In this document: piece by piece, positions 1-52,712 of the stretch | How the letters are laid out: every line of letters begins with the position of its first letter | Position numbering within the stretch: the first letter of the stretch is position 1 | NCBI GenBank assembly: GCA_030681675.1 | Contig: JAUXRP010000007.1 | Span: forward strand, 1-52,712 | Source: Candidatus Planktophila sp. | GTDB taxonomy: Bacteria; Actinomycetota; Actinomycetes; Nanopelagicales; Nanopelagicaceae | Length of the DNA stretch: 52,712 nucleotides | Direction: 5' to 3' | Notes under the pieces: generated by a model | What the model saw: the letters and a program-made list of their open reading frames with translations, nothing else | Databases searched by the model: none | What the model was told of the DNA's origin: nothing | Position numbers and translations under genes: made by a program

Positions 1-81
1 AAGGCCAAACTTCCGGGCCATGGAATTAATGATCCAAGCTTCATTCAGCCAACTAGACCGATGTCAGCTATCGGCGGTTAG
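1..81 (+). CDS. C-terminal fragment of an unidentified protein (5' end outside window)
   Basis: Reading from base 1, 26 codons stay open and end at TAG (79-81), two bases before the next ATG at 84. The tail reads ...LPGHGINDPSF... and ends ...MSAIGG. The short gap to the methyltransferase suggests one transcript. I do not recognise the family from this tail, and an open frame this short could be chance; the gap and frame fit are the only support. Confidence 0.45.
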   Translation, partial: KAKLPGHGINDPSFIQPTRPMSAIGG

Positions 82-83
82 CA

Positions 84-740
84 ATGAGCGATGAAACACT
101 TGGTCTGGACGAGGCGTATTCGGTAAAGAGCCCCGATGATAATCGTCGCTTGTATGCCAAGTGGGCGGCAACTTATGAAACCTCTTTCGTGGATGCTAAG
201 CAGTATCGCTATCCCAAAGCGATCGCCGAAGTTTTTAACGATGTAGTTGGCCCAGTTACTCGAGTGTTAGATATAGGCACTGGCACGGGTTTAACCGGTA
301 TGTATCTGCAGCGATTGCGCCCAGATTTAGTTATTGACGGCATGGATATTTCACCTGAGATGTTGGCACAAGCCCAGTTAAAGTTGCGGCACGATGGTGC
401 AGCCGTGTATCGCGCGCTATATGAGCGGGATTTAACAGGAATGGTTCCAAATGAGAATCCGCCCTATGAAGCGCTGTTTAGCTCAGGAACTTTTACGCAT
501 GGGCATTTAGGTCCAGAGTGCATCGCCAATCTTCTGCCACTACTAGAACACAATGGTTGGTTGGTGGTTGGAGTAAATAATGAACATTTTGAAAGTAGAG
601 GTTTTGCGCAAGAGTTATCGACCTTAGTTGACCTTGGATTAATTCAGAGCCCAGAGATTCTGCGCATTGATGTTTACGAGCCGGGCAGTGTGCATCATGG
701 TGATCAAGCACGTGTAATTATTACTCGCAGGATTAACTAA
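84..740 (+). CDS. Class I SAM-dependent methyltransferase, substrate unknown
   Basis: A 218-residue protein with a class I (Rossmann) methyltransferase core. The SAM-binding motif I is visible as VLDIGTGTGLTG (about residues 61-72), followed by an acidic end of strand 2 in DGMDISPEML (about 85-94), the usual place where the ribose hydroxyls of SAM are held. The N-terminal stretch SPDDNRRLYAKWAATYE is like that of small-molecule methyltransferases of the Williams-Beuren-like group. Substrate cannot be read from sequence. It starts two bases after the upstream stop, so it is probably translated from an operon whose head lies outside the window. The structured region after its stop belongs to the next gene. 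Confidence 0.75.
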   Translation: MSDETLGLDEAYSVKSPDDNRRLYAKWAATYETSFVDAKQYRYPKAIAEVFNDVVGPVTRVLDIGTGTGLTGMYLQRLRPDLVIDGMDISPEMLAQAQLKLRHDGAAVYRALYERDLTGMVPNENPPYEALFSSGTFTHGHLGPECIANLLPLLEHNGWLVVGVNNEHFESRGFAQELSTLVDLGLIQSPEILRIDVYEPGSVHHGDQARVIITRRIN

Positions 741-779
741 AAAATCAAAGCTATCCACAATCCCAGCTAAAAAATTCGA

Positions 780-878
780 TTCTGTCAGAGCAAATATCTA
801 ATCTCTAGAACAAAGACAGAACCCCGGCCGTTTGATCGGTACTCAATCGAGTACTACAGGGACGGTTCCGGGGTGTTC
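780..878 (+). ncRNA. Candidate abiF-type structured RNA upstream of an Abi_2 gene
   Basis: The gap before the Abi gene holds three nested or adjoining stems. (1) ACCCCGG 821-827 pairs with CCGGGGT 868-874. (2) Inside it CCGT 828-831 pairs with ACGG 862-865, and GTACTC 839-844 pairs with GAGTAC 849-854 around an AATC loop. (3) Just upstream TTCTGTC 780-786 pairs perfectly with GACAGAA 815-821. The loop of stem 3 contains GAACA 808-812, complementary to TGTTC 874-878 beyond the big hairpin, so a pseudoknot is possible. There is no T-run after the hairpin, so it is not an ordinary terminator of the upstream gene. A conserved 'AbiF RNA' motif lying upstream of Abi_2-domain genes has been described from comparative genomics. 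Assignment to that motif is by position and structure only; exact ends are guesses. Confidence 0.6.
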
Positions 879-900
879 AAGAGAAGGATATCGGTAGGTT

Positions 901-1593
901 ATGACAAAATCCAACACAGAGTTGTGGGAGTTCACAGTCAAGCATTTCTCTGTACTTCGAATGAATTCATATCTTCGAACTATGCTCGGGAATCGTGAGA
1001 TGGCCGTTCAGCTATATCGATGGAACTCTGAATTGGCCGCTGCATATTGGGAGGCCATTGCCTATGTGGAAGTAGCCTTGCGTAATCTTATTGACGAGAA
1101 AATGACTCTGCGTCAACTTACATTGGGAAGAGATACTCATTGGATATTTGATGACTTCTTTGAACTTGGCCGAAGTAAAAATACAAATGAACTACCGTCT
1201 CAACCTTATAAAGAGATATCCGATGCCATGCGCAGAGTCCGATCCAATAGAAAACCAATGACACCAGACCAGATTATTTCTGAGCTTTCTTTCGGCTTCT
1301 GGCATCAAATGCTCTCAAAAAAACAGCTTTTCCTTTGGCCAGGGTTGGCTTCTGGGTTCATAAATGCCCCAAGTCGCAGTCAAAGCTATATCTCAAACCT
1401 TACATTTGAGATAAGGAATCTGAGAAATCGAATCGGACACCACCACCGTTTGGACGCACACTCGGCAGTTTTTGGCTTTCAGTTGATTCTCCAATTAGCC
1501 CGCGCAATTGATGAAGAGTTAGCTGCATGGATTGTAGAAGGTTCGAGAGTTGATGATTTAATAAAAAGAATTCCGACACTTTCCGACATTTGA
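901..1593 (+). CDS. AbiF/Abi_2-family HEPN protein (abortive infection / RNA-toxin type)
   Basis: A 230-residue Abi_2-like protein. Seen directly: an N-terminal helical segment with WNSELAAAYWEAIAYVEVAL (41-60) followed by RN, the SFGFWHQML core (130-138), and the hallmark RNLRNRIGHHH (172-182), which contains the HEPN nuclease signature R-x4-H (R175/H180). HEPN proteins of this kind are metal-independent RNases in abortive infection and toxin systems. The gene stands alone on its strand, preceded by the structured RNA at 780-878, and its stop is 40 bp from the convergent malic enzyme. A weak purine-rich site (GAGAAGG, 881-887) lies 13 bp before ATG 901. It is shorter than classical Abi proteins of about 300 residues but keeps the catalytic motif. 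Family is likely; the activity and the RNA partner are inferred. Confidence 0.78.
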   Translation: MTKSNTELWEFTVKHFSVLRMNSYLRTMLGNREMAVQLYRWNSELAAAYWEAIAYVEVALRNLIDEKMTLRQLTLGRDTHWIFDDFFELGRSKNTNELPSQPYKEISDAMRRVRSNRKPMTPDQIISELSFGFWHQMLSKKQLFLWPGLASGFINAPSRSQSYISNLTFEIRNLRNRIGHHHRLDAHSAVFGFQLILQLARAIDEELAAWIVEGSRVDDLIKRIPTLSDI

Positions 1594-1633
1594 ATACAAG
1601 ATTTCGGTGAGGGAGTTTCTTTCTTAATTCATA

Positions 1634-3022
1634 CTATTTTTGAGTGGCGATTTTATACACGGCATTTGATACGGAAGGGGAGACTGCTGGGTCAAAGACG
1701 CTAGGGACGATGAAGTTCTCATTGAGTTGATCGGGCTTTACGCACTCAGAAATTGCTCGGGCCGCCGCAACTAACATCTCATCGGTTATCTTTGAGACCC
1801 CTGCATCCAAGAGTCCACGAAATAGCCCTGGGAAAGCCAAAACATTATTGATTTGATTTGGGTAATCGCTTCTACCGGTGGCAACTATGCGAGCATGCTT
1901 TTGGGCAAGAGCTGGGTCAATCTCTGGGTCGGGATTGGACATGGCAAAGACGATGGCATCGTGGGCCATGGATTCAACATGGGCCTCGGTAATTACGTTT
2001 GGAGCGCTCACCCCAATAAAAATATCTGCGCCTTTCATCTCTTCTGTGATTGAGTGTGTTTTGTTTTCTACATTAGTGTTACTAATCAGCCATCTGCGCA
2101 TCTCGTTATCGGCCTTGCTCTCATTGTGCAAGATACCTTTTGAATCAAAGACCGATGCATGTTTTAAACCTGAAAGAAAGAGTAGACGTAAGATGGCATT
2201 GCCAGCAGCGCCCGCACCCATCATCACAATGCGAACTTCGCTCATCTCTTTTTTAACAATGCGTAACGCGTTGAGTAAGCCTGCTAGGACAACAATTGCA
2301 GTGCCATGTTGATCATCGTGAAAAACTGGAATATCAAGGCTTTCTTTTAATCGTGCTTCAATTTCAAAGCAGCGTGGGGCAGAGATATCTTCTAGGTTGA
2401 TGCCACCAAAGCCTGGAGCGATCATTTGAACTGCGCGGATAATCTCTTCAGTATCTTGTGAATCAAGACAGATTGGCCAAGCATCAACATTGGCAAAGCG
2501 CTTAAATAAAACGGCCTTGCCCTCCATTACGGGCATTGCCGCATAAGGACCTAGATTTCCAAGACCTAAAATAGCTGAACCATCAGAGACTACTGCCACC
2601 GTATTTCGCTTAATAGTTAATCGACGAGCATCGGATTTATCGGCAGCGATTGCTAAACAAATTCGTGCCACTCCGGGGGTATAAGCCCGAGATAAATCAT
2701 CACGTGTTTTGAGTGGGACTTTAGATGCAACCTCTAATTTTCCACCTAAATGCATAAGAAATGTTCGGTCACTAACTTTTTTAACATTAAAATTTGGAGA
2801 TGCGGCGCTTATCGCTGCGGCAATTTCTTCAGCGTGATCAGCATCCCGCGTATCGCAGGTGACATCTACTACGACGCGATCATGGTGTGATTCAACGACA
2901 TCGAGTGCCGTGAGCGTTCCACCGGCTGCAACGATTGCTGCTGGAATCAAGGATGTCGGTGATGATGTCGTTGTGGCTTCGACTCTAATGGTTATCCCAT
3001 AGCCTGGACTTGTATCGCTCAT
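1634..3022 (-). CDS. NAD(P)-dependent malic enzyme with N-terminal ACT-like domain
   Basis: Decarboxylates malate to pyruvate in the cytoplasm, linking the TCA cycle to pyruvate and, through PPDK in this window, to PEP. About 462 residues. An N-terminal ACT-like region of about 80 residues (GYGITIRVEATT...) precedes the malic domain, with SRAYTPGVARIC, SDGSAILGLGNLGP and VFHDDQHGTAIVVLAG, then the NAD-binding fold MMGAGAAGNAI and the late motifs GVSAPNVIT and AMSNPDPEI. I chose ATG 3022 (MSDTSPG) rather than the ATG at 3040 because GGAG sits 8 bases before it and inside the longer version. It lies downstream of lexA on the same strand, with a 157 bp gap that should hold its promoter. Cofactor preference is not readable. 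Confidence 0.93.
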   Translation of the reverse strand: MSDTSPGYGITIRVEATTTSSPTSLIPAAIVAAGGTLTALDVVESHHDRVVVDVTCDTRDADHAEEIAAAISAASPNFNVKKVSDRTFLMHLGGKLEVASKVPLKTRDDLSRAYTPGVARICLAIAADKSDARRLTIKRNTVAVVSDGSAILGLGNLGPYAAMPVMEGKAVLFKRFANVDAWPICLDSQDTEEIIRAVQMIAPGFGGINLEDISAPRCFEIEARLKESLDIPVFHDDQHGTAIVVLAGLLNALRIVKKEMSEVRIVMMGAGAAGNAILRLLFLSGLKHASVFDSKGILHNESKADNEMRRWLISNTNVENKTHSITEEMKGADIFIGVSAPNVITEAHVESMAHDAIVFAMSNPDPEIDPALAQKHARIVATGRSDYPNQINNVLAFPGLFRGLLDAGVSKITDEMLVAAARAISECVKPDQLNENFIVPSVFDPAVSPSVSNAVYKIATQK

Positions 3023-3179
3023 TGAAAACACTCCATCCAAAATTGCATTTCGTAAAGAAAAATTGTGAAGAATTGACTCTATGGTAACTACATGGCCGTA
3101 CTAAGGCGAGCCTGGAACCGTAGTGCTATTGCTCACGTATCCGATAAAGTCCCAAGCCATGAGTCAAGGCTACTTAGAT

Positions 3180-3815
3180 TTAACGAAGTGAGCGAAGAAC
3201 TGCAGTTACTTTGCCTAAGATTTCGCAGGAATCGCCATCGATAGGAGCGAAGTTTTCATTAGCAGGAAGCAACCAGATGTGGCCGTTTTTGCGCGAAAAA
3301 ACTTTAACAGTTGCTTCACCATCAATCATCGCGGCAACTATCTCACCGTTATTGCAATCTTTTTGGGAGCGAATGACTACATAGTCACCATCGCAAATTG
3401 CAGCATCAATCATTGATTCGCCAACGACCTTGAGCATAAATAAATCACCGCTTCCAACAATTGATTCAGGAAGTGGAAAGGACTCTTGAATCTCTTGTTC
3501 GGCTGTGATTGGCCCGCCCGCTGCAATGCGCCCGACTAAGGGAATGAGTCGAGTTTTATCCACGGGTGCGCCATGTTCTTCAGGAGTTAGCTCAAGGGCT
3601 CGACCCTTGCTCTCATCGCGCCGGATAAAGCCTTTAGCTTCTAGGATTTCAAGCTGGTATTTAACTGAGGCGGTGCTCGTTAATCCGACCGCCGCTCCGA
3701 TTTCGCGCATCGATGGGGCATAGCCGTGATCGCTCATTGAGGCCTGTATAACTGAGAGGATTTCAGATTGGCGTGGGCTTAAGCCCGCCTGGCTTGGAGT
3801 GCGCTGTGTGCTCAT
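3180..3815 (-). CDS. lexA: LexA repressor (SOS response)
   Basis: Represses SOS genes and self-cleaves when RecA filaments form. 211 residues from the chosen start MSTQRTPSQAG. Winged-helix DNA-binding domain at about 12-75 (APSMREIGAAVGLTS). Autocleavage site A99-G100 in GRIAAGGPI, catalytic Ser134 in VVGESMID and Lys171 in GEATVKVF, so all catalytic parts are present. A longer ORF starts at 3854, but that would put the start codon inside an SOS box (3848-3861); starting at 3815 leaves the box 33 bp upstream, as expected for autoregulation. The divergent LysM gene shares the regulatory region. The lexA / divergent LysM arrangement is typical of actinobacteria. Confidence 0.97.
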   Translation of the reverse strand: MSTQRTPSQAGLSPRQSEILSVIQASMSDHGYAPSMREIGAAVGLTSTASVKYQLEILEAKGFIRRDESKGRALELTPEEHGAPVDKTRLIPLVGRIAAGGPITAEQEIQESFPLPESIVGSGDLFMLKVVGESMIDAAICDGDYVVIRSQKDCNNGEIVAAMIDGEATVKVFSRKNGHIWLLPANENFAPIDGDSCEILGKVTAVLRSLR

Positions 3816-3847
3816 GGGTAGATGGTGACAGAGATTGACCGCAAATT

Positions 3848-3861
3848 CAAACACCTGTTCG
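3848..3861. promoter_or_regulatory. SOS box 1 (LexA operator, lexA side)
   Basis: CAAACACCTGTTCG, one half-site base off the actinobacterial SOS palindrome CGAAC-n4-GTTCG. It lies 33 bp before the lexA start and would give autorepression. Confidence 0.85.
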
Positions 3862-3907
3862 AAAATTTCTTGCCTTTGTCAGTGGCGTGGTGTTTAATTG
3901 AGTTATT

Positions 3908-3921
3908 CGAACACGTGTTCG
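3908..3921. promoter_or_regulatory. SOS box 2 (perfect LexA operator, LysM-gene side)
   Basis: CGAACACGTGTTCG is a perfect 14-bp palindrome matching the actinobacterial and Gram-positive SOS box. It lies 50 bp upstream of the LysM gene start (3971) and should place that gene under tight LexA control. Confidence 0.93.
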
Positions 3922-3970
3922 GGTACCTTCCCCAAGGTAATTACAGCTTAAAATGCACGAGGAGAACGAC

Positions 3971-4303
3971 ATGAGCGCAGTGGTATTTAATTCATTAGCC
4001 CCGCAAAGCAGTGTAAATCAAGGCTTTTCGCGCCGTGGTCGTCTTGCCCGCACTTTGGTCGTTCTCTCACTGACCGTTGTTCTGGCCGCTGGCTTTGCCG
4101 CTCGCTCCGGGGCTGGAGATCACGTCAGCAAAGCGTCCTCATTTGTAAACGTCGTCGTTCCTGGGGGTGCCACGCTGTGGTCCATCTCCGCCGCCTATAG
4201 CGATGGTGATATCACCGCGATGGTCGAAGCTATCCGCGAGGCAAATAACCTCACTGGCTATGACATAGCCGCTGGCGCTCGCCTTCGAATTCCACTTAAT
4301 TAA
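3971..4303 (+). CDS. SOS-induced LysM-domain membrane protein, likely cell-division inhibitor (DivS/YneA-like)
   Basis: 110 residues. A basic N-terminus (SRRGRLARTL) leads into one hydrophobic membrane segment (VVLSLTVVLAAGFAA, about 35-50), then an extracytoplasmic LysM-like domain (VVVPGGATLWSISAAYSDG ... NNLTGYDIAAGARLRIP). Small TM-LysM proteins next to lexA (YneA in Bacillus, DivS in Corynebacterium, Rv2719c in Mycobacterium) stop septation during DNA damage; the divergent position and perfect SOS box make that role likely. ATG 3971 is preferred to ATG 3953 because GAGGAG (3959-3964) sits 6 bases before it. Function is inferred from family and context; the sequence shows only the topology, the LysM fold and the operator. 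Confidence 0.85.
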   Translation: MSAVVFNSLAPQSSVNQGFSRRGRLARTLVVLSLTVVLAAGFAARSGAGDHVSKASSFVNVVVPGGATLWSISAAYSDGDITAMVEAIREANNLTGYDIAAGARLRIPLN

Positions 4304-4360
4304 TACAAAGGGATTAATTCAGCCTATCCAAATATTGGGCAGAGGTGCTAGCCTTTACTT

Positions 4361-4669
4361 ATGGCTCCTAAGGTAAAGGCTAAGAAAACGGCTCGTAAGC
4401 CAGCCCTCAAACGTAAAGTTCCGGTGCAACGTGCCGGTCGAACATCCACATCCCGGTTGAGCTCTAAGAATCAATTGACAGTACCCGTAGATATTCTGCG
4501 AAGAGTAGGTCTAGAGGCAGGGGATGAAGTGGAATTCGTAGTTAACGACGCTGGTTTTATCCAGATACAAGTGGAGGGACAAGCAAATCCAGTTTTAAAT
4601 TTAGTGGGAGCATTTCCTGGAATCTTTGATGAATTTGATCAAGAGAAAGAGCGAGCAGCGTGGGATTAG
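4361..4669 (+). CDS. AbrB/SpoVT-type antitoxin of a VapBC pair
   Basis: 102 residues. After a lysine-rich N-terminal tail (APKVKAKKTARKPALKRK, residues 2-19) comes a swapped-hairpin AbrB DNA-binding domain: SRLSSKNQLTVPVDILRRV then GLEAGDEVEFVVNDAG (about 30-65). The acidic C-terminus (FDEFDQEKERAAWD) is the usual toxin-binding part. It overlaps the downstream PIN gene by 10 bp, the standard antitoxin-first arrangement. TAGCCT at 4349-4354 lies 6 bp before the ATG and could be the -10 of a leaderless transcript. The basic tail is longer than in most VapB proteins and could strengthen operator binding (inference). Confidence 0.85.
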   Translation: MAPKVKAKKTARKPALKRKVPVQRAGRTSTSRLSSKNQLTVPVDILRRVGLEAGDEVEFVVNDAGFIQIQVEGQANPVLNLVGAFPGIFDEFDQEKERAAWD

Positions 4670-5037
4670 TTCTTCTGGATTCATCGGTTCTCATAGGTTT
4701 AATCAACCCAGATGACAAACACCATGTTCGCATCATGGAAAGTTTTGAAGCCTCTAGTTTGTATGCGATTTCGGCGCTCACATTGACCGAGGTTTTGCCT
4801 CATGCTGTCGCAAAAGGCGTCGCCGAAGAGGCACAGGCCCGCTTAGCAGCCAATCTGCATCAGGTAGTCGATGTAAGCCAAGAGATTGCAGTTGCAGCCG
4901 CTCATATCAGGGCTAGTAAGGGCCTTAGAACTCCAGATGCGATCATCAGTGCCACCGCAAGCACCATCAAGGCAACGCTCTGGACATGCGACGCCGCCTT
5001 GGCCAAAACCCACAAAGGGGCTCGCTTCATCCTCTGA
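4660..5037 (+). CDS. PIN-domain ribonuclease toxin (VapC-like)
   Basis: 125 residues starting with GTG 4660, inside the end of the antitoxin gene. The PIN acidic triad and fourth acid are in place: D7 (LLDSSVLI), E44 (LTLTEVL), D93 (TPDAII) and D111 (TCDAAL). These bind Mg2+ for RNA cleavage; VapC toxins usually cut tRNA or rRNA. Nothing in the sequence gives the target. With the AbrB-type partner this forms a complete toxin-antitoxin module just before the nrdR leader. Confidence 0.88.
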   Translation: MGLVLLDSSVLIGLINPDDKHHVRIMESFEASSLYAISALTLTEVLPHAVAKGVAEEAQARLAANLHQVVDVSQEIAVAAAHIRASKGLRTPDAIISATASTIKATLWTCDAALAKTHKGARFIL

Positions 5038-5123
5038 GTGCGGTGAGGTTCAACCCCGACACGCCCTAAATCGCAATTGACGCTCTTCCTAGTGGCAAAC
5101 CCTCGTCCAATGCTTTATAGTTC

Positions 5124-5139
5124 CCACTATATATAGGGG
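5124..5139. promoter_or_regulatory. NrdR box
   Basis: CCACTATATATAGGGG matches the core of the NrdR operator (consensus like acaCwATATATwGtgt) and lies about 110 bp before nrdR. NrdR-dATP/ATP binding here would autoregulate the nrdR-nrdJ transcript. NrdR boxes normally come in pairs; a clear second copy was not seen, only the weak AATGCTTTATAGTTCC at 5110-5125. Confidence 0.7.
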
Positions 5140-5192
5140 TAGGAGAGCCCGAAACTTCCATAAGTAGTGTTTTTACGGTAGTTTTGGAAATC

Positions 5193-5214
5193 CCCTCTTT
5201 AGCGCTAAAAAGGG
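5193..5214. repeat. Inverted repeat in the nrdR leader
   Basis: CCCTCTTTAGC / GCTAAAAAGGG is a 22-bp near-palindrome with one mismatch pair and TTTAGCGCTAAA at its centre. No T-run follows, so it is not a terminator. It could be a second operator or a cruciform; it lies 35 bp before the nrdR start codon. Confidence 0.5.
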
Positions 5215-5248
5215 AAAAAGCAAGCATCATGAAGGGAGACACGCCGAG

Positions 5249-5776
5249 GTGATTTGCCCGTTTTGCAGACACGATGACTCTCGAGTCATTGACTCTAGAC
5301 CTGCCGAAGAGGGAACGCAGATTCGCCGCCGCCGCGAGTGCCCACAGTGCGGCCAACGTTTTTCAACTCAAGAGGTCGCTGTGCTCAGCATTATTAAACG
5401 AAGTGGCGCCACTGAGCCATTTAGTCGTGAAAAAGTCCTGGTGGGTGTACGCAAGGCCTGCCAAGGACGCCCAGTTAATGAAGATGATTTAGTCTTACTG
5501 GCCCAGCGCGTGGAGGAAACTCTACGAAGCACCGGTCAAGCTGAAATCGAGGCCCAAGAAGTGGGCATGGCGATTTTGGCACCTCTTCGCGAGCTCGATG
5601 AGGTGGCTTACTTACGGTATGCCTCGGTGTACCGTAACTTTGCCTCCCTTGAGGATTTTGAAGGCGAGATCGCACTACTGCGCGCTATGCCTTCGAACCT
5701 AAAAACTGCAGAAAAGCCCCGTGCAGATGTCAGTAAAGAAAAAATAAGTACAAACGCTGCACTTTCAAATGAATAA
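5249..5776 (+). CDS. nrdR: Transcriptional repressor NrdR
   Basis: Zinc-ribbon plus ATP-cone repressor of ribonucleotide reductase genes. 175 residues. Four zinc cysteines are visible: C3/C6 in ICPFC and C31/C34 in ECPQCGQ. The ATP-cone starts at about residue 47 ([26 protein letters not shown]) and runs to about 137 with [11 protein letters not shown]. Start is GTG 5249; GGGAG (5234-5238) lies 10 bases before it. The C-terminal 25 residues (from about 150) are extra compared with the usual 150-residue protein and look disordered. It is 35 bp from nrdJ and surely cotranscribed with it, the same order as in Streptomyces. Confidence 0.96.
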
Positions 5777-5811
5777 TTAACGGCCTACTAAAGAAATACG
5801 GGGAAATACAT

Positions 5812-8643
5812 ATGTCAGAAACGGTTATCAACCGACCAGCCAAGATCAAAGCTCACAACACAATCCAGGGCAAGGGCTTAACGATCGAACGCATCTACAC
5901 CAACGAGGGTATTCACCCATACGATGAAGTTAAATGGGAGCGTCGAGATGTAGTGCAGCAAAACTGGAAAACCGGAGAGACCGTATTCGAACAACATGGT
6001 GTTGAGTATCCAGATTTCTGGTCAGTAAATGCATCCACCATTGTTACGACTAAATATTTCCGTGGAGCAGTCGGTGCCGAAAACCGAGAGTATTCACTCA
6101 AGCAGGTTATTGATCGCGTTGTACTTACATATACAAAGGCAGGCAAAGAGCATGGCTACTTTGCAACCGATGCCGATGCGGAAATCTTCGAGCACGAACT
6201 CACTCACATGCTGATGCACCAGATATTTTCTTTCAACTCCCCGGTCTGGTTTAACGTAGGAACAAATGAGCCACAGCAAGTCAGTGCATGTTTTATTCTC
6301 TCTGTCGATGACACAATGGAGAGCATTCTTAACTGGTATCGCGAAGAGGGAATGATTTTCAAGGGCGGCTCAGGTGCTGGACTTAATTTATCTCGCATCC
6401 GTTCATCGAAAGAACTATTAAAATCAGGCGGAACTGCATCTGGGCCAGTCTCATTTATGCGTGGCGCCGATGCCTCTGCCGGAACAATTAAATCAGGTGG
6501 TGCAACACGTCGTGCGGCCAAGATGGTTGTACTAGATGTTTCACACCCAGATATTGAAGAGTTTATTGAAACTAAAGTAAAAGAAGAGGACAAGATTCGC
6601 GCACTTCGCGATGCAGGTTTTGATATGGATCTTGGTGGAAAAGACATCATCTCTGTCCAGTATCAAAATGCTAACAACTCGGTTCGAGTTTCCGATGAGT
6701 TCATGCGTGCAGTTGAAAAGGGCGAGCAGTTTGGTTTGACCGCGCGCGGTACAGGTGAAGTCATCGATACCGTTGATGCTAAAACTTTATTTACAAAGAT
6801 GGCACAAGCTGCATGGGCATGTGCCGACCCTGGAATTCAATATGACGACACAATTAATGATTGGCACACCAATCCAGAAACAGGTCGCATCAATGCATCG
6901 AACCCATGTTCTGAGTACATGTCATTAGATAACTCATCATGTAACTTAGCCTCACTTAACTTAATGAAGTTTCTGAAATCAGATGGCTCTTTTGATGCTA
7001 AAACATTTGGTCGCGCTGCAGAAATGATTATCACCGCAATGGATATTTCAATCTGTTTCGCAGATTTCCCAACTGAGGCAATTGGCGATACCACCAAGGC
7101 TTATCGCCAGTTAGGTATCGGTTATGCAAACCTAGGTGCGCTTTTGATGGCATCGGGTCTTGCCTATGACTCTGATGGAGGACGTGCTCTCGCTGGTGCC
7201 ATCACTTCATTGATGAGTGGAATTACATATAAGCGCTCGGCCGAACTAGCTGAAATCGTTGGGCCATATGCCGGCTTTGCCCAGAATGCCAACGCCCACG
7301 CCCGCGTGATGCGCAAGCATGCCGCAGCATCATCGTCGGCAAAGTCCGAGACCACCCTTGATCGCGATGTCTGGACCCAGGCCAACAAAGCCTGGGATGC
7401 TTGTCTTTCAACGGGTGAAAAAAATGGCTGGCGCAACGCCCAGATCTCTGTTCTTGCTCCGACCGGAACAATCGGTTTGATGATGGATTGCGATACAACA
7501 GGAATCGAACCAGATTTCTCACTCGTAAAATTTAAGAAGCTTGTCGGCGGCGGTTCTATGCAAATCGTTAACCAGACAGTACCGGCCGCACTTCGCAGGC
7601 TCGGCTATACCGAAGAGACTATTGAAGCGATCGTTGAATTCATCTCTACTCATGGTCACGTTATCGATGCTCCAGGATTAAAACCAGAGCACTACGACGT
7701 CTTTGACTGCGCACTCGGTGCGCGCTCCATTGCTCCGATGGGCCATGTTCGAATGATGGCTGCCTGCCAACCATTTTTATCTGGTGCGATTTCAAAGACA
7801 GTTAACTTGCCATCAGATGCAACCGTTGAAGAGGTTGAAGAGGTGTACTACGAGGGCTGGAAATTAGGGCTAAAGGCCTTGGCGGTCTATCGCGATAACT
7901 GCAAAGTCGGTCAACCTTTATCTGATGGTAAAGCGGCAAAGGGCGATGCACCAGCGGTTGCATCACATCCTTCAACGCCGCTTCGCAAACGCTTACCAAA
8001 GTCACGCCCATCAACGACTACATCGTTTTCTGTTGGCGGGGCAGAGGGTTACATGACTTCGGGTGCTTATGCAGATGGCGCACTCGGTGAGGTATTCCTA
8101 AAGCTGGGCAAGCAGGGATCGACTCTGGCCGGTGTTATGGATGCATTCTCAATCGCAGTATCAATTGGATTGCAATATGGAGTTCCACTGGAAACCTTCG
8201 TTGAAAAATTCACTAACTTGCGCTTTGAGCCAGCGGGCATGACCGATGATGCCGATATCCGCATGGCACAGTCCATGATGGATTACATCTTCCGTCGCTT
8301 AGCACTAGATTACTTACCCTTTGAGACACGCAGTGCGATGGGGCTGTACACAGCATCTGAACGTGCACGTGCATTAGAGACGGGCGAGTACACCGAGGAC
8401 GTTGTAGAAGATTATGAAAACCTCGAAGTCGTTGCACCCGTTGCAGTACAGATTTCTGTACCTAAACCAGTTGCAGTCACTATCGATAGCAAGCAACAGT
8501 TCGGCTCATCGACAGAACTGATGGAGGCCTTGTCTGGCGTTAAAGCCGATGCGCCCTTGTGTATGACCTGCGGTGTAAAGATGCGCATGTCTGGTGCCTG
8601 CTATGTCTGCGAAGGGTGCGGCAACACATCTGGTTGCTCATAA
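5812..8643 (+). CDS. nrdJ: Adenosylcobalamin-dependent (class II) ribonucleoside-diphosphate reductase
   Basis: Makes deoxyribonucleotides using adenosylcobalamin to start the thiyl radical, so the cell needs vitamin B12. 943 residues. Visible: SFNSPVWFNVG and QQVSACFILSVDD in the N-terminal half, GGSGAGLNLSRIR, the NASNPCSEYMSLDNSSCN segment with active-site cysteine, and APTGTIGLMMDCDTTGIEP. After a variable linker the C-terminal zinc ribbon CMTCGVKMRMSGACYVCEGC closes the protein, serving as the redox tail. RBS GGGG lies about 8 bases before ATG 5812. No cobalamin riboswitch was seen upstream; control seems to be through NrdR. Length matches class II enzymes of this type. Confidence 0.96.
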   Translation: MSETVINRPAKIKAHNTIQGKGLTIERIYTNEGIHPYDEVKWERRDVVQQNWKTGETVFEQHGVEYPDFWSVNASTIVTTKYFRGAVGAENREYSLKQVIDRVVLTYTKAGKEHGYFATDADAEIFEHELTHMLMHQIFSFNSPVWFNVGTNEPQQVSACFILSVDDTMESILNWYREEGMIFKGGSGAGLNLSRIRSSKELLKSGGTASGPVSFMRGADASAGTIKSGGATRRAAKMVVLDVSHPDIEEFIETKVKEEDKIRALRDAGFDMDLGGKDIISVQYQNANNSVRVSDEFMRAVEKGEQFGLTARGTGEVIDTVDAKTLFTKMAQAAWACADPGIQYDDTINDWHTNPETGRINASNPCSEYMSLDNSSCNLASLNLMKFLKSDGSFDAKTFGRAAEMIITAMDISICFADFPTEAIGDTTKAYRQLGIGYANLGALLMASGLAYDSDGGRALAGAITSLMSGITYKRSAELAEIVGPYAGFAQNANAHARVMRKHAAASSSAKSETTLDRDVWTQANKAWDACLSTGEKNGWRNAQISVLAPTGTIGLMMDCDTTGIEPDFSLVKFKKLVGGGSMQIVNQTVPAALRRLGYTEETIEAIVEFISTHGHVIDAPGLKPEHYDVFDCALGARSIAPMGHVRMMAACQPFLSGAISKTVNLPSDATVEEVEEVYYEGWKLGLKALAVYRDNCKVGQPLSDGKAAKGDAPAVASHPSTPLRKRLPKSRPSTTTSFSVGGAEGYMTSGAYADGALGEVFLKLGKQGSTLAGVMDAFSIAVSIGLQYGVPLETFVEKFTNLRFEPAGMTDDADIRMAQSMMDYIFRRLALDYLPFETRSAMGLYTASERARALETGEYTEDVVEDYENLEVVAPVAVQISVPKPVAVTIDSKQQFGSSTELMEALSGVKADAPLCMTCGVKMRMSGACYVCEGCGNTSGCS

Positions 8644-8658
8644 CAACATCTTTCTCAT

Positions 8659-8709
8659 TCGAGGTCAACCAATTTCCTTACAAGGGGAGAGGTTGGCCTC
8701 GATCTTTTT
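8659..8709 (+). terminator. Rho-independent terminator of nrdR-nrdJ
   Basis: TCGAGGTCAACC (8659-8670) pairs with GGTTGGCCTCGA (8691-8702), 12 bp with one T-G wobble, followed by TCTTTTT. It lies 15 bp after the nrdJ stop. Confidence 0.85.
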
Positions 8710-8886
8710 GTTCTGGCAAAACAATAATTTCGAGCCGATTGCGAAAATAGTTCAAGTAATTTGTTTGAGGACTACCTATATGCCGCCTCACATTCCAGGC
8801 AACAAAATCAGTCATAGAAAATCGAAAATCATCTCTATCATTGTGAAAAGAAAGGATTTCTCAATAACTAAGATATATTAAGAGTT
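8710..8886. other. AT-rich intergenic region before the MNT-HEPN pair
   Basis: No convincing gene or RNA fold. TATATT at 8874-8879 lies 7 bp before ATG 8887 and could be the -10 of a leaderless transcript for the MNT gene; no good -35 is visible. Confidence 0.4.
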
Positions 8887-9453
8887 ATGAAAGAGTCACT
8901 GTTACTGCCAATACTTCGCTCGCGGGTTCAAGGGGATCTACTTGCATTACTCTTCCTCAATCCGGATAAAGAGCTAACAATCTCTGATGCGGCACGCACC
9001 ATCGGATCCTCAATTCCAGGTCTTCACCATGAGGTGGTGCGCCTCATAGATGCTGGCTTTATCAGAGAGCGCCGGCAGGGAAGAAATCGATTAATTCGCG
9101 CCGAGGCAAATTCCAGAATTGCGCCATCACTTACTGATTTGCTGGCTCTGACTTTTGGACCTCTTCCCGTCATTGAACGTGAGCTAGCAGGAATTTTGGG
9201 AATAAACGAAGGATATATTTTTGGGTCTTGGGCGGCTAGATATTCTGGAATCCCAGGAGCAATTCCAAATGACATCGATGTGTTGATTGTCGGAACCACT
9301 TCGCTCGAATTACTCGATGAAGCTGTAGGACGGGCTGAGAAGGCATTGATGAGGGAGGTCAATGTCAGACGCGTTAGCGCCAAAGAATGGCGTGAGGGCA
9401 GTCCATTTATTGCGACAATAAAAAAGAATCCACATGTAAAGCTAAATCTCTAA
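8887..9453 (+). CDS. Winged-helix / minimal nucleotidyltransferase (MNT) fusion, likely antitoxin
   Basis: 188 residues. The N-terminal part (about 10-75) is a winged helix (LTISDAARTIGSSIPGLHHEVVRL... ERRQGRNRLIRA). The C-terminal part is a minimal polymerase-beta-type nucleotidyltransferase with GSW at 113-115 and the metal-binding D129-x-D131 in NDIDVLIVG. In HEPN-MNT systems the MNT protein silences its HEPN partner, in studied cases by adding AMP to a tyrosine near the HEPN active site. Here the partner follows 33 bp downstream. The helix domain suggests that this protein also controls the promoter. Function is from family and context. Confidence 0.8.
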   Translation: MKESLLLPILRSRVQGDLLALLFLNPDKELTISDAARTIGSSIPGLHHEVVRLIDAGFIRERRQGRNRLIRAEANSRIAPSLTDLLALTFGPLPVIERELAGILGINEGYIFGSWAARYSGIPGAIPNDIDVLIVGTTSLELLDEAVGRAEKALMREVNVRRVSAKEWREGSPFIATIKKNPHVKLNL

Positions 9454-9486
9454 ACTTTTGTCAGGTGTGAAATCTAACTTGGCTCA

Positions 9487-9936
9487 ATGGAGATTACAGA
9501 GGAATCAGCGCGGCTAACCAAAAAATATCTCAGTAAGAAACTCATTGAGGAGATAGAGATCGACATTAATCAAGCTCATCAAATGATTGCACAGGCGGAA
9601 AATCACTTAAGAAGTGCAATGAATGCTTTAGTAGATGACAAAGAAGGTGCGTATGTTCTTTTGTATGACGCCGCTCGGAAAGGGTTAACAGCAATTCTCT
9701 ATTTACAGGGAATACGTCCTACGGCTTATGGAGGGCACTCGATAATTCTTAACGTGCTGATTCCTCAGTGCAGCACATCCGAGGTAGCGCTAATTAGACC
9801 ATTCAATCGGCTCCGCAAAATTCGAAATTCAGTTGAGTATCCTAGGACTGATTTTTCTGAGATAGATGAAACTTCCCTTCGTGAAGATTTCAATACGGCA
9901 GTAAAAATCGTAAAGTGGGCTAAATCAACAATTTAA
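9487..9936 (+). CDS. HEPN-domain protein, putative toxin of HEPN-MNT pair (active-site histidine absent)
   Basis: 149 residues, mostly helical. The HEPN pattern is seen as AYVLLYDAARKGLTAIL (55-71), GGHSIIL (82-88) and the C-terminal RLRKIRNSVEYPR (108-120). Canonical HEPN RNases carry R-x4-6-H; here the segment reads R113-N-S-V-E117-Y118, with Glu and Tyr where the His would fall. Many actinobacterial MNT-linked HEPN proteins show this R...EY form, so it may be inactive as an RNase, use a different chemistry, or act as a scaffold. TAACTT (9475-9480) 6 bp before the ATG may be a -10 giving separate leaderless transcription. It ends 4 bp inside the convergent dioxygenase gene. Confidence 0.75.
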   Translation: MEITEESARLTKKYLSKKLIEEIEIDINQAHQMIAQAENHLRSAMNALVDDKEGAYVLLYDAARKGLTAILYLQGIRPTAYGGHSIILNVLIPQCSTSEVALIRPFNRLRKIRNSVEYPRTDFSEIDETSLREDFNTAVKIVKWAKSTI

Positions 9937-10706
9937 GCAACGAGGATACTTCGCTTACTAAGTCCCATAAAGTAGCCATCTATAAGGGTTTGCGGGGCAG
10001 CATCGGCCACGCTGGCACTACCTAATGTAATAAATAGCGGTGTGAAATGTTCAACAGTTGGATGGGCGTATGGCATTCCTGGTGCTAATTCGCGGAAATT
10101 TGAAAGTGTGTCAACGTCTCCGGCTGCCAGAGCATTTTCTGCCCAAGCATCGAACTCACTAGACCAGGTTGGTGCGAGTGCATCAGGCGACCAGTTGCGT
10201 AAATACTGCAACCCATGGGTCATAAAACCAGATCCGATAATGAGAACTCCTTGATCGCGCAATGGTTGCAAGCGTTTACCAAGCTCTAAAAGTTTTGCAG
10301 GATCACTCGTTGGCATAGAAATCTGGACAACCGGAATATCTGCATTCGGATACATCACACGCAAAGGCACCCATGCCCCGTGATCCAAGCCGCGGTTGGA
10401 TTGATGTACTGGCTCGGTTTCGGGCATGATCGATGCGACCAGCGTTGAAACCGCAGTGGCATCTGGGCTGTTATATGTCATCTCATAAAACTTGCGATCA
10501 AAGCCACTGAAGTCATAGACGAGTGGGGTATTGGCAGCGGGATTGCTCAAAGTTATTGGTTGCGACTCCCAGTGCGCACTGACAATTAAGATCGCCTTTG
10601 GTCGTTCAATTGCCGCTGATATTCCTCGCAACTGAGATGTCCATAGTTGATCATCAAGAAGCATCGGCGCACCGTGGCCGATATAGAGCGCGGGCATTTT
10701 CGACAT
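9933..10706 (-). CDS. DODA-type extradiol aromatic ring-opening dioxygenase family protein
   Basis: 257 residues of the class III (LigB-like, YgiD/DOPA-dioxygenase) family that opens catechol-type rings. Metal-ligand histidines are visible in ALYIGHGAP, IVSAHWES and GLDHGAWVP, and a late HPTVEHFTP is present. YgiD-type enzymes bind Zn or Fe; the substrate is not readable. It has a clear leaderless promoter: -35 TTGAAC (10740-10735), 17-bp spacer, -10 TACAAT (10717-10712), then 5 bp to ATG 10706. A 20-bp perfect palindrome (10725-10744) covers the -35 and spacer, so it should be repressed by a dimeric regulator encoded elsewhere. Confidence 0.87.
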   Translation of the reverse strand: MSKMPALYIGHGAPMLLDDQLWTSQLRGISAAIERPKAILIVSAHWESQPITLSNPAANTPLVYDFSGFDRKFYEMTYNSPDATAVSTLVASIMPETEPVHQSNRGLDHGAWVPLRVMYPNADIPVVQISMPTSDPAKLLELGKRLQPLRDQGVLIIGSGFMTHGLQYLRNWSPDALAPTWSSEFDAWAENALAAGDVDTLSNFRELAPGMPYAHPTVEHFTPLFITLGSASVADAAPQTLIDGYFMGLSKRSILVA

Positions 10707-10711
10707 AGCTC

Positions 10712-10740
10712 ATTGTAGCAGAAAGTAGTTGAAAGTTCAA
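10712..10740 (-). promoter_or_regulatory. Leaderless promoter of the extradiol dioxygenase gene
   Basis: On the minus strand TTGAAC (-35), 17 bp, TACAAT (-10), then 5 bp to the ATG. The best sigma-A-type promoter in the window. Confidence 0.7.
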
Positions 10741-10744
10741 CTAC
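10725..10744. promoter_or_regulatory. Perfect palindromic operator candidate
   Basis: GTAGTTGAA-AG-TTCAACTAC: two 9-bp arms with a 2-bp centre, lying over the -35 and spacer of the dioxygenase promoter and about 15 bp before the -35 of prpB. The AGTTGAA-type half-sites resemble MarR-family operators (inference). Confidence 0.75.
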
Positions 10745-10758
10745 AACCGGAACAGTAT

Positions 10759-10786
10759 TTGCCGGCTCTCATAGGCTGGTTAGACT
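10759..10786 (+). promoter_or_regulatory. Leaderless promoter of the prp operon
   Basis: TTGCCG (10759-10764), 16 bp, TAGACT (10781-10786), then 6 bp to GTG 10793. No Shine-Dalgarno sequence precedes that GTG, which fits leaderless translation. Confidence 0.55.
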
Positions 10787-10792
10787 CTTGGC

Positions 10793-11674
10793 GTGAGCTC
10801 AACTTCAGCAGGTGCCCGATTTAAAGCCGCACTTCGCGATGAAACCCCACTTCAAATCATTGGAACTATCAACGCTAATCACGCCCTTTTGGCCAAGCGC
10901 GCAGGCTACCGAGCGATTTACTTATCTGGAGGGGGAGTCGCGGCTGGATCTTTAGGAGTTCCTGATCTTGGAATCACCACTCTTGAAGATGTGCTCACCG
11001 ATGTTCGACGCATTACAAATATCTGCGACGTCCCTCTTTTAGTCGATGCCGATACTGGTTTTGGTGCATCGGCCTTTAATATCGCTCGCACCGTTAAAGA
11101 TTTAATTAAGGCAGGCGCTGCAGCAATGCATATTGAAGATCAAGTAGGGGCCAAGCGTTGTGGCCACCGCCCAAACAAGGAAGTTGTTAGTACATCTGAA
11201 ATGGTGGATCGTATTAAGGCCGCCGTTGATGCACGCACTGATGATGAATTCTCAATTATGGCGCGAACCGATGCAATTGCAATTGAAGGTCTAGATGCAG
11301 CTATCGAACGAGCGCATGCATATGTCGAAGCCGGAGCTGATTTAATTTTTCCAGAAGCGATTCGCACATTAGATGATTACAGTAAATTTAGCGCCGCCGT
11401 TTCTAAACCTATTTTGGCTAACATTACAGAGTTTGGTTTGACCCCTTTATTTTCGCGCGACGAGTTAAGTGCTCATGGGGTCTCAATGATTCTTTATCCA
11501 CTTTCGGCATTTAGAGCCATGAACAAAGCGGCAGAGAATATTTATGAAAGAATTCGTCGCGATGGCACGCAGTCACATGTTGTTGATACTATGCAGACGC
11601 GTGAGGAACTGTACGAGCGAATTAATTATTATGAGTATGAAAAGGCATTAGATAAAACTTTAGGGAGAGATTAA
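10793..11674 (+). CDS. prpB: 2-methylisocitrate lyase
   Basis: Cleaves 2-methylisocitrate to pyruvate and succinate, the last step of the methylcitrate cycle for propionyl-CoA. 293 residues, isocitrate-lyase/PEP-mutase TIM-barrel family. Visible: [28 protein letters not shown] (metal-binding aspartates) and the catalytic-cysteine motif [12 protein letters not shown]. Start is GTG 10793. The stop TAA directly abuts the TTG start of prpC, so the two are translationally coupled. Confidence 0.93.
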
Positions 11675-12811
11675 TTGGTCGAATTTAAAGCTAAGAAATC
11701 CGTTGCACTTTCAGGTGTACCCGCAGGCAATACAGCGCTGTGCAGTGTTGGAAAAAGTGGAAATGATCTTCACTATCGCGGATATGACATTGCAGATTTA
11801 GCTGCACATTGCGAGTTCGAAGAGGTCGCCTATCTTTTAATTTATGGGGTATTGCCCACACGCACTCAGTTAAATGCCTACAAAACAAAGCTAAAAGGCC
11901 TTCGCGGTCTGCCCGATCACCTAAAGGCGGTACTTGAGCAGATTCCGGCAAGCGCCCATCCCATGGATGTTCTGCGTACCGGTGTTTCAGCCCTAGGAAG
12001 CCTAAATCCTGAAGGGTTTGAGCAGACACAAGTGGGCGCTCAGGAGATTGCCGACAAACTAATCGCTTGTTTGAATTCAATGTTGCTGTATTGGTATCAC
12101 TTTGCTAACTCCGGTAAACGAATCACGGTTGAGACCGATGATGTTTCAATCGCCGCTCACTTTTTGCATCTGCTTCACGGCGCACCTGCGAGTGACCTCT
12201 GGATTAAATCAATCCATGCCTCGCTCATTTTGTATGCTGAACATGAATTCAACGCATCAACTTTTACTGCTCGTGTGATTGCCGGTACTGGGTCAGATTT
12301 GTATTCAGCGATCACGGGAGCAATTGGTGCGCTGCGTGGACCAAAGCATGGTGGGGCAAATGAGGTCGCCCTTGAAATTCAAGAGAGGTACGCAAATGCC
12401 GATGAGGCTGAATCGGATATTCGTGCTCGAGTTGCGGCTAAAGAAGTTGTGATTGGTTTCGGTCATCCGGTTTACACCGTCGCTGATCCTCGAAATGCGA
12501 TTATCAAGTCTATCTCGCTAGAGCTTTCCAAAGACAATGGCAACACTGCTCTATACGACATTGCCGCTCGCATCGAAGAGGTGATGTGGGATGCCAAAAA
12601 CATGTTCCCTAATCTGGATTGGTTTTCAGCTGTTGCATACAACCAGATGAAAATACCAACGGCATTTTTTACACCTCTTTTTGTTATCGCCCGAACAACT
12701 GGTTGGGCTGCTCACGTCATTGAACAACGAATTGACAATAAAATTATCCGTCCAAGTGCCAACTACACAGGTCCTGAAGATCTAATATTTCAACCAATAG
12801 AGAAGCGATAG
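11675..12811 (+). CDS. prpC: 2-methylcitrate synthase / citrate synthase family
   Basis: Condenses propionyl-CoA with oxaloacetate. 378 residues, citrate synthase fold. Visible: [12 protein letters not shown], the substrate histidine region [19 protein letters not shown], the catalytic histidine in GPKHGGANE, and DWFSAVAY with the catalytic aspartate. Start is TTG right after the prpB stop, with AGGGAGA (11663-11669) just upstream. The prp context, not a residue, decides methylcitrate over citrate synthase. Confidence 0.92.
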
Positions 12812-12822
12812 GTGCATTCTTA

Positions 12823-14262
12823 ATGTCTAGCCAGACAAAAATAACCAACCAACCATATGACCAAGAGATTATCGACATTGTTGACTATGTCCGAAACTAT
12901 GAAATTACTTCACATCTTGCATATGAAACTGCGTGGAATTGTTTTCTAGATACCTTGGGTTGCGGGCTTGAAGCCCTTGAATACGAGGCCTGTACTAAAT
13001 TGCTTGGTCCAGTTGTAGGAGGTGCAAACCTAGTCAACGGCGTTAAAGTGCCTGGTACTAACTATGTTTTAGACCCAGTACAAGGTGCCTTTAACATCGG
13101 TGCCATGATCCGATGGCTTGACTTCAATGACACCTGGCTCGCCGCCGAGTGGGGACATCCATCCGATAACTTAGGTGCAATTCTTGCCACCGCAGACTGG
13201 CTATCACGCACTACTGATAAGAAGTTCACGATTAAAGATGTATTGACGGCCATGATTAAGGCACATGAGATTCAGGGCTGTATCGCTTTGGAAAACTCCT
13301 TTAACAAAGTTGGTTTAGATCACGTGCTTTTGGTTAAAGTCGCATCAACGGCAGTTGTTTCGCAGATGATGGATTTAACACGCGATCAGACACTTGCTGC
13401 TGTATCTCTTGCCTGGGTAGATGGACAATCTCTTCGCACATACCGTCACTTTCCAAATGCAGGTTCGCGTAAATCCTGGGCCGCTGGGGATGCAACATCG
13501 CGCGCAGTTCGCTTAGCGCTCATCGCAAAGACTGGCGAAATGGGTTATCCATCGGCATTAACCGCAAAAACGTGGGGCTTTTATGACGTCTCATTTAAAG
13601 GTAATACCTTTAAGTTTCAGCGTCCATATGGCACGTACGTTATGGAAAATATCTTGTTTAAAATCTCATTTCCCGCCGAGTTCCATTCACAGACTGCAGT
13701 TGAGGCGGCCATGACCCTTCACGCAGCAATGCTAGCTGCGGGGAAAACTCAGGCAGATATTAAAAAAGTTACAATCCGCACTCACGAAGCTTGCATTCGA
13801 ATTATCGATAAGAGAGGTCCACTCAATAATCCAGCCGATCGCGATCATTGTATTCAGTACATGGTTGCAGTCCCACTAATCTTTGGTCGACTCACAGCAC
13901 GAGATTATGAAGATAACATTGCCGCCGACCCTCGCATCGATGCGCTTCGAGAAAAAATCATCTGCGTTGAGGACTCGACCTTCACGGCCGATTATCACGA
14001 CCCGGATAAACGCTCGATTGCTAACGCTTTAACAATTGAGTTTTATGATGGCAGCATTGTGGGCGAAGAGGTCGTTGAGTACCCAATTGGCCATGCCCGT
14101 CGTCGCGCCGCTGGAATCCCATTATTAATCGAAAAGTACGAGGTCAACCTTGCGCGTATTTTTGATGCGCCGGCGCAGGAAAAAATCCTTAGCCTGTCAA
14201 TGGATTATGAGAAATTGATGGCCACCCCCGTAGATAAGTTCATGGATTTAATGGCGCTTTAA
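12823..14262 (+). CDS. prpD: 2-methylcitrate dehydratase
   Basis: Dehydrates 2-methylcitrate to 2-methyl-cis-aconitate. 479 residues of the MmgE/PrpD family. Visible: AWNCFLDTLGCGLEAL, WLDFNDTWLAAEWGHPSDN, the VDGQSLRTYRHFPNAGSRKS region and WAAGDATSRAVRLAL. It starts 12 bp after prpC. No prpF/acnD is nearby, so rehydration would use the housekeeping aconitase, as in other PrpD-type cycles. Confidence 0.94.
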   Translation: MSSQTKITNQPYDQEIIDIVDYVRNYEITSHLAYETAWNCFLDTLGCGLEALEYEACTKLLGPVVGGANLVNGVKVPGTNYVLDPVQGAFNIGAMIRWLDFNDTWLAAEWGHPSDNLGAILATADWLSRTTDKKFTIKDVLTAMIKAHEIQGCIALENSFNKVGLDHVLLVKVASTAVVSQMMDLTRDQTLAAVSLAWVDGQSLRTYRHFPNAGSRKSWAAGDATSRAVRLALIAKTGEMGYPSALTAKTWGFYDVSFKGNTFKFQRPYGTYVMENILFKISFPAEFHSQTAVEAAMTLHAAMLAAGKTQADIKKVTIRTHEACIRIIDKRGPLNNPADRDHCIQYMVAVPLIFGRLTARDYEDNIAADPRIDALREKIICVEDSTFTADYHDPDKRSIANALTIEFYDGSIVGEEVVEYPIGHARRRAAGIPLLIEKYEVNLARIFDAPAQEKILSLSMDYEKLMATPVDKFMDLMAL

Positions 14263-15335
14263 TGGCCAGAATACTTATTGCACCTGACTCTTTTAAGGGC
14301 AGTGCAACAAGTATTGAAGTGGCGCGTGCAATTGCGCACGGTTGGCTATCAATTCGACCCAATGATGAGTTAATTCAAATCCCTTGTGCAGATGGTGGCG
14401 AAGGAACTCTGTTAGCGATTGAATTTGCCAGACCAGATGCAATTCGTATTTATTGCCCCGAAGTTTCACTGGAGGCGTATTGGCTGTTAATCAATGGTTC
14501 GACGGCGATTGTTGAATTAGCTCAAGTATCCGGTCTATCTCTCTTGCCACAACTGGATCCAATGGGTGCACATACTTTTGCTTTCGGTCAAGTATTAGCA
14601 AATGCTGCACGAGATCTACGAGTGCACCGTATTTATTGCGCACTCGGAGGTTCGGCAAGCACGGATGCTGGCGTTGGCGCTCTCACCGCACTCGGATTTG
14701 AATTCTTAGATAGAGCCGATCAACAGGTTGGTCTCGGTGGTGGGCAACTGTCGAAAATTACACAAATTTCAATCGGTAACGCAGTTGCGCCACCTGTTGG
14801 CGGAGTAACTCTTTTAGTCGACGTTGATTCACCACTTCTTGGAGTTCACGGCACTGCCACTACCTTTGCAAAACAAAAGGGTGCAACGAACCAGCAGATT
14901 GCCCAACTTGAAAGCGCACTGGAAGGTTTTTCAACCGTAATCGCGGCCGATGATTCACCAGGTAGTGGAGCGGCAGGTGGAACGGCATTTGGTTTACGTG
15001 CATTATGGGGCGCAACAATTGAAAGTGGTTCGGTATGGATTGCAGATATGTGCGGAGTTGCCGATGCAATTCATGCATGTGATCTCGTGATCACTGGCGA
15101 AGGAAAGTTGGATGCTCAGAGCATGAGAGGCAAAATAGTCGGTCACATTACCGAACTCGCCGCCGCTGCAGAAGTACCCATTGCATATTGTGTTGGATCG
15201 ATAGAAGGTAGATTTCCAATCCCAAATCTGGGAGGTATTGCTTTGTCTGAGTTGGCTGGAAGTACTCAAGAGGCGATTGAAGATCCCCAGAGATATTTGA
15301 TTGAAGCCGGTGTAAAGCTCGCAGACTTCCTATAG
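14262..15335 (+). CDS. Glycerate kinase (GK-I family)
   Basis: Phosphorylates D-glycerate, feeding glyoxylate/tartronate-derived carbon into glycolysis or gluconeogenesis. 357 residues. Visible: ILIAPDSFKGSATSIEVARAI at the N-terminus, PCADGGEGTLLA (30s-40s), ALGGSASTDAGVGALTALGF, and DLVITGEGKLDAQS near the C-terminus, all type-I glycerate kinase signatures. The ATG overlaps the prpD TAA by one base (TAATG), so it belongs to the prp operon. A glycerate kinase in a methylcitrate operon is uncommon. Confidence 0.9.
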   Translation: MARILIAPDSFKGSATSIEVARAIAHGWLSIRPNDELIQIPCADGGEGTLLAIEFARPDAIRIYCPEVSLEAYWLLINGSTAIVELAQVSGLSLLPQLDPMGAHTFAFGQVLANAARDLRVHRIYCALGGSASTDAGVGALTALGFEFLDRADQQVGLGGGQLSKITQISIGNAVAPPVGGVTLLVDVDSPLLGVHGTATTFAKQKGATNQQIAQLESALEGFSTVIAADDSPGSGAAGGTAFGLRALWGATIESGSVWIADMCGVADAIHACDLVITGEGKLDAQSMRGKIVGHITELAAAAEVPIAYCVGSIEGRFPIPNLGGIALSELAGSTQEAIEDPQRYLIEAGVKLADFL

Positions 15336-15348
15336 GATTTTCAATCAT

Positions 15349-16272
15349 GTGGAATCGAATGATATGAGTGCAGCAATGATATGGTGTGAATTTTCTGGAC
15401 TAGATATTCCCGAATCACTAGAAGCCTTCCCAGTGCGTGGAGAATTTCCTGAGTCTGAAATTCTCGACGCAATTAGATTTTATGTTCCCCCATATATGTC
15501 AGGTGCGCGATCTCTGGAGCTCATTTCAAAGATGTCTTCGCTTCAAGTAATTCAAAGTCCAAATGCCGGAGTAGATGATGTCCTAGAGATTCTTCCACCA
15601 GGAGTTACGTTATGTAATGCTGCAGGTGTCCACGATGCATCTACAGCGGAGTTAGCGATTGGATTGGCGATTAGCGCGCGGCGAGGATTTGCAACTTTCA
15701 TGACCAACCAAAGAAAAGGTGTGTGGGTCCATGAACGTCGCAACGCCTTAGCCGATTCGCGTGTTGGAATTGTCGGCACAGGAAATATTGGTTCATTGAT
15801 TGCACGGCAGTTGGAACTCTTTAATGTAGAGGTTATAGGTTTTAGTCGCAATGGGAGAAATTCAAGTACAACTATGGCTGACTTTGATGAATTATTGCCA
15901 ACTCTAGATGTTGTAATTTTGATTCTTCCTCTAACGAGAGAAACACATCACTTAATGAATCGATCAAGGATCCAGGCAATGAAACCAGGTGCAACTCTTG
16001 TCAATGTAGCTCGGGGTGGAATTGTAGACACTGAAGCTTTAATAGAAGCGTTGAATCGTGGTCATATCACTGCTGGATTAGATGTTACGGATCCAGAACC
16101 CTTACCAAAAGGTCATCCATTGTGGGAGGCTGAAAACGTAATCATTACACCACATGTTGGTGGAGACTCGAGCGCGTTTAATCCACGCGTGCGCATGTTA
16201 ATCGAAAGCCAACTAGCCAAGTTTGCAACTGGTAAGCCGCTAGCTAATATTGTTGCCGGTCCGTTTCGCTAG
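15349..16272 (+). CDS. D-isomer-specific 2-hydroxyacid dehydrogenase (NAD(P)-dependent)
   Basis: 307 residues. The nucleotide-binding motif is VGIVGTGNIGSLIA (about 141-154). Catalytic trio: Arg in NVARGGIVDTEAL, Glu in DVTDPEPLP, His in ITPHVGGDSS. Glyoxylate/hydroxypyruvate reductase, lactate or phosphoglycerate-type substrates are all possible. Beside glycerate kinase, conversion of hydroxypyruvate or tartronate semialdehyde-level compounds to D-glycerate is attractive (inference). The start is uncertain: GTG 15349 has AGGA 11 bases upstream; ATG 15364 (MSAAMIW) is an alternative. It follows glycerate kinase by 13 bp. Confidence 0.87.
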   Translation: MESNDMSAAMIWCEFSGLDIPESLEAFPVRGEFPESEILDAIRFYVPPYMSGARSLELISKMSSLQVIQSPNAGVDDVLEILPPGVTLCNAAGVHDASTAELAIGLAISARRGFATFMTNQRKGVWVHERRNALADSRVGIVGTGNIGSLIARQLELFNVEVIGFSRNGRNSSTTMADFDELLPTLDVVILILPLTRETHHLMNRSRIQAMKPGATLVNVARGGIVDTEALIEALNRGHITAGLDVTDPEPLPKGHPLWEAENVIITPHVGGDSSAFNPRVRMLIESQLAKFATGKPLANIVAGPFR

Positions 16273-16291
16273 GGAAGTTGAATCGTCATAC

Positions 16292-17044
16292 CTACTGCAC
16301 TGAAGATGAAAAACGCTTCAATGAAGATTGAATGTGTGAGTGCATACTCGCTCGTGCGGTTTTGGAATCTCCGTCGATAATTGCATTCGAGATAGTATTG
16401 TGCTCAATAATTGCAAGTTGTCCTGAACCATTCTGATAGTAGTGTTCAAACAGTTTTTCGACGAAGTTGGCTCCTGAGCTATTTTTGATCAGGTGTAGCC
16501 GGTGTGCCATAAAGAGTCGAAACAGATGCAGGTGACAGTGGGTTCGCTCAAAGGCCGATTCAACGGACTTGCTACCAGATAGTTGTGCAACCAGTTTATG
16601 AAAGCGCGCATCATGTTCGGTCAAACTCTTAAATTCATCCACATTTTTCTGCTTCAAAGTTCTCAAAGTGCTTTTCATCTCTGAGTTTAGAATTCTTTTC
16701 CCTTCAAAAGTAATCCTTTTTGCCGCTTGCTCGGCTGCCCACGGTTCAATGAGAAGTCGAAATTGAAAAAGATCGTGGAACTCATCAAGCGTTAAAAGGT
16801 TAGTTGCGCTATATCCCTTCAGAGGCTCTTTTTTTATGAGTCCATCGGATTCTAAGCGGGCTAGCGCCTCCCGAATTGGAGTCTGAGAGGTTTTAAGTTG
16901 CAGTGACAATGCATCGATATTGATTCTGGAACCTGGAGAGATCTCATAGGTTACAACCATCGCTTTGATCTTGCCGTAGATATCATCTGAAAGGACCGAG
17001 GTACGCGCTGAAGATTTAATAGAATCAGTTTTAACTGCGTTCAT
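16292..17044 (-). CDS. GntR-family regulator, FCD subfamily
   Basis: 250 residues. Winged helix at about 20-85 (LSDDIYGKIKAMVVTYEISPGSRINI, SQTPIREALARLESDGLIK) followed by the all-helical FCD effector domain (FHDLFQFRLLIEPWAAEQAA; metal/ligand residues likely in HDARFHKLVAQ). FCD regulators sense organic acids such as lactate, glycolate or gluconate. It is the second gene after the 2-hydroxyacid dehydrogenase at 17071-18330, 26 bp away, so it likely regulates that transcript and perhaps the divergent PPDK gene. The stop region faces the 3' end of the upstream operon. Confidence 0.92.
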   Translation of the reverse strand: MNAVKTDSIKSSARTSVLSDDIYGKIKAMVVTYEISPGSRINIDALSLQLKTSQTPIREALARLESDGLIKKEPLKGYSATNLLTLDEFHDLFQFRLLIEPWAAEQAAKRITFEGKRILNSEMKSTLRTLKQKNVDEFKSLTEHDARFHKLVAQLSGSKSVESAFERTHCHLHLFRLFMAHRLHLIKNSSGANFVEKLFEHYYQNGSGQLAIIEHNTISNAIIDGDSKTARASMHSHIQSSLKRFSSSVQ

Positions 17045-17070
17045 TCTCCACCTATATGCGCGATCCGCAT

Positions 17071-18330
17071 TTATTTTCCTCCAGGTAATGATCCGAGACC
17101 AGCAAGGGTTGGCAATATGCGGACATGCTTTGGTTCAAGTTCTTCAAGTGAATTAACACCTAAAAGTTTCATTGTGCGCAGCATTTGTGTTTGCAAAATG
17201 GTCAACGCGCGCTCTACACCTTCCTGGCCGCCCGCCATCAAACCGTAAAGGTAGGCCCGCCCGATATATGTAAAATCAGCACCAAGTGCAATTGCGGCCA
17301 ATATATCTGCGCCGTGCATGATTCCAGTATCTATATGGATTGCTAAATCTTTCTTTAACTCTTTCTTCACATCGACGAGAAGGTGCAATGGAATGGGAGC
17401 ACGGTCAAGTTGTCGACCACCATGGTTAGATAAAATAATTGCATCGGCACCAAAATCTGCAGCTTTCTTTGCATCTTCCACGGTTTGAATTCCCTTTATT
17501 GTTAATTGACCATCCCATTGCGCTCGAACCCATGCGAGATCTTCGAATGTCATTGTTGGATCAAACATAAAATCCAAAAGTTCAGCGACTGTGCCATTCC
17601 AGTTTTTCATTGATGCAAAATTAATTGCTGGGGTAGTGAGAAAATTAATCCACCATTCAGGCCTCGGTAAAGCATCTATAATTGTTGTGGCAGTCAAAGA
17701 TGGAGGAACCGTAAGACCATTTCGGGTATCTCTTAAACGTGCGCCAGAAACTGGTACGTCTACTGTGAGAATTAAGTTTTTAACTCCTGCCGTCTGGGCC
17801 TTGCGTACGAGCTCCATGCTGGCTTCGCGGTCTTTCCACATATACAACTGAAACCAGTTCACTCCCTCTGGTGCGGCGGCGACTACATTTTCAATAGTTG
17901 TCGTGCCTAGGGTGGAGAGCGTGAAAGGAATTCCGAATTTTTGCGCTGCTCGCGCACCGGCTATTTCTCCTTCAGAGTGCATCATTCGAGTGAAGCCCGT
18001 GGGGGCAATTCCAACGGGCATCGCAAAATTTTCACCTAGAACTTCACAATCGAGTGAAGCATCCCTTACATCATGCAAAATATTAGGGCGAAACTCAAGA
18101 TCTAAGAAGGCTCGTCGGGCCCGTTCCAGGGTAATCTCAGATTCGGCTGAACCATCGGTATAGTCGAAGGGGCCTGTGGGTGTGCGCCGCTTAGCGATAA
18201 GACGTAAATCCCAGATCGTTAGCGCTCTGGCCAGACGCTTTTTACGGCTTGGGAGGGAGGGAGGATTAAAAGTGAGCAATGGAGCTAACTCTTTGACCTT
18301 AGGAAACTGCCGCTTGAAGTTCTTGGCCAC
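17071..18330 (-). CDS. lldD: FMN-dependent alpha-hydroxy-acid dehydrogenase (L-lactate dehydrogenase type)
   Basis: Oxidises an L-2-hydroxy acid, most likely L-lactate, to the 2-oxo acid at the membrane face. 419 residues, FMN TIM barrel. Visible: MPVGIAPTGFTRMMHSEGE, NWFQLYMWKDREAS, LTVDVPVSGARLRD, the substrate-lysine segment LTIKGI, and the active-site SNHGGRQLDRAP with catalytic His and Arg. The start is GTG 18330 with GAGG upstream. Next to a GntR/FCD regulator and divergent from PPDK, which would convert the pyruvate formed into PEP. Glycolate or mandelate as substrate cannot be excluded. Confidence 0.87.
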   Translation of the reverse strand: MAKNFKRQFPKVKELAPLLTFNPPSLPSRKKRLARALTIWDLRLIAKRRTPTGPFDYTDGSAESEITLERARRAFLDLEFRPNILHDVRDASLDCEVLGENFAMPVGIAPTGFTRMMHSEGEIAGARAAQKFGIPFTLSTLGTTTIENVVAAAPEGVNWFQLYMWKDREASMELVRKAQTAGVKNLILTVDVPVSGARLRDTRNGLTVPPSLTATTIIDALPRPEWWINFLTTPAINFASMKNWNGTVAELLDFMFDPTMTFEDLAWVRAQWDGQLTIKGIQTVEDAKKAADFGADAIILSNHGGRQLDRAPIPLHLLVDVKKELKKDLAIHIDTGIMHGADILAAIALGADFTYIGRAYLYGLMAGGQEGVERALTILQTQMLRTMKLLGVNSLEELEPKHVRILPTLAGLGSLPGGK

Positions 18331-18357
18331 GTTTAATCCTCGCCCTCGATGTTTGTC

Positions 18358-18373
18358 GAATCCTATACGATTC
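18358..18373. promoter_or_regulatory. Palindromic operator candidate between lldD and ppdK
   Basis: GAATCCTATACGATTC is palindromic at 14 of 16 positions, centred on TATA, 28 bp upstream of lldD and 80 bp upstream of ppdK. FCD-type GntR dimers bind short palindromes of this size, so it is a candidate site for the product of 16292-17044. Confidence 0.5.
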
Positions 18374-18453
18374 CAACATGTTTTCCCATACTATGGTGAA
18401 ACTAGCAATGAGGAACGTAGCGCGTTGACCCTCGGAACCAACTAAGGAGAACG

Positions 18454-21135
18454 ATGTCTGAACAATTGATTTTTCCCTTTACTTTCGGGGATATGACACA
18501 AAAAGATCTCTTAGGCGGTAAAGGTGCAAACCTCGCAGAAATGGTGCGGATCGGGTTACCAGTTCCACCAGGCTTTACTATTACCACGCATGCATGTCGG
18601 CTCTACCTTCAATCTGGAGAAATGCCGGCATCTTTATTTGATGAAATCGATGCTGCGCTGAAGGATCTTGAGAATCAAACTGGAAAGAAGTTTGGTGGAG
18701 TGGAAAATCCACTTCTAGTTTCGGTGCGATCTGGTGCAAAGTTTTCGATGCCCGGAATGATGGAAACTGTTCTAAATGTTGGCATGACTCCAGAAGTTAC
18801 CGAATCTTTAGCAGCATCATCTGGAAATCCACGCTTTGCGTGGGATTCATATCGTAGATTCATTGAGATGTTTGGAAAAATCGTGTGCGAAATCGCCCCC
18901 GAGGAGTTTCATAAAGTACAAGAGCGAATTGTATCTTCGATGGGCGTGGAAAATATACAAGGCCTTGAAGTTGAAAGTTTAAAACAATTGTGTGATGGCT
19001 TTATGAAGGTTATACAACTAGCAACGGGTGAGGATTTTCCAGCTGATCCTCGCGAGCATTTAATTAGATCCGTTGAGGCCGTTTTTAGATCGTGGAACTC
19101 AGAGCGTGCACAGCTCTACCGACGCCGCGAAAGAATTCCCTCTGACCTTGGTACTGCAGTTAATATTCAATCGATGGTCTTTGGAAATTTGAGTGATGAC
19201 TCAGGTACAGGTGTTGCATTTACACGTAACCCTTCTACTGGTGAAATTGGGCGCTATGGCGATTATCTTGAAAAAGCGCAAGGTGAGGATGTCGTTGCAG
19301 GTATCCGCACCCCCATGTCTCTGAATGAGTTCGGCCAACTCACTCCAAAAGTCGCAGAAGAGTTAGATAACGTAATGGAGATTTTGGAGAATCACTACAA
19401 AGATCTCTGTGATATTGAGTTCACGGTTGAGCGTGGAAAACTCTGGATTCTGCAGACCCGCGTAGGCAAACGCACTGCCGAGGCAGCATTTCGAATTGCC
19501 CTTCAATTTGTTGACGAGAATAAAATTTCAATGGATGAAGCTTTGCGTCGAACGACCGGTGACCAATTAGCAATGTTAATGTTCCCGCAGTTCGACACAT
19601 CAGGTGCACTCAATGAAATCGCTCGAGGTATTCCAGCATCTCCAGGGGCTGCCGTTGGTGAAGTTGTCTTTGATTCAAAGCGAGCATTTGATCTGTCTAA
19701 ATCTGGTAAAAAGGTTATTTTAGTGCGCAGAGAAACAAGCCCTGAAGATTTAGTTGGAATGGTTGCATCACAAGGGATATTAACTAGTCGTGGCGGCAAA
19801 ACCTCTCACGCCGCCGTAGTTGCTCGAGGAATGGGTAAAACGGCAGTCTGTGGCACCGATTCAATTTCAGTTGATGAACGCGCTAATTTGTTTACTGCAG
19901 GTGCGAAAACTGTTTATGAGGGTGATGTTATTTCTATTGATGGCACAACAGGTGCGGTGTACTTGGGGGATGTACCAGTTGTTGCATCTTCTGTAACCTC
20001 GTATTTGGAAGGCCGTCTATCGGCAGCATCCGATGAGGCAACTCCAGTTGTAAAGGCCGTTGATCGCATCTTGATGCATGCCGATGGTAAGCGACGCTTA
20101 AAAGTTCATACCAATGCCGATACTCCAGAAGATGCCATTCGTGCACGAATTTTAGGTGCAGAAGGTGTTGGTCTTTGTCGCACCGAGCATATGTTTTTAG
20201 GCCCTCGCCGTTCATATGTAGAGCGTTTAGTTTTGGCCGAAAACGACGATGTTCAGCGTTCAGTTATTGCCGAGATGGAGCCATTACAAAGAGCGGATTT
20301 CGTCGGGATCATGATGGCTATGTCGGGATTACCAGTGACAATTCGTTTGTTAGATCCACCTCTGCACGAGTTTTTACCATCTTTAGTTGTTCTCAGCGCT
20401 GCGATGGCACGAGCCGAAGCATTGAGCGAAGAGGTATCTACGCGAGATAAAGCACTTTTTGCTGCAGTGAGTCGCTTGCATGAGGCGAATCCGATGTTAG
20501 GTTTGCGCGGAGTTCGACTTGGAATTTTAATTCCCGAGCTTTATAAGATGCAGGTGCGCGCACTTGTACATGCATTTCTTGAAGTTCGAAAGTTAGGCCA
20601 CGACCCACGCCCTGAAGTGATGATTCCCTTGGTCGCGACTCAACGTGAACTCTTGTATCTTCGAGAAACTCTCGAAGCAGAGATATCAAAAACTTTTAAA
20701 GGTTCCGGCCTTTCAGTAGAAATTCCAATTGGAACAATGATTGAAACACCACGAGCTGCGATCACCGCAGATAGATTGGGAGTCTATGCAGATTTCTTCT
20801 CTTTCGGCACAAATGATCTAACTCAATTAACGTGGGCCTTTAGTCGAGATGATGTTGAATCTACTTTCTTACCCCGGTATTTAGATCTTGAACTATTACC
20901 ATTTAATCCATTTGAATCTTTAGATGAGGCTGGCGTAGGAATTCTTCTTCGTACGGCAGTTGATCTTGCGCGGAGTCTACGCAGTGATTTTAAATTAGGA
21001 ATCTGCGGTGAGCACGGGGGAGATCCAAGGAGTATCCACTTCTTTAATTCACTAGGTATTGACTATGTTTCTTGCTCGCCATTTCGGGTACCCATAGCTC
21101 GCCTTGAATCCGGTAGAGCTGCAGTAGCTGGTTAG
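18454..21135 (+). CDS. ppdK: Pyruvate, phosphate dikinase
   Basis: Interconverts pyruvate + ATP + Pi with PEP + AMP + PPi; with lactate or propionate as food it supplies PEP for gluconeogenesis. 893 residues, the usual length. N-terminal ATP-grasp (GGKGANLAEMVRIGLPVPPGF), phosphohistidine domain GGKTSHAAVVARGMGKTAVCG with His at about 452, and the C-terminal PEP-binding barrel with GLCRTEHMF, FGTNDLTQLTWAFSRDD and the catalytic cysteine in LGICGEHGGDP. AAGGAG lies about 6 bases before ATG 18454. Divergent from lldD. Confidence 0.97.
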   Translation: MSEQLIFPFTFGDMTQKDLLGGKGANLAEMVRIGLPVPPGFTITTHACRLYLQSGEMPASLFDEIDAALKDLENQTGKKFGGVENPLLVSVRSGAKFSMPGMMETVLNVGMTPEVTESLAASSGNPRFAWDSYRRFIEMFGKIVCEIAPEEFHKVQERIVSSMGVENIQGLEVESLKQLCDGFMKVIQLATGEDFPADPREHLIRSVEAVFRSWNSERAQLYRRRERIPSDLGTAVNIQSMVFGNLSDDSGTGVAFTRNPSTGEIGRYGDYLEKAQGEDVVAGIRTPMSLNEFGQLTPKVAEELDNVMEILENHYKDLCDIEFTVERGKLWILQTRVGKRTAEAAFRIALQFVDENKISMDEALRRTTGDQLAMLMFPQFDTSGALNEIARGIPASPGAAVGEVVFDSKRAFDLSKSGKKVILVRRETSPEDLVGMVASQGILTSRGGKTSHAAVVARGMGKTAVCGTDSISVDERANLFTAGAKTVYEGDVISIDGTTGAVYLGDVPVVASSVTSYLEGRLSAASDEATPVVKAVDRILMHADGKRRLKVHTNADTPEDAIRARILGAEGVGLCRTEHMFLGPRRSYVERLVLAENDDVQRSVIAEMEPLQRADFVGIMMAMSGLPVTIRLLDPPLHEFLPSLVVLSAAMARAEALSEEVSTRDKALFAAVSRLHEANPMLGLRGVRLGILIPELYKMQVRALVHAFLEVRKLGHDPRPEVMIPLVATQRELLYLRETLEAEISKTFKGSGLSVEIPIGTMIETPRAAITADRLGVYADFFSFGTNDLTQLTWAFSRDDVESTFLPRYLDLELLPFNPFESLDEAGVGILLRTAVDLARSLRSDFKLGICGEHGGDPRSIHFFNSLGIDYVSCSPFRVPIARLESGRAAVAG

Positions 21136-21155
21136 CCGTTACATCTGAAATATTG

Positions 21156-21218
21156 CATCTACTTCCACATGTCCGCGATTCATGGACGAGAAACTTGCTC
21201 GAGTATTTCAAGTAGATG
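21156..21218. terminator. Composite inverted repeat between convergent genes (possible bidirectional terminator)
   Basis: CATCTACTT (21156-21164) pairs perfectly with AAGTAGATG (21210-21218). Inside are GTCC/GGAC (21171-21174 / 21184-21187) and CGAG/CTCG (21187-21190 / 21198-21201). The element covers the stop of the minus-strand dehydrogenase and lies just after ppdK. No T-run follows, so a terminator role is only a guess. Confidence 0.35.
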
Positions 21219-23951
21219 AATGTATGACTTTCCTGTGGCCTGCGACATTGCGATTTCGCAAGGACGATTGGATGATGCGTATGCGGAAAATACTCTTGTA
21301 GAAAGTTCTTGCGCCTCGGCAGCGGTTGCAGCTGTGGTGAGTTCTGGATGTAACAAACCGCGATCTCCTGCAAATCCACAGCATGCCCAGTTTTCTGGAA
21401 TAAAGACCTCTTGGGCGACTGCATGGGCGATGAGAGACATCTTTGCATTCAAACCCATCTGTACTCCCGAACAGGTGGGATGCAAAGCAATTGAAGATAT
21501 TTTCTCTTTAATCGTGAGTGCAGGTAAGACTCGCTCAGCTATGAATTCGAGGGCGTCAACAACGCGTAGGTCGGCTCCTTTCGTCAATTCCATTAACCCT
21601 TCGGTGCAAGATGTGGAATCCGAAATGACTGGCAGGGAATAGAGCTGGAGAATTGAGAGGTTCCGAGTACTCATCCGGTTATATCCCTCGGTTAATCCCT
21701 TAGATTTCCAGGGGGTTCCACAGCATAAACTGGCAATACCCTTCGGAACCATAATTTCGATTCCAGCACGAGCGCATAACTGCATGAAAGCTGATTGCAC
21801 TCCCATAGCACCTTGATTTGAACCAAAGATTGAATTAATGCAGGAGGGGAAATACAAAGCCTCGGCTTGGTTATTTACAACGCTGCTTCGTTTTTTGCCA
21901 CCGCTTGGCAAATCCTTATTCCAAAGTGGCAGAGCATCGCTACCTAGAATCTTACGAAGCCCGCCATTGATACTTGAAATCAATGTTGGAGGAGAATTCT
22001 TTGCCGCACTCAGCAGTAATGAAAGAATGCTGGTGACAGGAGACCAACTACGTGCTGCCAATGAACCCAGTTTCTGAGTCTGCTTTCCATGATTTTCTGC
22101 GCGTAAACGCGTTACGAGAGCACCGGTATCAATATGGACCGGGCACGACACTGCGCACATGCTATCGACTGCGCACGTTTGTATACCGTCATAGATGTAT
22201 CGGCTTGTTAATTCGACATAAAGTTTTTCATCTCCAGCTTTTTTAGCATCAGCTACCGCACGCCGAATGACAATACGTTGACGCGGGGTCATTGTAATAT
22301 CGTGGCTTGGGCAAACTGGTTCACAATAGCCGCATTCAACACAACGATCTATTTCTGCATCGACAGATGGGTTAATTTTGAGGTTCTCAATATGGACCAG
22401 ACGATTTTCACTAATGAGAACACCAGGATTGAGTAGGTTTCTTGGGTCGCAAAGTTTCTTTAGTGAAACCATTACCTCATAAAGTTCGTCGCCCACCTGC
22501 CTTCTTACATAAGGCGCCATAATGCGCCCAGTGCCATGTTCGGCCTTGAGTGAACCATTATTTCCAAGAACTAATGAGACCATATCTTCAGTAAAATCTT
22601 GGTATCGCCGAATTAAATCAGGGCGATCAAACCGCTCATTGAGTAAGAAATGCAAATTTCCGTCTTTTGCATGGCCAAATATCACGCTGCCTTCGTACTT
22701 GTGTTTATTCAACAACAGTCTCAATTGCATTGTTGTTTCATGGAGGGCATTCATTGGTACTGCAATATCTTCCAAAATTGCAGATGTACCGGAGGGACGG
22801 TTACCTGCAACTGCTGCGTAGAGACCTTTGCGCGCGTGCCAGAGTTCATTGCGCACCTTCACCTCTTGTGAGAGCTCGGCAGAGTCTAGATGAAATGAAC
22901 TTATTACCCTTTGTGCAGTTGAAATTTGCTCCGCTAATTCGTTTCCGTCCTGTGCTTGGTATTCAACCAATAGCGCAGCATGTTCTTTAAAATCGAACCC
23001 ACCTAGGACGGAATCCGCCATGTGCTCGCTTTGAGCCACCAGTAGTGAGGAATTGTCAAGCAATTCGATGACCGCAGCCTTTGTTGCTTTAAGCGCAGGC
23101 AATGACGTTGTGGCTTCCGCTAAATTCTCAAAAATTAGTAAGCCCGTAGCACATTCTTTAAGAAGTGGAACTGTACAGAAAGTAACTTCGGCAATGAATG
23201 CCAAAGTTCCTTCACTGCCGACAATCAGGTGAGCCAGAATGTCAACGGGTTTAGAGTAATCAAGGAAGGAATTTAGGGAATAACCCATCGTGTTCTTGAT
23301 TGAGTAAAGGCTCTTAATTTTCTCTATCGAGTATGGGTTTTGCAGAATCCGATCGCGAAGGCGCGCGATTCCAGCATACAAAATGGGTTCGCTCAAGCGA
23401 AAGTGTTCATCGGCATCAACTTTCTTAGTGTTTATGACGGTGCCACTTGGTAAGACCATTGTGAGTGAATCAAGGGTTGCATACGTATTGAATTCAGTTC
23501 CGCAGGCCATCCCACTTGAATTATTTGCAACAACACCGCCGATGGTGCACGCAATTTCACTAGCGGGATCTGGACCAAGTTTTCGACCGAACTTTGCCAA
23601 TGCAATGTTTACTTGTTTTACGGTGGCACCGGGCTGCACTCGCACTCGTGCACCGTTATCTAGTACTTCGATTTGCTTGAAATTACGGCGAGTGTCGACG
23701 AGAATCCCTGAGGAAACTCCTTGACCGCTTAAACTTGTTCCTCCTGACCTAAAGGTCAAACCAACATTTTCTTCCTGACTAATGCGAAAGATCTCACCAA
23801 CTTGAAATCCATTTTCTGGTTGGACGACAACCGATGGTGTGAGTAAGTAGTGCGATGCATCGCTAGCGATTGCACGTCGATCGAATATTTCGCTAAGAAT
23901 GCCTCCCGGGACTACGCTCTCAAGCGATGCAATCAGCGAATTAGAAGCCAC
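21180..23951 (-). CDS. FAD-binding / Fe-S D-2-hydroxyacid dehydrogenase (GlcD-GlcF-like fusion)
   Basis: 923 residues. The N-terminal half is an FAD_binding_4 domain (VVQPENGFQVGEIFRI, FRSGGTSLSGQGVSSG, GCTIGGVVANNSSGMACG-like run at about 120-150) plus FAD-oxidase C (VIFGHAKDGNLHFLLNE; LKAEHGTGRIMAPYV). Then ferredoxin-like clusters CVECGYCEPVCP and CAVDSMCAVSCP (about 540-610). The last third has cysteine-rich redox motifs: FPSCINSIFG, LCCGTPWKSKG, HPTCSGVQMG and WACCGFAGDRG. Such fusions oxidise D-lactate, glycolate or D-2-hydroxyglutarate and pass electrons to the respiratory chain. -10 TATACT (23962-23957) lies 5 bp before the GTG start. Substrate is inferred from the carbon-acid context. 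Confidence 0.9.
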   Translation of the reverse strand: MASNSLIASLESVVPGGILSEIFDRRAIASDASHYLLTPSVVVQPENGFQVGEIFRISQEENVGLTFRSGGTSLSGQGVSSGILVDTRRNFKQIEVLDNGARVRVQPGATVKQVNIALAKFGRKLGPDPASEIACTIGGVVANNSSGMACGTEFNTYATLDSLTMVLPSGTVINTKKVDADEHFRLSEPILYAGIARLRDRILQNPYSIEKIKSLYSIKNTMGYSLNSFLDYSKPVDILAHLIVGSEGTLAFIAEVTFCTVPLLKECATGLLIFENLAEATTSLPALKATKAAVIELLDNSSLLVAQSEHMADSVLGGFDFKEHAALLVEYQAQDGNELAEQISTAQRVISSFHLDSAELSQEVKVRNELWHARKGLYAAVAGNRPSGTSAILEDIAVPMNALHETTMQLRLLLNKHKYEGSVIFGHAKDGNLHFLLNERFDRPDLIRRYQDFTEDMVSLVLGNNGSLKAEHGTGRIMAPYVRRQVGDELYEVMVSLKKLCDPRNLLNPGVLISENRLVHIENLKINPSVDAEIDRCVECGYCEPVCPSHDITMTPRQRIVIRRAVADAKKAGDEKLYVELTSRYIYDGIQTCAVDSMCAVSCPVHIDTGALVTRLRAENHGKQTQKLGSLAARSWSPVTSILSLLLSAAKNSPPTLISSINGGLRKILGSDALPLWNKDLPSGGKKRSSVVNNQAEALYFPSCINSIFGSNQGAMGVQSAFMQLCARAGIEIMVPKGIASLCCGTPWKSKGLTEGYNRMSTRNLSILQLYSLPVISDSTSCTEGLMELTKGADLRVVDALEFIAERVLPALTIKEKISSIALHPTCSGVQMGLNAKMSLIAHAVAQEVFIPENWACCGFAGDRGLLHPELTTAATAAEAQELSTRVFSAYASSNRPCEIAMSQATGKSYIHLLEILEQVSRP

Positions 23952-24287
23952 AACTGAGTATACTTATCATCGCAAGGCGTTCATCGCTCTCATAAGTTGG
24001 ATAAATGCAATAGTGTCTTGTTAGATTTCACAAAATACTCACCTCCCGAAATACTGCAACGGGTAAGACGATGTACCTGAGGAGGGTAGCTGCAGAAAAT
24101 GGAAATCTGGTTCCCTTCCTGGCAGTTGCTGGACACCAAGAGAGCTTTGGCAAATCTCGTATATGTGCACTGGAGCAAATAAAACGGATGATTGATACTG
24201 ATGCATTTGGGATCTAAAACCTAGAAGCTTCGCGGAACATGCGTCAATGTGACGCTAGCCGGTCAAGCGCGATAGACTCATTGTGTT
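23952..24287. other. 336-bp intergenic region with a small open frame of doubtful status
   Basis: Between divergent genes. It must hold the promoters of the FAD/Fe-S gene and the rib operon (TATACT 23957-23962 on the minus strand; TAGACT 24273-24278 on the plus strand). A plus-strand frame at 24071-24216 (48 codons, MYLRRVAAEN... to ...DTDAFGI) has fairly coding-like composition but no ribosome site and no family I recognise. It may be a remnant or chance. Confidence 0.35.
24273..24278 (+). promoter_or_regulatory. -10 box candidate of the rib operon
   Basis: TAGACT, the same hexamer used before prpB, suhB and the MFS gene, lies about 10-15 bp before the start of the FMN riboswitch, the right place for a transcript that begins with the aptamer. 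Confidence 0.5.
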
Positions 24288-24411
24288 GTTTCCGGGGTCG
24301 GTGTAAATCCGAACCGGCGGTTAAAGTCCGCGACCCGCTGGCACCCAGTCATCGGTTGACTCAGTGAAACTCTGGGACCGACGGTTAAAGTCTGGATGGT
24401 AGGAAATCAAC
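24288..24411 (+). promoter_or_regulatory. FMN riboswitch (RFN element)
   Basis: The RFN core is plain: TTCCGGGGTCGGTGTAAATC near the 5' end, ACCGGCGGTTAAAGTCCGCG, then GACCGACGGTTAAAGTCTGG and GGATGGTAGGAAA at the 3' end. FMN binding turns off the rib operon that follows. Ends are approximate. Confidence 0.96.
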
Positions 24412-24413
24412 AA

Positions 24414-24435
24414 AAGGTAGGTTCTCGCCTACCTT
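24414..24435 (+). terminator. Hairpin after the FMN aptamer (expression platform)
   Basis: AAGGTAGG (24414-24421) pairs perfectly with CCTACCTT (24428-24435), loop TTCTCG, followed by CTTTG only. The short T-run makes a strong intrinsic terminator doubtful. A second stem further down (CTCACCCC 24469-24476 with GGGGTaGAG 24497-24505) would mask the ribD ribosome site, suggesting translational control. Confidence 0.55.
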
Positions 24436-24505
24436 CTTTGTGCATTTCAACTTCAATAGTTGTGAGCACTCACCCCGGTAACTCGATTCTTGAGTGGGGG
24501 TAGAG

Positions 24506-25519
24506 ATGGATTACATACCGCTAATGCGCCGTGCTATTGCCCTTGCCGAAAAAGGTTTGGGAAAGACTGCTCCTAATCCAATAGTTGGTGCGATAGTAAT
24601 TGATGAATCGGGCGTGATTGTCGCTGAAGGTTTTCATGATCGTATGCAGGCACGTGATCATGCAGAGGTTGTTGCAATTAAAGCTGCTGGGGAGCGGGCT
24701 AACGGTGCAACCCTTGTTGTGACGTTAGAGCCATGTAATCACACGGGCAGTACTGGTCCGTGCACGCAAGCCATTATCGATGCGGGAATTACAACAGTTG
24801 TCTTTGCCGCAAATGATCCACACGCCATTGCTGCTGGTGGAGCAGATGCATTGCGAGCAGCTGGAATTACCGTTGTTGGCGATGTTTTGTGCCGGGAGGC
24901 TTCATGGTCAAATCGCGCATGGCTGATGAAGATTAAAAAGAATCGGCCATTTTTTACCTGGAAAGTAGCAACAACACTCGATGCCAAGGTTGCAGCAACA
25001 GATGGAACATCCAAGTGGATTACGAATAAGAAATCGCGCTCAGATGTTCAGATGTTGCGTCGGGGGGCCGATGCGATTTTGGTCGGCACCAACACGGTTA
25101 TTGCAGATAATCCACACTTAATTCCTCAAGTAAATAATGCAGGTTTTACACACAACCCAATTCGAGTTATTTGTGGTGAGAAGAGTGTGCCAACAAGTTC
25201 TCAAATCTTTGATAATGCCGCTCCAACGATGCTAATTCAAACCAAGGATTTAGAGCTCCTGGTTGCACAGCTCAATGATAAGGAGCTCAATCATGTCTTA
25301 GTTGAGGCTGGCCCAACTCTTGGCAGCGCACTGCTTAATGCCGGATTGCTAGATGAATTAATCATCTATCAGGCAGCATCTTTATTGGGCTCAGGAAAGC
25401 AGTTCTTTAACTTTGATTATCCATCGACAATCACAAATCAGATACGCCTTGATCACATCAGCACTGATGTACTAGATGGCGATGTTAAATCTGTTTATCG
25501 CATAAGAAATGGTGAGTGA
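24506..25519 (+). CDS. ribD: Bifunctional riboflavin deaminase/reductase RibD
   Basis: Deaminates and reduces the pyrimidine intermediate of riboflavin synthesis. 337 residues. Deaminase domain (about 1-145) with zinc site HAEVVAIKAAG and PCNHTGSTGPCTQAI; reductase domain from about 150 (RPFFTWKVATTLDAKVAATDG, RRGADAILVGTNTVIADNP). I chose ATG 24506 (MDYIPLMRRAI) over GTG 24494 because GGGGGTAG (24496-24503) is the ribosome site and lies inside the longer version. First gene under the FMN riboswitch. Confidence 0.96.
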   Translation: MDYIPLMRRAIALAEKGLGKTAPNPIVGAIVIDESGVIVAEGFHDRMQARDHAEVVAIKAAGERANGATLVVTLEPCNHTGSTGPCTQAIIDAGITTVVFAANDPHAIAAGGADALRAAGITVVGDVLCREASWSNRAWLMKIKKNRPFFTWKVATTLDAKVAATDGTSKWITNKKSRSDVQMLRRGADAILVGTNTVIADNPHLIPQVNNAGFTHNPIRVICGEKSVPTSSQIFDNAAPTMLIQTKDLELLVAQLNDKELNHVLVEAGPTLGSALLNAGLLDELIIYQAASLLGSGKQFFNFDYPSTITNQIRLDHISTDVLDGDVKSVYRIRNGE

Positions 25520-26130
25520 TGTTTACAGGACTTATTGCCAAGCTCGGAACAATTACCGCAATTGAAAGAGGTGAAAGTTCAGCGTTCTTTACTATCAATG
25601 CCCCCCAAATAATCTCTGAGATCGCACTGGGCGATTCAATTGCCGTCAACGGTGTGTGCCTGACCGCGACATCGGTATCTGGCAATACATTTACCGCCGA
25701 TGTTATGGTCCAAACTCTCTCACTTACCTCTCTTTCTGCACTAACTGTAGGTAGCCCCGTAAATCTCGAATTAGCCGCACAACTCAATGCGCGGATGGGC
25801 GGGCATATTGTCCAGGGCCATGTCGATGGAGTTGGCAGCGTTAGCTCAATTAAACCTGGAGAGAAATGGTCAGAGTTCTCTCTCACAGTTCCAGAGCATC
25901 TCCTTCGCTATGTCGTAGCCCAAGGCTCTATTGCACTCGATGGCGTTTCATTAACTGTGGGCTCTATAGATGATGCGAGCTGCACAATTACGGTTTGGCT
26001 TATCCCTGAGACGCTAGCAAAGACAAATCTCTCATCGAGGCAGTTAGGTGATTTAATAAATATAGAGGTTGATATTTTGGCAAAGTATGTAGAGCGAATG
26101 ATCGCAAAGGGGCTAACCCGTGCAGAGTAA
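25519..26130 (+). CDS. ribE: Riboflavin synthase, alpha chain
   Basis: Dismutates two lumazines to riboflavin. 203 residues with the two tandem lumazine-binding repeats: MFTGLIAKLGTI... and, at about 95, GGHIVQGHVDGVGSV with the second half. Starts at ATG 25519, overlapping the ribD TGA by one base; ribBA begins within its last 11 bases. Named ribE in the convention where ribH is lumazine synthase. Confidence 0.95.
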   Translation: MFTGLIAKLGTITAIERGESSAFFTINAPQIISEIALGDSIAVNGVCLTATSVSGNTFTADVMVQTLSLTSLSALTVGSPVNLELAAQLNARMGGHIVQGHVDGVGSVSSIKPGEKWSEFSLTVPEHLLRYVVAQGSIALDGVSLTVGSIDDASCTITVWLIPETLAKTNLSSRQLGDLINIEVDILAKYVERMIAKGLTRAE

Positions 26131-27328
26131 ATTTCTCAAGGCACTGAAAGAATTTAAAAATGGTGCAATGCTCATTGTAGTCGATGATCACAATCGCGAA
26201 AATGAGGGCGACTTGATAATGTTGGCCGAACATGCAACCCCAGAAAAGACAGCATTTATGGTCCGTCATACAACGGGAATTTTATGTGTTGCAATTACAG
26301 AGGAACAGGCATACCGGTTGCGCCTTCCCTATATGGTCGAGCAGAATCAAGATCTGCGAAAGACAGCATTTACCGTCTCGGTAGATTCGGCCTCTGGCAT
26401 TACGACCGGTGTGAGCGCTGCCGATCGCAGCGCGACTATTCGAGCCCTTGGTAGTGATACAACTCGCCATTTAGATCTCATCCGACCAGGCCATATCTAC
26501 CCACTAATTGCACACAAACGGGGTCTGGGTATGCGCCAAGGACATACAGAGGCAGGTATTGCACTGGCAGAGTTAGCTGGCGCCTACCCTGCCGCCTTAC
26601 TCGCAGAGATTGTTGCCCCAGATGGCTCAATGGCTCGAGGTGAAACACTGGCCAGCTTTGCCGATGAACATGAGATTCCAATCATCTCTATCGCTGAAAT
26701 TGAGGAGTATCAGAACTCCCTAGCACTGCCTAAGAAAGACCCGGCATTTCCGCAGTATGAGTTTGAGTGGGTCAACGTCCAACTTGAATCTGGAGAATGG
26801 AGCCTTGCAACGTATCCATCTCTTAAACACCGCGAGCAGGTTGTCATGCGCTTTGGCTCAGAGGGCACATCTCCTCTCGTGAGAGTGCACTCAGAGTGCT
26901 TTACAGGAGATGTGATGAGTTCAAAGCGATGTGATTGTGGCGAGCAGTTAAATCGCTCAATCATTGCAATCCAAGAGCATGGCTATGGATTCATTATCTA
27001 TCTTCGAGATCATGAAGGCCGTGGGATTGGACTTAGTGAAAAACTTAAAGCCTACATCCTACAAAATCAAGGCTTCGATACAGTCGATGCTAACGTAGAG
27101 CTCGGCCACCCAATTGATGCACGTGATTGGAGCGAAGCTGTTGCAATACTTAAAAATCTCAACCTCACATCTATCATGCTACTAACAAATAATCCACTTA
27201 AAGTTAAAGCTGTGCTCGAAAGCGGTATAGCCTGCGAACAGATTTCTTTACCCGTTGAAGTTAATAAATTTAATAAAAAGTATTTAACTACGAAGGCAGA
27301 GCGCCTCGGACATGTAAGGAGCAATTAA
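26120..27328 (+). CDS. ribBA: Bifunctional DHBP synthase / GTP cyclohydrolase II
   Basis: 402 residues. RibB half (about 1-205): VVDDHNRENEGDLIMLAEHA, TGILCVAI and GHTEAGIALAELAG. RibA half (about 210-400): RVHSECFTGDVMSSKRCDCG with the three zinc cysteines, YLRDHEGRGIGL, and LLTNNPLK. Both active sites look intact. GTG start at 26120 within ribE; the stop overlaps the ribH ATG (TAATG). Confidence 0.96.
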   Translation: MQSKFLKALKEFKNGAMLIVVDDHNRENEGDLIMLAEHATPEKTAFMVRHTTGILCVAITEEQAYRLRLPYMVEQNQDLRKTAFTVSVDSASGITTGVSAADRSATIRALGSDTTRHLDLIRPGHIYPLIAHKRGLGMRQGHTEAGIALAELAGAYPAALLAEIVAPDGSMARGETLASFADEHEIPIISIAEIEEYQNSLALPKKDPAFPQYEFEWVNVQLESGEWSLATYPSLKHREQVVMRFGSEGTSPLVRVHSECFTGDVMSSKRCDCGEQLNRSIIAIQEHGYGFIIYLRDHEGRGIGLSEKLKAYILQNQGFDTVDANVELGHPIDARDWSEAVAILKNLNLTSIMLLTNNPLKVKAVLESGIACEQISLPVEVNKFNKKYLTTKAERLGHVRSN

Positions 27329-27783
27329 TGGCTGGACCCGGACCCGCACTATCAGTAGTTAAAACTCCAAAGGCAAAGATTGCGATCATCTCATCCTCTT
27401 GGCATTTAGATATTTGTAATGACCTGGTTGCAGGCGCTAGGCGCGCATTAGAAGAGGCAGAGGTTTCTACGATAGAAGTATTTTTTGTTCCCGGTTCAAT
27501 GGAGATTCCACTTGCGGCACAAAAAGCATTTGAAAGAGGCTTTGATGCAGTCGTTGCCGTTGGGCTCGTTCTCAAGGGTCAGACACCGCACTTTGACTAT
27601 GTCTGTCAAGGTCTGACTCAGGGTGTCATGGATGTTCAACTTAAATTCTCAAAGCCGATTGGCTATGGTGTATTAATGTGTAATGATGAAAATCAAGCCA
27701 TCGCGCGCTCAGGAGGTGCTGGGAGCATAGAAGATAAGGGTTACGACAGTGGAGCCGCAGCCCTTGCGCTGCTGAATTTCTAA
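27328..27783 (+). CDS. ribH: 6,7-dimethyl-8-ribityllumazine synthase
   Basis: Joins the ribityl pyrimidine and DHBP to make lumazine; forms icosahedral or pentameric shells. 151 residues. Visible: IISSSWHLDICNDLVAGARR, VPGSMEIPLAAQ, VAVGLVLKGQTPHFDYVCQG with the catalytic His, and PIGYGVLMCNDENQAIARSG. The last rib gene; the helicase starts 8 bp later. Confidence 0.96.
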   Translation: MAGPGPALSVVKTPKAKIAIISSSWHLDICNDLVAGARRALEEAEVSTIEVFFVPGSMEIPLAAQKAFERGFDAVVAVGLVLKGQTPHFDYVCQGLTQGVMDVQLKFSKPIGYGVLMCNDENQAIARSGGAGSIEDKGYDSGAAALALLNF

Positions 27784-27791
27784 CCCACCAA

Positions 27792-29783
27792 ATGAGTGCA
27801 ATGTCGGAAAAGGTACGTGAGGCACTCGATGCAGCAATCATCGCCATAGGCGGGGCGCCGCGCGAAGGTCAGATTGAAATGGCCGAAGCCGTTGCTAACG
27901 CCTTGAGCGATAGCCACCATTTAATGGTTCAAGCCGGCACTGGCACAGGAAAATCACTGGCCTATTTAATTCCACCCCTTGTGCACGGGAAAAAAACCTT
28001 GGTGGCAACTGCGACTTTGGCGCTGCAACGTCAGTTAGTGGAGCGTGATCTACCGGCCGTTGTTCCAGCCCTTGAAAAGGTTCTAGGTCGTGAAATTACT
28101 TATGCCATTTATAAGGGTGTCGGTAACTATATCTGTCTGCAAAAGATGAATAGCGAAGAGCCCAATCCAGATAGCGACATTATGTTAGGTATTTCATCAC
28201 TTGAAAAAGATGCCAAACGCCTGCACGAATGGGCCCGAAAACCCGGAGTATCCGGGGATCGCGATGATGCACCTGATGTTGACAGACGAGTGTGGGCAGC
28301 CAATTCAGTCTCTGGGCGCGAATGCGTAGGTGCAGATACCTGTGCATTTGGTCGGCAATGCTTTGCCGCTATCGCTAAAGCTAAGGCGCAAACCGCCGAT
28401 GTTGTTGTTACTAACCACACTCTGTTAGCAATCGAAATTGTGGATTCTCATCCAATTTTACCCGAGCGCGATGTCGTTATTTTAGACGAGGCCCATGAAT
28501 TTATGGATCGGGCGACACAGGCCGTAACTGAGGAGCTCACTTCGGCCCGCGTCTTACGCGCATCAGCAATGGCACGAAAATTCATGCCGGGCAAGCTTTC
28601 AGATAGTTTTCACAAAGCCGCTAATGACTTTCATGAATCTATGGTTGATTATGGTGAATCAATTCGTGGAGATTTTACTGCACAAGGTCGATTAAAAGAG
28701 ATTCCCCAATCCCTTGAAGCCCCCATACGTAAAGTGCGCGAAAGCGCGCAAGCAATAACTCAATTCCTTTCAGCCGATGATGAAATTATAGACACCGATG
28801 TTCTGGCCGAACGTGCACGAGTAAAAGGGGCAGTAAGCGAAATATCTACAACTGCGGCCACACTTTTAAAACTCAGTGACGGTTTTGTTCTTTGGTACGA
28901 GCCGGTTTTTTCTACACTTCATTTAGCACCACTTTCAGTATCAGATGTCTTGCGAGAAAACTTACTCACTCAAACTCCGGTAATCGCAACGTCAGCGACA
29001 TTAACAGTGGGTAACTCATTTAACTCTCTGGCAAAGAGTATTGGTTTCTTAGTGGGAGATGATTTAAATAGCGATGTTAAGAGCGGAGAAGTTGATCCAG
29101 CAAATGTGCAAATGTTAGATGTTGGTTCTCCCTTTGATTTTGCAAATCAAGGTGTTCTATATATGCCTAAGCACTTACCTGAACCTGGTCGAGAGGGTCC
29201 AAGTATTGAAGCATTAACTGAATTGGGCGAATTAATCGATGCCGCTGGTGGCAGAACTCTCGCACTTTTTTCATCGTGGCGTGGGGTGGAGGCCGCCGAT
29301 GCACATCTGCGCAAAGTTTTGGCCGAACTTCCTATAAAGATCTTTACTCAAAAGCGAGGAGATGCCGTCGCTCCGCTAGTTGAACGCTTTGCAAAAGACG
29401 AAACTTCGATTTTGCTGGGCACAATGTCACTGTGGCAAGGCGTTGATGTACCTGGTAGAAGTTGCATCCTTGTTGCTATTGACCGGATTCCCTTTCCGCG
29501 ACCCGATGAACCAGTTATGTCGGCGCGTGCATCTCAGGCCGATGCCGCTGGCGGAAGTGGTTTTATGCAGGTTTCTCTGCCAAGAGCGGCGCTGCTTTTG
29601 GCACAGGGCACAGGTCGACTCATTAGATCTGTTAATGATCGAGGCGTAGTTGCAATTCTAGATTCGAGAATCGTCACAAAGCGATATGGGAGCGTACTTT
29701 TGAATTCTATGCCACCGCTTTGGCGAACATCCGATAAGGATATTGTTCGAGAGTCATTGCGCAGGCTTAACGAAACCCTTTAG
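27792..29783 (+). CDS. DinG/XPD-type ATP-dependent DNA helicase with Fe-S cluster
   Basis: 663 residues, superfamily 2 helicase of the DinG/XPD group, unwinding 5'-to-3'. Visible: Walker A QAGTGTGKSLAYLIP (about 45-60), four Fe-S cysteines in NYICLQ, ECVGADTC and QCF (about 112-195), DEAH box VVILDEAHEF, and C-terminal motifs LGTMSLWQGVDVPG and ALLLAQGTGRLIRS. The start is uncertain: MSAM... at 27792 or the ATG at 27801. It begins 8 bp after ribH without its own promoter or SOS box, so it may be expressed from the FMN-riboswitch transcript. It is not the canonical SOS-regulated copy, judging by the missing SOS box. Confidence 0.93.
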   Translation: MSAMSEKVREALDAAIIAIGGAPREGQIEMAEAVANALSDSHHLMVQAGTGTGKSLAYLIPPLVHGKKTLVATATLALQRQLVERDLPAVVPALEKVLGREITYAIYKGVGNYICLQKMNSEEPNPDSDIMLGISSLEKDAKRLHEWARKPGVSGDRDDAPDVDRRVWAANSVSGRECVGADTCAFGRQCFAAIAKAKAQTADVVVTNHTLLAIEIVDSHPILPERDVVILDEAHEFMDRATQAVTEELTSARVLRASAMARKFMPGKLSDSFHKAANDFHESMVDYGESIRGDFTAQGRLKEIPQSLEAPIRKVRESAQAITQFLSADDEIIDTDVLAERARVKGAVSEISTTAATLLKLSDGFVLWYEPVFSTLHLAPLSVSDVLRENLLTQTPVIATSATLTVGNSFNSLAKSIGFLVGDDLNSDVKSGEVDPANVQMLDVGSPFDFANQGVLYMPKHLPEPGREGPSIEALTELGELIDAAGGRTLALFSSWRGVEAADAHLRKVLAELPIKIFTQKRGDAVAPLVERFAKDETSILLGTMSLWQGVDVPGRSCILVAIDRIPFPRPDEPVMSARASQADAAGGSGFMQVSLPRAALLLAQGTGRLIRSVNDRGVVAILDSRIVTKRYGSVLLNSMPPLWRTSDKDIVRESLRRLNETL

Positions 29784-29852
29784 AAATAGCGCTATCTCGC
29801 AAATGGCTGCACAATGTTGAGCGGGTATTCAGAACTAATTCCAGAACATGAT

Positions 29853-30320
29853 TTAGCCAGAGCCGACAAGTTCATTAAGAATTTCGCGTAAAGCTGGCCA
29901 GGAGTTCCCAAAACTTGGATGAAGATTTAAATCTGCGACCCTGTCAATGTCTACCCACCGTACTTCGTGTGACTCATCATTTACTTCATGTGCAACCAAG
30001 TCAACTGTGGCTCTTGCAATTACGGTGTCGTAGCGCCAGTTGCCATGCTCATCACTATATATCTGGAGGGGAGTAAGGAAAGCTGGATCTATCCCGGTCT
30101 CTTCAATCGCTTCACGAATCGCACCCTGGATCACGCTCTCATGACTATCGCGCGCACCACCTGGGATTCCCCAGGTATCACCATTATGTACCCATGGGGC
30201 TCGATGTTGTAAAAGAATCTGATGACCACGCACAATCAGGATTCCGGCGGCGCCATTTAGACCCCAGTGCTTATTACCGCACTGGCATTGGATCCAACCA
30301 TCTCCATCTCTATGCGCCAT
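29853..30320 (-). CDS. Nudix hydrolase
   Basis: 155 residues. The Nudix box G-x5-E-x7-REUxEExGU reads GARDSHESVIQGAIREAIEE then TGI (about residues 55-77). The N-terminal CQCGNKHWGLNGAAG segment is common to small actinobacterial MutT-like proteins. Hydrolyses an unknown nucleoside diphosphate-linked substrate. Convergent with the helicase gene. Confidence 0.9.
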   Translation of the reverse strand: MAHRDGDGWIQCQCGNKHWGLNGAAGILIVRGHQILLQHRAPWVHNGDTWGIPGGARDSHESVIQGAIREAIEETGIDPAFLTPLQIYSDEHGNWRYDTVIARATVDLVAHEVNDESHEVRWVDIDRVADLNLHPSFGNSWPALREILNELVGSG

Positions 30321-30399
30321 GATGTAAGAGTGGCATAACTATCCACAGTTAGTATTGTGAGGGCGCTAACGGTTGGCGCTCGCACTTATCGTCACGGGC

Positions 30400-31101
30400 A
30401 TGAAAGCTTTAATAATCCCACTTCTTGCCGCACTCTTGATCGCGCCGCTTCCAGCTTTTGCCGATTGCACCGACTCAGCCTGCGTAGATGTGTACACGAA
30501 AAATAACCAGATAATAATCGAAGCCCATAAGGGTAGTAGTGCCACAGTTACACAACGCGCACCAAAGGCAAAACCATCTCCTACTTCAACATTGTGGTTT
30601 CCGCCCAAATATTCGCCTGCACCGAGGCCATACGTAAAGCACAGCCACAGAGCGCGTACAGCTGCGCCTAAGAGAGTTACGCGAACAGCCAATCTCAGTG
30701 ATCGTTTAACTAAATTAGTTCCAACGGCCGGTATCGCCTTCCAGCCCGAATTCGAAGCTCTGACAAATGTGCCGGTGATTTTTTGGGTAGATGTGCCTCA
30801 GGTTTTTCAAAGCCGCGTGAAGATAATTGGTGAAGTTGTCGATGTCACTCTGCGTCCAGGCTTTATCTGGTCCTATGGCGACGGCGCAATGTGGGCTACT
30901 ACCAATCCTGGCGCTCCATTTCCAAAAGCGATGATTACTCATATGTACTCAAAGCCCGGCACTTATCCAGTACTGCTCCTAACAACATGGAATGGCAGTT
31001 TTACACATAACGGAGCAGTTCGAGCAATCACTGGAAAAGTAGTAAACGCCTCGGTGGCAACCGTCACCGTTGTATCGGCCCCAACACGATTCACGAAATG
31101 A
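30400..31101 (+). CDS. Secreted protein with PKD-like domain, function unknown
   Basis: 233 residues. Signal peptide at the N-terminus (MKALIIPLLAALLIAPLPAFA, with cleavage likely after AFA). A proline/basic spacer follows (about 50-100). The C-terminal part resembles a PKD beta-sandwich with the characteristic run FIWSYGDGAMWATTNPG and HMYSKPGTYPVLLLTTW. Two cysteines lie just after the signal peptide (DCTDSAC). ATG 30400 is chosen over TTG 30373 because it gives a clean signal peptide; TATCGT 7 bp before could be a leaderless -10. Likely cell-surface; the partner is unknown. The next gene begins 7 bp later. Confidence 0.7.
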   Translation: MKALIIPLLAALLIAPLPAFADCTDSACVDVYTKNNQIIIEAHKGSSATVTQRAPKAKPSPTSTLWFPPKYSPAPRPYVKHSHRARTAAPKRVTRTANLSDRLTKLVPTAGIAFQPEFEALTNVPVIFWVDVPQVFQSRVKIIGEVVDVTLRPGFIWSYGDGAMWATTNPGAPFPKAMITHMYSKPGTYPVLLLTTWNGSFTHNGAVRAITGKVVNASVATVTVVSAPTRFTK

Positions 31102-31108
31102 GAAGAGC

Positions 31109-31654
31109 ATGACAACTGAAAAAGAGGCACCATCGATTGAATCGATCGACCAAGCGCATGATGTAAATTTCATCGCACTTGTTAAGAGTTTCGCCATTAT
31201 TGAGGATTCACCCGATTTAAATAACTCTCAACGCGATGGTGCAACTGCAGTCATCGATTTAGCTCTTGAGTTTGAAAAGTTTGAACAAAAAAGTAGTCCT
31301 GAAAACATTGCTAAAGTTTTGGGACGCTTGAGCGATGTTCAAGTACGTGATTTTGCACTTGGATCCCATAACGCCGCAAGCTTTCACACATATTGGGGGA
31401 TGTGGCAGTACTTACTTCAGATAGCACCAGATGGATTTGTCGCACCGGTTGCCTGCCTTTTTGCAACACTGGCATACGAGAGTGGGGATATTGCACTGGC
31501 CTATCGCGCATTAGATCGGGCAAGTATTGACCAACCTCAATACTCATTGACGATTTTACTGCGTCGTGTCTTTGGTTCAGGCTGGCCCGCCGCCGCTTTT
31601 GCCGCAATGCGCTGCGAGCTGCACCCAAAGGTCACGGCCGGCATTTTTGACTAG
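31109..31654 (+). CDS. DUF4192-like protein, short form
   Basis: 181 residues. The C-terminal half matches the end of the actinobacterial DUF4192 family: PVACLFATLAYESGDIALAYRALDRAS then QPQYSLTILLRRVFGSGWP. Full DUF4192 proteins run to about 350-400 residues, so this is a shortened version lacking the N-terminal part. Function is unknown. ATG 31109 has AGAAGAG just upstream. It ends shortly before the SAM-IV riboswitch. Confidence 0.65.
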   Translation: MTTEKEAPSIESIDQAHDVNFIALVKSFAIIEDSPDLNNSQRDGATAVIDLALEFEKFEQKSSPENIAKVLGRLSDVQVRDFALGSHNAASFHTYWGMWQYLLQIAPDGFVAPVACLFATLAYESGDIALAYRALDRASIDQPQYSLTILLRRVFGSGWPAAAFAAMRCELHPKVTAGIFD

Positions 31655-31677
31655 CGCCGACTCTCTGTTAGAGTCCA

Positions 31678-31800
31678 CCCAGGTCACGAGTTCTAGTGTT
31701 TAGCCCCGGCTTACTAGACGGCAACCCTCCACCACGGTGGGGTGCTCCGGGTGAGGACCAGATCGATAGCAACAACGCCATCGATAAGCGTGGATCACTC
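31678..31800 (+). promoter_or_regulatory. SAM-IV riboswitch
   Basis: The conserved core is visible: GGTCACGAG, CCCCGGCTTACTAGACGGCA, ACCCTCCACCACGGTGGGGT and GCTCCGGGTGAGGACCAG, matching the actinobacterial SAM-IV class. It precedes metY-metX. Downstream, GGATCACTCGA (31792-31802) pairs with TCGAGTGGTCC (31837-31847, one wobble), while TCCC (31845-31848) can instead pair with GGGA (31855-31858) in the metY ribosome site. These exclude each other, so control is probably translational. Ends are approximate. Confidence 0.93.
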
Positions 31801-31870
31801 GAACCGTCTTAAATAAGCCAGCGTCGGCATAAGTACTCGAGTGGTCCCATAACTGGGAGGAATGTATTTA

Positions 31871-33196
31871 ATGTCATCGTTTACATTTGAAGAGGCAGCT
31901 TTTGAAACCCGTCAGATCCATGCCGGGCAGGTTGCAGATCCAACAACTGGCGCTCGTGCGCTTCCGCTGTATCAGACCACTGCATATCAGTTCCGCGACA
32001 CTAAACATGCCGCGGATTTATTTGGCTTGGCTGAGCTTGGAAATATCTACACACGCATTATGAATCCAACGCAGGATGTTGTTGAAAAACGCATTGCATC
32101 TCTTGAAGGTGGTGTGGCGGCATTGCTTTTAGCATCAGGTTCGGCAGCAACTACATTTGCAGTCTTGGCAGTTGCAACTGCTGGAGATCACATCGTTTCA
32201 TCAAAGTATTTATACGGTGGAACATATAACTTATTCCATTACACTCTGCCGACTTTTGGAGTTGAAGTCACTTTTGTCGATAATCCAAATGATCCAGAGG
32301 AGTGGCGCAAAGCGGTTCGTCCTAATACCAAAGCATTTTTTGGCGAAACAATTTCAAACCCTAACAACGATATTTTGGACATCGCAGCCGTGGCAAAAGT
32401 TGCCCACGAAAGCCATGTTCCATTGATTGTTGATAATACAGTTGCGACACCATATGTTATTCGGCCAATCGAATTCGGCGCAGATGTTGTAGTGCACTCA
32501 GCTACTAAGTTCCTCTCCGGACATGGAAACGCCGTCGTGGGAGCGATTGTGGATTCAGGTAATTTCGATTACGCGCTGTATCCAGAGAAGTTCACGAGCT
32601 TTAATACGCCAGATCCCTCATATCACGGACTGGTTTATGCCCAGGCTCTCGGTGTCGGTAGTGCCTTTGGCGCAAACCTTGCCTACATCTTTAAAATCCG
32701 CCTGACTTTGCTTCGCGATATTGGAGCTGCAGTGTCGCCATTCAACGCCTGGTTACTCGCCCAAGGTTTAGAGACACTCACACTTCGTATGAAACAACAT
32801 TTAGAGAATGCGAAGGCCGTTGCAACCTGGCTCGAGGCACATCCGCAGGTGGAGAAGGTAAATTATTCATGGCTACCGAATTCGCCATACAACGCGCTCG
32901 CCACTAAGTACGCACCTAAGGGCTCTGGCTCAGTTCTCTCTTTTGAAATTAAGGGCGGAATTGAAGCGGGAAGGAAGTTCGTTGAGGCCTTAACTCTGCA
33001 CTCTCACGTTGCAAATATTGGCGATGTGAGATCCCTGGTGATTCACCCAGCATCGACCACGCACTCACAGCTATCGGCCGAGGAGCTACTAGATGCCGGA
33101 GTCACACCTGGTTTAGTTCGCTTATCTGTGGGTCTTGAAGATATCGATGACATAAAGGCCGATCTAAGCGATGGGTTTGCTGCAGCTAAGCAATGA
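31871..33196 (+). CDS. metY: O-acetylhomoserine aminocarboxypropyltransferase / sulfhydrylase
   Basis: Uses O-acetylhomoserine and sulfide to make homocysteine (direct sulfhydrylation). 441 residues, Cys/Met-metabolism PLP family. Visible: ETRQIHAGQVADPTTGAR, LPLYQTTAYQF, YTRIMNPTQDVVEKRIASLE, and the PLP lysine in VVHSATKFLSGHGN. ATG 31871 is chosen: TGGGAGG (31854-31860) is 10 bases upstream, but only 1 base from ATG 31862. Under the SAM-IV riboswitch; metX overlaps its end by 4 bp. Confidence 0.96.
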   Translation: MSSFTFEEAAFETRQIHAGQVADPTTGARALPLYQTTAYQFRDTKHAADLFGLAELGNIYTRIMNPTQDVVEKRIASLEGGVAALLLASGSAATTFAVLAVATAGDHIVSSKYLYGGTYNLFHYTLPTFGVEVTFVDNPNDPEEWRKAVRPNTKAFFGETISNPNNDILDIAAVAKVAHESHVPLIVDNTVATPYVIRPIEFGADVVVHSATKFLSGHGNAVVGAIVDSGNFDYALYPEKFTSFNTPDPSYHGLVYAQALGVGSAFGANLAYIFKIRLTLLRDIGAAVSPFNAWLLAQGLETLTLRMKQHLENAKAVATWLEAHPQVEKVNYSWLPNSPYNALATKYAPKGSGSVLSFEIKGGIEAGRKFVEALTLHSHVANIGDVRSLVIHPASTTHSQLSAEELLDAGVTPGLVRLSVGLEDIDDIKADLSDGFAAAKQ

Positions 33197-34278
33197 GGGA
33201 TTCACGGGGATTGGTCACCGGGGCATGGCTTGAAAGCCATGATCCCGGTGATCGCCTCTTCGTAAATATCGGCGGCCTACTTCTTGAAAGTGGAGAGCGC
33301 TTAGAAAACATCACGATCGCTTATCAAAGTTGGGGATCGTTGAATGAAAGAGGTGACAACGCCATCTTGGTCAACCATGCAATGACTGGCTGGTCCGATA
33401 TTCCAAGCTGGTGGCCATCGATGGTGGGGCCGGGGCTGGCCTTTGATAGCGATAAGTATTTTATCGTCTGCCCGAATGTTATTGGTGGCTGCCAAGGCTC
33501 AACTGGACCATCTTCGATTGCACCCGATGGTCAACGCTATGGTTCACGCTTTCCATCGGTGACGATAAGAGACATGGTTGACGCTGAAATTGCATTTAGT
33601 AATGTGCTTGGCATCCATAAATATCGACTTGCCGTGGGACCATCCCTAGGCGGAATGCGTGCCCTGGAGTGGGCCGTTGCGCATCCAGATCGAGTGAGTG
33701 CAATCTGTACAATCGGCTCGTCGGCCGTAGCTACGGGAGATCAAATCGGCACTTCCTCAATTCAAATCCGCGCAATAAAGTCGGACCCAAACTTTTGTGG
33801 TGGGGATTATTACGATACATCAGCAGGTCCTATTGAAGGTATGGGCATCGCTAGGCGAATTGCCCATCTGACCTATAGAACTGAGGCTGAAATGGATGTG
33901 CGTTTTGGCCGTGAGCTTCAAGGCGATGACACTGGCCGCTTTGCCGTTGAGTCATATTTAGATCACCAAGCCGAAAAACTATCTCATCGCTTTGATGCCA
34001 ATACCTATATTGTCCTAACTGAGGCGATGAACAGCCATGATATTGGGCGTGGACGCGGGGGAGTTGCCGCAGCCCTGGCGGGCATTCAGATTCCTGTAAT
34101 CGCCGTCGCGATTGATACAGATCGTCTCTTTCCAGTGCGACTTCAAGCAGAGATTGCGGATTTAGCGCCCCTTGCTCAATCCTTGGTAACGATTTCATCG
34201 CCTTTTGGCCATGACGGCTTCCTCGTTGAGGTGGAATTGGTCGGAAATGTGATCAAAGAGGCGCTCGCGCTCTCTTAA
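33193..34278 (+). CDS. metX: Homoserine O-acetyltransferase
   Basis: Acetylates homoserine for MetY. 361 residues, alpha/beta hydrolase fold. Visible: ITIAYQSWGSLNERGDNAILV, GCQGSTGPSS, nucleophile elbow GPSLGGMRALEW (Ser), VIAVAIDTDRLFP (Asp) and SPFGHDGFLVE (His). ATGA overlap with metY shows coupling. No terminator is obvious after it. Confidence 0.95.
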   Translation: MRDSRGLVTGAWLESHDPGDRLFVNIGGLLLESGERLENITIAYQSWGSLNERGDNAILVNHAMTGWSDIPSWWPSMVGPGLAFDSDKYFIVCPNVIGGCQGSTGPSSIAPDGQRYGSRFPSVTIRDMVDAEIAFSNVLGIHKYRLAVGPSLGGMRALEWAVAHPDRVSAICTIGSSAVATGDQIGTSSIQIRAIKSDPNFCGGDYYDTSAGPIEGMGIARRIAHLTYRTEAEMDVRFGRELQGDDTGRFAVESYLDHQAEKLSHRFDANTYIVLTEAMNSHDIGRGRGGVAAALAGIQIPVIAVAIDTDRLFPVRLQAEIADLAPLAQSLVTISSPFGHDGFLVEVELVGNVIKEALALS

Positions 34279-34303
34279 TCGCGTTAAAAAGGTGAATTCG
34301 ATG

Positions 34304-34332
34304 TGCATTTTACCCTGTGGATAAATTATAAT
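34304..34332 (+). promoter_or_regulatory. Principal sigma factor gene promoter with DnaA box in spacer
   Basis: A perfect -10 TATAAT (34327-34332) lies 45 bp before GTG 34378. The -35 side is poor (TGCATT 34304-34309, 17-bp spacing). TGTGGATAA at 34316-34324, a perfect DnaA box on the minus strand (TTATCCACA), fills the spacer. Confidence 0.6.
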
Positions 34333-34377
34333 ATAGACATCGCTTCAGCGCATAGCTGATAAAACCAAAGGACGAAT

Positions 34378-36357
34378 GTGGCTGTATCTAGTGCGCTCAA
34401 AAACAAGGCAGGCAAGAAACCGGTAGCAAAAAAAGCACCCGTTAAAAAAGTAGTGGCGAAAAAAACTGCACCGGTAAAAAAAGTGGTGGCAAAAAAAGCA
34501 CCAGTTAAAAAAGTAGTGGCGAAAAAACCCCCTATAAAAAAGACCGGAGCGAAGAAAGCAGCTCCAGTTAAAAAAATAGTTAAGCCTGTAAAGATAGAGT
34601 TGAAAAAGGATTTAAATATCAAAGATGTTCAAGCGATTGTCGATGCGAAAAATGCAGTAATTCGGCACAATGAAATTCTGGCCGAACTCGAAATGCGCGG
34701 CATCACATCTATCAACCGTATTCCTAAAAAGATTGATAAAGAATTAGTAGATGAAGCTCGAGCCTTAGCCGTTTCACTTCCAGTAATGATTGAAAAGCTC
34801 CGAAAATCTGGACTTGGCTCACCCTCTCGTATTCTAAAAAAATCTGATTATGCATTGATCGAACCGAAGCCCGTAGTTGAAAAAATTACACCAGAAAAAA
34901 TCGTACTTCCAAAAATAGCAATTGTTACGATTGACGGCGAAGAAGTTGAACTTGAAGAAGTTGAACTCGAGGATGATGAAAAGCTTATCGCCGATGCAGT
35001 CGATGTTGTTGATCTTGAGACTGAAGATAAAGTCCGTGTAGTAACGCTTTCTGATGAATCTAGTAAGGCGAAAGGTTCATTTACATTAGCTGATTCAGAG
35101 GCTGATGATGAAGAAGAAGATAAGAATGAGCGTGAGAAGTTAAAGAAAGATTTAAGAAACATCAATATTGTTATTGAAGCGATTAATTCAAAAAACAATT
35201 CAGTCAGCGCCCCCACACGTTATGGTATTAGCGAAGCAGAATCAAGGGCTTTGACGTACAAGCAGATTCAACAGCAGTTTGAAATGAAGACTTTTACTGA
35301 AAGATCTGCAAAGACTGTAGCAGAAGCAGTAACTATCGGTTCGCTCAAGAATCTTGAGGATCTACTTAATTATTTCATCGAAAAGATGAAGGCCGTGCAG
35401 CGAGAAATTAAGTATCTTCCACCTGAGCAAACGGTAATGACCGCCGGTGCAACTGCCGACCCAGTCAAGGATTACTTAAAGCAAATTGGTCGCGTGGCAC
35501 TTCTAAACGCCGAGCTCGAAGTTGAGTTGGCAACTCGTGTTGAAGTCGGCCTATTCGCCGAATCAAAGTTAAAAAATGAAAAGAAGTTGGACAAGAAATT
35601 AAAGCGCGAGCTCGAATGGTTGGTAGAAGATGGCAAGCGCGCTAAGAACCACTTACTAGAGGCAAACCTTCGATTGGTTGTTTCCCTTGCTAAGCGCTAC
35701 ACAGGTCGAGGAATGCTCTTCCTTGATCTGATTCAAGAGGGAAACTTAGGCTTAATCCGTGCTGTAGAAAAATTCGACTACACAAAGGGTTATAAGTTTT
35801 CAACGTATGCAACGTGGTGGATTCGCCAGGCGATTACACGTGCGATGGCCGATCAGGCCCGCACAATCCGTATCCCGGTACACATGGTTGAAGTTATTAA
35901 TAAGTTGGCACGTGTGCAGCGCCAGATGTTGCAGGATTTAGGTCGCGAACCGACTCCAGAAGAACTCGCAAAAGAGCTCGATATGACCCCTGAGAAAGTC
36001 GTTGAAGTCCAAAAGTACGGCCGCGAACCGATCTCACTTCACACTCCACTTGGTGAAGAAGGCGATAGCGAGTTCGGCGATCTCATTGAAGACTCTGAAG
36101 CTGTTGTTCCTGCTGATGCGGTCTCATTTACTCTGCTTCAAGAGCAGTTGCACTCTGTTCTAGATACTCTATCTGAGCGTGAGGCCGGTGTTGTTGCAAT
36201 GCGCTTTGGTCTAACCGATGGTCAGCCAAAGACTTTGGATGAGATTGGAAAGGTATATGGCGTCACTCGCGAACGTATACGTCAGATTGAATCTAAGACA
36301 ATGTCGAAACTTCGTCACCCATCACGCAGCCAAGTGCTGCGCGATTACTTAGATTAA
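34378..36357 (+). CDS. sigA: RNA polymerase principal sigma factor (RpoD/HrdB/SigA)
   Basis: Directs RNA polymerase to housekeeping promoters. 659 residues, longer than the usual 450-530. Residues about 10-70 are a Lys/Ala/Pro/Val repeat ([12 protein letters not shown] in three near copies). An acidic middle follows ([28 protein letters not shown]). Conserved part: region 1.2 [11 protein letters not shown], 2.1-2.4 [17 protein letters not shown] ... [16 protein letters not shown], region 3 [18 protein letters not shown], and 4.2 [20 protein letters not shown]. Start is GTG 34378 with AAAGGAC (34366-34372); the ATG at 34376 is out of frame. A CDGSH gene starts one base after its stop. Confidence 0.97.
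34420..34540 (+). repeat. Direct repeats inside the sigma factor N-terminus
   Basis: About three near-identical ~33-36-bp units built of GTTAAAAAAGTAGTGGCGAA (first at 34441) with runs of 6-7 A, coding for [12 protein letters not shown]-type peptides. Poly-A runs and repeats make this segment prone to slippage and length change. Confidence 0.75.
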
Positions 36358-36358
36358 A

Positions 36359-36550
36359 ATGGCTAATCCAACTATCTACATTAACCCCGTCAGTGGATCG
36401 ATAAAGATCCTCGGCGCAGTTGATTTTGTAGATGCACAAGGCAACATCCTTGAAACGAAAGAGAACGTGAAATTTTGTGGCTGTTCTTTAAGTAAAGATA
36501 AGCCTTGGTGTGATGGCAGTCATAAAGCCATCACACAACCTGATAGTTAA
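36359..36550 (+). CDS. CDGSH iron-sulfur domain protein
   Basis: 63 residues. The CDGSH 2Fe-2S motif C-x-C-x8-C-x2-H is intact: FCGCSLSKDKPWCDGSHKA (cysteines about 40, 42, 51, His 55). Small proteins of this kind are soluble redox or cluster-carrying proteins in bacteria. It starts one base after the sigma factor stop, so it is cotranscribed; its stop overlaps the end of the convergent DUF7455 gene by 4 bp. Confidence 0.9.
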   Translation: MANPTIYINPVSGSIKILGAVDFVDAQGNILETKENVKFCGCSLSKDKPWCDGSHKAITQPDS

Positions 36551-36762
36551 AAAGCCGAGGTTTGGACGAGCTTTTCGCTTTCATCAATAATCGTGGCTGC
36601 TACGCTCTTGAGTTTTTCAGCGTATTCCTTGCCATGATGAGCGCAAAACATGAGCTCTCCACCAGTGAGAAGTACGGCACGTACATATGCCTGGGCTCCG
36701 CAGCGATCACAGCGGTCAAGGGCGTTAAGAGGTACTGATTCGAGCATCACTTGATCTGACAT
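36547..36762 (-). CDS. DUF7455 zinc-ribbon-like protein
   Basis: 71 residues. Pairs of zinc ligands are visible: RCDRCGAQAYV and MFCAHHGKEY. This small family is widely conserved in actinobacteria beside the principal sigma factor and type II topoisomerase genes. Function is unknown. It begins 186 bp from divergent parE. Confidence 0.85.
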   Translation of the reverse strand: MSDQVMLESVPLNALDRCDRCGAQAYVRAVLLTGGELMFCAHHGKEYAEKLKSVAATIIDESEKLVQTSAF

Positions 36763-36948
36763 ATCTCTCTCCGTTCTCGTTGGTGGTTCTCTCTATGGAA
36801 TATCAAACCACGTATAGGTATTTTCCGCACCTTAATATCCACGTTATTTGCTCAGAATACCCGGAGAAGTTGGAAAATATCAGTAACGGCTGACACATTC
36901 GGCGCGTTTGTCAGTGATTAATCGCCTCGCGCGATAACCTTTCGCCCC

Positions 36949-39033
36949 GTGGCTGAAAAAGTTGTACCAACCTCAAACACTGTGCAGGATAGCTATACCG
37001 CAAAGGATTTAGCAGTCCTCGAAGGACTTGATGCCGTTCGAAAACGACCTGGAATGTATATCGGCTCCACTGATTCACGTGGACTTATGCACTGCTTATG
37101 GGAGATTATCGACAACTCAGTCGATGAATCTCTTGCCGGACATTGCAAGAAAATTGAAATTAACCTTGAATCCGATGGTTCGGTTGAAGTCCATGATGAT
37201 GGTCGCGGAATTCCAGTTGATAAAGAGCCAAAGACTGGATTAACAGGAGTTGAAGTGGTCTTAACAAAACTACATGCCGGTGGAAAATTTGGTGGCGGCT
37301 CTTATGCCGCATCGGGCGGCCTTCATGGAGTTGGTGCATCGGTTGTTAACGCCCTTGCATCTCGACTCGATGCTGAAGTCGACCGCGATGGAAAGATTTA
37401 TTGGATGTCTTTTCAACGCGGAATTGCCGGAATATTTGATGGTGATGGACCGAAGGCTCCATTTGAAGCTAAGTCAGGTTTGCGCATCATTGGAAAGATT
37501 TCTAGCAAAGTCACGGGCACGCGAATTAAATGGTGGTCAGATAAACAGATCTTCCTAAAAGAAGCTGAATTAGAGCTTTCAGAAATATATGACCGAGCTC
37601 GCCAAACCTCATATTTGGTGCCTGGTTTGACCCTTATCGTCAATGATAATCGCAGTAAAACTAAGACGAGTGAAGTTTTTTTTCATAAAAGCGGTATTAC
37701 CGAATACTGCAATTTTTTACAGCCCGATGAGCCCATTGGTGACGTCATTCGAATTTATGGTAGTGGACACTATCAAGAGACGGTCCCGGTATTAGATGAT
37801 AAAGGCCATATGGTTTCAACCGAAGTTGAGCGCGATATGGAAGTAGATATTGCGATGAAGTGGGGTAATGGCTTTGAAACAACTCAACGCTCATTCGTAA
37901 ATATTATTGCGACTCCAAAAGGCGGAACACACTTGCTTGGCTTTGAACGCTCATTGGTTAAAGTTATTAACGAAGCGCTTCGATCGACTAAAACTCTCGC
38001 AAACAAAGAGGCCGATGTCATTAAAGATGACATTCTTGAGGGAATGACCGCCGTCGTGACAGTGCGAATGTCTGAGCCACAGTTTGAAGGTCAGACCAAA
38101 GAGGTTCTTGGCACCGCTGCTGCAACTCGAATCGTTGCCGCCGTCGTCGCGGACAAGATGAAGGAGTATTTCAATACCACTAAGCGAATCGATAAAGCTA
38201 ACGGTCGCTTAGTGCTAGAGAAGATCGCTGCAGCATCGCGAACACGAATTTCTGCACGTGCCCATAAGGATTTACAACGTCGCAAGAATGCATTGGAGTC
38301 ATCATCGCTGCCCACGAAACTATCCGACTGTCGCTCAGAGGATGTAACTCGTACTGAACTATTTATCGTCGAAGGTGATTCAGCACTTGGTACAACAAAG
38401 GCGGCACGCAATAGTGAGTTCCAGGCAATCTTGCCGATTCGCGGAAAGATTCTTAATGTGCAGAAAGCATCACTATCGCAGATGCTCGAAGATAAAGAGT
38501 GCGGTTCGATAATTCAAGTAATTGGTGCGGGCTCTGGAAAATCCTTTGAACTCGATGAAGCGCGATATGGTCGAATAATTTTGATGTCCGATGCCGATGT
38601 TGATGGTGCGCATATTCGTTGTTTACTCTTAACCTTGATGTATCGCTATATGCGCCCACTTATTGATTCCGGCCGGGTATTTGCCGCTATCCCACCACTT
38701 CACCGAATTGAGGTTCTAGGTGGGGGAGGCAAAAAGGGCCAATATATTTATACATATAGCGATGATGAGATGAAGAAAATCACTTCAGAATTAAAGAAGA
38801 ACGGTAAGAAGTGGAAAGAGCCGATTCAGCGCTACAAAGGTCTGGGCGAAATGGATGCCGACCAGCTGCGCGAAACTACTATGGATCCCGATGCCCGCAC
38901 GTTGCGCCGCATTACAGTCTCCGATGCAACTGCCGCTGAGGCGATGTTCGAACTCTTGATGGGCAGCGATGTGGCCCCGCGTAAAGAGTTCATCGCTAAC
39001 GCTGAAATCGATCGCGACCACATCGACGCTTAA
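36949..39033 (+). CDS. parE: DNA topoisomerase (ATP-hydrolysing) subunit B, ParE/GyrB family
   Basis: 694 residues. GHKL ATPase: EIIDNSVDE, VHDDGRGIPVD and GGLHGVGASVVNALA. Transducer with the switch lysine region follows. TOPRIM: LFIVEGDSALGTTKAARN and MSDADVDGAHIRCLLLT, then the C-terminal RYKGLGEMDADQL. Second type IIA topoisomerase near sigA, as in Streptomyces (parE near hrdB); with the ParC-like subunit at 43035-44555 it should form the decatenating enzyme. GTG start at 36949; TAACCT (36935-36940) 8 bp before could be a -10. Whether another gyrB exists cannot be seen here. Confidence 0.92.
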   Translation: MAEKVVPTSNTVQDSYTAKDLAVLEGLDAVRKRPGMYIGSTDSRGLMHCLWEIIDNSVDESLAGHCKKIEINLESDGSVEVHDDGRGIPVDKEPKTGLTGVEVVLTKLHAGGKFGGGSYAASGGLHGVGASVVNALASRLDAEVDRDGKIYWMSFQRGIAGIFDGDGPKAPFEAKSGLRIIGKISSKVTGTRIKWWSDKQIFLKEAELELSEIYDRARQTSYLVPGLTLIVNDNRSKTKTSEVFFHKSGITEYCNFLQPDEPIGDVIRIYGSGHYQETVPVLDDKGHMVSTEVERDMEVDIAMKWGNGFETTQRSFVNIIATPKGGTHLLGFERSLVKVINEALRSTKTLANKEADVIKDDILEGMTAVVTVRMSEPQFEGQTKEVLGTAAATRIVAAVVADKMKEYFNTTKRIDKANGRLVLEKIAAASRTRISARAHKDLQRRKNALESSSLPTKLSDCRSEDVTRTELFIVEGDSALGTTKAARNSEFQAILPIRGKILNVQKASLSQMLEDKECGSIIQVIGAGSGKSFELDEARYGRIILMSDADVDGAHIRCLLLTLMYRYMRPLIDSGRVFAAIPPLHRIEVLGGGGKKGQYIYTYSDDEMKKITSELKKNGKKWKEPIQRYKGLGEMDADQLRETTMDPDARTLRRITVSDATAAEAMFELLMGSDVAPRKEFIANAEIDRDHIDA

Positions 39034-39071
39034 TACAGAGCCTTAAAGCAGGGATGTTATACGATCAATCC

Positions 39072-39518
39072 ATGAGGAAACTCTCAAAATCACCCAATAG
39101 CGTTTTACTTGTTGCAGGATTAATTTTGGCGTTATTAGCCACTATATCCCTTGCGATTTCCAGCAATCCAGAGAAGAACTTCACCGAGGGAAGTCCTGAG
39201 GCAACGGTGCAGCTCTATTTAGATGCAATCATCAAGGGCGATAACGATCTTGCCTTAACTTTTCTCGATCCCAATAACTCCTGTGAATCCGCAGACTTAG
39301 ATCGCGCATATATTCATGATTCCTACAGAGTGAATCTCATTAGTAGCGTGATTTCAGGTACGAGTGCAACTGTAAAAATAGATGTGGAGTATGCCTCTTC
39401 AATGCCCTTTGATCCGAGTTATTCAAATCCACAAACTATGAGATTAGAAAAGATTTCCTCGAAATGGTTGCTTACGGGAATACCTTGGCCACTTTACGAC
39501 TGCGGACCACCCAAATGA
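39072..39518 (+). CDS. Membrane-anchored extracytoplasmic protein, function unknown
   Basis: 148 residues. One N-terminal membrane segment (SVLLVAGLILALLATISLAI), then an extracytoplasmic domain resembling small lumazine-binding/NTF2-like folds (SPEATVQLYLDAIIKGDNDLAL; KWLLTGIPWPLYDCG). ATG 39072 is chosen; TACGAT (39060-39065) lies 6 bp before, a likely leaderless -10. ATGA overlap with the next gene shows that the two are one unit. Confidence 0.65.
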   Translation: MRKLSKSPNSVLLVAGLILALLATISLAISSNPEKNFTEGSPEATVQLYLDAIIKGDNDLALTFLDPNNSCESADLDRAYIHDSYRVNLISSVISGTSATVKIDVEYASSMPFDPSYSNPQTMRLEKISSKWLLTGIPWPLYDCGPPK

Positions 39519-41371
39519 GGATTTTCGGAATCTTTGGTTACCTCTTTGTCTTTGTCTTAATTTTTCTAGCAGTTAAACGTGTATTTTCCAATGACGGTGT
39601 TGCGACAAATAGGGGAGACCAAGTCCGTCGCTTCTTCCAATTTGGCCTTCTATTTGCCTTAGTTGTGATTTCAGCGACCGGCGTATCTGGAATCATTAGT
39701 CGAATTATTGGATTTAGCAACGAAATCGTTTCTAGCCAAAGCGCCCTTGCAAGAGATACTTCATTTTCATTAGTTGGCCTCCCGCTCCTCTTCCTTGTGG
39801 CGAGATGGGTTCGAAAGAGTGTTGCTGAAAATAAATTAGAGATTAAGACTTTTGGCTGGAATATATATTTTGTTGCGATTTCAATAGTGAGTTTAATTGT
39901 GACTATGATCGCTGCAAATGCAGTTCTCACTTGGCTAGTTGCCGCTGAAAACTTCAACTCCGGCTCTGTTGCACGATTCATTGTGTGGATGCCAGTTTGG
40001 TTTTTGCATTATCGACTGCATACCCATCTCATTTTTGGTCCTGATCTCACTAATACTTTGATAATCGGTTCAGTCATTGGTTTAGTAACTGTTGTAACCG
40101 GTGCGATTGAGACGCTTCAGAATCTTATTAATCTCATATTTGGAAGTGAAAAAACCTTTTTGTTATTTGAATCTTCGCATCCGCTCATGGAAGGATTTAT
40201 TACCTTTTTGATTGGCGCAACCGTCTGGTATCTATATTGGCTAAGAATTACCATTAAATCGGAGCGAAATACGCTCTGGTATGCCTATGTACTGCTTGCT
40301 GGAACCGGTGGCGGAATAGTAATGATGATCGTTTCAGCAAGCTTTACTCTCTACCAGAGTTTAATTTGGTTTATTGGTGATACAAAAAATGAATCAGCTT
40401 CCTCCTTCTTTAACGATCTACCCGGCACAGTTGCAGCATTTGCCGTTGGGTTGGTTCTTTGGTGGTACCACAAGGAGGTTTTGGAAAGTAAAAAATCCGG
40501 TGAAAGTGATGAAGTTCGGCGTATCTACCAATACCTCATGGCTGGAGTCAGCCTCATTGCAGCGGCCGCCGGTATTTCTATGATTTTAATTTCAGTTTTG
40601 GAGAAATTTTCAGCCAAGTCTGTAATTTATGGAGCTGGCTCAATTAATACATTGATTGGTGCCCTCACTCTCATTATTGTGGGCGCGCCTATTTGGTGGA
40701 TTTATTGGAACAAAATCGAGGGGCAGTTAGTTGCTCATCCAAGCGATGAGTATGCTTCGCCAACACGCCGCTTCTACCTCTTCCTCCTCTTTGGTGTTAG
40801 TGGCGTAGTCGCCGTTGTGATGTTATTAATCGGCGTCGCAATCTTCTTCGAAGCTGTGTTTCAATCGAATTTAGGTTCTGAAACGATTAGAAAATCTAGA
40901 ACTGCTGTTTCTCTACTAATTACGACTGCAGGTATATCGTGGTATCACTGGCTCATTTACCGGAATGAGAAAAAATACTCTGTTGCAAAAATGACACCAG
41001 TGGCCAGTCATCATTACCCAGCGATCGATTGCGAAAAACCTATCGCGTTAGCTCAGTTTTATGCCGCCCTTACTGGCTACTCTGCTCAACTTTTAAAAGA
41101 TGTTAGGCCAGAAGTTGAGTGGGTAGATTTATTTCATAATGGAAAGCGCATGATGGGATTTCAAAAGATCGATAATTACCGACGACCAACCTGGCCAACG
41201 GGGGAAGTGCCTCAGCAAATGCATCTAGATTTCGAGGTTCCTGATTTAGATGAAGGCGAGAGGCGAGTAATCGCACTTGGCGCAAGTAAAGCGGAGTACC
41301 AACCAGGAGAGAGTTTTCGCGTCTATCTCGACCCCGAGGGCCATCCATTTTGCTTGGTGATGAGCTCCTAG
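39515..41371 (+). CDS. Multi-pass DUF5671 membrane protein fused to a VOC (glyoxalase-like) domain
   Basis: 618 residues. About six repeat units of roughly 70-80 residues fill residues 1-485, each with 2-3 hydrophobic segments and most ending in a W-rich turn (VWYLYWLR, LVLWWYHKEV, APIWWIYWNK, ISWYHWLIYRN). The last 125 residues (from about 492) form a VOC/glyoxalase-like half: HHYPAIDCEKPIALAQFYAALTG ... QMHLDFEVPD ... VYLDPEGHPFCLV. The ATG at 39515 overlaps the previous stop (ATGA). A membrane DUF5671 array joined to a cytosolic VOC domain is unusual. I infer a membrane sensor, binding protein or enzyme; no function is known. Confidence 0.75.
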   Translation: MRIFGIFGYLFVFVLIFLAVKRVFSNDGVATNRGDQVRRFFQFGLLFALVVISATGVSGIISRIIGFSNEIVSSQSALARDTSFSLVGLPLLFLVARWVRKSVAENKLEIKTFGWNIYFVAISIVSLIVTMIAANAVLTWLVAAENFNSGSVARFIVWMPVWFLHYRLHTHLIFGPDLTNTLIIGSVIGLVTVVTGAIETLQNLINLIFGSEKTFLLFESSHPLMEGFITFLIGATVWYLYWLRITIKSERNTLWYAYVLLAGTGGGIVMMIVSASFTLYQSLIWFIGDTKNESASSFFNDLPGTVAAFAVGLVLWWYHKEVLESKKSGESDEVRRIYQYLMAGVSLIAAAAGISMILISVLEKFSAKSVIYGAGSINTLIGALTLIIVGAPIWWIYWNKIEGQLVAHPSDEYASPTRRFYLFLLFGVSGVVAVVMLLIGVAIFFEAVFQSNLGSETIRKSRTAVSLLITTAGISWYHWLIYRNEKKYSVAKMTPVASHHYPAIDCEKPIALAQFYAALTGYSAQLLKDVRPEVEWVDLFHNGKRMMGFQKIDNYRRPTWPTGEVPQQMHLDFEVPDLDEGERRVIALGASKAEYQPGESFRVYLDPEGHPFCLVMSS

Positions 41372-41417
41372 GTTTCTTGCCTTTGTCCACACAGGATTTT
41401 CTATGTACGGGGCTTAA

Positions 41418-43016
41418 TTAATCGATAGAGACTAAGTCGAAATACTCCTCTTTCCACAGATCTTCATCACCATCTGGCAGCAAGATAACGCGCTCAGGTT
41501 TTAATGATTGAACTGCACCTTCATCGTGGCTCACCAAAATAACTGCGCCTTGATACTCACTCAGTGCACCTAGAATTTCAGCACGCGATGCAGGATCTAA
41601 GTTATTTGTTGGCTCATCAAGGAGCAGTACATTTGCCGCTGAAACAACAAGTACTGCAAGGGCTAAACGTGTTCGCTCGCCACCCGATAAGACTTTAACG
41701 GGCTTATGAACATCATCACCGATAAATAAGAATGAACCAAGAGTATTTCGCGCCTCTGGTTCGCGCAGATCTGGCGTTGCAGACATCATGTTTTCAAGCA
41801 CTGTACGTTCGAAGTCTAGTGACTCGTGCTCCTGGGCATAGTAACCAATCTTTAATCCATGACCATGCTCGACGGTGCCTGTGTCAGATTCAAGTTCTCC
41901 AGCTAAAATTCTAAGAAGCGTAGTTTTACCGGCGCCGTTAAGACCAAGGATGACAACGCGTGATCCTTTGTCGATGACACATGAGACGTCAGTGAAGATT
42001 TCCAGCGAGCCATAAGATTTTGAAAGCTCTTCACCAGATAAAGGAGTTTTGCCACATGGGGCGGGGGTTGGAAAGCGCAGGCGAGCAACTTTGTCGCTTA
42101 CGCGAACATCTTCAAGACTGGATCTAAGTTTTTCAGCACGACGTAACATGCCTTGGGCCGCCGTTGCCTTGCTAGCTTTAGCGCGCATCTTTTCGCCTTG
42201 CTTCTGCAAAATCTCGGCGCGCTTTTCGGCGTTAGCGCGTTCTTTCTTGCGGCGATGTTCATCTTGTTCGCGTTGTAATAAATAAGCTTTCCAACCTAAG
42301 TTGTATACATCTATGACGTTACGGTTAGCGTCTAAGTAAAAGACTTTATTAACAACCGTCTCAATCAAGTTAGTATCGTGAGAAATAATCACAAGTCCAC
42401 CAGAGTATTTAGATAAAAAATCACGCAGCCAGACAACTGATTCAGCATCTAAATGGTTAGTTGGCTCATCCAGAAGTAGCGTTTCAGCGCCACTAAAGAG
42501 AATTCGGGCCAGCTCAATTCGGCGACGTTGACCACCAGATAATGTTGAGAGCTCATGGCCAAAGACCGCTTCGGTCACACCTAACGATGTTGCTATCGCT
42601 TCAGCTTCGGCAGTTGCGGCATATCCACCTGCTGCACTGAATTCATGTTCAACACGGGTGTATCTATCCATAGCCTTTTCAAGGGCTTCGCCCTCGGTAG
42701 TAGACATCTCCTCTTCTACTTGACGCATGCGATGTGAAATCTGATCTAAATTACGGGCCGACAAGATGCGCTCGATTACCGAACCAGGTTCATCGCCTGT
42801 ACGAGGATCTTGTGGCAGATATCCGATTTTCCCTGTCCGATTTACCGCCCCACCTGCAGGCATTGTCTCTCCGGCCAGCACTTTTGCAAGCGTTGATTTA
42901 CCCGCACCATTTCGACCCACAAAGCCGATACGGTCGCCGCTATTTATACGCACGGTGACACCCTTAACCAGCAGGCGGGCACCTGCACGTAGTTCGAGGG
43001 CTTGAGTAGAAATCAC
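41418..43016 (-). CDS. ABC-F family ATPase
   Basis: 532 residues with two ABC domains and no membrane part. Domain 1: GRNGAGKSTLAKVLAG, LSGGQRRRIELARILF, LLLDEPTNHLD. Linker is charged and helical (EQDEHRRKKERANAEKRA). Domain 2: GLNGAGKTTLLRILAG, LSGGERTRLALAVLV, LLLDEPTNNLD. ABC-F proteins act on ribosomes (translation factor or antibiotic protection). TAGAAT (43027-43022) lies 5 bp before GTG 43016, a likely leaderless -10. Its start is 18 bp from the parC stop. Confidence 0.94.
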   Translation of the reverse strand: MISTQALELRAGARLLVKGVTVRINSGDRIGFVGRNGAGKSTLAKVLAGETMPAGGAVNRTGKIGYLPQDPRTGDEPGSVIERILSARNLDQISHRMRQVEEEMSTTEGEALEKAMDRYTRVEHEFSAAGGYAATAEAEAIATSLGVTEAVFGHELSTLSGGQRRRIELARILFSGAETLLLDEPTNHLDAESVVWLRDFLSKYSGGLVIISHDTNLIETVVNKVFYLDANRNVIDVYNLGWKAYLLQREQDEHRRKKERANAEKRAEILQKQGEKMRAKASKATAAQGMLRRAEKLRSSLEDVRVSDKVARLRFPTPAPCGKTPLSGEELSKSYGSLEIFTDVSCVIDKGSRVVILGLNGAGKTTLLRILAGELESDTGTVEHGHGLKIGYYAQEHESLDFERTVLENMMSATPDLREPEARNTLGSFLFIGDDVHKPVKVLSGGERTRLALAVLVVSAANVLLLDEPTNNLDPASRAEILGALSEYQGAVILVSHDEGAVQSLKPERVILLPDGDEDLWKEEYFDLVSID

Positions 43017-43021
43017 ACCGT

Positions 43022-43027
43022 ATTCTA
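43022..43027 (-). promoter_or_regulatory. -10 box of the ABC-F gene
   Basis: TAGAAT on the minus strand, 5 bp before the GTG start, within the 18-bp gap after parC; suggests leaderless transcription. Confidence 0.5.
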
Positions 43028-43034
43028 GCCGAGT

Positions 43035-44555
43035 TTATGCAGCGCCAATTCTCGTCTTTCGAGGCGTAGCAAATGACTTAGATACGGCAGTTAACTCCTC
43101 AGACACTTGGGCTTTGATCGCATCATCGCTCTTGAGTAGTTTTGTTAACTCAGTGATTATCGATTTTAGTTCTTTCTGTTCGCTCTCAAGTTCTAATGTG
43201 CTCATCTTGGTCAGACGGCGAAGTGGCATATCTAAGATATACGTTGTTTGCTCATCATTTAAGGAGAAATCCTTCATGAGCTTTTCTTTGGCAGTTGCAG
43301 CATCATCACTAGCGCGGATTATCTTTATAACTTTATCGATATCGATAATCGCCTTTAAGAGTCCGTCGACTAGAGTCAAACGTGCCTGAGCCTTAGCTTT
43401 GCGGTACTCACTTCGTCGACGCACTACTTCTATTCGGTGATCAATGAATACTCGGAGGAGCTCTTTTAATCCAAGAACCTGCGGGCGACCTTTAACTAAT
43501 GCAACTGCATTTATCGAGAAGGCATCTTCCATAGGTGTTAATGAATATAGTTGTTCAAGAACTTTCTCGGGCTCAAAACCATTTTTGATTTCAATCACAA
43601 CGTTAGTGCCGGTCTGTCCATCGGTTAAATCGATGATGTCGCTAATGCCCTGAATTTTTTTGGACTTTACAAGGGCTGCAATTCTCTCCACGACTTTTTC
43701 AGGTCCGATAGTAAATGGAAGCTCTTTGATAACAAGACCCATTTTCCGTGACGTAACTTTCTCAATCTCAACACTTGCACGCACTTTAAATGAACCTTTA
43801 CCGGTGGCATAAGCCTCACGGACGCCGTCAAGACCAACTAGTTCGCCACCAGTAGGAAAATCTGGACCGGGAATATATTTCATTAACTGCTTAACTGTAG
43901 CTGTTGGATTTTCAATCAAGAACTTAGTGGCCGCGATTACTTCTCCTAAGTTATGTGGCGCCATATTAGTTGCCATACCCACAGCGATTCCTGAACCGCC
44001 ATTTACGAGCAGGTTGGGATATGCAGCCGGTAGAACTAACGGCTCAGATAGTTGTCCATCATAGTTAGGGCCAAAATCAACAGTATTTTCATCGGCCTCA
44101 GCGACCATGGCCATTGCAGCAAGAGCTAGGCGGGCTTCGGTATAACGCATCGCTGCAGGACCTGCATCGAGTGAGCCAAAGTTTCCGTGGCCGTCAATGA
44201 GTGGAAGACGCATTGAAAAAGACTGCGCCATACGTACTAAGGCGTCATAGATTGCGCCATCTCCATGCGGGTGCAACTTACCCATTACTTCACCGACAAC
44301 GCGGGCGCTTTTTACATGTCCGCGCTCTGGTCGCAGCCCCATATCGGCCATCTGATGAAGGATGCGGCGGTGTACCGGCTTTAAACCATCACGCGCATCG
44401 GGTAAAGCTCGAGAGTAAATTACAGAGTAGGCATACTCAAGAAATGACTCAGAGATTTCTTTGGAGACATCGATATCGACGATCTTGCCCGGATACTCTC
44501 CTGGTCTTGGGCCAATTACTTTTTTAACCTTGCTTTTCATCGGTGTCTTTGCCAT
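43035..44555 (-). CDS. parC: ParC/GyrA-type topoisomerase subunit A without C-terminal domain
   Basis: 506 residues from MAKTPMKSK. Breakage-reunion domain is complete: SRALPDARDGLKPVHRRIL, VGEVMGKLHPHGDGAIYDALVR, catalytic Tyr in AAMRYTEARL, and the tower and coiled-coil part LRVFIDHRIEVVRRRSEYR ... YILDMPLRRLTKM. It stops at about the end of the coiled coil, so the beta-pinwheel that wraps DNA (about 300 residues in usual ParC/GyrA) is missing; only 18 bp separate the stop from the next gene. No good ribosome site is seen at 44555; ATG 44621 is also possible but adds a Cys-rich tail unlike the family. Confidence 0.93.
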   Translation of the reverse strand: MAKTPMKSKVKKVIGPRPGEYPGKIVDIDVSKEISESFLEYAYSVIYSRALPDARDGLKPVHRRILHQMADMGLRPERGHVKSARVVGEVMGKLHPHGDGAIYDALVRMAQSFSMRLPLIDGHGNFGSLDAGPAAMRYTEARLALAAMAMVAEADENTVDFGPNYDGQLSEPLVLPAAYPNLLVNGGSGIAVGMATNMAPHNLGEVIAATKFLIENPTATVKQLMKYIPGPDFPTGGELVGLDGVREAYATGKGSFKVRASVEIEKVTSRKMGLVIKELPFTIGPEKVVERIAALVKSKKIQGISDIIDLTDGQTGTNVVIEIKNGFEPEKVLEQLYSLTPMEDAFSINAVALVKGRPQVLGLKELLRVFIDHRIEVVRRRSEYRKAKAQARLTLVDGLLKAIIDIDKVIKIIRASDDAATAKEKLMKDFSLNDEQTTYILDMPLRRLTKMSTLELESEQKELKSIITELTKLLKSDDAIKAQVSEELTAVSKSFATPRKTRIGAA

Positions 44556-44581
44556 GGGGGAGATTGTGCCAACTACATGGG

Positions 44582-45463
44582 TTAATTCAGGGGAGGGCGC
44601 GCCCCAACAGTTGCAACACACTTTGCAGCTAACGCTGTTCCGGCCGATAGGGCGGTCTCAAGGTCACGTGTTTCAAGCCACATGGGAATAAAGCCTGCGG
44701 CAAATGAATCTCCAGCTCCAGTTGTATCGACGACATTAGTTGTGACCGCCGCGACTCTTGCCGATTGGTCGTTATAGATGGCCATTGCACCGCGTGAGCC
44801 GAGTTTAATAACGACTAAAGGTGTGAACTTCTTCAAATTCTCTTCTGCCTCTTCAATGGTTGTGGCATCACCCAGATAAAGCGCCTCCTCGGCGTTGAGC
44901 AGGATGCCATCCATGAGACCTACCCACGATAAGACCTCTTCAAGGGGCACAATCTTCATCGCACCAGTTGTAGTTGGATCGAAAAATATAGGAATTGCGG
45001 CGGCTTTAATTTTTTTTATCATTGCCAAAACGGCATCGCGGCTGCGAAAATCAAGTAAGGCATAACCGCTTATGTATACACCATCGACATCTTCCAGAAG
45101 TGGCAGGTCGCTAACTTCTAGGTCGGCATTAGCGCCGTTATCCGGAAACATAGTTCGCTCACCATTGGCATCGACCAAGATAACAACGACACCGGTTGGC
45201 CGTCCGGAGCGCATTAAATTCAAATGCTCCACACCGTATTTATCTAAATCTGAGATTAAAGCAAAACCGACTGGATCATTTCCTACCCGTGCAACGAGTT
45301 GGGCTTTGGTATTTGTCCGCGTGATCCATGTTGAGACATTAGCTGCCTGTCCACCTGGGTGTGTTGAGATTCGACTTGCAGTGTCATTGCCGTAGTTAAT
45401 ACTCTCTTTGAGCAGGGCGATAACATCTAGAGCAAGGTCACCGATACATAGGATTTTCTTCAT
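44582..45463 (-). CDS. psuK: PfkB-family kinase, likely pseudouridine kinase
   Basis: 293 residues of the PfkB ribokinase family. Visible: CIGDLALDVI, GGQAANVSTW (substrate glycines), the PFPDNGANADL-like region, and ATP/anion-hole motif DTTGAGDSFAAGF with the catalytic Asp. The neighbour PsuG overlaps its start by 4 bp, so the substrate is probably pseudouridine, which it phosphorylates before PsuG splits it. Confidence 0.85.
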   Translation of the reverse strand: MKKILCIGDLALDVIALLKESINYGNDTASRISTHPGGQAANVSTWITRTNTKAQLVARVGNDPVGFALISDLDKYGVEHLNLMRSGRPTGVVVILVDANGERTMFPDNGANADLEVSDLPLLEDVDGVYISGYALLDFRSRDAVLAMIKKIKAAAIPIFFDPTTTGAMKIVPLEEVLSWVGLMDGILLNAEEALYLGDATTIEEAEENLKKFTPLVVIKLGSRGAMAIYNDQSARVAAVTTNVVDTTGAGDSFAAGFIPMWLETRDLETALSAGTALAAKCVATVGARPPLN

Positions 45464-46362
45464 TGCAGAGCGACCGCAATGTCAGCAGCTAAGGCACAGT
45501 TAGATTTTATAATTTCTGTATTAATGGAGAGAGATTCACCATGGGATGCAATATGAAAATGCTCTAAGAGAAATGGAGTCACTGCTTTTCCATCAACTCC
45601 GTCATAGGCCGCTTTGGCTAAACCTGCAGCAAGAATTTGATCATGGCGTGCCTTTGCCATCTCTTTCTTAACTGGATTTGCAACTATTAATGATTTGAAT
45701 TGAGTCGATATTGAAGTACGAGCTTTAATAATTGCAGCAATTTCATCGGGGCTATCAACTCGGTGCTCTATATCAAAACCCGAATCAGTTAAGTAGAAAC
45801 CTGGAAAGCTATTGGTCTTAAAGCCAACAAGGCCTATTGCAAGGGTTTCAAGGCGCTCAAGTGTTGCATGAACATCAAGAATTGACTTTACACCGGCGCA
45901 TACCACGGTCATATCTAGTTGAGACAAGGCTGTTAGATCTGCTGATTCATCGAAGGACTCATTTGCTCCACGGTGCACGCCGCCAAGACCGCCCGTGGCA
46001 AAGATCTTGATGCCTGCGATTGCAGCGATGTGAGCTGTGGCAGCAACAGTTGTTGCCGCACTTTTTCCCTGGGCAATAATGATCGCTAAATCGCGTATTG
46101 AAGCTTTGGAAATATCTTCACGATTGGCAATTGCCTCTAATTCGAAGTTTTCGAGTCCAACATGCACAACACCATCTAGAAGGGCGATAGTTGCTGGTAC
46201 TGCGCCATGTGCACGGATAATCTCTTCACATTCGATAGCGACAGATAAATTGCTCGGACGTGGCAAACCATGAGAAATAATCGTAGATTCGAGGGCAACT
46301 AAAGGATTTCCAGCTGCGATTGCATCTGAAACTTCGGTGGAGTATTTAATTGCACTCTTCAT
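45460..46362 (-). CDS. psuG: Pseudouridine-5'-phosphate glycosidase
   Basis: Breaks the C-C glycosidic bond of pseudouridine 5'-phosphate, giving uracil and ribose 5-phosphate. 300 residues. Family marks: PLVALESTIISHGLPRP, HGAVPATIALLDGVVHVGL, FATGGLGGVHRG, VVCAGVKSILD and LPGF-like FPGFYLTDSGF. ATG 46362 is preferred to 46368 because AAGG is 8 bases upstream. Divergent from the phosphodiesterase at 46401. Confidence 0.95.
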   Translation of the reverse strand: MKSAIKYSTEVSDAIAAGNPLVALESTIISHGLPRPSNLSVAIECEEIIRAHGAVPATIALLDGVVHVGLENFELEAIANREDISKASIRDLAIIIAQGKSAATTVAATAHIAAIAGIKIFATGGLGGVHRGANESFDESADLTALSQLDMTVVCAGVKSILDVHATLERLETLAIGLVGFKTNSFPGFYLTDSGFDIEHRVDSPDEIAAIIKARTSISTQFKSLIVANPVKKEMAKARHDQILAAGLAKAAYDGVDGKAVTPFLLEHFHIASHGESLSINTEIIKSNCALAADIAVALQ

Positions 46363-46400
46363 ATGCATAACCTTAGCGGATGTAGTGAGAAGATTGGCTC

Positions 46401-47507
46401 GTGCATTTATCGCAGATTACTCCATCGATTTTTTCAAGCCTTGGGCTAGGCACGGCCGAAGATTCAATTGATGCTGGGACTAGTCTGATGGGTCGCGAAA
46501 TCCTTTTCCTGGTTGATGGTTTTGGAGCAGACGTTTTAGAAACTTTTGCCAGCGTTATACCAAACATCACACAGCTTAAACGGCATGCAATCGTTGACAC
46601 TGCCTTTCCTTCGACTACGGCAACGAGCCTTGCGACGCTAACAACTGGAACGTTGCCAGGTGTGCATGGAATGTTGGGTTATACGGTGCAAGTCCCACGC
46701 AGTGGTGGTCGAATATTAAATGCACTTAAGTGGGATGAACGCGTTGATCCAACGAATTGGCAACCAGTGCCTACATTGTTTGAACGTGCAATGGCCGAAG
46801 GTATTAACGTTGCACATGTTGCCGCTAAACGCTACGAAAATAGTGGTTTTACACGTGCGGTCTTTCGGGGCGCTGAGTACAGAGGTGCCAACGTCGTGCC
46901 TGATTTGATAGCACACACTAAAGATGCACTTCGCAAGACACCATCGTTCGTCTATCTCTATATGAATGAACTCGATGTGGCGGGCCATAGTGATGGCGTG
47001 GGTAGCAAAAAATGGTTAGCAGCTTTAGCCATGATCGATTTGATGGTTGCAAACCTAATGAAAGAGATGCCGAAGGGAACCCGTATCTGGCTAACATCCG
47101 ATCATGGAATGATAAATGTAGGTGAAAGGATTGTTATCGGCGATGAGAATCCGCTCCTAGAAAACATTGCAACAATTGCTGGCGAACCTCGAGCCCGTCA
47201 TCTGTATTTGCGCCCTAACCACGATAACGCAGCGGCTCGCAGCGATGTTGCAAGTGTGTGGCAAGAGTTTTTAGGCGATCGCGTTGACATTTACACGCGC
47301 GAGCAGGCGATAGATAATAATCTATTCGGTGAATTGGTTAGCGCTGATTCACTTGATCGTATGGGCGAAGTCATTGCCGTAGCACAAGGCACGGTCGTGT
47401 TAATCGATCCGACTCGCATTGACAAAGAGAGTTCGATGGTAGGCCATCACGGCGCAGATAGCGATATAGAAACGCAGGTTGCTTTACTTACAACAACCTT
47501 AAATTAA
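46401..47507 (+). CDS. Alkaline-phosphatase-superfamily nucleotide pyrophosphatase/phosphodiesterase
   Basis: 368 residues. Metal and nucleophile motifs: FLVDGFGADV (Asp), AFPSTTATSLATLTTG (nucleophile Thr), YMNELDVAGHSDG (Asp/His) and LTSDHGMINV (Asp-His), with a late GHHGAD His. Family releases nucleoside monophosphates from diphosphate-linked nucleotides. No signal peptide is seen, so it is likely cytosolic. GTG start at 46401; 38 bp from psuG on the other strand, so both may share a control region and a nucleotide-salvage role (inference). Confidence 0.88.
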   Translation: MHLSQITPSIFSSLGLGTAEDSIDAGTSLMGREILFLVDGFGADVLETFASVIPNITQLKRHAIVDTAFPSTTATSLATLTTGTLPGVHGMLGYTVQVPRSGGRILNALKWDERVDPTNWQPVPTLFERAMAEGINVAHVAAKRYENSGFTRAVFRGAEYRGANVVPDLIAHTKDALRKTPSFVYLYMNELDVAGHSDGVGSKKWLAALAMIDLMVANLMKEMPKGTRIWLTSDHGMINVGERIVIGDENPLLENIATIAGEPRARHLYLRPNHDNAAARSDVASVWQEFLGDRVDIYTREQAIDNNLFGELVSADSLDRMGEVIAVAQGTVVLIDPTRIDKESSMVGHHGADSDIETQVALLTTTLN

Positions 47508-47510
47508 AGC

Positions 47511-48482
47511 TTAGAGCCAATCGGCTTTTCTAAACTTGTAAAACAAAAATGAACTGAGTGCTGTGACAACTCCGAGCACTAATGGGTATCCAAACTTCCA
47601 ACCGAGTTCAGGCATGAATTCAAAATTCATTCCGTAAATTCCAGCGACCATTGTTGGGCCGGCAGCCAAAGCAACCCACGCTGAAATCTTTCTAACATCC
47701 TCATTTTGGCGCATTTGAACATGAGCCAGATCGGCCTGCAACGCAGTAGTTAAAAGTGAATCCATGCCAGATGCATACTCGCAGGCACGTAGTAAGTGAT
47801 CGAGAGTGTCTCTAAAAAAGGGCTTTAATGTTTCAGGTGTTTCCGTGTACGTTGAAGATACTAATTTCTGCAGTGGAATAACTAGAGGCTCAATTGCGTG
47901 TCGATACTCAATGAGTTCACGCTTAAGAAAGTAAATCTCTTGAGAAAAAGTCTGACGTTTGCCACCAAATACTTTGGTCTCTAAGTTAATCACATCATTT
48001 TCGAGCTCAGTTGCAATCACTTTATATTCATCGATTACACGGTCGACTACGGCGTGCAATACGGCAAACGGCCCTAGTTTTAAAAATTCAGGCTTTGCCT
48101 CTAACTCATGTCGAACAGTAACTAATGGAGTACCTTCGCCGTGGCGGACAATCACTATGAATTCTTTTTCAACGAAACAAATCAACTCACCCGTTGAAAT
48201 TGCGCTATTGCGTTCATTGTAGAAAACCGTTTTTAAAGTGAAGAAAGTTAGTCCTTCATACTCTTCAATCTTTGGTCTTTGTTGGGCATGTACGGCATCT
48301 TCAACTGCAAGTGGGTGAAAGTTAAGCTCACCGACGACATGTTCGAACTCTTCATGAGTTGGTTCGGACAGACCAAGCCAAACAAATCCTCCAGATGAGT
48401 GAGCGATATCTACTAAATCAGAGATGTCATCAGGACCGTTAACGCGGATGCCATTTTGATAAAGAGCTGAATCAACAATCAT
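47511..48482 (-). CDS. corA: CorA-family magnesium/divalent metal transporter
   Basis: 323 residues. Long cytoplasmic N-terminal domain, then two membrane helices at the C-terminus with the selectivity motif YGMNFEFMPE between them (about 280-290) and the basic end FYKFRKADWL. TAAAAT (48494-48489) 6 bp before the ATG could be its -10, overlapping the sepH stop. Ends 3 bp from the convergent phosphodiesterase gene. Confidence 0.95.
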   Translation of the reverse strand: MIVDSALYQNGIRVNGPDDISDLVDIAHSSGGFVWLGLSEPTHEEFEHVVGELNFHPLAVEDAVHAQQRPKIEEYEGLTFFTLKTVFYNERNSAISTGELICFVEKEFIVIVRHGEGTPLVTVRHELEAKPEFLKLGPFAVLHAVVDRVIDEYKVIATELENDVINLETKVFGGKRQTFSQEIYFLKRELIEYRHAIEPLVIPLQKLVSSTYTETPETLKPFFRDTLDHLLRACEYASGMDSLLTTALQADLAHVQMRQNEDVRKISAWVALAAGPTMVAGIYGMNFEFMPELGWKFGYPLVLGVVTALSSFLFYKFRKADWL

Positions 48483-48491
48483 TCCTGTATT

Positions 48492-49277
48492 TTACTGATC
48501 CTCGGTTGGTTTTATTCCAAACATTATTTCATCCCAGCTGGGCACTTTTGCTCGAGCAACGATTCCATCACGTGTGGCCTCATCATCTGGGGCTTCGCGG
48601 ATTACCGCTAGTCGCGGAATCTCTGATTCAAAGTTAGTTGCCTCGCGCATTGATGGATGATTTGATTCTGAGTACACAAGCCCCGGAGTAGACAAATGTG
48701 TTGGTCGCGGTGCGGGTTCGTCTCCCATCATCCAACGAGCATTTTCATCGAGGGATGCTATGAGACGACGCGTCGGATCAAAACTCCATTGTGCAACTCC
48801 ACGTCCACTTGTGTGTGGGTAGTGAAGTTCGATGCTCCAAGTTCCATCTTCATGACGCCACGTCAGCCATGAGAGATCTGAGAGATCGATATTTCGTGGG
48901 GCGAGGCGCGAAAGAACTACCCCAAGAAGAGTTACGGGATCTCTTCCGCCCTCTTTGCGAACAGGTATCTGTTGTGCTTGATCAATAATATAAATGCGCT
49001 CTTGCAGAATTGGCCCAGAGAAGCGCTCAATCTTTTCGAGGCTAACATTATTTTCACGCGCGAGAACCTCTGGCAACTCACCGGATCGCAATCGACGCTG
49101 AATCTCTTTTATAGAGATAGCACCGCTTGGTTGCTCTGGCACCGACATCAGGTGCGGCTGATTAACCGAGGCACGTAATGAATCCGTTAGATTCACTGTG
49201 AACTCATTGCCATCACTATCGTGCAGCCGTAGATGGGTACCCTCATCGCTCTTGCCGATGAATTGCAGTTCAGTCAT
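48492..49277 (-). CDS. sepH: Septation protein SepH
   Basis: Actinobacterial cell-division protein that binds FtsZ. 261 residues. N-terminal DUF3071 domain (ELQFIGKSDEGTHLRLHD) with helix-turn-helix (SIKEIQRRLRSGELPEVLARENNV) in the first 100 residues; the C-terminal third is disordered. Overlaps the end of the MFS gene by 8 bp, so it is transcribed with it. Confidence 0.92.
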   Translation of the reverse strand: MTELQFIGKSDEGTHLRLHDSDGNEFTVNLTDSLRASVNQPHLMSVPEQPSGAISIKEIQRRLRSGELPEVLARENNVSLEKIERFSGPILQERIYIIDQAQQIPVRKEGGRDPVTLLGVVLSRLAPRNIDLSDLSWLTWRHEDGTWSIELHYPHTSGRGVAQWSFDPTRRLIASLDENARWMMGDEPAPRPTHLSTPGLVYSESNHPSMREATNFESEIPRLAVIREAPDDEATRDGIVARAKVPSWDEIMFGIKPTEDQ

Positions 49278-50505
49278 GTTTGGAAGAATAACTGATGAGC
49301 GCCTTATATGTGGTGAAGTAAGGCAGCGTGGCTACAAGTGAGGCTATTAAGAATCCTAAAGGAACCCAAAAAGAAATCTGCGCCCCAAATCGATCGATAC
49401 TCCAACCAGAAACGGTACTGGCTAGAGCTCCACCCAGCGGCATACCCGCAACTACCCAACTCAAGGACTGCGTTATTTGATCGGGGGGAAGCGATGATTC
49501 AGCCACGCCATATGCGTTAATAATGAGAGGTGCTACTGCAACTCCATTGAAGAAAAGAGCGAGTGCAAGCGCCAGAATGGAGTGAGCAAATAGAAGCGGT
49601 ATTGCTAACAGGGTCAAAGAGATTAAGAAAATTAAGAACCTCGCCGCATGTGAGAGCCTCCATTTGACTAAGCCATTAATCAGGGCTGCCACTGCGCTGC
49701 CACAAGCCCAAATGGCTAAAAGAATCCCCGAGGTAGATGAACGCCCCAATTCTGCGGTAAAGGCGACGGTAACAATTGCAATGGCACCAAAAAAACCGCC
49801 TACGAACATAATCGGAATCACAACGGCTTGTAGAGCTTTGCTCCTCATGGCAGCTGGAGGGCGTATTGTCCCGATGCGTGGAGATGGTGGAGGTTCAGTT
49901 GCTCGAAGATTGGCAAAAACCGGCATTCCAATAGAGAGAAAGACAAGTCCGGCAAGTAATCCTGCCGATGGGTCTATCGATGTTGCGCAAGCGGTAGCGA
50001 TAATCGGGCCAACTATAAATACAAACTCATCATTGAGGGCTTCAAGTGAGTAAGCGGCATTAACGATATCTCTTTCATTGTGGCTCTTTGATGATGTATC
50101 GGCGCCGAGGACGTACAGCCATCGACGTCGAACTAAACCACCCAGATTAATAGAGCTCGCCTCTGCAACAATTATCGAAGCGAACCAACTCCACTTTGGA
50201 GCATCGTTCTGGACCAGAGCAATGAAAATTCCAATACCTATAAGTTTGAGTGGAAAAACTCTCATCAGTAAAGCCCGCTGTCCGAATCGATCGGCAACTC
50301 CCGACCAATAAGGCATCGCTATCGACATAGTTATCGCAGCCGTGGCACTTAAAGCACCGGCCAGAGCGTAGGAGTTGCTAGCTGCCACCACAATAAAGAT
50401 GAGTGCGAGCGGGTCCATCGAAATCGGCATCCGCCCGATGAGACCGAAGAGAGAAAATTTCATTGCGCCGGGGCTTCGTGCCACAGTCGAATACGCCGAG
50501 AACAT
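49270..50505 (-). CDS. Major facilitator superfamily transporter
   Basis: 411 residues, about 12 hydrophobic segments. The loop 2-3 motif is GVADRFGQRALLMR (about 72-85), and a second-half SGWSIDRFGAQ echoes it. Proline/basic central loop (about 195-215: TEPPPSPRIGTIRPP). Substrate is unknown; drug or sugar efflux is typical of this form. Leaderless: TAGACT (50518-50513) 7 bp before the ATG. Shares a 35-bp divergent promoter region with the inositol-phosphatase gene. Confidence 0.9.
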   Translation of the reverse strand: MFSAYSTVARSPGAMKFSLFGLIGRMPISMDPLALIFIVVAASNSYALAGALSATAAITMSIAMPYWSGVADRFGQRALLMRVFPLKLIGIGIFIALVQNDAPKWSWFASIIVAEASSINLGGLVRRRWLYVLGADTSSKSHNERDIVNAAYSLEALNDEFVFIVGPIIATACATSIDPSAGLLAGLVFLSIGMPVFANLRATEPPPSPRIGTIRPPAAMRSKALQAVVIPIMFVGGFFGAIAIVTVAFTAELGRSSTSGILLAIWACGSAVAALINGLVKWRLSHAARFLIFLISLTLLAIPLLFAHSILALALALFFNGVAVAPLIINAYGVAESSLPPDQITQSLSWVVAGMPLGGALASTVSGWSIDRFGAQISFWVPLGFLIASLVATLPYFTTYKALISYSSKHD

Positions 50506-50540
50506 AGTGGGCAGTCTATGGCAGGGTTAGACTGGTCAGC
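50506..50540. promoter_or_regulatory. Compact divergent leaderless promoter pair
   Basis: The 35 bp between two start codons contain two TAGACT -10 boxes facing apart, minus strand 50518-50513 and plus strand 50528-50533, each exactly 7 bp from its start codon. Read on one strand AGTCTA...TAGACT is an inverted repeat. Any -35 would lie inside the opposite gene's start. Confidence 0.65.
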
Positions 50541-51305
50541 ATGAGTAATGAAAATCCGATTCTTGAGTTAGCGTTATCAATTGCACGCCAAGCTGGAGAG
50601 CTGCTAATGAATCGCCCGGCCTCATGGGATTTAACCGTAAAATCAACGGCAATAGATATCGCAACGCAGATGGATCATGCAAGCGAGAAACTTATTGTTG
50701 ATGCAATTCTTGCCGCTCGTCCAGATGATGGAATCATTGGTGAAGAAGGTGCAAACCGTGAAAGCACTAGTGGAGTTACGTGGGTCATAGATCCTGTAGA
50801 TGGCACCGTAAATTATTTTTATGGACTTCCTGGTTGGTCAATTAGCATCGCAGTTAAAGATGAAAACGGCGTATTGGCTGGAGTAGTTCATTCACCGACA
50901 ACTCATTCGACTTGGAAAGCATCACGTAGAGGCGGAGCATTTCTAAACGATGTGAGAATTGAGTGCAACGATCCTGTCGAACTTAACCGTGCACTCTTAT
51001 CGTCGGGCTTTGCCTATGATGTTGCCTCGCGATATGAGCAGTTGAAGATAGTAAACGCATTACTGCCACAGATCCGCGATCTTCGACGAATTGGATCTGC
51101 CGCGGCAGATATCTGCCATGTAGCCACTGGCTTAGTTGATGGATACTTTGAAACCGGGTTAATGGAATGGGATTTAGCTGCCGCCGAGCTCATTGCCCGA
51201 GAGGCAGGGGCGATTGTGGAAACTAAAGAATGGCATGGCTTCAATCTGACTATCGCCGCCGGTCCACATCTTTTCGAGCAGATTTCACGCGCAATTCCGG
51301 AGTAG
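50541..51305 (+). CDS. Inositol monophosphatase family protein
   Basis: 254 residues. Mg2+-site motifs: GEEGANRES (Glu), WVIDPVDGTVNYFYGLPGWS (Asp-Pro-x-Asp-Gly) and MEWDLAAAELIAREAGA (Trp-Asp). Substrates in this family include inositol phosphate, histidinol phosphate and PAP; the choice is not readable here. Leaderless start. Confidence 0.92.
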   Translation: MSNENPILELALSIARQAGELLMNRPASWDLTVKSTAIDIATQMDHASEKLIVDAILAARPDDGIIGEEGANRESTSGVTWVIDPVDGTVNYFYGLPGWSISIAVKDENGVLAGVVHSPTTHSTWKASRRGGAFLNDVRIECNDPVELNRALLSSGFAYDVASRYEQLKIVNALLPQIRDLRRIGSAAADICHVATGLVDGYFETGLMEWDLAAAELIAREAGAIVETKEWHGFNLTIAAGPHLFEQISRAIPE

Positions 51306-51405
51306 CTCGACCTCGATTTACGCTCAGAGCCCCTTATATGGCAGGATACGCAGTCTGCACCGCCACAGCGAGTGCTGTTATCAGCAAAGAGAAAAAGGTA
51401 CGTAG

Positions 51406-51936
51406 ATGAACATCCTTGACGCCGTAGATGCAGTATCCCTACGCAATGACATTCCCCAGTTTCGTGCCGGCGATGAACTCAAGATCCATGTACGTGTTAT
51501 CGAAGGTAGCAAGAGCCGCCTTCAGGTTTTCCAAGGAATTGTTATGCGACGCCAAGGCGATGGAGTCCGCGAGACTTTCACAGTCCGAAAAATCTCTTAT
51601 GGTGTGGGCGTAGAGCGTACTTTCCCGGTTCACACACCTGTCATCGAAAAGATTGAGCTCGTTAAGAAGGGCGATGTTCGTCGTGCCAAGCTCTATTACC
51701 TTCGCGATCTTCGCGGTAAGGCTGCAAAGATTCGCGAAAAGCGCGATGGCATTGAAGGGTACGGCGACGGAATTCTCTCAACCCCAGTTGCAGTTATACC
51801 CGAGGCAATTGTTGTTGCTGAGCCAGTTGCAGTGTCCGAACCAGTAGCAGTCGAAGCGGTGTCCGAGGTTCCAGCGGAAGTTACGACAACAGATGTCGTG
51901 GCTGAATCTCCAGCTGACGAATCTCCACAAGCTTAA
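51406..51936 (+). CDS. rplS: 50S ribosomal protein L19 with C-terminal extension
   Basis: 176 residues; residues 1-115 are ordinary L19 ([63 protein letters not shown]). The last ~55 residues are extra, built of Val-Ala-Glu-Pro runs ([19 protein letters not shown]). AAAAAGG lies 6 bases before ATG. Followed by lepB 12 bp later. Confidence 0.97.
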
Positions 51937-51948
51937 AGCTCCCAACTA

Positions 51949-52602
51949 ATGCGCCGTAAGGGCTCAATATTCCGAGAGCTCCCTTTCCTTGTAGTGGTTG
52001 CACTTGTAGTCTCATTGTTAGCTAAGACTTTTATAGTGCAATTTTTCTATATCCCTTCGGGCTCTATGGAAAATACTTTACAAATTCAAGATCGTGTTGC
52101 CGTCAATAGACTTCCATTCTTATCTAAAAATATTTCGCGAGGCGATGTAGTTGTGTTTAGAGATCCCGCGAACTGGTTGCCAGAGGCGAGCGATAACTCC
52201 TCCTCACCTATTATTGCAAAAATCAAAACTGGATTAGTCGCAGTCGGAGTTCTTCCAAATCCTGCAAAGCAATATTTAGTGAAACGCGTCATTGGCGTTG
52301 CCGGTGATCACGTTGTCTGTTGTACAAAAGATGGCCTTATAACGGTGAATGGAACACCAATTACCGAACCATATATTTTTGCAGGAAATGCTCCAAGTGA
52401 TTTGAATTTCGATGTGACGGTTCCAAAAAGGAAGATTTGGGTAATGGGTGATCACCGTGGGGCAAGTGCCGATTCGCGCTATCACCAAGATGATATAAAT
52501 AAGGGAATGGTCCCTATATCTCGTGTAACTGGCAGAGTTTTTGCAGTTATCTGGCCGTTGAAAAGTGCAGCCTATATTCCACAGATAGACGTTGTTAAGT
52601 AG
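51949..52602 (+). CDS. lepB: Signal peptidase I
   Basis: Membrane serine protease cleaving signal peptides. 217 residues. One N-terminal membrane helix (about 12-30), catalytic Ser39 in IPSGSMENTL, Lys dyad in YLVKRVIGVAGD, and GDHRGASADSR (box E). No second C-terminal helix. In order with rplS and rnhB as in most actinobacteria. Confidence 0.96.
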   Translation: MRRKGSIFRELPFLVVVALVVSLLAKTFIVQFFYIPSGSMENTLQIQDRVAVNRLPFLSKNISRGDVVVFRDPANWLPEASDNSSSPIIAKIKTGLVAVGVLPNPAKQYLVKRVIGVAGDHVVCCTKDGLITVNGTPITEPYIFAGNAPSDLNFDVTVPKRKIWVMGDHRGASADSRYHQDDINKGMVPISRVTGRVFAVIWPLKSAAYIPQIDVVK

Positions 52603-52608
52603 CACTTA

Positions 52609-52712
52609 GTGAAAGTGATTGAGCAAGGGCTCATCAATGCAGGTATCGCACCGATTGCAGGTGTAGATGAGGCAGGACGCGGAGCATGTGCGGGTCCACT
52701 CGTTATCGCTGC
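52609..52712 (+). CDS. rnhB: Ribonuclease HII (5' part only; cut by window edge)
   Basis: 35 codons seen. The diagnostic motif [18 protein letters not shown] contains the first two catalytic acids (DE). GTG 52609 or 52615 as start; lepB stops 6 bp earlier. Confidence 0.9.

Follow-up and report, generated by a model that had tools for sequence, protein, structure and literature searches.

A strongly linked gene pair of Actinomycetota encoding a DUF5671 membrane core with an exchangeable tail and a small membrane-anchored partner

The gene pair P0001-P0002, located in a stretch of 52,712 nucleotides from Candidatus Planktophila sp. that was analysed as a whole (the window), represents a strongly linked two-gene unit of Actinomycetota, in which a conserved 13-helix membrane core bears an exchangeable cytoplasmic tail. 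The fusion of this membrane array to a VOC domain, which the initial annotation had put forward as the unit, is a rare variant found in two of 61 C-termini, the usual tail being another domain; the fusion is thus the visible tip of a conserved system and not an isolated oddity. With regard to its function, it is proposed here that the pair might form an envelope system whose core acts together with the outer partner and whose inner tail serves as a control module. We assign a probability of roughly 45% to this statement as a whole, and the anatomy alone, i.e., a core, a linked outer partner and an interchangeable inner tail, is very likely. The features of the pair in the window are as follows.

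39054 to 39518, plus strand: P0001, single-TM protein of 154 aa, probably with an NTF2-like extracytoplasmic domain (ORF list; profile matches)
39096 to 39158, plus strand: TM helix of P0001, about residues 15-35 (sequence; one hydrophobic stretch in the sister copy L063)
39189 to 39509, plus strand: outer domain of P0001, in which C77, C150 and a WPLYxC end are conserved (alignments, profile matches)
39515 to 39518, plus strand: ATGA overlap, the start of P0002 lying inside the stop of P0001 (sequence)
39515 to 41371, plus strand: P0002, 13-TM DUF5671 protein of 618 aa with a C-terminal VOC domain (Pfam, AF2 model)
39521 to 39586, plus strand: extra N-terminal TM helix of P0002, residues 3-24 (AF2, low confidence, block pLDDT 56-69)
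39629 to 40000, plus strand: DUF5671 copy 1, hairpins 1 and 2, residues 33-173 (Pfam, AF2, profile comparison)
40067 to 40453, plus strand: DUF5671 copy 2, hairpins 3 and 4, residues 174-326 (Pfam, AF2, profile comparison)
40520 to 40924, plus strand: DUF5671 copy 3, hairpins 5 and 6, residues 329-492 (Pfam, AF2, profile comparison)
40997 to 41368, plus strand: Glyoxalase_6 / VOC domain, residues 495-618, placed in the cytoplasm by the positive-inside rule (Pfam, fold search)

P0002 is encoded by one uninterrupted reading frame of 618 aa (39515-41371, plus strand), and its ATG shares the four letters ATGA at 39515-39518 with the stop codon of P0001, just as the initial annotation had described; the alignment of starts also bears out its choice of 39072 for P0001, with which the N-termini of the relatives agree better than with 39054. 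Both parts of the fusion that it had recognised in this frame exceed their Pfam cut-offs. DUF5671 (PF18920) reaches 124.5 bits in three stretches of P0002 as compared to a curated cut-off of 28.4, which disposes of the possibility that the repeats might not be DUF5671 by profile, and in a profile search of the genome all three copies individually lie above the cut-off. In the AF2 model of P0002 (mean pLDDT 88.9, pTM 0.80, from a 75-row alignment), an N-terminal helix whose placement is weak is followed by twelve long helices, which form six hairpins, two per DUF5671 copy, and then by an alpha/beta domain set apart from them. Therefore, of the six DUF5671 repeats originally described, the six related hairpins are real, but they amount to three copies of DUF5671. 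When the three copies were compared with each other by profile, the probabilities came to 97.2, 97.6 and 98.2, with scores of 67, 74 and 86. For each pair, 20 controls were run in which one copy had its columns shuffled in blocks of ten, and these scored no more than 31.6, 30.4 and 24.1. At the level of single hairpins, the best of the 15 possible pairs were 3-5, 1-5, 2-4, 3-4 and 5-6 (probability 94-98), and the pairs 1-4, 1-6, 2-5 and 3-6 stayed below 40.

The orientation of the core was deduced from the lysine and arginine content of the loops, as delimited by the helix ends of the model. Over the 61 rows of the family, the inner-side loops carry on average 4.1, 3.6, 2.3, 2.6, 4.3 and 3.8 of these residues and the outer-side loops 2.0, 1.0, 1.5, 0.7, 0.5 and 1.3; in P0002 alone the signal is weaker (inner 4, 4, 1, 3, 5 and 2; outer 2, 1, 1, 1, 2 and 2). 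According to the positive-inside rule, this charge bias implies a topology, well supported on the basis of the model, with the N-terminus outside and the W-rich hairpin ends as well as the C-terminal domain inside. The W-rich turns pointed out at the outset are indeed conserved at these inner ends (W158/W162, W238/W242 and W394/W398), as are R336, R418 and others in the 61 rows. A histidine is likewise found at inner helix ends, at H165 in 55, at H319 in 60 and at H478 in all of the 61 rows.

Both models were compared with known structures; the list for the P0002 model was filled by VOC matches, and the second search returned no Foldseek match to the DUF5671 core at E ≤ 0.001, a lack that does not equal a new fold. 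The best VIA match of the core (Z 8.8) covers a single repeat and lies at a level usual for helical bundles, and the PDB sequence profile search brought up no chains other than those of ATP synthase c-rings (E 0.39 or worse), which were taken as chance. Among 18 cores compared with NCBIfam, three show a weak similarity to the 'AFWIR motif membrane protein' (best E 0.0011), the core from the window not being one of them. In the literature searched, from which subscription journals were largely absent, no paper on DUF5671 or PF18920 was found, nor, in agreement with the initial annotation, a described system containing the pair.

P0001 has one TM helix and on its own matches no Pfam family. Its outer domain is probably NTF2-like, as suggested by weak profile matches. 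P0001 and 14 relatives all match the NCBIfam model Rv0361_Cterm (15 of 15 at E ≤ 0.1, best E 1.5e-9), but P0001 scores only 19 bits with the Rv0361 family NF051431 and so stays under the curated cut-off of 37. Weak profile matches were obtained to Pfam families which we take to belong to the NTF2 clan, each by one or two of the 15 P0001-like members, and the best match to NTF2-like PDB chains (E 0.0028) is weak, with an alignment that includes the TM stretch. C77, C150 and a WPLYxC-like end are conserved in the aligned relatives, and the conservation of the two cysteines would fit an outer domain with a disulfide. In M. tuberculosis, Rv0361 has been reported from the cell surface as well as from the membrane fraction (PMC2891697).

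In 56 of the 61 non-redundant relatives, the gene directly upstream of the core, in the same orientation, is a homolog of P0001, as detected with a profile built from 15 rows (P0001 and 14 loci) that are themselves not independent of this count. In 55 of these 56 loci it is found within -4 to +64 nt of the start of the DUF5671 profile; in the remaining one, L139, the spacing reads 238 because its frame is broken. Two of the relatives without a partner, L075 and L122, have their core located at a contig end. In the other three (L067, L077 and L120) no contig end accounts for the absence, and tblastn with six partner proteins gave nothing better than E 0.022. The pair is thus conserved as such, and probably its two products form a complex. 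What stands of the membrane-spanning system suggested at the outset is an outer P0001 domain and an inner VOC domain, the latter placed by the positive-inside rule; what does not stand is the DUF5671-VOC fusion as its defining unit.

The set of 61 comprises sequences with a profile score of at least 380, copies with identical first 200 residues having been dropped; L095, L096, L097, L098, L099, L102, L146 and L149 had lower scores and were left out. Relatives were sought in 121 and 296 genomes of the family, of which 42 and 23, respectively, gave a hit of any kind with E ≤ 0.001; in many of the 42 this lay in the VOC part only, and in 22 of the 23 it covered most of the core, with one only at 447-566. 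Of 396 genomes of the phylum searched with the Pfam model, 55 had a match and 25 exceeded the cut-off; of 394 genomes of the class, 15 had a match, several of these short and weak, and none of them entered the set of 61. In GTDB contigs, a scan gave 72 stretches with 48 relatives at 47 loci. A mobile or viral origin was rejected, as none of 46 pattern matches in viral contigs was a relative and, among the 20 listed of 37 matching plasmid records, matches were confined to the VOC part and covered no more than 22% of the query. A role in anti-phage defence received no support, PADLOC having yielded no family at E ≤ 1 for P0001, P0002 and the relative L107, although such an absence does not exclude it.

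Between positions 34378 and 44621 of the window, the pair is preceded by sigA and parE and followed by genes for an ABC-F-like protein and a topoisomerase subunit A, all of which are names that we presume from the Pfam domains. As sigA adjoins the pair also in L086, L136, L142 and L145, with parE downstream in L142 and L145, the location of the pair would be an old one, and inheritance in situ is the simplest reading of its place. No neighbours of the sigA/parE type were seen in the stretches taken from genomes G584, G646 and G687, that from G584 ending about 0.8 kb past the partner gene. Among the 25 largest clusters of neighbours listed for 48 loci, genes for ABC-type ATPases recur in 7, for UPF0176/rhodanese-like proteins (presumably so named) in 6, sigA in 5, CorA-like genes in 4 and parE in 3, in a survey in which frames are noisy in GC-rich loci and neighbours recur lineage-wise only. 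With a maximum of 7 of the 48 loci sharing any one gene, none of these clusters is a common neighbour that would name a pathway.

The variable part of the unit is the C-terminus of the core. Of the 61 rows examined, which consist of P0002 and 60 relatives without L139, 55 carry the usual tail, as judged with a profile built from 29 of them, two a VOC domain (P0002 and L063), two an ABM domain (L105 and L106) and two no tail (L077 and L138), and it is this distribution from which a conserved core with an exchangeable tail follows. The usual tail has about 75 residues and an alpha/beta structure, with the order beta-alpha-beta-alpha-beta-beta in the model of L107 (mean pLDDT 89.9, pTM 0.83), and no trustworthy Pfam or PDB profile match was obtained for it. 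Its only nearly invariant residues are two hydrophobic ones (L12 and V32 in first-row numbering), which argues against a catalytic role of the usual tail and slightly against a strict ligand-binding role. The ABM tails (PF03992) score 42.7 and 61.0 bits as compared to a cut-off of 23.1; their carriers share the core and the partner gene with P0001-P0002, but the tail is of a family different from VOC, and the core tree places them in a clade of their own, separate from the VOC pair. The ABM-tailed cores are located as follows.

L105:4224-5993: ABM-tailed core, partner gene present
L106:4962-6740: ABM-tailed core, partner gene present

The cores of L077 and L138 stop straight after the last helix.

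Within the genus of the window, the four genomes with the array contain three types of tail, VOC in G000 (the genome of the window) and G109, the usual tail in G584 and ABM in G646. We infer that the loci L107, L106, L105 and L103 correspond to G584, G646, G687 and G109, respectively. In the tree of the 61 cores, the VOC pair and the ABM pair are two fully supported clades on a poorly resolved backbone; constraining the carriers of both to a single clade is not rejected (p-AU 0.368). By parsimony, at least four changes of tail are needed.

As for the fused domain itself, Glyoxalase_6 (PF18029) is matched with 73.3 bits in the whole of P0002 and with 78.3 bits by the domain alone (cut-off 23.6). 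By fold, the modelled residues 495-618 are predicted to belong to the VOC superfamily, in which beta-alpha-beta-beta-beta modules are paired, with Z 10.0-11.8 over 102-131 residues and an rmsd of mostly 2.8-3.9 for the 50 matches listed, which include glyoxalases, FosA and similar enzymes and binding proteins. The tail resembles this family in sequence and in fold, but it is fused to a 13-helix membrane core and lacks the usual metal triad. Metal ligands of the glyoxalase I type are His/Gln, His/Glu and Glu at standard places. When these were inspected, by sequence only and with the positions presumed from this scheme, the usual triad proved not to be kept: the central His (H76 of the domain) alone is invariant in the subfamily, the N-terminal ligand position is variable, and the place of the C-terminal Glu is occupied by Cys119 in all 17 VOC rows. 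Since the triad is not kept, the domain is more likely to bind a ligand than to turn one over with a metal.

The close VOC subfamily (E < 1e-50) was found in 20 of 135 genomes of the genus, in 18 of them as a separate frame of 129-152 aa; in G000 and G109 it occurs only inside the fused frame, both being draft genomes (G000 98% complete) in which a separate copy may have been missed. A further 15 of the 135 genomes have a distant VOC match only, and G000 and G109 also carry one distant copy each, that of G000 being a second, stand-alone Glyoxalase_6 gene (L183, G000:C15:45949-46296). Counted on 15 stand-alone relatives alone, with the fused copies excluded, 34 columns are invariant, 33 of which are kept by the fused VOC. 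A comparison of the two fused copies with each other (Nei-Gojobori, own script) gave a dN/dS of 0.10 in the VOC domain, with 0.18 in the core and 0.22 in P0001, the value for VOC being based on 14 nucleotide differences in 124 codons (10 synonymous, 4 nonsynonymous); the fused VOC thus looks to be under purifying selection. A different association of such genes, that of glyoxalase_2 genes with nearby heliorhodopsins, is described in a published report (PMC8612252), and this is not a pair of the P0001-P0002 type.

In the proposed system, the P0001-type protein and the DUF5671 core would associate in the membrane, and the core, with its conserved R, E, H and W residues at the inner helix ends, would be the working part, capped by the outer domain or using it for recruitment. 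The tail might act as a control module in the cytoplasm, changing the activity of the core through the binding of a small molecule or through oligomerisation. In the lineage of the window, a VOC domain from a subfamily kept elsewhere in the genus as a separate gene would have taken the place of the usual alpha/beta tail. Several observations speak against this proposal, namely the three members without an outer partner (L067, L077 and L120) and the two without a tail (L077 and L138), the absence of a shared neighbour naming a pathway, the poor conservation of the usual tail at single sites, and the weaker positive-inside signal in P0002 alone than in the family. The core may be a channel, a carrier or a sensor, no confident fold match pointing to one of these. 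A more specific model, in which the core would be a membrane fold absent from the PDB with pseudo-threefold order (conserved H165, H319 and H478 at the inner ends of the even hairpins) that forms a pathway or gate, with an NTF2-like cap outside and control by interchangeable small-molecule-binding tails inside, is regarded as improbable.

VOC and ABM domains usually form dimers, and the tail could therefore be a module for oligomerisation or stability only, for which VOC and ABM substitute by pairing two cores. The occupation of one slot by two small alpha/beta domains from different families, together with the low conservation of individual sites in the usual tail, would be in line with this explanation, which we nevertheless consider somewhat unlikely given that the fused VOC keeps 33 of the 34 invariant columns, seemingly more than pairing would need, and that two members lack any tail. 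It is also conceivable that the VOC domain is a membrane-tethered enzyme converting a product delivered by the core, e.g., an electrophile, with the ABM tails acting likewise on another compound. The similarity of its fold to glyoxalases, FosA and similar enzymes or binding proteins (Z 10.0-11.8 in the matches listed), the low dN/dS and the retention of the subfamily-invariant columns argue for such an enzyme; the variable N-terminal His and the Cys at the place of the C-terminal Glu in 17 of 17 rows argue against it, as does the fact that neither Pfam nor PDB profiles gave a trustworthy match for the usual tail, and on balance this explanation is unlikely.

Confined as it is to two genomes of one genus, the fusion might also be an accidental in-frame event of no functional weight. 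This is quite improbable in view of the dN/dS of 0.10 for VOC, even if derived from only 10 synonymous and 4 nonsynonymous differences, and of the lack of a separate close-subfamily copy in either genome as compared to the 18 of 135 genomes of the genus with a separate gene. An error of assembly or binning joining two genes, at first sight suggested by the 46-contig draft state of the window genome, has a negligible probability and was rejected: the search for other DUF5671-VOC fusions retrieved one sister copy in a second, separate assembly (G109) with the identical architecture, 97% identity over all 618 residues and the same neighbours.

The exchange of the usual tail for a VOC domain in one freshwater lineage provides a natural experiment on the role of the tail. 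VOC and ABM families often bind small molecules, and identifying the ligands of these two tails might show what it is that the core and the usual tail respond to. A conserved two-gene membrane unit of Actinomycetota, for which no paper was found under the family name, thereby gains an experimental handle.

DUF5671 proteins with three copies, as in P0002, recur across Actinomycetota, but the family also occurs as single-copy proteins encoded by adjacent gene pairs. In three genomes of one other family, two adjacent genes with one DUF5671 match each are present (L096:2838-3941, L097:5706-6855 and L098:5434-6587), which are possibly a split counterpart of the fused array. Finally, in G128 (L099:5319-6586) a core is scattered over several frames downstream of an intact-looking partner gene, representing either a decayed copy or a sequencing error.
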